Positions 1 to 53,251 of a stretch of 53,251 bases of DNA are shown here, piece after piece. The notes below the pieces were generated by a model, which did no database searches, was not told the DNA's origin, and was given only the letters and a program-made list of their open reading frames with translations. The DNA is from Holosporaceae bacterium. Lineage in GTDB: Bacteria > Pseudomonadota > Alphaproteobacteria > UBA3830. Numbering within the stretch: position 1 is the first letter of the stretch; each line of letters starts with the position of its first letter. A program made the position numbers and the translations under genes. The stretch lies in NCBI GenBank assembly GCA_031288225.1, contig JAITRU010000039.1, positions 1-53,251 on the forward strand, given 5' to 3'.

Positions 1-3
1 ATA

Positions 4-105
4 ATACCAAATCCCATCATCGATTAGCTATTGCCTGCCTGGCAGCAGCTGCCATAGAGCGTATTCTAGAAGCCGTTTGGACAATCTAAAATGAGATTTG
101 GTATA
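4..105. repeat. MITE-like repeat family 1A, copy 1 (TIR TACCAAATCcCAT...ATGaGATTTGGTA)
   Basis: About 100 bp sequence with inverted ends; nearly identical copy at 23461-23560. Confidence 0.8.
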
Positions 106-130
106 AGTTCGCTTTCTCAGCGTGATTGAG

Positions 131-165
131 TATAAACGCACTTTCAAAACAATTTATGTATAGCA
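131..165. repeat. Partial copy of repeat family 2 (right TIR, cgcactttcaaaacaatttatgtata)
   Basis: Matches right end of elements at 23566-23662, 28230-28336, 40620-40730. Confidence 0.6.
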
Positions 166-301
166 ATTCTTCACGCCGTTCGCAACAGGCCCCTATATTA
201 AATTTTTGACAAATGAGTAAACGAATGAAAAACTCGAGCACTTGGGTTTATCGGAAAGTCAATATCATCGCTCGCCGATGAAAAACCCTGATTCGCAAAC
301 C

Positions 302-1672
302 CTACTCTGCGTGCGGATTTTTTCTTTGGCGAACAAATAGCCTCATTGGAATCCCCTTAAAATTCAATGAGTTCCTTAAATGATTAAGCAGATATCTCTC
401 ATAGCTTTTGGGCAAATGTTCAACTCTATTAGCAAATATAGTAAAGGTAGGTGGTTTGCAGTTGGTTTGTGATACATATTTCAAGCGAATGGGCATGCCA
501 CCGGCCAATGGGGGCGGATTTTTAGCAATGGCTGTCTGGAGCCAACGATTTAATACTCCCGTTGATATCCTTTTATTCCACGCACCGTACAAATCCAAGG
601 ATACATTGAATATGCGTGCCAGTCCTTTTTTTTCTTTGGCTGATACTAGTAAACATGGCGCATCCGGCACCTGAGCAAATTCCTTTGGGATACGTTTCTG
701 TACTAACTGCAGAATTTCGTCTGGATTATGGACTGTATCGCTCTTATTCAAGGCAAATATTATAATTTTGCCCTCATCAAAAACCCGTGTGGCCATTGTA
801 ACATCCTGTTTTTCCAATGGAGCATTTATATCCATCAGCACCACCACGATATTAGCCTGTTTTACGTAGCGCCAGGCATCCAACACAGCAATTGACTCCA
901 GCGCATCGTTTATTTTTGATTTTTTTCTTTGGCCGGCAGTGTCTATGAGATATATCATTTGGTTTTTAAAATGCCAATGTAGCCCTATGGCATCCCGCGT
1001 GATACCAGCCTGCTCACCGGTCAGCAGTCGCTCTTCTCCAATTATTGCGTTGATCAACGATGATTTTCCAACATTTGGACGTCCAATAATGGCAATTTTG
1101 AGGCGATTATCCATTGTCGGCGTGATTGTGGCAGCAGCTGCACAGGCTGATTGTTCTTCACATTCTTTGCCTGGAATTTTTTCTTCTCTGGCCAGAGCCG
1201 CATATATCTCATCGAAACCGAGATTATGCTCTGCCGAAACGTAGATTCCTTCGCCAAATCCCAGGGACGTTGGATTACCTACAACGGCTCGCTTGCCTTC
1301 GGACTTGTTTTTTATGAGGATAATCTTCCGATTCCCTATTTTTTTCAGGATAGATCTTACCCAACCGGCAACTGCTCTGTCATACTCGGTAATATCATCA
1401 ATGGCATCTATAACAAGGAAAACAACATCTGATTCCCGCATAGCTGCAGCCGATTGTCCATTCATTAGCAAGGCCAATGCATTGCACGAAAATGGATCCA
1501 CACCGGGCGTATCAAATAATTCGAAATGGATGCCATAAAGATCTGCAGTAATGTTTTTTCTGTCTCGAGTTATACCAGGCACAGCTCCTACAATGGCCAG
1601 CTTTTGTCGAGCTAATCTATTGAATAATGTTGATTTCCCAACATTGGGTCTACCAATGATCGCAACTTTCAT
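302..1672 (-). CDS. der: Ribosome biogenesis GTPase Der (EngA)
   Basis: Two tandem G domains, both with GRPNVGKS P-loops, and a KH-like C-terminus. Confidence 0.95.
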   Translation of the reverse strand: MKVAIIGRPNVGKSTLFNRLARQKLAIVGAVPGITRDRKNITADLYGIHFELFDTPGVDPFSCNALALLMNGQSAAAMRESDVVFLVIDAIDDITEYDRAVAGWVRSILKKIGNRKIILIKNKSEGKRAVVGNPTSLGFGEGIYVSAEHNLGFDEIYAALAREEKIPGKECEEQSACAAAATITPTMDNRLKIAIIGRPNVGKSSLINAIIGEERLLTGEQAGITRDAIGLHWHFKNQMIYLIDTAGQRKKSKINDALESIAVLDAWRYVKQANIVVVLMDINAPLEKQDVTMATRVFDEGKIIIFALNKSDTVHNPDEILQLVQKRIPKEFAQVPDAPCLLVSAKEKKGLARIFNVSLDLYGAWNKRISTGVLNRWLQTAIAKNPPPLAGGMPIRLKYVSQTNCKPPTFTIFANRVEHLPKSYERYLLNHLRNSLNFKGIPMRLFVRQRKNPHAE

Positions 1673-2982
1673 CTATAAGCCACAATCGTACCACAATCCA
1701 GCAGAAGATACATGATGGCATCAGAAATTACCGGATTTGCTGCTATTCCTTCATCTGTTATCTTTGCCGTTTTTTTGATTTTCCCGTCATGGACTGATAC
1801 GAAAAACACATTACCTTCCTGAGATATCACGAAAATATTGTCTTTTATAAGCAGCTGTCCATACCAATCGGAAACTTTTCCGGAATCATCCAGTATTAAT
1901 TTCCTGCTCCAGCGCAGTTTTCCCGTTTTGTTGTTCAAACACAAAAGCTCACCGTTAGCATTTAGTAAAAACATGCTATTTCCACTGAGAATGGGAGTGT
2001 GAATTCCGCCATAATTGCAGCTCCAAAGCAAATACCCAGTCTTGGTTTCATGGGCAACCGTTTGTCCATTGGATGCAAAATATACAATGCCATCGCAGAC
2101 CACGGGACATGCTCTAGGATGCATAAAAGCCCTGGCTGCATTTGCCGCAAAATATTTTGGAAAAGTTGTGTTCCAAATTACATTGCCGCTATCCACCGCC
2201 AGCGCAAAAATTTCCCCAAATGGATAGGCAACGAAGACGATATCATCAGAAATGGCCACGCTGGCACTGCCGATGAATGTCGAATCCACGAGAACGCCAG
2301 AATGAGCCCAGGAAATTTTCCCGCTATTGATATCCACCGCCTGCAAACTGCAATTCTGACATAGGATAAAGGCCTTTCCACGATGGACAGTTATGCCATC
2401 TCCCTTCGACGGGGCTGGAAGTTTCAATCTCCAGAGAATTTTTCCAGTTCCGGCATCCAGACAGAAACATTCGGCAAAGCTAGAAGTAACAATTAATTTC
2501 CCCTGATCATGGGCAATGGCCCCACCGATTTGTCCATCTTTTTCTCGAATTGTCGTGCTCATGGTCCATATACGTTTTCCCGTTGTTTTATCAAGAGCAT
2601 ACAAAAGACCACCGGCATCCAGGCAGAATACCATGCCTCCAGCAACCACCGGAGCAGCTGTAGCTTTTATTGATACACATGATCCGTAATCCAAATCACT
2701 TGACCATAAACGGCCTAATTTCATGGAAAATTTGAGAGGATCATAACAGTGAGACGCATTAAAATGCGGCTGGGGATAATTTGAATTCGCCAGCAACAAT
2801 GAACTCACCGCCACAGGAATGGAATCCAGGTCGTCCGCATTTGCAACAGATGCTTCAGAAACTAACAAATGTTCACGCTTGCCATTGAGTTTAATCTTAT
2901 CTTCCGAACATCCAGCCATCAACAGAAAAAAGGAGAACGCAAAACAAAAACCAAATAACAGGGAAACATGCCTTCTACTCAT
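1669..2982 (-). CDS. bamB: BamB-like outer membrane assembly lipoprotein (PQQ beta-propeller repeats)
   Basis: Lipobox LLMAGC, repeated LDxxTGKxxW motifs, adjacent to der as in many proteobacteria. Confidence 0.85.
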   Translation of the reverse strand: MSRRHVSLLFGFCFAFSFFLLMAGCSEDKIKLNGKREHLLVSEASVANADDLDSIPVAVSSLLLANSNYPQPHFNASHCYDPLKFSMKLGRLWSSDLDYGSCVSIKATAAPVVAGGMVFCLDAGGLLYALDKTTGKRIWTMSTTIREKDGQIGGAIAHDQGKLIVTSSFAECFCLDAGTGKILWRLKLPAPSKGDGITVHRGKAFILCQNCSLQAVDINSGKISWAHSGVLVDSTFIGSASVAISDDIVFVAYPFGEIFALAVDSGNVIWNTTFPKYFAANAARAFMHPRACPVVCDGIVYFASNGQTVAHETKTGYLLWSCNYGGIHTPILSGNSMFLLNANGELLCLNNKTGKLRWSRKLILDDSGKVSDWYGQLLIKDNIFVISQEGNVFFVSVHDGKIKKTAKITDEGIAANPVISDAIMYLLLDCGTIVAYR

Positions 2983-3665
2983 TTTTTGTTTTCTCCTCCC
3001 TTATCATTTCCCGATGCTGCCTTGGCACCAATATAACTCGACAGCATTGATACTCTGCTCTTTTGACTTGCAGAAACTTCGGTATGAGCTGCAACTTTAT
3101 CCAGTAATTTTATGGCTTCGCCATGCTGGCCATCGTTTTCATGAATCATGGCCATCAGCTCCAACGCCATAAGCTTAAATGGCCGGTTTTCCTCCGTTAA
3201 TGGCTTTAGAATTTTGATCAAATTTTCCGGAGTATTCGTGGGATATGAGGCGTAAATTATTAGGGCAACATCTTTCCAAACCTGGTGAACTCCATGTTTA
3301 TGGGATAACTCCAACAGCGGTTTCAAATTTTCCTTGGCGAATTCATGTCTCATCATAAGTTCTCCAGATTTTATGATCTGAAGTATTGGCTTTAGTTCTG
3401 CCGGAGCATCTTCTAACAAACCTGACAGCAGCACATCATGCTTTACTCTGCTGTTTTGCATAATATTTACCAGAGCCGATGTTATATCCTCCCCCTTGGT
3501 TTGATTACGAACACGCAGCGACAGGTAAATTGCTATGCCAACGGCGATAGAGACGATGATTCCCAGTATCACGTGACTATGCCTAGTGGCGAACGCTAAC
3601 AGCTTGTCGCGTTTCAACTCTTCGTCTATCTCGATAAATATAGGATTACCCTTCTCATTTTTCAC
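2979..3665 (-). CDS. YfgM/TPR-like membrane-anchored protein
   Basis: N-terminal cytoplasmic segment plus one TM then helical repeats; position next to bamB-der. Confidence 0.65.
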   Translation of the reverse strand: MKNEKGNPIFIEIDEELKRDKLLAFATRHSHVILGIIVSIAVGIAIYLSLRVRNQTKGEDITSALVNIMQNSRVKHDVLLSGLLEDAPAELKPILQIIKSGELMMRHEFAKENLKPLLELSHKHGVHQVWKDVALIIYASYPTNTPENLIKILKPLTEENRPFKLMALELMAMIHENDGQHGEAIKLLDKVAAHTEVSASQKSRVSMLSSYIGAKAASGNDKGGENKK

Positions 3666-3840
3666 TGTACAAACTCCATTTTCTCGTAAAACTGCAAAAC
3701 ACTAGGATTGTAGAACATTTTAGCCACATATCCAACAGTGAACGAACAGATCCCATGGGTTTTTCATGAATTCCCAAACACATCCGTTAGATTTCTGTGT
3801 GATTTTTTCATATTTCGCATTCAACACTTTACATACGTAC

Positions 3841-5289
3841 TCATTCGCCTTGTTTTGCACGATCAGACTCAGACATTACTTCTTCAAAAACCTGAATGTA
3901 CCGGTCAATCATGGCACTGTTGTTGGCGAATTTTTCTGCCTGGCGATACCCTCGTTCCACCAAAGTTTTGCGCAGATTACCATCACTAACCATCGTCGCT
4001 ATGGCTTTTTCGATTTCATCAACGTTGATAGGATTGAAGAAAAGCGCTGCATTTCCAGCTACTTCCGGCAAACTTCCCGCCGTGCTGCAGGCAACCGGAA
4101 CACCGGCTGCCATAGCCTCGATTATTGGCATGCCAAATCCTTCGTAGATGGACGGGTGAATAAATGCCAGAGCGTTGGCCAGTACAACCTGCAAATTTTC
4201 CTTTGACATAAACCCGGAAAATATTACCCTATCCTCCATTTGTTTTTCCCGCACCATCTTTCTATAACTATCTATGGTACTACTACCGGCACCAACTAAA
4301 ATCAGCTTAAGATCAGATTTTGTGCCTTTCACATATTTTTCAAAAGCCAGCAATAATCTTTTGTGATTTTTATTTGGCCAGTAGTGCGATAAGTATATGA
4401 AATAATTTTGCGGAGTTAGATGATATTTGCTTAGAATAGCCTTGATTTCACGAGAAGTTAACTTTATGCCTCCATTTAATCTATTAGCCATCTGAATAGG
4501 GATTGCTCTAACTGAATTTGGATCTAATTTGAACACATCAACAACTCTTTTTCTTGAAAAATCAGAAACTGTTATTATTTTCTTTGAATTCTTAACAAGT
4601 GCATTAGTTCTAAACTCAGCCCACTTGGCTTTTTCCGGCGGAAAACAATTAGTATCATGATATGCCAGATCGTGTATGGAGGAAATCTTTGCCACAGCAA
4701 AGAAATCGTTGAACCACCCAAGCCCTGCTTCGGGATCCCAAAAAACATCACACTTATGATCCAAAAAAAGTTGATCGTAAAAAACCAACTGAATCAAACG
4801 ATCTTTGATGCGCTTATTGTTGATTTTTTGAAACATACTATGCAAAAATTCATCAAGTCCGTAGTTATAGCATGAAACGTCAACTTCAATCATCTTTACA
4901 TTTTTGAATGTAGCTAGTCTTTTGAAAATAGGATTAGTTACATCCTTGCGAATCAGGAGAATGAATCGCCAGTTAGTACGCCTCACTATCATACCCTGTA
5001 AAATATTTTCCGTAAGAGTTGCAACACCGCCAGAAGAACCGATGAACATAAGGCTAACCACAACGTCACGTGTAAATTCTCTAGGCCTAGGGTTCAACGA
5101 AGATATACGCTCTGTTGTAAATACATCGGAAATTTTCGATTTAAATGTGCACACTAGCATCAAAAAAAGAAAAAAAGCTAAAATAGTGATGAACGCCACC
5201 ATAAAAGTTATCAGAGCCAACACTCTCTGCTTTAGCTTTTGTCTAGAGTTTTCCATGCCAATGATACCTTTGTCGTTTGTATTATCCAT
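3841..5289 (-). CDS. Glycosyltransferase family 4/group 1
   Basis: C-terminal HPSIYEGFGMPIIEAMAAGVPVACSTAGSLPEVAGNAALFFNP signature; N-terminal TM. Confidence 0.9.
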   Translation of the reverse strand: MDNTNDKGIIGMENSRQKLKQRVLALITFMVAFITILAFFLFLMLVCTFKSKISDVFTTERISSLNPRPREFTRDVVVSLMFIGSSGGVATLTENILQGMIVRRTNWRFILLIRKDVTNPIFKRLATFKNVKMIEVDVSCYNYGLDEFLHSMFQKINNKRIKDRLIQLVFYDQLFLDHKCDVFWDPEAGLGWFNDFFAVAKISSIHDLAYHDTNCFPPEKAKWAEFRTNALVKNSKKIITVSDFSRKRVVDVFKLDPNSVRAIPIQMANRLNGGIKLTSREIKAILSKYHLTPQNYFIYLSHYWPNKNHKRLLLAFEKYVKGTKSDLKLILVGAGSSTIDSYRKMVREKQMEDRVIFSGFMSKENLQVVLANALAFIHPSIYEGFGMPIIEAMAAGVPVACSTAGSLPEVAGNAALFFNPINVDEIEKAIATMVSDGNLRKTLVERGYRQAEKFANNSAMIDRYIQVFEEVMSESDRAKQGE

Positions 5290-5292
5290 CAG

Positions 5293-6729
5293 CTAATATC
5301 CAGCGATTATACGATCAACAAGTTGGCTTGTCGTTGGGATGAAACCATTGGCATAGAATGGATCTTCTCCAAATCTATAGGCCTCATGCCCAGCAAATAT
5401 CAAGTTATTTTCTACATCCCCGCCGTGAGCTATGGCTTGCAGCGTTTTCTGAATGCAAAACGTGCGTGGATCCGGAATCTTCCCGGTGGATCCCCTGTGC
5501 TGGCACCAGCTGCTGAAACGACAAACACTCAGACAACAAACGCAACTTTTTTGATCCGAAACGATCTGCTTTGCCTGCTCCGGAGTAACAAAAACCAACG
5601 TCCCATCCGGAGTGATCATGGCTTCGGTAAATCCCTCCTGCATCCAGGCTTTTACATCATCTCTACGCGATGGATCAACATTAATTCCACGCCCAAGGAA
5701 ATTAATGATAAACGATGATTCTTCAACGATGGCCACCTGGCGATTCTGTCTCTCCAGCAAATCACCAAGCATTTTGTTATATACTGCGGACGAGTAAAAA
5801 CCGGTTGGGCTGAGACTCGTTAGTTTCACATCTCCCTTCTTCAGAGACATTAACTTCGAGTGCCATGCTTTTGCCACAGGATTTTCAGTGGTAATGATGG
5901 AACGAGTACCAAACTGGAAAGCAATTGGCATAATTTCCTTATTATCAAGATAATCCTCCCATTCCGACAGCCACCACACACCTCCTGCGATTATGATGGG
6001 TAAATGTTGAAGATTGAACTCATTCATCAATTTACGAATGGCAACAATCCGCAGGTAATTGTTTGCTGGTGTTAGTGGATTCTCTGCATTGGATAAGCCA
6101 TTATGACCTCCGGCCAACCAAGGATCCTCGTACACAACTCCCCCAAGAAATTCCGTATATTTTTTGAACGATCTCCGAAACAGAGCAGAAAATGCCCTGG
6201 CAGAGGACACTATTGGATAGTAATACGTACTAAATTTTGAGGCCAATTCTGCAAGGTTATAGGGCATTCCTGCTCCGCATACCACCCCGTGCACGTAACC
6301 ACCAACTTCCTGCAAAATTCCTTCGATTATTTCTTCGCAGGCTCCCATTTCCCATAGCGCATTCATGTGGATACGCCCTTTGCCACCTGATCTTTCTCGG
6401 GCTATTTTGGCCTGAGCAATTCCGCCAGCGATGGCGTAACGTATTAACTCATTCCGCCGTTCTGTCCTCAATTTGGCATGATATATTTGTGGCACCACAT
6501 TCCCATTTTCATCGTAGGAATCAGCATTAACGGCAGAGAATGTACCAACAGCTCCTGCGGCAGCCCAGGCTCCACAGGTTTCTCCGTTAGAAATAGATAT
6601 CCCCTTGCCTCCGTCTATCAGCGGTAAAACTTCTGATCCGGAAATGGTCTGTGATCTCAGATTTATCAAGGATATTTTCTCCAATAACCGACAGATAAAA
6701 CAAAACACACCAACATCACATAGGCACAC
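5293..6729 (-). CDS. Nitronate monooxygenase / 2-nitropropane dioxygenase-like FMN enzyme
   Basis: IIIAGGVWW, AGGHNG and FQFGTRS motifs; N-terminal start uncertain. Confidence 0.7.
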   Translation of the reverse strand: MCLCDVGVFCFICRLLEKISLINLRSQTISGSEVLPLIDGGKGISISNGETCGAWAAAGAVGTFSAVNADSYDENGNVVPQIYHAKLRTERRNELIRYAIAGGIAQAKIARERSGGKGRIHMNALWEMGACEEIIEGILQEVGGYVHGVVCGAGMPYNLAELASKFSTYYYPIVSSARAFSALFRRSFKKYTEFLGGVVYEDPWLAGGHNGLSNAENPLTPANNYLRIVAIRKLMNEFNLQHLPIIIAGGVWWLSEWEDYLDNKEIMPIAFQFGTRSIITTENPVAKAWHSKLMSLKKGDVKLTSLSPTGFYSSAVYNKMLGDLLERQNRQVAIVEESSFIINFLGRGINVDPSRRDDVKAWMQEGFTEAMITPDGTLVFVTPEQAKQIVSDQKSCVCCLSVCRFSSWCQHRGSTGKIPDPRTFCIQKTLQAIAHGGDVENNLIFAGHEAYRFGEDPFYANGFIPTTSQLVDRIIAGY

Positions 6730-6758
6730 AATAAAAAGCTTAGCACGGAATCATAACA

Positions 6759-8639
6759 TCAAGGCATTGGCGCTCGGCACATTTCTTTTATGGCAATTAC
6801 AGCATCGTTTATTCCAAAAATTTCCTGAGTACCATCCAAACGTCGTAGAGTAATTGTGTTATCCCTCACCTCTTCAGCTCCAATGATAGCAATCAGCGGA
6901 ACCTTAGACATTACGTGATTTCTAATTTTATAGGAAATCTTTTCGGCTCTAGTATCCAATTTTGCTCTAATATCGTTGTCTAGTAGTTTATCATGGAAAA
7001 CACCAGCGTATCTATCAAAATCATTGGTAATGTCGGCCACCACCACCTGCACAGGACTTAACCACAGCGGTAATTTTCCTGCATAGTTTTCCAGCAGAAT
7101 ACCAATGAATCTTTCCATGGACCCAAGGACAGCCCGATGTAGCAAAATCGGGTGGTGTTTTTCACCATCATCTCCCATATACCAAGCATCTAGACGCTCA
7201 GGTAGAACGAAATCCACCTGCAAAGTTCCACACTGCCAATCGCGACCTAGCTTATCCCTAAGCACAAACTCCAGCTTTGGACCATAGAAAGCTCCCTCTC
7301 CGCTATTTACAGTAAATTCCAATCCGGCTTCCGTGGTGGCTTGCTTAAGCAAACTCTCGGACTTATCCCAAACTGCATCCGTTCCAGCTCTAACCGGCGG
7401 CCTATCGGAAAATTTTACAGTAAATTCTTCAAATCCTAACTTGTTGTACACACTGGTCAGGAGATTGCAAAAACGCTTAGTCTCAGTATTAATCTGATCT
7501 GGTGTACAGAAAATATGTCCATCATCCTGTGTAAAAGCTCTCACCCTCATGGTACCATACAAAGCTCCAGATGGCTCGTTGCGATGGCAAATCCCAAATT
7601 CCGCCATGCGCAATGGCAAATCTCGATAGCTCTTGACGCTTTGGTTGAAAATCTGAATATGGCCGGGACAATTCATTGGCTTTATAGCTAAAACTTTGTC
7701 ATCCACAGATTCTGCCACAAACATATTTTGACGAAATTTATCCCAGTGACCAGACGCCTCCCAAAGGGACCTGTCGATCATCTGGGGAGTACCAACTTCC
7801 ACATAGCCGTCCCTTTGAATAAACTTTCGCAGAAAATTTCGCAGCGTCCGGTAGATGACATATCCATTCGGATGCCAAAAAATCGACCCGGCAGCCTCTT
7901 CCTGTATATGGAATAAATCCATATCTTTGCCAATTTTTCTATGATCTCTTTTTTCCGCTTCCTCAAGATTTACAATGTATTGATCCAAATTTTCTCTGGA
8001 AAACCAACTAGTAGCATATATTCTCTGGAGCATTTCCCGCTGAGAATCGCCTCGCCAATACGCGCCGGCCACCTTCATGAGACGAAAATGCTTCGATGCC
8101 ACTCCGGTTCTTGGCAAATGAGGCCCGCGACAAAGATCCATAAATCTATCCTCGTGTTTATAGATGGTAACCTCTGGCACATTTAGCTCCCTGATAAGCT
8201 CTACCTTAAACATTTCATCCTGCGCCATAAACATCTCAATGGCAACGGGAGTTGGTAGAATTTCCCGGGTAATTTTATAATTGGCGCAAATTATTTCCCG
8301 CATTTTATCTTCTATGGTGCCAAAATCATCCGGCTTTATCTGATGATCGCAGAGCACATCATAGTAAAATCCATTTTCTATGGTTGGGCCAATGGCGATT
8401 TTGACATTGGGATACAACTCCTTTATGGCGTGGGCCATAATGTGAGAGGTGGTGTGCCGCATGATATTCATGGCCTCTGGATGATCCTTGGCTATGATCT
8501 CCACCGAAGCAGTTACAGGAAACGTGGCCGACAGATCCATAGCAATTCCATCGACAATGATGGCAATGGCATTCTTATAGCCACCATTCTTAATAAAATC
8601 GAAACCTGAAACAGAATCATACATACTATCTACTCTCAT
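6759..8639 (-). CDS. thrS: Threonyl-tRNA synthetase
   Basis: MRHTTSHIMAHAIKELYP editing domain; MNCPGHIQIF and RAFTQDDGHIFC class II motifs. Confidence 0.95.
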   Translation of the reverse strand: MRVDSMYDSVSGFDFIKNGGYKNAIAIIVDGIAMDLSATFPVTASVEIIAKDHPEAMNIMRHTTSHIMAHAIKELYPNVKIAIGPTIENGFYYDVLCDHQIKPDDFGTIEDKMREIICANYKITREILPTPVAIEMFMAQDEMFKVELIRELNVPEVTIYKHEDRFMDLCRGPHLPRTGVASKHFRLMKVAGAYWRGDSQREMLQRIYATSWFSRENLDQYIVNLEEAEKRDHRKIGKDMDLFHIQEEAAGSIFWHPNGYVIYRTLRNFLRKFIQRDGYVEVGTPQMIDRSLWEASGHWDKFRQNMFVAESVDDKVLAIKPMNCPGHIQIFNQSVKSYRDLPLRMAEFGICHRNEPSGALYGTMRVRAFTQDDGHIFCTPDQINTETKRFCNLLTSVYNKLGFEEFTVKFSDRPPVRAGTDAVWDKSESLLKQATTEAGLEFTVNSGEGAFYGPKLEFVLRDKLGRDWQCGTLQVDFVLPERLDAWYMGDDGEKHHPILLHRAVLGSMERFIGILLENYAGKLPLWLSPVQVVVADITNDFDRYAGVFHDKLLDNDIRAKLDTRAEKISYKIRNHVMSKVPLIAIIGAEEVRDNTITLRRLDGTQEIFGINDAVIAIKEMCRAPMP

Positions 8640-8792
8640 TCATTTTATTGGAAAAAGCTCCAATCAGCATGCGCCAGTCTAGCATTTTTTTTGGCCGATT
8701 GCTCAACAAATTTTAGCTACATTGCCGCATGCGTAGTTCTGCATTATAATCGCGCTGTGCTTTTAAGTATGACAATCCGACGGGAACTCAAT

Positions 8793-9767
8793 ATGGCCAA
8801 TGTAATGTCTCCACGAACCATCATGAAATATACTTTGGAAAAAGCATTGGATGTTTTTAATTACCCGTTTTTTAAATTATTAAGAACGGCCCACGAAATT
8901 CACAGAAAAAATTTTGATGAACAGTCGGTGCAAATCAGCGATATTTTGAGCGTGAAAACCGGTGGCTGCTCCGAAGATTGCGCCTATTGCGCTCAATCCA
9001 CCAGAAACGGTATCAAAATGCCCAAGCAGCCCATGTTAGACCTGGAAACGGTGCTGGAAACAGCTCGCAAAGCCAAGGAGCGTGGCGCCAGTCGATTCTG
9101 CATGAGCGCATCCGGCCGCTGCTTATCCTCCGGGGAGGAATTCGAAAAAATATGCGAGATGGTAAGGTCTGTAAATGCCATCGGTCTGGAAACCTGCGTT
9201 ACACTTGGATTTTTGACGGAAGCCCAGGCCACCAAACTAAAAAAATCCGGACTAAACTACTATAATCACAACGTAGATACTTCTCCGGAATTTTATTCGC
9301 ACATCGTTTCTACCAGAACCATTGAGGATCGCATAAAAACCATAGAGATTGTGCAGAAGTCTGGCATCAGCGTGTGCTCCGGAGGCATTGTAGGCATGGG
9401 AGAAACCAATGAAGACAGAATTAAGATGCTGGTTTTGCTCGCGAATCTAGAAATTCAGCCCCGGTGTGTGCCCCTAAATAAACTGGTGAAAATTTCCGGT
9501 ACACGCGTCGATGATTCAAACCCCATCGACGACTTCGACTTCGTAAGAATGATCGCGCTGGCGCGCATTCTGATGCCGACGTCCTACGTGAAAATCGCTG
9601 CCGGACGTAACACGCTGTCCGAATCCACCCAGGCCCTGTGCATTTTCGCCGGGGCCAACGCATTGTTTTCCAGCGAAAAACTGCTAACCGTCGATAATAT
9701 AAAAGACAATGCCGATCGAAAGCTATTCAATAAACTAAATCTTCGCATAGAAAACCCGCAGATGTAA
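8793..9767 (+). CDS. bioB: Biotin synthase
   Basis: Radical SAM CSEDCAYCAQS motif and YYNHNVDTSPEFY; ORF extends upstream to 8691, start uncertain. Confidence 0.93.
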   Translation: MANVMSPRTIMKYTLEKALDVFNYPFFKLLRTAHEIHRKNFDEQSVQISDILSVKTGGCSEDCAYCAQSTRNGIKMPKQPMLDLETVLETARKAKERGASRFCMSASGRCLSSGEEFEKICEMVRSVNAIGLETCVTLGFLTEAQATKLKKSGLNYYNHNVDTSPEFYSHIVSTRTIEDRIKTIEIVQKSGISVCSGGIVGMGETNEDRIKMLVLLANLEIQPRCVPLNKLVKISGTRVDDSNPIDDFDFVRMIALARILMPTSYVKIAAGRNTLSESTQALCIFAGANALFSSEKLLTVDNIKDNADRKLFNKLNLRIENPQM

Positions 9768-9795
9768 TTTCAAAAAAAATTTAAGGAGAATCCCC

Positions 9796-11037
9796 GTGAG
9801 CCTAAAAAAAAGCATTGTCATCGTAAGTTTCGGCACTATGCTGGAATGGGCGGAATTCACATTTTTCGCCTACATGGCGGATTACCTGTCGAGTTTATTT
9901 TTTTCCGCCGATGACGTAACCTTCGCCCGTCTAAAAATTTATGGAGTGTTCGCTGCCAGCTATATCATGCGTCCGGTCGGAGCAATTATTTTCGGACACA
10001 TCGGCGACAAATACGGACGCAAAACACCCATGATAGCTTCACTTTTGCTAATGGCGTTGGCGACCTGCGGCATAGGAATATTACCGACCTATGACTCCGT
10101 TGGCAGCGTCTCCTCATTTCTTCTGATTATTTTGAGAATGATTCAAGGAATTGCGGTCGGCGGAGAATTTAACGGCGCCACAGTGCTACTCACAGAATAT
10201 GACAAACGTCATCCATTTTTAGCTGGCTCCTGGACTACTTTTGCGGCTTCGGCTGGCATGGCTCTCGGCAGCTTAGCCGCTACCATTGTATCTTTCTTTA
10301 ACAACAGCTTCCTGTGGAGAGTCCCATTTTTGCTGAGCTCCGCCATTGCGCTGGCCGCCGTGTATTTGCGCCGAGACATGAAGGAAACCGATGACTTCTG
10401 CCGAGCCAAAGAAAATAACGAACTGTTTGATGTTCCGATATCTGCAGCCTGGCACCATAATAAAGACGGCTTAGCCTGCACCGCTGCTTTTTCCATATTT
10501 GTTTCGGTTTTTGTTTACACCGGAAATGTATATTATAGAGCCATGGCAGTGAGTGTCGGCGGTCTGCCGGCAGAGCAGGCGGCGACGGCAATTACCATTG
10601 GGATCGTGTTGGACACCATATTAATTCCAGTCTTTGCTTGTTTGGCAGATAGATCTAATGGGTACAAATTGTGCTTTACTGGATTATTTCTTGCTTTAGT
10701 CTTGAGCCCTTTGATAATGTCTATGGCCATCAGCGGTAATTTCGCCTACACCGTATTGGGCCAATTGATATACGGTGTTCTGGACGCCATTGTCTCTGCC
10801 ACTGCGTTTACTATACTCCTAAAGCAATTCAAAACCGGTACGAAATACAGTGGCAGCAGTCTGGCCTGGTCCGTAAGTACTGCTATATTCGGAGGAAGTA
10901 CACTAATGATAAACGAATTTTTAGTGGGACATCTGGATCTACTCGTAGGTCCGGGATTATACATGTCGCTTAGTGCATTCGTTTGTCTAATTACCGTCGG
11001 ATATATCCGCAGGAAACAGGTGCTGTTGATAAAATGA
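9796..11037 (+). CDS. MFS transporter, metabolite:H+ symporter (MHS) type
   Basis: 12-TM ORF with RPVGAIIFGHIGDKYGRK motif; 28 nt after bioB, RBS aaggagaa. Confidence 0.85.
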   Translation: MSLKKSIVIVSFGTMLEWAEFTFFAYMADYLSSLFFSADDVTFARLKIYGVFAASYIMRPVGAIIFGHIGDKYGRKTPMIASLLLMALATCGIGILPTYDSVGSVSSFLLIILRMIQGIAVGGEFNGATVLLTEYDKRHPFLAGSWTTFAASAGMALGSLAATIVSFFNNSFLWRVPFLLSSAIALAAVYLRRDMKETDDFCRAKENNELFDVPISAAWHHNKDGLACTAAFSIFVSVFVYTGNVYYRAMAVSVGGLPAEQAATAITIGIVLDTILIPVFACLADRSNGYKLCFTGLFLALVLSPLIMSMAISGNFAYTVLGQLIYGVLDAIVSATAFTILLKQFKTGTKYSGSSLAWSVSTAIFGGSTLMINEFLVGHLDLLVGPGLYMSLSAFVCLITVGYIRRKQVLLIK

Positions 11038-11056
11038 CCACCAGGACTACATAAAA

Positions 11057-11758
11057 CTATAGTAAAATTTGCTTCTGAATTTCAAAAATTTGATTGATGC
11101 CAGCCCTAGCCATATTAATCATATCCAGCAGTTGCTGTTCCTGAAAAACATTCCGCTCACCGGTTGCTTGTATTTCCACAAGATTTCCTGTATCAATCAT
11201 GACAAAATTAGCATCCACATCTGCCCGCGAATCTTCTATATAATCCAGGTCCAACAGAATTTCTTCATCGATTACACCGCAGGAAATACCTCCAATGAGG
11301 TGAATGAATGGATTCCGCTTCAGTTTCATGCTTTTTATGGCCAATCCCATCGCTATACAAGCTCCGCAGATGGATGCAGTTCTGGTTCCCCCGTCTGCCT
11401 GTATAACATCACAGTCGACTCTAATTTGCCGTTCTCCAAGAATTTCCAAATCCACCGCGGATCTCAAGGATCGACCTATCATCCGCTGCACCTCATGTGT
11501 TCTGCCGGATTGACGACCACTGATGGATTCTCTTTCGGTCCTGACGTTAGTAGAACGTGGCAGTAGCGCGTATTCCGCTGTTATCCAGCCTCTTCCGGTG
11601 CCACGTAGAAACATTGGAACGCGGTCTTCGAAGGTAGCAACACATAATACTTTCGTATTACCAAAAGAAATGAGGCAACTACCTTCGGCATGGCATATAT
11701 AATTTGGAACAACCTCGATTTTTCTTAGTTCATCATTATTTCTTCCCGAGATACGCAT
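11057..11758 (-). CDS. rph: Ribonuclease PH
   Basis: MRISGRNNDELRKIEV N-terminus, GRSLRSAVDLEILGERQIRVDCDVIQADGGTRTASI core; ORF track extends to 11920. Confidence 0.93.
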   Translation of the reverse strand: MRISGRNNDELRKIEVVPNYICHAEGSCLISFGNTKVLCVATFEDRVPMFLRGTGRGWITAEYALLPRSTNVRTERESISGRQSGRTHEVQRMIGRSLRSAVDLEILGERQIRVDCDVIQADGGTRTASICGACIAMGLAIKSMKLKRNPFIHLIGGISCGVIDEEILLDLDYIEDSRADVDANFVMIDTGNLVEIQATGERNVFQEQQLLDMINMARAGINQIFEIQKQILL

Positions 11759-12065
11759 TTTTCCTCCATTTCCTACCACCGAGTGGTCAAAAACATTGCG
11801 GCATTTCACACATATAACAGCAAAATTTCCCTGAAATGCATAGGAGATCTTAGCGATAAAAGATTCCAATTGCAATCTAATGTATTTTGAAGCTGAGCCA
11901 ACCTTTGACAGGCTCATCATACAACTAAACTACCTAAAATCGCTTTGGCTGAGTAAAAGCGAAATAAAAAATATGGTCACTCAGCATATGATGAAAGATG
12001 TCTCCCATAAATTAAATTTTAACATACACATCCGATAATTTGTATGACAATGAATTGGTGGGTAG

Positions 12066-13316
12066 ATGGAAGAAGATTCAACTTTAGAAACTGAAGCAAT
12101 TGTTTCTCAAAAACCAGCGAAACTGCTGATTGTAGATGACAACGAAAATGCCAGAAATCTGCTCAAGAGAAGGTTAGCAGTCTACGGCTATGAGGTAATG
12201 CCATCCAGCAACGAAGAGCAAGCAATGTCTATTTTGGCAGATAGTTCCGTGGATGCTATCTTCATGAATATGTTTTTAAATGGTATCAGCAGCTATGATT
12301 TTCTTTTGAAACTTAAGGCAAACAGCGCTCATAAAAATATCCCCGTCATCATGATATCCAGCGATGATGACGTGGAATTAGTGGTACGTTGCATAGAGGC
12401 AGGAGCCGAAGATTACATGGTCAAGCCTCTGAATCAGACGATTTTGAAGGCAAGATTGTCCAATTGCATCGCGAAAAAAGAAGCTCATGATAAGGAAATT
12501 GCCTATCTCGCCAAGATAGATCTTGGACAAAAACAAATAGTAGCACAGGAAAAAATGGCCTCCATCGGAGTATTGGTCAGCTCTATTTCCCAGGAATTAA
12601 AAAATCCACTCAATTTTATCATAAATTTCTCGGAGGTCAGTTCTGAAATATGCGATGAACTTATTAAAAACATTGAAATAGCCAAGGACAAAATTAGCAG
12701 TGATGTATATGAATACCTGCTTGGATCGATGAATAAATTTGGTTCGAATGTAAAAAAAATCTCGGAGTATGGGAAAAATGCCGATAATATACTAAGATTC
12801 ATGCTGACTCAATCCAATACATCGGATGGAAAAAAGCATCCGGGAAATATTAACAAAGTCATTGCGCAAACCATAACTATGCTTATATCCTCATACAAAG
12901 CAAACGGCATCACTAATCTTCCACAAGTTACCACAACCTTTGACAATGCCATCCCCCACATCAATCTTTCGATCCCGTCCCTTAGCAAAGCTATATACAA
13001 TATCCTCGACAATGCGATATATTCCATCGGCAAAAAGTTCGATAACCCATCTGATGCTAAGATAGCCATAACAACCGAAAACCTCTTTAGTACAGTGGAA
13101 ATAATCATACATGATGATGGAAATGGAATAAAAGCTGACATCATTGATAAAATATTTAATCCATTTTTTACCACCAAGCCGGAGGGAACTGGGCCTGGTC
13201 TAGGATTATCTACAGCCAAAGAGGTGATCGAAGATCACGACGGACAAATATCCGTCAATTCCATTGAGACAAAATTTGCGGAATTTCGAATTATCATCAC
13301 CAAGCCAACCGCTTAA
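12066..13316 (+). CDS. REC-histidine kinase-like fusion lacking canonical phosphoacceptors
   Basis: REC domain KLLIVDDNENAR...FMNMF; HisKA-like SISQELKNPLNF; intact N, G1, F and G2 ATPase boxes. Confidence 0.85.
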   Translation: MEEDSTLETEAIVSQKPAKLLIVDDNENARNLLKRRLAVYGYEVMPSSNEEQAMSILADSSVDAIFMNMFLNGISSYDFLLKLKANSAHKNIPVIMISSDDDVELVVRCIEAGAEDYMVKPLNQTILKARLSNCIAKKEAHDKEIAYLAKIDLGQKQIVAQEKMASIGVLVSSISQELKNPLNFIINFSEVSSEICDELIKNIEIAKDKISSDVYEYLLGSMNKFGSNVKKISEYGKNADNILRFMLTQSNTSDGKKHPGNINKVIAQTITMLISSYKANGITNLPQVTTTFDNAIPHINLSIPSLSKAIYNILDNAIYSIGKKFDNPSDAKIAITTENLFSTVEIIIHDDGNGIKADIIDKIFNPFFTTKPEGTGPGLGLSTAKEVIEDHDGQISVNSIETKFAEFRIIITKPTA

Positions 13317-13454
13317 CAATTAGAATCGCACATATCAGGAAGTACAAAATCGGCGATACACCTACCCCAGAAACGCGATCCGCTCCGGCTTCGTTATATA
13401 TCCTTACCTTTGGCTGCTTAATTCGCAATAGTCTCAAATGCGAAAAAAATTGAG

Positions 13455-13485
13455 AAGTACTTTCAAACCATGTTGTGTATAATAT
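13455..13485. repeat. Degenerate family 2 TIR in the radA upstream region
   Basis: gtactttcaaaccatgttgtgtataat versus gcactttcaaagcaggttatgtata. Confidence 0.4.
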
Positions 13486-13522
13486 CTACTGTGAAATGAT
13501 TACGGAAGAGGATCACTGCGGT

Positions 13523-14887
13523 ATGTCCAAAAGTAATGATAAGTCGTACCACTGCAGCGAATGTGGAGCAAAATATCCAAAATGGCTCGGACGCTGCGAG
13601 GATTGCGGCCAATGGAATTCCATTAGCGAAGACATAAAAATCGGCGGCACATCCATCTCTGGAACGAAATCCATTGAGTTTAAAACAATTTCCAGCGGCC
13701 CAATCGAAATAGAACGAAAATTCAGTGGTATTGACGAATTTGATCGGGTTTTGGGAGGTGGAATGGTTCCAGGGTCGGTGATCCTCATTGGAGGAGATCC
13801 TGGCATCGGCAAATCTACTTTGCTGTTACAGGTTCTGTCTGCTTTGTCCCAGGATTACGAATGTGTTTATATTTCCGGCGAAGAGTCTTCGGAGCAGATA
13901 TTTTTGCGAGCAGCACGGTTGGAAGTTAATGATTCAGATATTCAATTGGCCTGTGAAATCAACGTTGATATTATGTTAAAATCCATGCATGGACGCAGTG
14001 TAGATTTTTTGGTAGTTGATTCGGTACAAACACTGCAGACGTCATCGGTGGAATCAATTCCTGGTACCATTACGCAGGTGCGTGCCAGCACTTGTGAGTT
14101 GATAAATTTTGCAAAAACAACGGGAGCAACAGTCTTTTTGGTGGGACATGTTACCAAGGATGGAGCCATAGCCGGCCCCAAAACACTGGAACATATGGTG
14201 GACACGGTACTATATTTTGAAGGAGAAAGGGGTAATTCCTACCGCATTTTGCGATGCGTAAAAAACAGATACGGTCCCTGCGATGAGCTGGGAATTTTCG
14301 AAATGCAGCAGCAGGGATTGATGAGCGTGAGTAATCCATCTGTTCTGTTCATGACCCAAAGAGATTATGATGTAGCCGGAACTACAGTTTTTTCCGGTAT
14401 CGAAGGAACTCGACCGCTACTGGTTGAAGTGCAAGCACTTGTATCAAGAAGCTACTTTACATCGCCGCGCAGAACCGTAGTTGGGTGGGATATCAACCGG
14501 TTATTCACCATATTGGCAGTAATTGAATCGAAGTGCAGAATATCATTTTCGGACAAAGATGTGTATCTTAGCATTGCCGGTGGATTGAGGATTTCTGAGC
14601 CAGCTGGAGACCTTGCCGTTGCCGTCAGTCTATTGTCGGCAAAAAGCAACTGCGTTGTGAATCGTGAGATTTGCGCATTTGGAGAAATAGGACTAACCGG
14701 AGAGATTCGCTCCGTTTCGCGCTGCACGGAGCGGATAAAGGAAGCTGAAAAGTTAGGATTTAAAAGCATTATACTGCCATTTTCCTCTCAGCTGCCTAAA
14801 TCACCGCAGGTACAACTGATTACCGTAAAAACTTTGCCACAAGTTGCAGCGATTTTAGGTTTAGATGGAACAAAGAGAATGCCATGA
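13523..14887 (+). CDS. radA: DNA repair protein RadA
   Basis: CSECGAKYPKWLGRCEDCGQWNS zinc finger, GGDPGIGKST Walker A, KNRYGPCDELGIFEM. Confidence 0.95.
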   Translation: MSKSNDKSYHCSECGAKYPKWLGRCEDCGQWNSISEDIKIGGTSISGTKSIEFKTISSGPIEIERKFSGIDEFDRVLGGGMVPGSVILIGGDPGIGKSTLLLQVLSALSQDYECVYISGEESSEQIFLRAARLEVNDSDIQLACEINVDIMLKSMHGRSVDFLVVDSVQTLQTSSVESIPGTITQVRASTCELINFAKTTGATVFLVGHVTKDGAIAGPKTLEHMVDTVLYFEGERGNSYRILRCVKNRYGPCDELGIFEMQQQGLMSVSNPSVLFMTQRDYDVAGTTVFSGIEGTRPLLVEVQALVSRSYFTSPRRTVVGWDINRLFTILAVIESKCRISFSDKDVYLSIAGGLRISEPAGDLAVAVSLLSAKSNCVVNREICAFGEIGLTGEIRSVSRCTERIKEAEKLGFKSIILPFSSQLPKSPQVQLITVKTLPQVAAILGLDGTKRMP

Positions 14888-15591
14888 ATAATATTTCATT
14901 TTTTAATTGGTTGGACTATGTCTATATAGCAATTATGCTAATTTCCACAATTCTTGGCTTCAGGAAAGGATTTACGCGGGTTTTTTTGAGCACCTGCGCG
15001 CTGTTTGGAGCCGGATTTTTAGGTGCTTTCCTGACACCATACATGAAAACTTTCATGCTCAACTACATCATGGATGAATACTTGGCCAGCACCATCGCAG
15101 CATTTTCATCCTATCTGGTTGGGTTAATTGGCCTATTCGTTTGCATTGCATATATTTCTAACTGTATACACAAGACTTTTTTGTCAGATCTGGACAAATC
15201 AGCAGGAGCATTGGTGGGCCTCATTCGCGGACTAGCCATTCCCTTTGGCGTATGCCTTATGATGTCCATTGTTGGCGTAAAAAGTCACCAGTACGACACC
15301 ATCAGCAATTCACGCATATCCACCATCATGTCCAACGCCATTAAAAATCTGATGCCATCGCTTAGCAAAGCCATGCCAACTCACAAAATCAAATTCATAT
15401 ATGAAAAGCTTAGGCATGTGGAAGGCAGCACGGATATGAATATTTCATCGCAGCAATCGGTAAAGGACAAGAAAGAGCGCAGGCAGTCTACCATATTTCA
15501 AAAACTAACGACGGTAGTTAGCAAACCATCAGCCAGCAGACATGGACAAGCATTAACGTTCCAAAAGCAAAAAACGGCGAAGACCAAGTAA
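14884..15591 (+). CDS. cvpA: CvpA family protein
   Basis: Four-TM N-terminus with FRKGFTRVFLS; downstream of radA as in other alphaproteobacteria. Confidence 0.8.
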   Translation: MNNISFFNWLDYVYIAIMLISTILGFRKGFTRVFLSTCALFGAGFLGAFLTPYMKTFMLNYIMDEYLASTIAAFSSYLVGLIGLFVCIAYISNCIHKTFLSDLDKSAGALVGLIRGLAIPFGVCLMMSIVGVKSHQYDTISNSRISTIMSNAIKNLMPSLSKAMPTHKIKFIYEKLRHVEGSTDMNISSQQSVKDKKERRQSTIFQKLTTVVSKPSASRHGQALTFQKQKTAKTK

Positions 15592-15714
15592 AAAACGTTA
15601 CAAACTATCCAAACACATTCCACAATTTTGTTACTCCGCGACGATTTCCATCTGGATACTCGGCGATGGGGATTGATCTCGTATGTAGTGGACCAGAAAA
15701 CCTTATATCATCTA

Positions 15715-15743
15715 TTGACAAAATGCTTTTTATGTAGTATTAT
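15715..15743 (+). promoter_or_regulatory. Sigma-70 promoter TTGACA-N17-TATTAT
   Basis: Exact -35 consensus, 17 bp spacer, near-consensus -10. Confidence 0.55.
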
Positions 15744-16031
15744 GGCATCGATGCTGCTTAAACTGGTCGTCTTGGGTTCACTGCGAGTGGGTTTTGGCGT
15801 TGGTTTGTGCTGTTGTTGTTTTTTCTTGTACCAGAACACCGTGTTTCTGTATGTTTTTTCTCGTTTGCGTCTGCATATTTGTCAGCAATTGGTGGATATA
15901 ATATTTAGCAAAAAAACATGGATTACCTCTCCAGGGATAGGCGACATCGGGCAGAATCTCTAAATTTCCAGAAAAGCTGTAAATTTCAATCGACATTGCT
16001 GACAATTTGCTGCCACCTAAAAAAAAATATA

Positions 16032-16059
16032 TTGACAACGCTTTTTTGCCCATTATAAT
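16032..16059 (+). promoter_or_regulatory. Sigma-70 promoter TTGACA-N16-TATAAT
   Basis: Exact -35 and -10 consensus, about 80 nt upstream of the secreted-protein start. Confidence 0.65.
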
Positions 16060-16139
16060 ACATCATAGATTTGGAACGTAAAAAAAACTGAATTTGTTGA
16101 TAGTAACGTGATGTATATTTTTTATAAATGGAGATTAAC

Positions 16140-16805
16140 ATGAAAAAAAATATGTTTGGAGCACTGGCGTCGCTTTGTCTATGCATGGTTTTTGGTAAAA
16201 CAGATGGCATGAATCTTTCTTACGATGGATTGTACGGTGGTAATACCATGCATGAACTTCGGATTACTCCACCAGTTGAATTTGAACTTACTCCGTATAA
16301 GTACAGTCTTCCCAACCAAGAAGAATACAAAAATGAACAATCAGCGATCATTCAATATATTACTAAGAAACCTGATATGCAGCTACTAGAAATGATTAAT
16401 ATTTTGAACGCGTTTTGTTTTTATCCAAGCGCTATATGTGATTGTATGGCTAAACACTTAAAATCAAGAGATGATAATATCAAACATTTTCATGATCTTA
16501 TTGGGTACTTGCGAAAAAGTAAAGACCTGCTAGTCTCGCAAAAAATTGATAAATATCAATACTACCCATTCAAAGAAATCATTTTGAAAATGATTACATT
16601 TTTTGTGAACAGTGAATTGATTGGAAAACGTGATTATGATGTAGGATACCGCTTTTCTTGCATGCTATCAAAAGAAGAAATAGAAACTCTACTGGATAAT
16701 GAGAACTTATTAGATCGTGCCTCTTCAATATCATTCCGACGTGGTCTAGAGAATATTTCTACATCACAGACTGTAACGCGCTTAACAAGCCCTGATGATC
16801 TATAA
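16140..16805 (+). CDS. Predicted secreted protein of unknown function
   Basis: Signal peptide MKKNMFGALASLCLCMVFGKTDG; strong promoter upstream; stop codon overlaps a MITE end. Confidence 0.65.
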   Translation: MKKNMFGALASLCLCMVFGKTDGMNLSYDGLYGGNTMHELRITPPVEFELTPYKYSLPNQEEYKNEQSAIIQYITKKPDMQLLEMINILNAFCFYPSAICDCMAKHLKSRDDNIKHFHDLIGYLRKSKDLLVSQKIDKYQYYPFKEIILKMITFFVNSELIGKRDYDVGYRFSCMLSKEEIETLLDNENLLDRASSISFRRGLENISTSQTVTRLTSPDDL

Positions 16806-16897
16806 TACCAGATCTCGTTGCAAATTATCCAAAACATGCTTTGCATAGCCTGCAAATCAAGGATGTCATTTGGATACCAGACATGGGATTTGGTATA
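16804..16897. repeat. MITE-like repeat family 1B, copy 1
   Basis: About 91 bp, one mismatch to copy at 28519-28609; TIR TACCAGATC...GATTTGGTA. Confidence 0.85.
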
Positions 16898-16911
16898 ATA
16901 TGTGTGAAGCA

Positions 16912-17850
16912 TCACCTTCGGCGAAATGCCATAGCAACATAGAGTGTACTGGGAATGAGTATCATGGCACCTACCGTGACGTTGATGCCAGGAATTTCCG
17001 AAAAGAATATGTATCCAGCAATGCTGGAGATAAAAAATTCAATGTATCGGTAAGGAGCAAGAACGGAAAGATTTGTAGCATCAAATGCTTTCATTAAAAA
17101 GTATTGTATTAAATTTGCAAACAAACCCAGCAGCGATAGCAGAAATAGTTCACGCATGCTGGGTGTCTGCCACACCATTGTTGCCGGAACCAGTGTAAGG
17201 ATACTGGCCACAATGGCAAAGTAGAGCAGCATGGTCACGCTGTTTTCGCTGGTAACTATCATTCTTTTTATCATGATATCCTGAATTGCAAACAAAAATG
17301 CCGATATACATGGCACAAGATAAATCCATTTGAAGGATAGTGTGTTTAAATCAGAATCGTGGCATACAAGGAAGACAAGTCCAACAAATCCAAACAATGT
17401 TGCGGCCCATCGAGCTACCGTTACTCGTTCCTGCAAAAAAAATATCGACAAGATCATAGTAAATAGTGGAATAGTCCACATGATAGTCACAACTTCTACC
17501 AGAGATATCTTACTAAGAGCATATGTATATAGATAAAAACTTATTACTCCCAGTATACCACGGATAAAATTAAATTTGAGATTGACCGTTTCAAATACTT
17601 TTGCCTTCATCTTGAACATAAACGGGATCAAGGTAACGAAACTGAAAAAAAATCTGAAAAAAATGATTTGCAGTGAATCCAATCGCTGTCCCATAAGTTT
17701 GGCGATGGCATCATTGGCAGAGCTAATCAGCATCGTCAGCAGCAAAAATGACACGCCGCGGCAACGGTCAGTGTGGTTGTGATTTCCGCAAAAACTTGAC
17801 ACGATTTTTTCCTTTCTTTTTTGATGCGGAAGGCGCATTGGCTCAGCCAA
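16912..17850 (-). CDS. EamA/DMT family transporter
   Basis: Ten-TM pattern with two EamA repeats. Confidence 0.85.
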   Translation of the reverse strand: MAEPMRLPHQKRKEKIVSSFCGNHNHTDRCRGVSFLLLTMLISSANDAIAKLMGQRLDSLQIIFFRFFFSFVTLIPFMFKMKAKVFETVNLKFNFIRGILGVISFYLYTYALSKISLVEVVTIMWTIPLFTMILSIFFLQERVTVARWAATLFGFVGLVFLVCHDSDLNTLSFKWIYLVPCISAFLFAIQDIMIKRMIVTSENSVTMLLYFAIVASILTLVPATMVWQTPSMRELFLLSLLGLFANLIQYFLMKAFDATNLSVLAPYRYIEFFISSIAGYIFFSEIPGINVTVGAMILIPSTLYVAMAFRRR

Positions 17851-17909
17851 AAGTCATTACAGTTCGCGATTAACATACCACAACAATTAACAACAGGAGA
17901 GGATAGTAT

Positions 17910-19772
17910 ATGAAATTATTATTCGATTGGAGTGATTCTTTTTTTGAAACCAAGGAATCATGGCATGGAGACGAAAATATGATTTCGCTGAAAATTAGCC
18001 AATACGAAGGTAGTTTTGCTTCTGCAAAAGTACTGATTTGCGCTCAAAATTCCGAAAAATTACTACAAAAACAATACGCGCAAATAGGGGTGCAACGGGA
18101 CGAGGATAATCCACGCATTGATTTGCTCTTTTCCGGTAGATTGGTTGCATTTCCCGTCGGGTTTTCAGACGGTGTAATACAACTGGAACTAATAGCTGAG
18201 CCGGAAAATTACCGGCAGCAGCTGAAGACCTTCATCGACAATAATCTACAACAATATCAGCAAATTGATATGCATACCACTCACGGGCACCACATTCCCT
18301 TTGACGACTTGTTCTTCTCCCAAAAGGATCTGAGCAATCCAACAATTTTTTTAGAAAATGATGTAAAAATGTTTCACTGGTCTATGCGAACCGGACTGTT
18401 GTCCTTGTCTAACATAGCCCATGGAGAGCAAAAGATCACCATCAGCGGTGACCAAATCCTGCAAGATTCCCTGAAAGTGAGGTTGGCACGCGAACCCTAC
18501 AAAAACGTGAATGTTGTACTGGAGGCCAGCTGGATCCAGCGGATCTATGGCTATGTTGATTTGTATCCAATAATTGCATCAAATTTTAAAACCGGCTATA
18601 TCAATTCATTCACTAACATAAAAGCGGGATTAGAAAAACTCTGTAGCTTTCCTTCCCGTAGCTCCTATCACCTCATTCATTGTAGGGTAAATGAGATGAC
18701 TCCACCGCATACCGCTACCTATGTGCAAAAATGTCCTGCCGTTTCCCAGGAATTTTTAATCGACGATGGAAACGATGGACCAAAGTCAGGAATAGCCACA
18801 TCAACATCTTCCCGATCACCATCGGCAACATCGCCTTCATCTTCTTCTTCATCATCATCGTTGTCCGGAGGTAGGAAAAGAGTGCAATTTCGCCGCTTTT
18901 ATTTTCACGGGAAAATGCTTATTGGATGGAATTATCAGCAGAAGCGCCATGAAACCGTTCGGGTAAAGATTACCAATGAACATGTGCAATGTGGTAGAGA
19001 AAAAACCTTGTATTTGCGATTGAATCGCATCCAATTGGCAAAGAGATATCCATTTTGGTACTGTCATATGCGCTATGAAATTGGCGCAAAGATAATCCGG
19101 AATGGATTTGTCTGGGAATGTACTCGATCGCATTTATCATTGGAACAATTTGAGGAAACCAAGTGGAAACTAAAGGAAAAAATTCCTGACGCGCTGCAGG
19201 ATGACGCTGCGAGTTCGTTTTTTGCAACCAATCGTGGGAAAAATGCCATAAAGTATGCAATACAGAAGGCCATTGCCCTGATAACCTACTCATCCAGGTA
19301 CATTGAGATTAATCTCAGTGTTGATGCAGGTACGTTTCTGTTTGCCACCATAAACGATCAGATAACCATTGTGGATAACAGATTTCAGGGAGGCAAAGTT
19401 TCTGGAAAAATTATCAAAACCAATTTGATAGCCAATGCCAATGGAAGAATCCTGAACATTTCCATTGCCTGTTGTCCATATGAACTTGCAGAAAATTATC
19501 TGACTTTGCTGAATGATTATGTAAATACTCTACAAATTGCACCGGAGGAAAACCTGCCTAGGGCCGAGGATATTGTAAGAAATGTCGAAGTCGTGAATTC
19601 TCCTGAGGAACAGGAAGATATGATGGCTCAGCTATCGGCAAAATCCATAAAGGAACTGGAAAATCAGCTGAAAGCTCATGGCACGAAAATTAAGGTTGCT
19701 CTGCATCCATTTAGTACAACCAGAGAAATTGCTGAGGAAATTGATTTGCCAGAATTTTCTCTTTCTCGGTGA
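17910..19772 (+). CDS. Phage-like structural protein (putative)
   Basis: Long ORF with RBS gaggatagtat, Ser-rich linker, linked to lysis-type genes; identity uncertain. Confidence 0.4.
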   Translation: MKLLFDWSDSFFETKESWHGDENMISLKISQYEGSFASAKVLICAQNSEKLLQKQYAQIGVQRDEDNPRIDLLFSGRLVAFPVGFSDGVIQLELIAEPENYRQQLKTFIDNNLQQYQQIDMHTTHGHHIPFDDLFFSQKDLSNPTIFLENDVKMFHWSMRTGLLSLSNIAHGEQKITISGDQILQDSLKVRLAREPYKNVNVVLEASWIQRIYGYVDLYPIIASNFKTGYINSFTNIKAGLEKLCSFPSRSSYHLIHCRVNEMTPPHTATYVQKCPAVSQEFLIDDGNDGPKSGIATSTSSRSPSATSPSSSSSSSSLSGGRKRVQFRRFYFHGKMLIGWNYQQKRHETVRVKITNEHVQCGREKTLYLRLNRIQLAKRYPFWYCHMRYEIGAKIIRNGFVWECTRSHLSLEQFEETKWKLKEKIPDALQDDAASSFFATNRGKNAIKYAIQKAIALITYSSRYIEINLSVDAGTFLFATINDQITIVDNRFQGGKVSGKIIKTNLIANANGRILNISIACCPYELAENYLTLLNDYVNTLQIAPEENLPRAEDIVRNVEVVNSPEEQEDMMAQLSAKSIKELENQLKAHGTKIKVALHPFSTTREIAEEIDLPEFSLSR

Positions 19773-19830
19773 GAAGCTAAAAAAATCAAGCAAAAATTAG
19801 TTGGCCAATTGTTTTTAAAAGGAGGAACGA

Positions 19831-20775
19831 ATGTCCATTGTAAGAGGTATCCGATTTTTATCGGATGGATATGTGCGGGATTTTTGCGATGTGCCAGACA
19901 CAGAGGAAAATATGGAAACCACCGTCACCCTGGAAACGCATGACGACGGCAGCATTTGTCCCATAAAACTGGTTGAGGAATGGCCGGCATCAATTATTCT
20001 GGATGCCAGTATGCACCCGATAAAAATCAAGCAGCAGGCGGTACTGGAGCGTTTTGAGGACAACGGCAGCTTAGGGAAAAACAGTATCTACAACAACCCA
20101 CGCATTGATTCATGCTCGACGTTCAAAAATAGTAGGTTGTTTTGTTCGAAACTCGTGGTTCTTTTTGAAAAAGCTGGAGAGTATTTCTGCAATGGAAGGA
20201 GTCAATTTTTTATGGGCGAATCCTTCAACGAATATTCACTGATTTTTGGTAATGGGACTCCGGTTTCCGCAACTTCTTCCAAAAACAACAACACTGTACT
20301 GTTCGAGAAAAAATTCCAGACTACTGAGTCCAGCAGCATTGTCGAAAAATATACACGGGGAACCAATAAATTTTTACAAACCGAAGGCGTATCAGGCCGA
20401 GCACAATATCGTTTCTATGCCTATGGAGGTCATTATGAATATGGTGCTCATCCCCAAAACATAGAATCCTGCGTTTTTCATTCCACATCCGAAGGTCATG
20501 CCTCCTGCATATATTTGTCAAAATTGAGTGGATTGAAAAAAATTGGCATCGATCCCGATAACAAAACAAATATGCTGAATGACGCCAAAGCAATTTTTAT
20601 GCATACATTTACACCGTCGCAAAAAATGACTCTCTATGAGGAAATAAAAAACAATGGCTGTAAAATGCAACTTAACAACAACTATTCTGCTAAAAGTTGT
20701 ACCTATGGCAGCAATGGTTTGCTCCACATTTCCAATACCAATTTAATGAGGATCAATTTTATTCCCATGGATTAG
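19831..20775 (+). CDS. Hypothetical protein in phage-like cassette
   Basis: RBS aaaaggaggaacg ATG; no recognised domain. Confidence 0.5.
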   Translation: MSIVRGIRFLSDGYVRDFCDVPDTEENMETTVTLETHDDGSICPIKLVEEWPASIILDASMHPIKIKQQAVLERFEDNGSLGKNSIYNNPRIDSCSTFKNSRLFCSKLVVLFEKAGEYFCNGRSQFFMGESFNEYSLIFGNGTPVSATSSKNNNTVLFEKKFQTTESSSIVEKYTRGTNKFLQTEGVSGRAQYRFYAYGGHYEYGAHPQNIESCVFHSTSEGHASCIYLSKLSGLKKIGIDPDNKTNMLNDAKAIFMHTFTPSQKMTLYEEIKNNGCKMQLNNNYSAKSCTYGSNGLLHISNTNLMRINFIPMD

Positions 20776-20894
20776 TGGAATCATAGAAAGGATATGATCC
20801 TGATCCACGGGGAAGCAAAAATATCCCCAAAAAATCACATTCATTAGCGATGTCCAAAAATTCTTCCAACAACCTTCTGAAAGGAACAGTACCA

Positions 20895-21311
20895 ATGAAT
20901 TATTCACAAAATGACCTGCAAACACTTGCAAAAACCATTTATGGCGAAGCTCGTGGAGAACTACACAAATTTGGCATAGTATCCCTAATTGCCGTTGCCA
21001 ATGTCGTTGTAAATAGAAAAAGAAAAAATTTTGCAAATTCCATAGCAGAAGTTTGTGTTGCTCCCTATCAATTTTCCTGCTGGAGCAAGAGCGATCCGAA
21101 CTACAAAAAAATGATGCGGATTACCTCGGAAGAAGCTCACATCTTTGGTAAATGCTTGGAAACGGCAGAAAATGTTCTATCTGAAAAATGGCCTGATATC
21201 ACAGATGGATGCGACCATTACCACGAACGCAGCATCAGGCCGTACTGGGCTGTTTATTTGATCCCGAAAAGAATTTTCGGATCTCATTACTTTTATGTGC
21301 TTAAAAACTAA
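20895..21311 (+). CDS. Cell wall hydrolase (SleB/Hydrolase_2-like)
   Basis: LAKTIYGEARGE and VVNRKR...YQFSCWS signatures; ORF extends upstream to 20850. Confidence 0.8.
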   Translation: MNYSQNDLQTLAKTIYGEARGELHKFGIVSLIAVANVVVNRKRKNFANSIAEVCVAPYQFSCWSKSDPNYKKMMRITSEEAHIFGKCLETAENVLSEKWPDITDGCDHYHERSIRPYWAVYLIPKRIFGSHYFYVLKN

Positions 21312-22142
21312 GTGAAAGGAAAAAACGAAATGAAAGATTTTATAGAAAAAATAGTATTGAATTCCATCAATACACTAAAAGGTGAAATGGTAAATGTATT
21401 ACAGGAAGTTGGAAAGTCTCTACGATCATCTTCCTCCACCAATGAGGTTATCGACGATGTTCATGGAGAAATATCTACGATGCACAATGATGATGCCGGT
21501 ACCACCAATGAGTGGACGGAAAATTGCCGATACCAGGAATTATCACAATCAACCATGGTTGCTCCCGGAGAGACCGGAGAGGTGCAGCGTATTGTGCTGA
21601 CTGCCGAATCTCCGTTAATACAGAAGAAATTGCCTGACAATCAACCTAAAAGCAGTAATGATCTAGAAAAAAATGCCAAAGGAACAGATGACAAAGATGC
21701 TGATGCACAAAACAATGGTTGTAGCGGAAAAATTGACGACAACAATGTTCATACCGCCAATCATAATTTCTGCAGTGCTGGAATCTGCAATGATGGCGAT
21801 AATGCCAGAAATGGTTCCGGCAACAGCAGCATCCCTGGCGGCGGTGTCTTCGGCAATCCCAACACCATTCAGACCATCAACGCCTATGGCCGCAACAAAA
21901 GACTAAATATCATGATCCTCGGAGCCGCTGCAGGACTAATTGTATGTATGCTGATGCTTTCTCTATACCAAGGTGAATTGCCCGGAGAGGTTGTCGGCAT
22001 CATATCCACCGTATCCGGTATATTTGGCTCCTGCCTCAAGGATGCCTACAGCTTTGAATTTGGTTCATCCCGCGGCAGTAAGGATAAGGACGACAAAATT
22101 TCGTCAAGCATACTAGCAACACTGAATCATAATACCAAGTAG
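21312..22142 (+). CDS. Holin-like protein with long low-complexity N-terminus
   Basis: C-terminal TM segments followed by FGSCLKDAYSFEFGSSRGSKDKDD, reminiscent of phage/GTA holins. Confidence 0.5.
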   Translation: MKGKNEMKDFIEKIVLNSINTLKGEMVNVLQEVGKSLRSSSSTNEVIDDVHGEISTMHNDDAGTTNEWTENCRYQELSQSTMVAPGETGEVQRIVLTAESPLIQKKLPDNQPKSSNDLEKNAKGTDDKDADAQNNGCSGKIDDNNVHTANHNFCSAGICNDGDNARNGSGNSSIPGGGVFGNPNTIQTINAYGRNKRLNIMILGAAAGLIVCMLMLSLYQGELPGEVVGIISTVSGIFGSCLKDAYSFEFGSSRGSKDKDDKISSSILATLNHNTK

Positions 22143-22219
22143 ACGCAGCTTGCGTGTATCATGCTGAACTTGCATATATGAAAATGCATGCTCTAAAAAT
22201 CACGGAAGATCCATTCCCT

Positions 22220-22876
22220 TTACTTTGGTGTTCCTATTATAAATCTAGAATTACCGGTTTTTTTTAGAATTAACACATTAAGATTCTGAATTGAATCTGT
22301 GATTAGTGACGATTGCTCCACCACCACAATGGTTTTTTTCGAAATCCACCTAAATTGGCCAAGGTGATCAACAACCTGTTCAATGGGTATACTTTTATCA
22401 AAGTACGGCGGATCAAGAAATGCCACGTCACAGTGGTTTGGAGTTTTTGTGTTGGGCGTAAATTTTCCATAGGAGCATATGCCGTCATTTTCGTCATAAT
22501 TTGTGTTATTGTCCTTTTTTTCATTTAGCAAGCCACATTTGTCGTAACAATGTGATAGTTGCATAATATCAGATCGAATTAATGTGCATCTGTCCGCTAT
22601 TTTTAGTTTACTGATATTGGACATGATGGTAGAGATGGCATCTTTGTTTCTATCCACCAAATAGGCATGAGTAGCACCTCTTGATATGGCTTCAATTCCC
22701 AAAGCTCCCGAGCCAGCGAAACAATCCAAAACAGTTTTGTTGTAAAAAAAATCTAGTTCAGATGCTGCTAAAATATCAAAAAGTGCTTGCCTATATCTTG
22801 AAAGGGTTGGACGAGCCGACTTTGGAATAGCGATTGGTATGCCGCCGTATTGACCGGCTATAATCTTTATGCTCAT
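22220..22876 (-). CDS. rsmD: 16S rRNA (guanine966-N2)-methyltransferase
   Basis: MSIKIIAGQYGG start, LDCFAGSGALGIEAISRGA, VAFLDPPY. Confidence 0.93.
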   Translation of the reverse strand: MSIKIIAGQYGGIPIAIPKSARPTLSRYRQALFDILAASELDFFYNKTVLDCFAGSGALGIEAISRGATHAYLVDRNKDAISTIMSNISKLKIADRCTLIRSDIMQLSHCYDKCGLLNEKKDNNTNYDENDGICSYGKFTPNTKTPNHCDVAFLDPPYFDKSIPIEQVVDHLGQFRWISKKTIVVVEQSSLITDSIQNLNVLILKKTGNSRFIIGTPK

Positions 22877-22911
22877 TTCTACTTAGTTTACAATATTGGT
22901 AATGGAAAAAG

Positions 22912-22988
22912 TGGTCGGGGTAAGAGGATTTGAACCTCCGACATCTTGCTCCCAAAGCAAGCGCGCTACCAGACTGCGCCACACCCCG
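22912..22988 (-). tRNA. tRNA-Pro(TGG), encoded CCA
   Basis: Reverse complement folds as CGGGGTGTGGCGCAGTCTGGTAGCGCGCTTGCTTTGGGAGCAAGATGTCGGAGGTTCAAATCCTCTTACCCCGACCA. Confidence 0.95.
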
Positions 22989-23082
22989 CTTTTTCGTTCT
23001 GTTCCGTAGAATACAAAAATACGTTCCATACCACAATATACTAGTATATTAATATTTGTTGTTGATGTAGGCTTCGAAATTT

Positions 23083-23388
23083 TGTGCATAACTTTTTTTT
23101 GCGTTTCTGTATTTTATTAACCTATTATTAATGGAAGCAAAAATAATTTTGCATCTCATTGGATGAATGTGGATAAAAGTGTTAACAAGTTATTAACAAA
23201 GGTGAATAAATCGTCTGTCTTTGATAGTTGAAATTGCCGGATGAAAGTCCGTGAATTACTACTACTACTCAGATCTTTTTTAAAAGTTGTAGTGTTGTGG
23301 TTACGGAAATATGGCATTCCAAATGCGTAATTTTTCAGCAATGCTACCATTCATATTTGCTACGCACTTTTTCCCAAGCTTATGCACA
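23083..23388. promoter_or_regulatory. Candidate replication origin: DnaA and CtrA boxes
   Basis: TGTGCATAA 23083-23091, TTAACCTATTATTAA 23117-23131, TGTGGATAA 23168-23176, TTAACAAGTTATTAA 23182-23196, TTATGCACA 23380-23388; AT-rich, no ORF. Confidence 0.55.
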
Positions 23389-23459
23389 GGTTTTATGACA
23401 AGCGATTAGGTCTTGGTAGAGAATACTTGAATTTTCAGATGCCCGAAGAAAATGAGATT

Positions 23460-23562
23460 ATACCAAATCCCATCATCGATTAGCTATTGCCTGCCTGGCA
23501 GCGGCTGCCATAGAGCGTGTTCTAGAAACCATTTGGACAATCCAAAATGAGATTTGGTATTA
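23460..23562. repeat. MITE-like repeat family 1A, copy 2
   Basis: Few differences from copy at 4-105; TIR TACCAAATC...GATTTGGTA. Confidence 0.85.
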
Positions 23563-23565
23563 TAT

Positions 23566-23662
23566 CATAACCTGCTTTGAAAGTGCATTTGTAATGTCGA
23601 ATTTTCACTAGGATATAAGGCTGCTCATTGCGCTAACGAATGCACTTTCAAAGCAGGTTATG
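23566..23662. repeat. MITE-like repeat family 2 with perfect 24-bp inverted ends
   Basis: CATAACCTGCTTTGAAAGTGCATT / AATGCACTTTCAAAGCAGGTTATG. Confidence 0.85.
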
Positions 23663-23686
23663 TATACATAATTTTCGGCCTTCTTC

Positions 23687-23929
23687 TCATTTTTTCTTCA
23701 GTGATTCGAACTTACCGGACATAATGGTGTACGATAGATTCGCCAGCACGGCAGCATTACGTTTCGCTTCATCATACCCCTGGCCAAACTGCATCAATTT
23801 ATTTGCCATGTTGGTCTCGTATTTTTTCCTGGAATCATCCGCCTCTTTTTTTGCTTCTTCGGCTGCTCGCTTTCTCTTTTCTTCTCCTTCCCTTTTTTGA
23901 TGTTTATCTTTTTCCTTTTGCATCCTCAT
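23687..23929 (-). CDS. Small charged coiled-coil protein
   Basis: ORF overlaps the upstream stop (ATGA-type coupling); Lys/Glu-rich. Confidence 0.4.
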   Translation of the reverse strand: MRMQKEKDKHQKREGEEKRKRAAEEAKKEADDSRKKYETNMANKLMQFGQGYDEAKRNAAVLANLSYTIMSGKFESLKKK

Positions 23930-24636
23930 TTGTTGGAGGTTTTTTTTTGTGTAGATGGTGTATAAATCATCGATTCATTCTTACATTCCTTGCAAAATCG
24001 TTTGACATTTTCGGAAATAAGATTTTCTTCTCTCACTGTTTTATCATGTTCAAAAATCTCTTTTTTGTTCCTATTGCATCTTACTTTTTTTTCCTTTTCG
24101 CTTAATAGCGTAACTATGTTTGCTTTTTCATGCTTATCTTTTATTTGATCTACCTTGCTGACTAATTTTCCCACGCTGGATACTGAAATAATTTTTCCAC
24201 ACTGAAATGAGTTATCAATATTTATTACAGTTCTTGTTGAAGGACTCAATGTATGGGGTAGTTTCTTTTGACCTGCAGATTTGCCACTAAAATAAGTTTT
24301 AGAACTTACCACTGATGAAGATGGTTTTGGTCCGAAACGCTTCACCATTAACGGAGTATTAATGGCCGAGAATTGGCATTTGGGAGACCCACCATTCGAA
24401 GATAGTATCGTTCTTTGAGTAGAACTAGTACACGTTGATGATGACAGTCTCTGCCTAGGAGAAGAACCTATCTCAAACCCTAAGCTTTTCAACTTATTAG
24501 AACGCGAATATTCCAAATTGTTGCAGAAAGTCGTTATGCTGTTTCCAGGATTACAGACATTGCGCAAACCCCTGATGGACAAGTCAAAAAAGAACGGTGA
24601 AGAACCCGTATCTCTGCTACTTTTGGACTGCGACAA
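23926..24636 (-). CDS. Hypothetical protein, Ser-rich
   Basis: Open frame with probable TTG start; upstream hairpin; no known domain. Confidence 0.4.
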   Translation of the reverse strand: MSQSKSSRDTGSSPFFFDLSIRGLRNVCNPGNSITTFCNNLEYSRSNKLKSLGFEIGSSPRQRLSSSTCTSSTQRTILSSNGGSPKCQFSAINTPLMVKRFGPKPSSSVVSSKTYFSGKSAGQKKLPHTLSPSTRTVINIDNSFQCGKIISVSSVGKLVSKVDQIKDKHEKANIVTLLSEKEKKVRCNRNKKEIFEHDKTVREENLISENVKRFCKECKNESMIYTPSTQKKTSNK

Positions 24637-24686
24637 AGACCAATTTTTCTCCTTGTCGCAGTCGATATCATCCTGTAGGGAGGATT

Positions 24687-26228
24687 TTATTTCTTCTCCG
24701 TTTCTTCTATTTTTTTTTTATTATCATCTTCTTCTGAAACATCATTATTGTTCTCATTCGTTTCTACTACTTTTTTTACTTCCTCTTCTTTTACTTCTTC
24801 TTTAGTTTCCTCTTCTTTTACTTCTTCTTCTTTAGTTTCCTCTTCTTTAGTACTTTCCTCTACTTTTTCTTCTTTAGTACTTTCCTCTACTTCTTCTTTA
24901 GTTTCCTCTTCTTTAGTACTTTCCTCTACTTCTTCTTTAGTACTTTCCTCTACTTCTTCTTTAGTTTCCTCTTCTTTAGTACTTTCCTCTTCTTTTACTT
25001 CTTCTTCATTACTACTTTCCTCTTCTTCTTTAGTACTTTCCTCTTCCTCTTCTTCTTCATTTTCATTACTACTACTTTCTTCTCCATTACTATCTTCTTC
25101 TTCTTCACTATTGCCAGAGGATGATGAATCCTTGATTCCAAGATTCTTGAATTTTTCCTTTATTTCTTCCACTTCGGCGGATAATTTTTTCTTTTTCTTC
25201 TTTTCGTTCTTTATAACTTGCTCTAGTTCTTTTGTTTCTTTTTCTTTTTCTTTCGTTTCTTTTATAAGTTCGCTGACTTTGTCTTTTTCTATATTATCAA
25301 TTGTTTCTTTTTCTTTAGCAATTTCTTCTACTTTTTCCCTTTTTTTCTTTACTTCTTCCTCAATTTCTTTCGCTTTTTGATCCTCAAGTTCAGCATCTTT
25401 TTTCGATTTCTGTACGCTCTCTTCTAAACTCTTAAGTTCTTGCTGCAGACGATATTCTTTTTTCTGCTTTTTTTGGTTAAGCTTAGAATTACTCTCTTCC
25501 ACTTCATTTCTTTTTTGTAATGTTTTTTCCAAAACTTTTGATTTATTCTCTAACTGACACCTTGCTTCTTCTTCTTTCTTCATTTTTCGCTTATTTTCCA
25601 GCTCATTTGCCACTTTTTCTTCTTCTAGCTTCATTCTTTCTAGTTCTTCTAGAAGTTTTTTCTGCTTCATTTTCTTTTCTTCAGCTATTTTAGCTTGTTC
25701 GCGCATAGTTTCCTTCAGTTGCTTGAGCCGTTCAGCGATCATACTAGCACTATCGGATTCGGCTTTTTTCTTGTGTTTTTTATCCTTTTGTTCATTAATA
25801 ACGTCGAAAAGCATATCATTCGTGGCGGAATAGCTACCAAGATCATTTTTTGATTCCTTAACTTTTAATGGCTTCTCCTGCGATTTATCAATAGTGTCAC
25901 TCGTAAGCATATCATTAAGAGGCTCACTTTTTGATTCCTTAGCTTTTTTTGATGGCTTCTTCCGCGATTTATCAATAGTGTCACTCGGTTCGTGCTTTGA
26001 TATATTATTAATGCTATCAATGAGCATATTATTCGTGGCGGAGCAGTTACTAAGAGACTTCTTTTTTGATTTCCCATGCGATTTATGCGAATTCCCATCT
26101 ACAACAGACACTAATTGCTGCTTTTCCAACTTTGGCTCATCATTAGTAGTTGACTTTTTTATTCCATAGGCATCATTACCTAGCAAGAACAGTGTTCCGG
26201 TAAATACATGTAGCAATTTTTTTTTCAT
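24687..26228 (-). CDS. Secreted Glu/Lys-rich coiled-coil repeat protein
   Basis: RBS aaggaggataatt ATG, signal peptide MKKKLLHVFTGTLFLLGNDAYG, EESTKEEETKEEV repeats. Confidence 0.75.
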   Translation of the reverse strand: MKKKLLHVFTGTLFLLGNDAYGIKKSTTNDEPKLEKQQLVSVVDGNSHKSHGKSKKKSLSNCSATNNMLIDSINNISKHEPSDTIDKSRKKPSKKAKESKSEPLNDMLTSDTIDKSQEKPLKVKESKNDLGSYSATNDMLFDVINEQKDKKHKKKAESDSASMIAERLKQLKETMREQAKIAEEKKMKQKKLLEELERMKLEEEKVANELENKRKMKKEEEARCQLENKSKVLEKTLQKRNEVEESNSKLNQKKQKKEYRLQQELKSLEESVQKSKKDAELEDQKAKEIEEEVKKKREKVEEIAKEKETIDNIEKDKVSELIKETKEKEKETKELEQVIKNEKKKKKKLSAEVEEIKEKFKNLGIKDSSSSGNSEEEEDSNGEESSSNENEEEEEEESTKEEEESSNEEEVKEEESTKEEETKEEVEESTKEEVEESTKEEETKEEVEESTKEEKVEESTKEEETKEEEVKEEETKEEVKEEEVKKVVETNENNNDVSEEDDNKKKIEETEKK

Positions 26229-26469
26229 AATTATCCTCCTTAAAAAAACTGGTCGGATTATACACCACAATTCTTACAGGTTGCAATGCCATAAAAAAAC
26301 AATTAATACAAAGCCCAAATAATATTCGGCATTTGACAGAGATGCTCTATTGTTCAGCGCTTTAAAAAAAATGACAGATCAATTTTTGGAATAGCTATTC
26401 ATATTTTTTGCACTTTTCAGTAGTTTTTTTTTGGATTTATGGCAGTGTTTTTTTATATTTTTTCATCTT

Positions 26470-27414
26470 TCAATATGTACTAGTAATAATATCGTCAACA
26501 TTGATTATGACATCACTGTCATAGCCACTGCCATTTAATACAAATGCTTCAGGCAATTTATAGCGAAACCATGTGCATTGCTGTTTAATATATTGGCGAG
26601 TTTTAATAAAAATACTACCGATGCATTCGGTTTCCGATAATTCATTCTTCACAAAACATTTCAAATCGGCATAGCCGATTGCGCAGCTGAGAGGACCACC
26701 ATAGTCGGGATATCTGCGCATAAAATCCATTAACTCATCCGGAGCCCCATCGCGCATCATTTTTTGTACCCTCCGATAACACAGTTCATGCAATTTGCTG
26801 CGATCCGGAGACAATAAAAATGTTGTTGCGTGATAGGATTGATGACTATTCCCGGCTGATCGCCACCATTCCGACAATGGTTTCCCAGTGAAATATGCCA
26901 CTTCATAGGCACGCAAAATACGCTGGACATCATTTTTGTGTCGTTGGTCAAAGCTATAGTCCAAAGCCAATAATTTTTCCAAAAATTGATTTTTGCCCAG
27001 GGTGTTAAATTCTTTCCGGACCTGCTGCCGAATGTTTTGGGGAATTTTTGGAATGGGAGCAATTCCATCTGTGATTGCTCGGATGTAAAATCCAGTTCCG
27101 CCGCAGATAATTGCAATTTTGTTTTTTGCTCGTAAATTTTCAATGACAGCCTGGGCTTTTTGCAGCCAAAGGACAACATTGGATGAATCGTTGGGACCTA
27201 ATATTCCGAACAAATTATGTGCCACATCTCCCATATCCGTGAGAGACGGATGCGCCGTAAGGACTTTCAAATCCTTGTACAACTGTATGCTATCGGCGTT
27301 GATAATTTCGGAATCCAAGCCATATTTTTTTCTCAAAAATGCCGCAATATGCAGGGACAGTAGCGTCTTCCCGGACGCCGTTGGACCGGCCACAATGATC
27401 ACATCATTCATCAT
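26470..27414 (-). CDS. miaA: tRNA dimethylallyltransferase
   Basis: VAGPTASGKTLLSLHIA, INADSIQLYKDL, GGTGFYIRA. Confidence 0.95.
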   Translation of the reverse strand: MMNDVIIVAGPTASGKTLLSLHIAAFLRKKYGLDSEIINADSIQLYKDLKVLTAHPSLTDMGDVAHNLFGILGPNDSSNVVLWLQKAQAVIENLRAKNKIAIICGGTGFYIRAITDGIAPIPKIPQNIRQQVRKEFNTLGKNQFLEKLLALDYSFDQRHKNDVQRILRAYEVAYFTGKPLSEWWRSAGNSHQSYHATTFLLSPDRSKLHELCYRRVQKMMRDGAPDELMDFMRRYPDYGGPLSCAIGYADLKCFVKNELSETECIGSIFIKTRQYIKQQCTWFRYKLPEAFVLNGSGYDSDVIINVDDIITSTY

Positions 27415-27420
27415 CTAGGT

Positions 27421-27496
27421 TGGCGTCTCCTAGGGAATTCGAATCCCTGTTATCGCCGTGAGAGGGCGACGTCCTAGACCACTAGACGAAGGAGAC
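27421..27496 (-). tRNA. tRNA-Glu(CTC), encoded CCA
   Basis: Reverse complement GTCTCCTTCGTCTAGTGGTCTAGGACGTCGCCCTCTCACGGCGATAACAGGGATTCGAATTCCCTAGGAGACGCCA folds as a cloverleaf. Confidence 0.93.
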
Positions 27497-27878
27497 AGCA
27501 TAGAGCGAAATTTCATGGTTTGCAGGACCGTTACAAAACTCATGGCGCTGGCTAAGCGTAGGCTAATGTCTTCTCAAAAGCAAGAAATATTTTAGACATC
27601 ATCTATGGGATAAACTACCTAGCAAATTTGGATCAATCGCTAAAAGCCAAAATTTAGTTAAAAATAGCATCAATAATTAAGAAAAAATTTACTTTTTTGC
27701 CATAGAATGTTTGCATGTGGTTTTTTTGTTATGCAATGTATCTTCGTGTTAGGATTCTTTTTCATACAATCAATTGTAAGTAACAAATTTTAGCCTAGGG
27801 CGAGTCGTTATATATCATTGATCGCTGAAGCTAATGTATGACTAAGTATAGTTTTTAATAAAAAACAGGATAACGCCA

Positions 27879-28211
27879 ATGAGTAAAAAAAACATTTTTC
27901 CATTGTTGATGATTTCTTGGCTTTGCCATCTATCTTCTTCGGTGGAAGCGACATTTTCGTTAGGCGCCCAAGAGAGGTGCGACGAAAAAAAAATTGAGGC
28001 AAAAAGACACACTTGTGTTCTCGTATCTCAGAAAAATCCAAACTGCATCTGGTGCCAAGGCACATGTAGAGTGGCTTGCTCCAATTGCAGCATTCCTGGA
28101 TCAAATAGCAATATTTTGTGTAATACGTGTCTAGCTGACGGGAATGTACCGTGTCCCTACTGCTATACTTTTTTTAGATGGATAGACGAAAAAGCAAGCT
28201 TTGATAAATGA
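27879..28211 (+). CDS. Small secreted Cys-rich (DnaJ-type CxxC-like) protein
   Basis: Signal peptide then CIWCQGTC, ACSNC, LCNTC, PCPYC motifs. Confidence 0.6.
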   Translation: MSKKNIFPLLMISWLCHLSSSVEATFSLGAQERCDEKKIEAKRHTCVLVSQKNPNCIWCQGTCRVACSNCSIPGSNSNILCNTCLADGNVPCPYCYTFFRWIDEKASFDK

Positions 28212-28229
28212 GTTAAGAACGACAATAAA

Positions 28230-28336
28230 GTATACATAAACTGTTTTAAAAATGCGTTCATTTTTGCGATGATCGGACTGATATTCGAGCGAAAATACTA
28301 CATTACAATCGCACTTTCAAAGCAATTTATGTATAC
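28230..28336. repeat. MITE-like repeat family 2, copy
   Basis: gtatacataaactgttttaaaaatgcg ... cgcactttcaaagcaatttatgtatac. Confidence 0.8.
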
Positions 28337-28518
28337 TGAAAAATCAGAATTTTGTAGAGCTGTATCTATCTTTATAGGGCAATCCCCACAATGGTTGCTT
28401 GCAAAGTAGATGAATATTTTGCTAGCATTTGCCGGCCCTGAAGTTGTTGTTGCGCATGCTATGGCATGGTAGGTGGTGGTGTTTGGCTATATTGCTATCG
28501 GCTACGCATTTAATCTTA

Positions 28519-28609
28519 TACCAGATCTCGTTGCAAATTATCCAAAACATGCTTTGCATAGCCTGCAAATCAAGGATGTCATTTGGATACCAGACATGGG
28601 ATCTGGTAT
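28519..28609. repeat. MITE-like repeat family 1B, copy 2 (overlaps secretin 5' end)
   Basis: One mismatch relative to 16806-16896. Confidence 0.85.
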
Positions 28610-30345
28610 TACTCCTCTGTGGAATGTTGCTGGGCGGGTGTACAGATATGGCGGAGATGGAAACTCAGCATAGGAAATTTTTTACTCCTAGTTCCCTCAA
28701 TACACTATTATTGCCGGTAGATGATGCAGACGCCAACATCGATGATGGGAGCGCTGATGGTCAGGACGACGGCGATTTCGAACAGGTAATAGGCGAAAAG
28801 TTTCATAAACGCATTTCCGTTTCTGCCAATGAAAATATGAGAATGCGCGAGGTGCTCACCCAGATGGCTCATCTGGCCGGTGTCAATGTGTTCATTGCCG
28901 AAGATATAGGCGGCAGCGTTTCCTTTATGGCTACCAATCGAAAATTCATCGACATCATGAAAGACATTTGCGACAGTGCAAATCTTAGGTATTTCATAAG
29001 CGGAGATTCTGTAAAAATTGAAAACGATGTCTCCATGCTGAAATTTTATAATGTACCGTTCCTGAATATTCAGCGAGATACCCAAAGCTTGATGTCGATT
29101 TCGACGGATATATTTAACAATGGCTCGATATCCGACACAGAGGTGAAATCTGGTCCTTCCGCCAAAACGTCTGCTGTCGGTGTTTCTAGCTCCGGTGCTG
29201 CGCTTTCCAACAATGGATCTGCCAGTGTTGTTGTGGGATCAGCAAAAAACGACTTTTGGCGAGAATTGGAAAATACACTGAAATGTATTGTGGGAATAGA
29301 TAATAAAAGCTCCGATGATGCTACGAATGCGCCGATGGATGCGTATGTTACGGTGCACCAGCAGGCAGGAATTATTGCCGCCTATACTACCCAAAGCAAA
29401 CATGAAAAAATCAAAAAATATCTAAAATTACTAAGGGAAACCTCAGAAACTCAGGTGCTAATTGAGGCAAAAATACTGGAAGTTTGTTTGAGCAGTGAGC
29501 ACAAAAGTGGCATCGACTGGCATATTGTTGACGGTAACCTGACGACTACAAAATCCTTTGGCACCGGTGAGCTATTCACAATGGGTATTGACAGAAACAG
29601 TTTGCGTGCCATCGTTGGTTTTTTAGAAAAATTTGGTGCCGTCAAAACCTTGTCCAGTCCGCGCCTCACCATATTGAATAATCATTCAGCTATACTGAAA
29701 GTTGCAAAAAATGAGGTAATTTACATTCCGGAATTGCAAAAGCAGTATGGATCCGTGTCGAACCCCATCAGCATGGATTTTATTTCGGCAAACATAAAAA
29801 CCATTCCCATAGGATTGGTAATGATGGTGCAACCCTCCATTGACAGAAAAAATAATACCATTATGTTGAATATTCGCCCAACTATATCGAAGATTGCAGG
29901 CCATATGCAGGTACCATCCTTACTGCAGAGCTATAATTTACAAACGCCGGGAGGAGGTAATGCTGCAGCAATGGCCACAAATTCGACTTCATCGGCGCAG
30001 AAAATACCAATCGTAGATGTGCGCGAAATGGACTCAGTCTTGAAGCTAAATTCCGGACAAGTTGTGGTTATGGGCGGGTTGATGCAGGAAACTTCGAGCC
30101 GCAATCGATCCGGCATTCCCGGTTTTGCAGATACTCCCGTTGACTGGATTTTTGGATCCCGCGAAAATGGCACCAACGTGACGGAATTGGTAATATTTTT
30201 GAAAGCTACAATAGTACGTCAAAAAAATAGAGGCTATCACAATGCCGATAAAAAAATGTACAACACCTTTGCCAAGGATTCTCGTCCGCTGATCTTCGGT
30301 GCTGGGAAAAGTGAAAAAAGTACAGATAAAATTGGTAAAAAATGA
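28576..30345 (+). CDS. Secretin (type II secretion / type IV pilus GspD/PilQ-like) lipoprotein
   Basis: Lipobox LLGGC; VLIEAKILEV, SSPRLTILNNHSAILKVAKNEVIY and VVVMGGLMQE secretin signatures. Confidence 0.85.
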   Translation: MSFGYQTWDLVLLLCGMLLGGCTDMAEMETQHRKFFTPSSLNTLLLPVDDADANIDDGSADGQDDGDFEQVIGEKFHKRISVSANENMRMREVLTQMAHLAGVNVFIAEDIGGSVSFMATNRKFIDIMKDICDSANLRYFISGDSVKIENDVSMLKFYNVPFLNIQRDTQSLMSISTDIFNNGSISDTEVKSGPSAKTSAVGVSSSGAALSNNGSASVVVGSAKNDFWRELENTLKCIVGIDNKSSDDATNAPMDAYVTVHQQAGIIAAYTTQSKHEKIKKYLKLLRETSETQVLIEAKILEVCLSSEHKSGIDWHIVDGNLTTTKSFGTGELFTMGIDRNSLRAIVGFLEKFGAVKTLSSPRLTILNNHSAILKVAKNEVIYIPELQKQYGSVSNPISMDFISANIKTIPIGLVMMVQPSIDRKNNTIMLNIRPTISKIAGHMQVPSLLQSYNLQTPGGGNAAAMATNSTSSAQKIPIVDVREMDSVLKLNSGQVVVMGGLMQETSSRNRSGIPGFADTPVDWIFGSRENGTNVTELVIFLKATIVRQKNRGYHNADKKMYNTFAKDSRPLIFGAGKSEKSTDKIGKK

Positions 30346-30358
30346 TTGGATGACGTGA

Positions 30359-31009
30359 ATGAGTGGAAATAGACTACTAAATCGGCTGTGGCGCAAATCA
30401 CGGAGAGGTTTCTCATTGATAGAAGTGGCCATAGCCATTGTTGTTATCAGTATAATTGCCGGTTTTGCTCTGAAAGGGAAGGAGCTTATCCGCACTGCTC
30501 AGCTGAGATCTGTCATCGAACAGGTTAACGCCTTCCGAATCGCCACACAGTCCTTCTTGGATAAGTACGGAGCATTGCCAGGAAATCTCACCAATGCCGG
30601 AGAAATTTTTGACTCTGTCGTTGCCAGTGGCGATGGCAGCGGCAACATTTCTTCCCTTGAAGATGCTCGCAGATTCTGGCAGCAGCTGGCTGCTTCCGAA
30701 CTAATTACTCTGGAACTTGTCAACGGATTTCCCATTAGTAAAATTGGTGGCTATTACACCGTTTCAACCAATGCGGCGGGACAATCCGGCATCTGGATTA
30801 TTTTAAGCGGTGGTACCAGTAACAACCGAGATTTCAGCGGTATCATATCACAGGCTGAAGCCCACATCATAGATAGAAACAGTGATACCGGCAATCCATC
30901 ATTCGGTGATGTGCGCACTCTCAAAGCTAACGGGAGCAGCAGCATTGGTGCGCATTATGATCTTAGACAGAAAGACCGTGACTGCATTATCATGTTCAAA
31001 ATTTGGTAA
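30359..31009 (+). CDS. Prepilin-type N-terminal cleavage/methylation protein (pseudopilin)
   Basis: RRGFSLIEVAIAIVVISIIAGFALKG. Confidence 0.85.
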   Translation: MSGNRLLNRLWRKSRRGFSLIEVAIAIVVISIIAGFALKGKELIRTAQLRSVIEQVNAFRIATQSFLDKYGALPGNLTNAGEIFDSVVASGDGSGNISSLEDARRFWQQLAASELITLELVNGFPISKIGGYYTVSTNAAGQSGIWIILSGGTSNNRDFSGIISQAEAHIIDRNSDTGNPSFGDVRTLKANGSSSIGAHYDLRQKDRDCIIMFKIW

Positions 31010-31328
31010 TCCAGGAGCTTGTGGCCAAATCCTGGCATCATATTGGCTGTTGCTTATCTGATATATGCTACCACTGAGTGCATTCCATACAATGATTAGT
31101 GCTTAAATTAAACCATGAATTATTGAAATTACCAAAAAAACCTGCACATTGCGTTAAAAGTACATCGGCCCACTATCATACATATGCACATTATGGTAGA
31201 AATAGCGAAAATAATGCAGCATCAGGGCTGATGACTACAAGTTAAGTGTGGTAGCTCGTTGCCGATGTTTGCTGAGGTTTATTTGGATAACTTTCAATGG
31301 CGTTTTCTATATAAATCAGGAAGTAGCG

Positions 31329-32618
31329 ATGAATACCAATAAAAGCGAAGATTGTGACAGTGAAGACTGTGCAGTTGAGTCTTTTTCTATCCCAAAAACC
31401 GTTTGGATATTGGGTGCAGTCAGTTTGTTTTCCAACAGCGCATCGGTCATTATTACGGCACTTTCTCCCGAATTCATCATAAACGTTCTGGGAGGTAATA
31501 AGGAAATACTGGGACTGATACGTGGAATTTCAGAATCAATATCTTATTTGGTAAAATTATTCTCCGGAGTGATTAGCGATTGGCTTGGTAGAAGAAAGGT
31601 ACTCATCCTAATCGGCTACCTCTGCGCTGCTTTTGCTAAACCAATTTTCGCCATGTGTCATGGCATAAAGTCTTATATTGCAGCCCAATTGCTTGAGAGG
31701 ATAACCAATGGACTCAGAGATACTCCCAGAGATGCTCTCATTGCGGATTGTTCTCCGAAGAAATTGAAGGGAGCAAGCTATGGTATTCGCCAGAGTGCTG
31801 CCTTCATTGGGTCCATGGTCGGATCAATTGCATGTTACTTTATACTTTCCAATTGTAAATTTGTCAATTCCGGCGACAGCATCCGGCTTGTATATTGGCT
31901 GGCGATTATTCCAATTTTGATATCTGTTCTTTTCATTTATTTCGGCATAGACGAACCGAAGAACCTAGTTAGCCTTAGGCATAGGAAGGGGTTTCCCATA
32001 AAAAAATCCGACATAAAATTGTTGGGACAAAAATTTTGGTACTATTTAGCCATATGCTTTCTTTTTATGTGCGCTAGATACAGCGAATCTTTTATGGTGT
32101 TGAGAGCTCAAGAGGTAGGTATTCCCCTGAGTGCCGTTGCGCTAGTGTTGGCTGTTATGCACCTTTTCAATGCCCCTACCTCAAAAATTGTTGGTTCCTG
32201 GTCCGATAAAATGGACAGAAAAATATTTCTGGAATTTGGATTTTGTATGATGGTGGTGAGTTGCATAATTCTAGCCTTTGCTACGGAAAAGTGGCATGTA
32301 ATTGTGGGTGTATCTGTCTACGGTATTCATTATGGAGCCACGCAGGGGACATTTTATACCATGGTATCTGATTACTCGCCGCCCCAAATAAAAGCCACTT
32401 CCATCGGAATATTTAATCTCGTTTGTTGTTTTGGTATGTTAATTTCCAATGTTATTACCGGGAAATTGTGGGATCAACCATCCGGTGCATATCACGCAAT
32501 GATAGTAAATGCATCCATAGCTTTCGTAGCTGCCATTGGGCTTATTTTTGTTAAGCAACCCAAGAGCATAGTTGCTAGAGCTCCATGTACCGGTGATGGA
32601 AAAATTGCCGAATTCTAA
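31329..32618 (+). CDS. MFS transporter
   Basis: 12-TM ORF with GVISDWLGRRK motif; ORF extends upstream to 31248. Confidence 0.88.
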   Translation: MNTNKSEDCDSEDCAVESFSIPKTVWILGAVSLFSNSASVIITALSPEFIINVLGGNKEILGLIRGISESISYLVKLFSGVISDWLGRRKVLILIGYLCAAFAKPIFAMCHGIKSYIAAQLLERITNGLRDTPRDALIADCSPKKLKGASYGIRQSAAFIGSMVGSIACYFILSNCKFVNSGDSIRLVYWLAIIPILISVLFIYFGIDEPKNLVSLRHRKGFPIKKSDIKLLGQKFWYYLAICFLFMCARYSESFMVLRAQEVGIPLSAVALVLAVMHLFNAPTSKIVGSWSDKMDRKIFLEFGFCMMVVSCIILAFATEKWHVIVGVSVYGIHYGATQGTFYTMVSDYSPPQIKATSIGIFNLVCCFGMLISNVITGKLWDQPSGAYHAMIVNASIAFVAAIGLIFVKQPKSIVARAPCTGDGKIAEF

Positions 32619-32730
32619 TTTTTATGATCAACGAAGCTAATGTTTTTAGAAATTCCGCAACGCTTAAATAGCAGATCCAGAGTTAAATCTGCCGCAAATG
32701 GCAAATTTGGTTTTTGACTCTTATTCCTCC

Positions 32731-32875
32731 TTGGATCTTTTTCTTGCCTGAAATTTCAGTGAGATATTAGCGGATAGACTGATTCGCTGGTCAGGCAATA
32801 TTTCTACCAAATATCATTCTATCAAGTTGAAAGAAAGATCCAACGGTGTTATTGATCTGTTGGATGTAGACTTTT
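32731..32875 (+). promoter_or_regulatory. Nested inverted repeats upstream of rpmE; possible attenuator or structured leader
   Basis: TTGGATCTTT/AAAGATCCAA, nested TTGCCTGA/TCAGGCAA, and competing ATCCAAC/GTTGGAT followed by CTTTTTG. Confidence 0.4.
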
Positions 32876-32978
32876 TGTAAAGTATATCATAGTATATATG
32901 TGTTTTTTATTTGGCATTGGGCAAATACATTGGATTAGCGTTTGTGCTCTGGATTTTTAGCGAAGGAGTTAGTTCATC

Positions 32979-33206
32979 ATGAAAAAAGGTATACATCCGG
33001 ATTACCACGAGATAACCGTTGTGATGACGGATGGTTTTTCATTTAAAACAAGGTCAACATGGGGCATGGAAGGAGACGTCATGAAGCTTGACATAGATTC
33101 CAAATCTCATCCTGCCTGGACAGGAGTCAGACAATTGGTTGATACCGGAGGACAGTTGGCAAAGTTTAAAAATAGATATCAGTCGTTTGGCCTAAAAACA
33201 TCCTAG
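32979..33206 (+). CDS. rpmE: 50S ribosomal protein L31
   Basis: [19 protein letters not shown]...HPAWTG...[10 protein letters not shown]. Confidence 0.95.
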
Positions 33207-33460
33207 CGGTATTTTTGGGTATAATCCATTTTTTATGGTTGCGTACTTTGGTGTGCTTGGTGCGCAGATGCTGTGTTCTTGTTCTTTTTTAGATTCTGCT
33301 TTGTAAGCTAATTTTAAGCCAAACGCATCCTAGAGATGAAAGTAGTGTAAGGATCACTGATGGTTTTGTTGGAAGTTTTTGCTTTTGGTTGCCGTTGAAT
33401 TGGTGATTACGTCCGAATGTTTTCCTTCGTTCGGTTTTGCCTTTTTTGGGTTTATGGTAC

Positions 33461-34582
33461 ATGAACATTAAAAGTGTGGTTTTCTCTGAATTAAAATCTG
33501 CTCCGGCGTTGGTATCTTTTGGCTTGCGCTCGCTTGTTGCAGTCGCGCTGGCATTTTTTCCCGGCGAGTACAGTGCCTGTAGCAATTGTTTCCCGACATC
33601 AGCGGCAATTGTTGTTGATGCTAAAACCGGTAAGATTTTCTACTCACGTAATGCTTTTTTGAAAAGTCAGCCTGCTTCGCTAACAAAAATGATGACGCTG
33701 CTGCTGGTTTTTAAAGCTCTACGGTCGGGAAAAATGTCTCTGCGCACACCAATTGTTGTTTCCAAGAATGCGGCCTCCCAGCAACCTTGTTCATTGAAGT
33801 TGCTAGCCGGAGACATCATTACGGTTCACGATGCCATTTTAGCTACCATAACAAAGTCCGCCAATGACGCAGCCGTCGCCTTGGCTGAATATTTGGGACG
33901 AGGTTCGGAGCAATGTTTTGTGCGTCTAATGAATGCTGAAGCCAAACGTTTACGTATGTATTCAACGATTTTTATGAATGCATCCGGTTGGAAAAATACA
34001 GAACAGCTAAGTACGGTTTTTGATATGGCAAAATTAGCTCGGGAGCTAGTGTTAACGTATCCGGAATATTATAGTTTTTTCGCTACAAAACGGTTTTACC
34101 ACAACAAAAAATGTTTCAAAAATCACAACAATCTTCTGGGGAACAGAGGCGGTATCACCATAGATGGCATCAAAACAGGATTTGTTTGTGCATCTGGGTT
34201 TAATATTGCCGTTGCCGCAAAAATGAAGAGCATAAGATTGATTGCCGTAGTGTTTGGCGGAGAAACGGCAAATAGCCGGGATAGGTACGTGTATGATCTG
34301 CTGTGCCGGGGGTTCGCTCATAGTATGCACATGGCAAATGTGAACTATCACTGGAATAGTGGTAAATTAGCAGGAGCGAAAAATAATCAACAATTGGCAT
34401 TGGATGCTGATATTTCGGCAGATACACCATCGATGTTGGGATCAGATAATGTGTTTGGTGAAAGGGAAGAAAAAACGAAGCAGTCCGGAATTTTAAATAA
34501 AGTATTCAAGATACACGACAAAGAGCATGAAGGTGTACATCCGAAAAAAATGAGAATATGTAGTTTATTGGAGAAGGGATGA
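33461..34582 (+). CDS. D-alanyl-D-alanine carboxypeptidase (DacA/PBP5-like)
   Basis: SLTKMMTLLL (SxxK), TKSANDAAVALAEYL, DGIKTGFVCASGF (KTG). Confidence 0.9.
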   Translation: MNIKSVVFSELKSAPALVSFGLRSLVAVALAFFPGEYSACSNCFPTSAAIVVDAKTGKIFYSRNAFLKSQPASLTKMMTLLLVFKALRSGKMSLRTPIVVSKNAASQQPCSLKLLAGDIITVHDAILATITKSANDAAVALAEYLGRGSEQCFVRLMNAEAKRLRMYSTIFMNASGWKNTEQLSTVFDMAKLARELVLTYPEYYSFFATKRFYHNKKCFKNHNNLLGNRGGITIDGIKTGFVCASGFNIAVAAKMKSIRLIAVVFGGETANSRDRYVYDLLCRGFAHSMHMANVNYHWNSGKLAGAKNNQQLALDADISADTPSMLGSDNVFGEREEKTKQSGILNKVFKIHDKEHEGVHPKKMRICSLLEKG

Positions 34583-35853
34583 ATAATATAAAATTAACAC
34601 ATTTGCCAAATGGCATTCGTGTGGTGACAAAAAATGTGGAAAGTTTCGAAAGTGTTGTCCTTGGCTATTGGATAGAAGCCGGAGGCGTTTGCGAAGATGA
34701 TTCCAACTGTGGCGTATCGCATTTTCTGGAACATATGGCTTTTAAGGGAACGATTTCCAGAACAGCACAGCAAATAGCAGAGGAGATAGAATCCGTCGGT
34801 GGCTATCTCAATGCATACACTTCGAAGGAAATTACTGCATTTCACGTAAAAGTTCTACGCAATGATATAGGCATCGCCATCGATATAGTTTCCGATATAT
34901 TGCAGAATCCAACCTTTCTTAGGGAAGAGTTAGAAATTGAGAGAAAGGTTGTGCTACAGGAGATTAACCAAACCCATGATACTCCGGATGATATTATTTT
35001 TGATCACTTTCAAAGCGTTGCTTTTGCGAAACAGTCCATGGGTTATTCCATACTAGGACCAGTTGCCGTAATTTCTTCGCTGGGAGCTGATGATTTGCGC
35101 AATTACATGGGCCGCTACTATAATGCGGACAATATTGTATTTGCAGCAGTAGGAAACATTGATCACGACGAAATCATAGGCATTGCATCTCAATATTTTT
35201 TTAAATTTTCTCCTCAAAAAACAATAAAACACCATAAATGCTATAATTATGTTGGAGGATCCTACGCCGACATTCGTGACCTGGAACAGGTGCATGTTAT
35301 AATTGGTTTTGATGGAGTCGCTGTACTTGACAAAGATTATTATACCATGGCGATATTTTCATCCATCCTGGGTGGTGGAATGTCATCGAGATTATTTCAG
35401 GAAGTTAGAGAAAAGCGTGGGCTGGTGTATGCCATCTATTCTTTTTCGTCCTGCTATAAAAACAATGGAATATTTGGGATTTATGCGGCAACATCAGTTG
35501 ATAAGCTGTCTGAATTATCCGATGTTGTTATGGCTGAGGCATTGAAAATACAGCATGATATTTCTGAAAAAGAATTTAATCGGACCAAGGCACAGTTCAA
35601 ATCCAGCCTTTTGATGTCAGGTGAGAGTAGTTCCTCTTCCTGTGAGCAAATTGTCAATCAAACCATTGCATTTGGACGGCCGCTAGAGCAAGCAGAAATC
35701 CTGAAAAAAATTGATTCGGTCAGCATGGACGATGTTAAACGATTGTGCACAAAGGTCATGTCATCTCCCCCATCCGTAGTTACCGTAGGGAAATGCGATT
35801 GTTCTTCGATAATTGCTTCCCTGGATAGGAATGGCCTAAAAGCTGCCTCCTAG
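34579..35853 (+). CDS. M16 family zinc peptidase
   Basis: HFLEHMAFKGT motif; stop/start overlap with the carboxypeptidase gene. Confidence 0.92.
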   Translation: MNNIKLTHLPNGIRVVTKNVESFESVVLGYWIEAGGVCEDDSNCGVSHFLEHMAFKGTISRTAQQIAEEIESVGGYLNAYTSKEITAFHVKVLRNDIGIAIDIVSDILQNPTFLREELEIERKVVLQEINQTHDTPDDIIFDHFQSVAFAKQSMGYSILGPVAVISSLGADDLRNYMGRYYNADNIVFAAVGNIDHDEIIGIASQYFFKFSPQKTIKHHKCYNYVGGSYADIRDLEQVHVIIGFDGVAVLDKDYYTMAIFSSILGGGMSSRLFQEVREKRGLVYAIYSFSSCYKNNGIFGIYAATSVDKLSELSDVVMAEALKIQHDISEKEFNRTKAQFKSSLLMSGESSSSSCEQIVNQTIAFGRPLEQAEILKKIDSVSMDDVKRLCTKVMSSPPSVVTVGKCDCSSIIASLDRNGLKAAS

Positions 35854-36033
35854 AAAATTAATTACTTGTCGGGGATTTTTTTTGCAAAAAATCTGCGAAT
35901 CTTAGTGTTGATTCCATTTAAAAAACGTTATTGTATTTGCATGGCGTAGATTGCTATAATAATGGGTCTTGTGTTTTAAATTAGTACATTGTTTTGTGTG
36001 CGTTTGGCTTTGCGGTCAGAGGAAGGGAGTTTC

Positions 36034-36468
36034 ATGGCTCGTATAACAATAGAAGATTGCGAACAGAATGTAAAAAACAGGTTCGATTTGGTCATATTGG
36101 CATCACAACGTACTCGTCAGTTGCTGGCCGGCGATAAGTTGACCGTTTCCAATGAAAAAAATGAGAAAAAGTCAGTTATAGCCCTGCGAGAGATCGCCGC
36201 CGGCAGTGTCAGTATAGATAGTCTTAGGGAGAGCACCATTAGCATGTTTAGATCGTTTTCTCCCACCGGGGATTTTACCGAAGAGTTGGATGAGTTGATG
36301 GAGGAGGATACCTATAACCCGTCCGTTGATCTCAATAGTGAAAAAGTGTTGGAACTTTCAAACAATATGTCCATCGTTTCGGTTGATGATGCGTCCATCG
36401 GTGTGAGCGACACCGATGACTGTGGTGACGACTATGAAATTTCAGAAAATGAGATTGCCGCCGAATAA
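36034..36468 (+). CDS. rpoZ: DNA-directed RNA polymerase subunit omega
   Basis: MARITIEDCEQNVKNRFDLVILASQRTRQL...KSVIALREIAAG. Confidence 0.93.
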   Translation: MARITIEDCEQNVKNRFDLVILASQRTRQLLAGDKLTVSNEKNEKKSVIALREIAAGSVSIDSLRESTISMFRSFSPTGDFTEELDELMEEDTYNPSVDLNSEKVLELSNNMSIVSVDDASIGVSDTDDCGDDYEISENEIAAE

Positions 36469-36519
36469 TTTTTTCCCGAATAGTCATTCCTGGTTTCCTA
36501 GCAACAAAGTTGTTATCTG

Positions 36520-37380
36520 ATGGATTTTGTTGATAGGAGCAATTTTGGCTACTTATTCTTCATCAGCGGAGTCTGTTTGTATGCCATATCAGACGCTGTC
36601 ATGAAGTATTTCATGAACATGTATGACGTAAATCAGGTGGTATTTATCCGAACGCTAGCGCGTTTTGTTCCTCTGCTAGGAATAATGCTTTCCAAGCAAA
36701 AAAATCCATTCAAAACAAAAAAGATGTCCGAAAACCTATTTAGAGCAGTGTTGGCCAGCATTGGGACCTATGCATTTATGTGTGCCTACGGATATGCGAA
36801 TATGACAGACGTTGTGGTAGTATCCTACACCAGCGCCGTATTTGTAATACCATTCAGCATTATGATCCTGAAAGAAAAGTTCAACATGCAAAATGCAACT
36901 GCGATTTTATGTAGTTTTTTTGGCATGTTACTGGCATTCAGGCCAGGAAAAGGTGTGTTCCAGTATGGAATTATATTTGCGATTATTGGAGCAATGATTT
37001 CAGCCATGAACCAGGTGCTCATTAGAAAATTGTCTCGCACAGAAGATGAAACCACCATCATGTTTTACCACCAAGCAGTGCTGCTACTGATGTCATTTAC
37101 CATTGGCGCATCGGCATTTCATGTAGCCAACCATGCACACATGGCCACGCTGCTATTGGGAGGAATTGTTGGCGCCGTGGCCCAATACTGCATTGTACAC
37201 GCTCTAAAATTATCCACCAGTTCCGGGTTGGCAGCAGCTTCCTATTCCATGCTTGTGCCCGTAACAATTATAGATTATTTTTTGTACGATAAAATTCCGG
37301 ACCTGTATATCATCGGAGGACTTATGTTAATTTTGATGGGTAATTTGAAAGCGTTTTCCATTCAATCTCAGCTGAAGTGA
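36520..37380 (+). CDS. EamA/DMT family transporter
   Basis: Ten-TM pattern with two EamA repeats. Confidence 0.87.
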   Translation: MDFVDRSNFGYLFFISGVCLYAISDAVMKYFMNMYDVNQVVFIRTLARFVPLLGIMLSKQKNPFKTKKMSENLFRAVLASIGTYAFMCAYGYANMTDVVVVSYTSAVFVIPFSIMILKEKFNMQNATAILCSFFGMLLAFRPGKGVFQYGIIFAIIGAMISAMNQVLIRKLSRTEDETTIMFYHQAVLLLMSFTIGASAFHVANHAHMATLLLGGIVGAVAQYCIVHALKLSTSSGLAAASYSMLVPVTIIDYFLYDKIPDLYIIGGLMLILMGNLKAFSIQSQLK

Positions 37381-37575
37381 GCTTCTTGATCTTAGTCATT
37401 GCATTCGGCTTCATTAACCATTAGGATGGAAAACAGTTGTGGTACGGTGTACTGTTTCGTAGAGTTTTGGGAATGAAGCTGGCCGGTAATGCTGTTGTCA
37501 AAGGTCATTCGTGCGCTGGCTTTCGGTGCAACGGTAGCGTCGAAATCGTTATCCGCGTTGGAAAGTGGGGTTATA

Positions 37576-37827
37576 ATGCAGAATAATTCAAACAGTAGTG
37601 CAGAAATGTTGGAAAAAATTGTCAATGTCGTTGATGTCCACATACGTCCAGTGCTGGAGGCGGATGGTGGTGACATTTCCGTGATATCACTGGAGAATGG
37701 AGTGTTGTCCGTGAAGTTACAGGGAGCATGTTCCCGTTGTCCAATGGCCTCGATGACCTTAAAAAATATGGTTGAAGAGACTTTACATCGGCTTGTTTCG
37801 GATAATTTGGTGATAAATGCAGTTTGA
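37576..37827 (+). CDS. NifU C-terminal domain (Nfu-type) Fe-S scaffold protein
   Basis: VRPVLEADGGDISVI-like sequence and CSRCPMASMTLKNMVE. Confidence 0.88.
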   Translation: MQNNSNSSAEMLEKIVNVVDVHIRPVLEADGGDISVISLENGVLSVKLQGACSRCPMASMTLKNMVEETLHRLVSDNLVINAV

Positions 37828-38704
37828 TGAAAGAATGCGGGCACATGGCTTGAACTTTTCCAGAGCAGCTCTGGTTTCCTTTGTCCTGGGAGTTGCTTTA
37901 TTCCACCAAACATTGTGGCCTGAGACAGTTGGTTCATCAATAAAACACGCTGATGGATCGGCTGTCTCTCCGTGTACGCCGGAGTCAGTCCGCAATGATC
38001 TGTTTAGGTGCCATGTGATGGATACATCGCACGATGTGGTTCACCACAGCATCCTAGATGGCGTTGATTTCAGCAACCATTCCCATCACACAAAAATTCC
38101 GAGTCTGGCCTTGTGTTCGGTAAGAAAGGTGAGTGTGTCAAATCATCTGGATAGGGAGTTTTTCATTAAAGCCATCGCATCAGCCGTTAAATTTGCTAAC
38201 AAATGTATTAGGGAACATAGGATGACTGTGTTGTCTGTGCAGAAAAAGCGTGCAAGCAATGAGCCATTGCAGCAACAAGAAAATGACAGATTTAAGAAAA
38301 TTTGTTACTTCTATGGATCCTCAAACATTGGCGAATTGCTGGAACGAGTAGCACCGATTCCGGAATCTTTGGCTGTTGCACAGGCTGCGTTGGAAAGTGG
38401 GTTCGGCAGTAATACGGTGATGCATCGCAACAATGCCTTTTTCGGCATGATGAAAAACAAGACCCATCTGTATTCATTTGCTACTGTGTATGAGTCGGTT
38501 GTCGCCTATAGCAAGAGCTTGAATGTTAATCCCTATTACAGGAAATTTCGCAAAGAGCGAGCACGTATGGCAAAATCAGTAAAAATAGACAGTGTGGCAC
38601 TGGCCAATTGTCTGGAAAGTTACAGCGAAAACAAAAGATATTCCCAGCTAGTACGCCAATTGATTAGGGATTACGACTTGACCTCCATGGATGAAATGGT
38701 CTGA
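37817..38704 (+). CDS. Bax-like glucosaminidase domain protein
   Basis: PESLAVAQAALESGFGSN...NNAFFGM...YESVVAYSKSLN. Confidence 0.82.
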   Translation: MQFDERMRAHGLNFSRAALVSFVLGVALFHQTLWPETVGSSIKHADGSAVSPCTPESVRNDLFRCHVMDTSHDVVHHSILDGVDFSNHSHHTKIPSLALCSVRKVSVSNHLDREFFIKAIASAVKFANKCIREHRMTVLSVQKKRASNEPLQQQENDRFKKICYFYGSSNIGELLERVAPIPESLAVAQAALESGFGSNTVMHRNNAFFGMMKNKTHLYSFATVYESVVAYSKSLNVNPYYRKFRKERARMAKSVKIDSVALANCLESYSENKRYSQLVRQLIRDYDLTSMDEMV

Positions 38705-38770
38705 AATTTTGTAATTTGTTGTGGAAGTATGGAAAGATAACATCTGCGGCTTCCCTGGGTAGCTGGTCGT

Positions 38771-39106
38771 TTGGAGAGAGTGTCGGAAAAAGTGCCGGAA
38801 GATTTATGCTATGAAAAGTCAAGGAATGGTGTATATCTAAAGGTAAAGGTCGTTCCAAAATCTTCAAAAAATGAGGTAGTTAGTCTTATTGGTAACCGTG
38901 TTAGAATAACGGTTAATGCTGTACCGCAGAATGGCGAAGCCAATGCCATGCTGGAGCGGGTTGTCGCCGATTTTTTTGGCATAAAAAAATCAGACTGTAC
39001 CGTAACTGCAGGCCGGAAAGCTTCGCAAAAAACTGTGTTCGTAGCAGCAGATGTCGCTGCCGTAGTGAATAAGCTAAATGCAACGTTTTATGGGCAAAAA
39101 TACTAG
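38771..39106 (+). CDS. DUF167/YggU family protein
   Basis: VKVVPKSSKNEV...NAVPQNGEANAMLERVVADFFG. Confidence 0.87.
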   Translation: MERVSEKVPEDLCYEKSRNGVYLKVKVVPKSSKNEVVSLIGNRVRITVNAVPQNGEANAMLERVVADFFGIKKSDCTVTAGRKASQKTVFVAADVAAVVNKLNATFYGQKY

Positions 39107-39112
39107 TACGCT

Positions 39113-48872: not shown

Positions 48873-51800
48873 CTAATCATTTTTCTCTTCTATAAGACCA
48901 ATCTTCGCAAGCATACGCAACACAATCTGCTGTCTCCAATTATGAGAATTTCTATTTACTACAAACTCCTCCTCTCTTTCAAAAACTATAACCAGCACGT
49001 CAAAGAGATACGACTTCGTAATTTGATTCACCATAGTATCGATGGTTACCGCATGGGTTACTATCTCCACAATCATTTCTTCGTATTGCGCAGGAGTAGT
49101 AACTCGTTGATTCAAATAGTCTTTTATTCCGAGCGGAAGGCTATTAAAAAATTCTGGTTTTTTAGTGGAGAGATAATTTCGCAAAAGTTTATTGCTGGCA
49201 TAAATATGAAGATCTTCTTCTAATGGTTGCTGCATGCCAAATAGACCATTCTTTTCCAACCGAGAAATGGCATATGCGTAGTAAGTAATATACTCAAAAG
49301 TTTGTGCACCATCTTCATTGTAAAAGTTAAGCGTATCTCTAAGAATCGAGTGCAAGCAAGAATGCAATACAAGTGGCATTAGTTCAGCAAACGTAACTTG
49401 TTCAATCCCGTGCAGCTTATCAACTTGTATAAGGCTTTCTAAGATCGTTGGTACTATCGTGGTGCGCATATTAGGACAATGGGCCCCAGACTGGATAAGC
49501 ATGCCAGCTAACTTAGTAAGTGATATAGCTAATTCATGGTAAGCCTCGTCTGCGCTGGAGCGCAAGTTAATCAATTTCTTGTGAAATAGTGCCACCAAAC
49601 ATGCAAACGCATTGGGGTCACGGAGAAGACCGTAGTGTCCCTCTTGATCATTATTTATATTTTCTATAAGCTTAGTCAACATCTCCCGAATGCGCTCTAC
49701 CTTATTAGGACTATAAAACTCATCGGGATCCATGGTAGACTCCAGTATTCCATATAGCTCTCTGTTTCCATTATTAAGCACAACATTGTTTATGAAGGAG
49801 CTAATATCTTGCACAAGCTCAGCTTTCGAGTCATTGATTGGTCTTTCGATGCAACCAAACAACCTAGGTAATATAGCATCGGAGTATAGTGCTACGCCAT
49901 CTTTATTAGAACCAGTGTGGCAACTCATGGTGTAGTCCGATGGATTCATCTCAAGCAACTGATTATTATCGCCATTATTATCCAATGCCCACTGCAGAGT
50001 GTTAGCTGTGCTATTATCTCCTGTTGGGCTAATTAATGCATTCATCAGATTGATAATATACAGTATTTCCACTTTGTTACTGTAACTGGATGCATCATTA
50101 TACATAAAATAATGGCCCCACAAGTGTGGGAAAAGCGGAACTTGACCAGCAGTCAGCGTATGTATTTGAAAATCACCAGAAACAGCAGCATTAGGAAACA
50201 ACGTTTGATTCTTATTATTCATAACTCCACAAAGACCAGGACTCATAATCCCATTACTTTCGTCAATCAGGTCTAAAAAAGAAGTTTTTCCTTTGCGTTC
50301 TTCTGCTGCCATTATGGGAGAACGCACTAGCTTGGAAACATATTTTTGCAAGCGCTTGATAAAACGATTATACCTTGTCACCGTATTCCTCAACAAATTC
50401 AATTGTTCATCAGTAATTCCAAACATCTGAGCGGTCATCTCAATTTCATCAATTTCTGGGATATTGCCATCATCATCAGGATTTTCATAAATCTGAAACA
50501 CTTTTCTTCTTGAAAATAAGTATGTTTTCAGTAAAACATTGTCACTATCAGGAGTCAACAGCGTGTTCTCATCATCAAGCAGATAAGCCACAAATCCCAA
50601 CTCATTTTCCGATGTACCACTGGATTTGAGAAATTCTATTAGACCAAAATTTTTCGCAATGGCTTCAAGATCTACAAGATTGCAAAAACAACACAGCAAA
50701 AATATATCTTTTTGTTTATTAGTCAAGTCTGTCGTTAGGTGACGCATGTGCTTTTCACTCAACTCACGGATGCTAGTATTGTTAGCAAAGCAAAAATCAC
50801 CAATTTTTTCAATGACATTGTTTGCTGAAAACTCGTTACCAGCCTCATCAGCCTCTTCCATGGCTTTTAACTGTTCGACAAAGGATAATGCTTTTATCTC
50901 TTCAAGAATTAAATGTTTTTTATAAAGTGGATCTTCTCTGGTATCTTCTTTGAGTTGCATTAAACGGTCCCGGCTCCATAGATCCAGAATACTGCTAAAG
51001 GACAACTTCTTTATAAGATAAAGCTGCCTAAGCGCAGACATTTCAGAGCAATAGCTTATAGCAAACAACAAACACTCTACTCCGAATACGGGTGGAAGCT
51101 GTTTATATATTGACTCAATCGCCCTGATTAGGGTACTACAACTACAGTCGAGATAGTTTAGGTCGTTTTCGCCGTTTTCTCGGGAAATACCAAGGTCTTC
51201 TAATTCATCCCAAATCCCTTCCACATTAACGCGGGTTCCCCCGAAATTAGGCCCCCCATATCGTATAAGCGCGACAGATTCCGCCAAGATTTGTCTGGCG
51301 CTCTCCATCCCTAATCTCACTTCATTTAGTATCCTCGAAACGTCCAGATCAGCTGCTGTAATAGACCCGGAATCAATGCTTTTCAGAATGGTGGCAAGCA
51401 ACTCCTGTATGCTGCTCTTACTTACCAAGAACCCTGCTGCTTCTTTTTCCCCAGGGAACGTAAACTCTGCGTAATGTTCGATAGAGGCTCGTAGCCCATT
51501 GCTCACTTCATCATGGAAGCGGCGATGAGTAATGTTGGTGGCTCTGAATCGCTTAGCGCGTTCAGACAACAGAGTTCTCTGCTGTGACTGCGGCTGTTGT
51601 TGCTGCTGCGGCGGCTGTTGCGACCGCTGCTGTTGTTGCTGTTGCGGTTGTTGCGGCTGTTGCGACCGCTGCTGTTGTTGCGACGGTAGCTGCGGTAGTA
51701 GGTGGCGTCGCCGTGACGGTTGCGGCTGTTGCGACTGCGGCTGGTACTGGTAGTACATCGGCGGCTGGTAGTGCATCGGCGGTTGGTAGTAGTACGGCGA

Positions 51801-52115
51801 GTAGTACGGTTGCGGCTGCTGCTGTTGTTGCGCTCCTCCAACAAATTGCCCGAATCCGAACGGCTGCTGTTGTTGCTGCTGCAGGTCCAGCGGTAGCTGC
51901 GACGGTATCAGCGGCTGTTGCGACTGCGGCTGGTTGTACATCTGCTGAAACAGCTGTTGGTTGTTCAGCTGCAGCCCTTGCATAATGTTCGACACTGCCA
52001 TCGGGTAAGTGTTTACGTCATTCACCATGTGCGGGATATGGAGATGGAGCGCTTCTATTTCGGCAAAGTATGCACAACTATAAATGTAAAAACTAAATTT
52101 CAGAATTTTTTTCAC
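48873..52115 (-). CDS. Large secreted protein with Gln-rich low-complexity N-terminal region
   Basis: GTG start after GAGGTAAGATC, signal-like N-terminus, long PolyQ/P/Y tract then about 900 aa of ordinary sequence. Confidence 0.7.
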   Translation of the reverse strand: MKKILKFSFYIYSCAYFAEIEALHLHIPHMVNDVNTYPMAVSNIMQGLQLNNQQLFQQMYNQPQSQQPLIPSQLPLDLQQQQQQPFGFGQFVGGAQQQQQPQPYYSPYYYQPPMHYQPPMYYQYQPQSQQPQPSRRRHLLPQLPSQQQQRSQQPQQPQQQQQQRSQQPPQQQQQPQSQQRTLLSERAKRFRATNITHRRFHDEVSNGLRASIEHYAEFTFPGEKEAAGFLVSKSSIQELLATILKSIDSGSITAADLDVSRILNEVRLGMESARQILAESVALIRYGGPNFGGTRVNVEGIWDELEDLGISRENGENDLNYLDCSCSTLIRAIESIYKQLPPVFGVECLLFAISYCSEMSALRQLYLIKKLSFSSILDLWSRDRLMQLKEDTREDPLYKKHLILEEIKALSFVEQLKAMEEADEAGNEFSANNVIEKIGDFCFANNTSIRELSEKHMRHLTTDLTNKQKDIFLLCCFCNLVDLEAIAKNFGLIEFLKSSGTSENELGFVAYLLDDENTLLTPDSDNVLLKTYLFSRRKVFQIYENPDDDGNIPEIDEIEMTAQMFGITDEQLNLLRNTVTRYNRFIKRLQKYVSKLVRSPIMAAEERKGKTSFLDLIDESNGIMSPGLCGVMNNKNQTLFPNAAVSGDFQIHTLTAGQVPLFPHLWGHYFMYNDASSYSNKVEILYIINLMNALISPTGDNSTANTLQWALDNNGDNNQLLEMNPSDYTMSCHTGSNKDGVALYSDAILPRLFGCIERPINDSKAELVQDISSFINNVVLNNGNRELYGILESTMDPDEFYSPNKVERIREMLTKLIENINNDQEGHYGLLRDPNAFACLVALFHKKLINLRSSADEAYHELAISLTKLAGMLIQSGAHCPNMRTTIVPTILESLIQVDKLHGIEQVTFAELMPLVLHSCLHSILRDTLNFYNEDGAQTFEYITYYAYAISRLEKNGLFGMQQPLEEDLHIYASNKLLRNYLSTKKPEFFNSLPLGIKDYLNQRVTTPAQYEEMIVEIVTHAVTIDTMVNQITKSYLFDVLVIVFEREEEFVVNRNSHNWRQQIVLRMLAKIGLIEEKND

Positions 52116-52190
52116 GATCTTACCTCATTTTGAAGAAACTTAACATTGCATCATGCGCAATAAATATCTACATCACACACTATGGTTTCA

Positions 52191-52219
52191 TATTTAACAG
52201 CAAAAAAGCATTTCGTCAA
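52191..52219 (-). promoter_or_regulatory. Sigma-70-like promoter TTGACG-N17-TAAATA for the Q-rich gene
   Basis: Correct spacing and about 75 nt upstream of the start. Confidence 0.45.
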
Positions 52220-52342
52220 TATAAAAAAACATTGCCAAAAAAATATTTACGACCAATTGCGTATGGGGCAATGGACTGGACGTTAGCAGGGTGCCTGACA
52301 AAAACGTTATGCCGTTCGGTGCCTCCTAAAAAACGGCTGGTT

Positions 52343-52465
52343 ATACCAAGTTCAGGTATTGAATACACAAAATTCAGAAATAAATTGACCTATCATTTTT
52401 TTAAAAGCCCTGAACAACAGGGAATTTCTGCCGAGTGCTGAGTATTCAATACCTGAACTTGGTAT
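52343..52465. repeat. MITE-like element family 3 with perfect 24-bp terminal inverted repeats
   Basis: ATACCAAGTTCAGGTATTGAATAC ... GTATTCAATACCTGAACTTGGTAT. Confidence 0.85.
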
Positions 52466-53140
52466 GATTTGCTATAGATTTTATATTTAAGTCATATATT
52501 TTTGGGATATCTGTTTAATCTTGATGCACCAAATATATGTCGTCATTTTAAGGTATTAGAGCCGATGGTGGCGAAGAATATATCGATCAAAAGGGATCGC
52601 AGTTTATCTGAAGGTGCTTTGTTGGGAACCTAGCGCACTTCGGTAGCTAAAGTGGCGCTCTAATCTTAGTTCTTTGCGACTTCGTCGTTGTACTCAACGA
52701 CAGCATGATCAGTGGGATTCTAAGCTTTTTATACTTTGCTAGTAGCACTTAGCTATAAAAAAAGTCAAATGGCTTGCGAAATATTTACATATATCGAATT
52801 GTAACCGTTGCCTATGTTGCGAAACCCAGTTATACAAACGATAACTATCGTACTCGCTATCAACACATATTCCAATATAGTTGCAGCACAATTTTGTTTC
52901 TTAAAAACCATAAACCGTTCACCTCAACAATGACCAACTCCACTCTTTTCAGAACAATTTACGCATAAGTTTGCAAAAGCCATAAACAATAAACTCATTT
53001 ATACAAAAAATCTTCCTAACTTCACAGTGCAAAGTATAGCCTGCAACGATGAAGAAAATATTAAACAACAAAGAAATAATTATTCCAAGTTCATGAACGA
53101 ACTGACCAGTGTCTGTTGAAAACCAATCAAGAAATACCTA

Positions 53141-53251
53141 TGGTGCACCCCAAAAATTAGACCAGAAGTAGAGGTTTTAGGAAGTATAATATATAGAAAG
53201 GTGATAATTATGAGTAACAGTTATAGTGCGGAATTTAAATCGAGGGTTGCA
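53141..53251 (+). mobile_element. Left end of an IS3-family insertion sequence (truncated by window edge)
   Basis: TGGTGCACCCCAAAAATTAGACC end and ORF start ATGAGTAACAGTTATAGTGCGGAATTTAAATCG (MSNSYSAEFKSRVA, OrfA-like). Confidence 0.75.

Follow-up and report, generated by a model that had tools for sequence, protein, structure and literature searches.

A probable replication origin with Cori-like DnaA and CtrA sites upstream of tRNA-Pro(TGG) in an alphaproteobacterial lineage lacking hemE

The window, which is the whole 53,251-nucleotide stretch that was analysed, contains a tRNA-Pro gene with the anticodon TGG on the minus strand at 22912-22988 (ARAGORN; Rfam RF00005, 65.1 bits). The gene is transcribed away from an intergenic gap in which DnaA and CtrA boxes are clustered. 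At its far end, this gap is bounded by a MITE-like element at approximately 23458-23566, which is not part of the proposed origin and has ~45 copies in the genome, mostly at 88-98% identity; both flanks had been predicted correctly. This element and an adjacent one (23555-23666) are ~110 bp each. This contig ends in one copy of the first (1-104), and such repeats therefore probably break the assembly. An Rfam search of the gap region returned nothing but the tRNA, which was also the sole match in a plasmid search. In relatives, a conserved TTGAAA-N16/17-TAATGTA-like element immediately precedes the tRNA, and the boxes are located upstream of it. The element is degenerate in the window, where the presumed tRNA-Pro promoter region (22989-23060, minus strand) gives a loose match only.

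In a stretch of 306 bp upstream of the tRNA, five perfect boxes were located, three for DnaA and two for CtrA, all as exact motif matches at the positions originally predicted. Two of the DnaA boxes are on the minus strand, TTATGCACA at 23083-23091 and TTATCCACA at 23168-23176, the latter being identical in sequence to E. coli R1. The third, TTATGCACA at 23380-23388, marks the distal edge and is on the plus strand, opposite to the other two; a distal DnaA box in opposite orientation was also present in two relatives (G012 and G017). The CtrA boxes, which match the palindromic motif TTAA-N7-TTAA, are TTAACCTATTATTAA at 23117-23131 and TTAACAAGTTATTAA at 23182-23196. They are 65 bp apart from start to start, compared with about 43-65 bp in relatives. 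The close pairing of a DnaA box (23168-23176) with a CtrA box (23182-23196) was confirmed, with a spacing of 5 nt rather than the predicted 6. Further TTAA-N7-TTAA matches in the window were found at 24348 and 40791, and a distant copy of TTATGCACA was present as predicted, at 40622-40630 instead of 40624-40632. For the IHF consensus WATCAANNNNTTR, the gap contains no perfect match and two one-mismatch matches, both overlapping CtrA boxes.

The surroundings of the boxes are AT-rich, as had been noted, with 71% A+T in the 300 nt upstream of the tRNA compared to 61% downstream and a window average of 59%. The AT-richest 40 nt of the gap (23110-23149; 34/40 A+T) is a candidate unwinding element, with an A+T content reached by only 0.066% of 40-mers in the window. 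Based on the site cluster, the chance test, the family footprint, the GC skew and parS, the entire proposed oriC was placed at 22989-23388 (~400 bases, no strand).

The expected divergence of genes from the gap was seen in part, the exception being the 8.7-22.1 kb region to its left, which is mostly on the plus strand. This region includes a run of ORFs without family matches (17910-22142, plus strand) around a SleB-type cell-wall hydrolase (20850-21311), which may be a prophage remnant. To the right, an MshL-like pilus secretin followed by a prepilin-type protein (28429-31009, plus strand) is kept in G012 and G034, and in G034 the pair directly adjoins the tRNA-Pro box cluster. Two low-complexity proteins are encoded on the minus strand, one of 527 aa that is glutamate/lysine-rich and without a Pfam match (24687-26270) and one of 1080 aa that is glutamine-rich (48873-52115).

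The frequency of the motifs was determined with strict-consensus site lists in the draft genome (938,161 bases, 52 contigs, 92.8% complete). The TTATNCACA motif occurs 54 times (27 for the reversed control) and TTAA-N7-TTAA 37 times (155 for the reversed control). When these 54 and 37 sites were placed at random in 20,000 rounds, five sites never fell within 306 bp and four did so 8 times. Single DnaA and CtrA motifs are thus not rare in this genome, and the cluster of five is rare. The genome-wide density count suggested in the original prediction revealed no better cluster elsewhere in the draft, as the other 306-bp stretches had at most two sites each. A pair of CtrA boxes 27-55 nt apart occurs once in the genome, at the tRNA-Pro gap.

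The proteins that would act at such a site are encoded in the genome. A search for ctrA, which had been proposed as a check, identified a 258-aa response regulator ORF on contig C26 of this genome (G000) that scored 355.4 bits against NF045991, above the NCBI equivalog cut-off of 350. DnaA is encoded on contig C37 (PF08299, 110 bits), and three IHF/HU-family proteins are also encoded. In the window itself, a response-regulator and histidine-kinase hybrid (12066-13316, plus strand) shows weak similarity to the PleD and CckA families and may belong to the CtrA phosphorelay. The hemE gene (TIGR01464) was absent from all 41 family genomes, with positive results in the control genomes, and the hemE landmark of Caulobacter, Rickettsia and Wolbachia is therefore unusable here.

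For the family comparison, the tRNA was sought by BLAST in 41 genomes and matched in 40, although in a few of these the match was solely to a different tRNA-Pro isoacceptor. Boxes were counted at the 38 tRNA-Pro(TGG) loci of 37 genomes from six genera, G011 having two copies. In the 1 kb upstream of these loci there were 32 DnaA and 70 CtrA boxes, compared to 0 and 4, respectively, in the 1 kb downstream. Of the 38 loci, 28 had two or more perfect sites in the 500 bp upstream, and none had as many in the 500 bp downstream. The flanking protein genes differ between genomes on both sides of the tRNA. Since these genes have been reshuffled, the conserved unit consists of the box cluster and the tRNA.

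The arrangement of the two motifs also recurred. A composite pattern, in which a CtrA box comes no more than 30 bp after a DnaA box, was matched 21 times in the 41 family genomes (reversed control, 3), and seven genomes including this one have a composite DnaA-CtrA cluster immediately upstream of tRNA-Pro(TGG). The DnaA-to-CtrA gaps recurring at tRNA-Pro were 3, 3, 5, 5 and 10 nt. With genus 4 left out, 16 of the 22 CtrA-box pairs found genome-wide were at the tRNA-Pro locus, counted against tRNA positions. Many genus-5 tRNA-Pro loci have CtrA boxes without a perfect DnaA box.

The rsmD gene, which adjoins the tRNA, was also considered as an origin neighbour and was rejected, there being no box cluster on the rsmD flanks in relatives; the anchor is therefore the tRNA and not rsmD. 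In G001, the cluster shares a contig with rsmD only because tRNA-Pro is nearby. A link to tRNA-Pro was likewise not supported in three other families of the order, where no cluster was found in eight genomes and a single CtrA box was present at tRNA-Pro, in G039 only.

GC skew was assessed as the skew to the right minus that to the left of the locus, a statistic which is independent of the chosen orientation and positive at an origin. With 5-kb flanks, the skew rose across the locus in 16 of 18 genomes with a mean of +0.116, compared to -0.009 (sd 0.109) for random positions on the same contigs; the P values from resampling are approximate, owing to overlap among the null positions and to the relatedness of the genomes. 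The rise was seen in 11 of 14 genomes with 10-kb flanks and in 9 of 11 with 20-kb flanks. Single contigs were rejected as evidence, the extrema in G020, G019, G064 and G005 lying elsewhere. As skew is noisy and driven by gene orientation, the pooled test alone was used. For the window, the difference was negative with 5- and 10-kb flanks, where it is distorted by the glutamate-rich ORF at 24687-26270, and reached +0.099 at 20 kb. Being positive at 20 kb only, the window does not itself display the rise that is seen at the level of the family. Four-fold-site skew in the window was ambiguous. The original prediction had named a GC-skew minimum elsewhere as evidence against it, and the minimum within the window alone was at 27415, ~4 kb from the gap, which weighs weakly against the locus.

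ParABS systems typically lie close to oriC. Sites resembling parS with up to two mismatches were found 1.9-15 kb from the cluster in seven relatives belonging to four genera (G003, G005, G009, G014, G015, G016 and G019). None was present in 132 kb of other family loci, and 0.6 were expected in shuffles. In five of the seven genomes, parS was at or near the start of rsmG inside a murA-rsmG-addB block, where RsmG (TIGR00138) and MurA (TIGR01072) were assigned by their families and AddB scores below the curated cut-off. A sixth genome, G003, has murA and rsmG. No parS was found in the window, even when three mismatches were allowed.

In part of genus 4 (G022, G025, G028, G030 and G036), no boxes were found at tRNA-Pro. 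In this sub-clade the tRNA retains the promoter-like element, and DnaA-CtrA clusters occur elsewhere. Those of G025 (L060:5267-5296 and L059:5130-5183), G028 (L062:4264-4320, contig C11) and G036 (L065:97-450, contig C27) lie away from tRNA-Pro and are mutually similar in sequence, which suggests that they may represent a moved origin. A tentative scheme, which we hold to be possible though somewhat short of an even chance, is that the hemE-less family keeps a CtrA-gated origin at tRNA-Pro(TGG) and that the DnaA-CtrA module of the sub-clade moved to another chromosomal site. If this were true, CtrA control of initiation would be much wider than Caulobacter and the Rickettsia and Wolbachia predictions, and an origin would be able to relocate as a unit.

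Two other arrangements of these motifs were observed. In three genomes, an MlaA-like lipoprotein gene and a PHA depolymerase gene are separated by a divergent promoter gap in which a DnaA box and a CtrA box, 6 nt apart, are conserved (L061:9949, L063:8485 and L064:9931). In G025 and G032, ~85-bp repeats occur in several copies with TTAA-N7-TTAA at both ends (e.g. G025:C13:13585-13755). These are either mobile elements with CtrA-like sites or have terminal repeats that merely resemble CtrA sites.

Based on these data, the gap that separates tRNA-Pro(TGG) from the MITE is very probably the oriC of this small-genome alphaproteobacterium, given that the same arrangement is found at tRNA-Pro in most relatives. 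We infer origin activity of the gap from sequence evidence, and the identity first proposed for it gains support from the linkage of the boxes to the tRNA in the family, the skew in 18 genomes, the parS sites of seven relatives and the presence of the CtrA and DnaA genes. That CtrA acts at this putative oriC is likely, by analogy with known systems. In the proposed mechanism, DnaA-ATP would bind the three TTATNCACA boxes and open the AT-rich DNA between them. CtrA~P would bind the two TTAA-N7-TTAA boxes beside or between the DnaA boxes and block the loading of DnaA, so that firing would follow only after clearance of CtrA~P and initiation would be confined to that part of the cell cycle. We infer the direction of the CtrA effect, repression, from Caulobacter Cori.

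Three other explanations for the boxes were weighed. Chance clustering in AT-rich DNA could be favoured by the AT-rich composition of both motifs and by the frequency of each in the genome; however, no random placement reproduced the five-site cluster, and the arrangement recurs next to this tRNA in six genera, for which the opposite side of the gene served as control. The cross-genome footprint already refutes chance, and its probability is negligible. The boxes could instead form a CtrA- and DnaA-controlled promoter region for transcription of tRNA-Pro(TGG), with no role in replication. Both proteins act as transcription factors elsewhere, the boxes are always upstream of the tRNA, and a promoter-like element is conserved between boxes and tRNA in relatives. 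Against this, the boxes are distributed between about -80 and -400, a much longer stretch than one promoter would occupy, the nearest box in the window being ~95 nt upstream of the tRNA, and the DnaA boxes occur in both orientations. Control of the tRNA would also leave unexplained the GC skew and parS, both of which point to an origin, and the box-less sub-clade retains the promoter-like element while its DnaA-CtrA clusters are elsewhere. A promoter function in place of an origin is therefore improbable.

DnaA-box clusters can titrate DnaA, and the evidence for the locus is all positional and says nothing of strand opening, which would suit a DnaA-titration or regulatory locus (datA/DARS-like) near, and not at, the true origin. 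This is the sole such cluster in the genome, however, and in relatives the change of polarity is centred at the locus. CtrA boxes are, to our knowledge, no feature of datA or DARS. A titration or regulatory locus was judged slightly less probable again than a tRNA promoter, and oriC remains the preferred reading of the gap.

The closest known counterpart is Cori of Caulobacter crescentus, with which the gap shares interleaved DnaA boxes and CtrA sites, an AT-rich gap and an adjoining housekeeping gene. In Cori, five CtrA sites are accompanied by weak G- and W-type DnaA boxes and an IHF site, and the neighbours are hemE and COG1806. The gap here, by contrast, contains two CtrA sites, its TTATNCACA boxes are perfect, an IHF site is not clearly present, and tRNA-Pro(TGG) takes the place of hemE. 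Cori lies close to the hemE promoter, and placement beside the tRNA-Pro promoter may resemble this closeness. hemE, which is a landmark of Cori and not part of its mechanism, was not a neighbour of the proposed origin. In Cori, the DnaA boxes are interleaved with several TTAA-N7-TTAA CtrA sites, some close or overlapping, in an AT-rich intergenic gap (PMC1914354, PMC4468827). CtrA~P beside the DnaA boxes blocks initiation there, and firing occurs once it has been cleared (PMC1914354, PMC8116508, PMC4468827). Caulobacter strains without CtrA affinity at all five Cori sites can be obtained, and the sites turned essential under nutrients plus antibiotics (PMC4468827). The role of CtrA at the tRNA-Pro gap could therefore be modulatory and not essential.

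A 2015 review noted that CtrA sites had not been seen in alphaproteobacterial origins outside Caulobacter, with Rickettsia prowazekii as a possible exception (PMC4468827), and no tRNA-linked alphaproteobacterial origin was found in a literature search. In the present small-genome family, most members have CtrA boxes at the presumed origin, and many also have DnaA boxes there. How old and how widespread CtrA-gated initiation is can therefore be tested. For drafts without hemE and with weak GC skew, the region upstream of tRNA-Pro(TGG) may serve as an oriC landmark. parAB has likewise been suggested as an anchor for ori (PMC8116508). The relatives with parS at or near the rsmG start, 2-15 kb from the cluster, resemble origins that have parS near rsmG (gidB); the window itself differs in having no parS. 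The origins of Rickettsia prowazekii and Wolbachia were predicted in silico from DnaA, CtrA and IHF sites in an intergenic gap, with three DnaA and four CtrA sites in about 400 bp in Wolbachia (PMC1914354). The locus described here is similar to these in its DnaA and CtrA sites, its intergenic position and the reduced alphaproteobacterial genome. Those predictions were located via hemE or COG1806, whereas the present one uses neither and is anchored on a tRNA gene that is conserved in the family. The gap is a probable oriC with likely Cori-like CtrA gating; the lineage has no hemE, and its origin has a new landmark.
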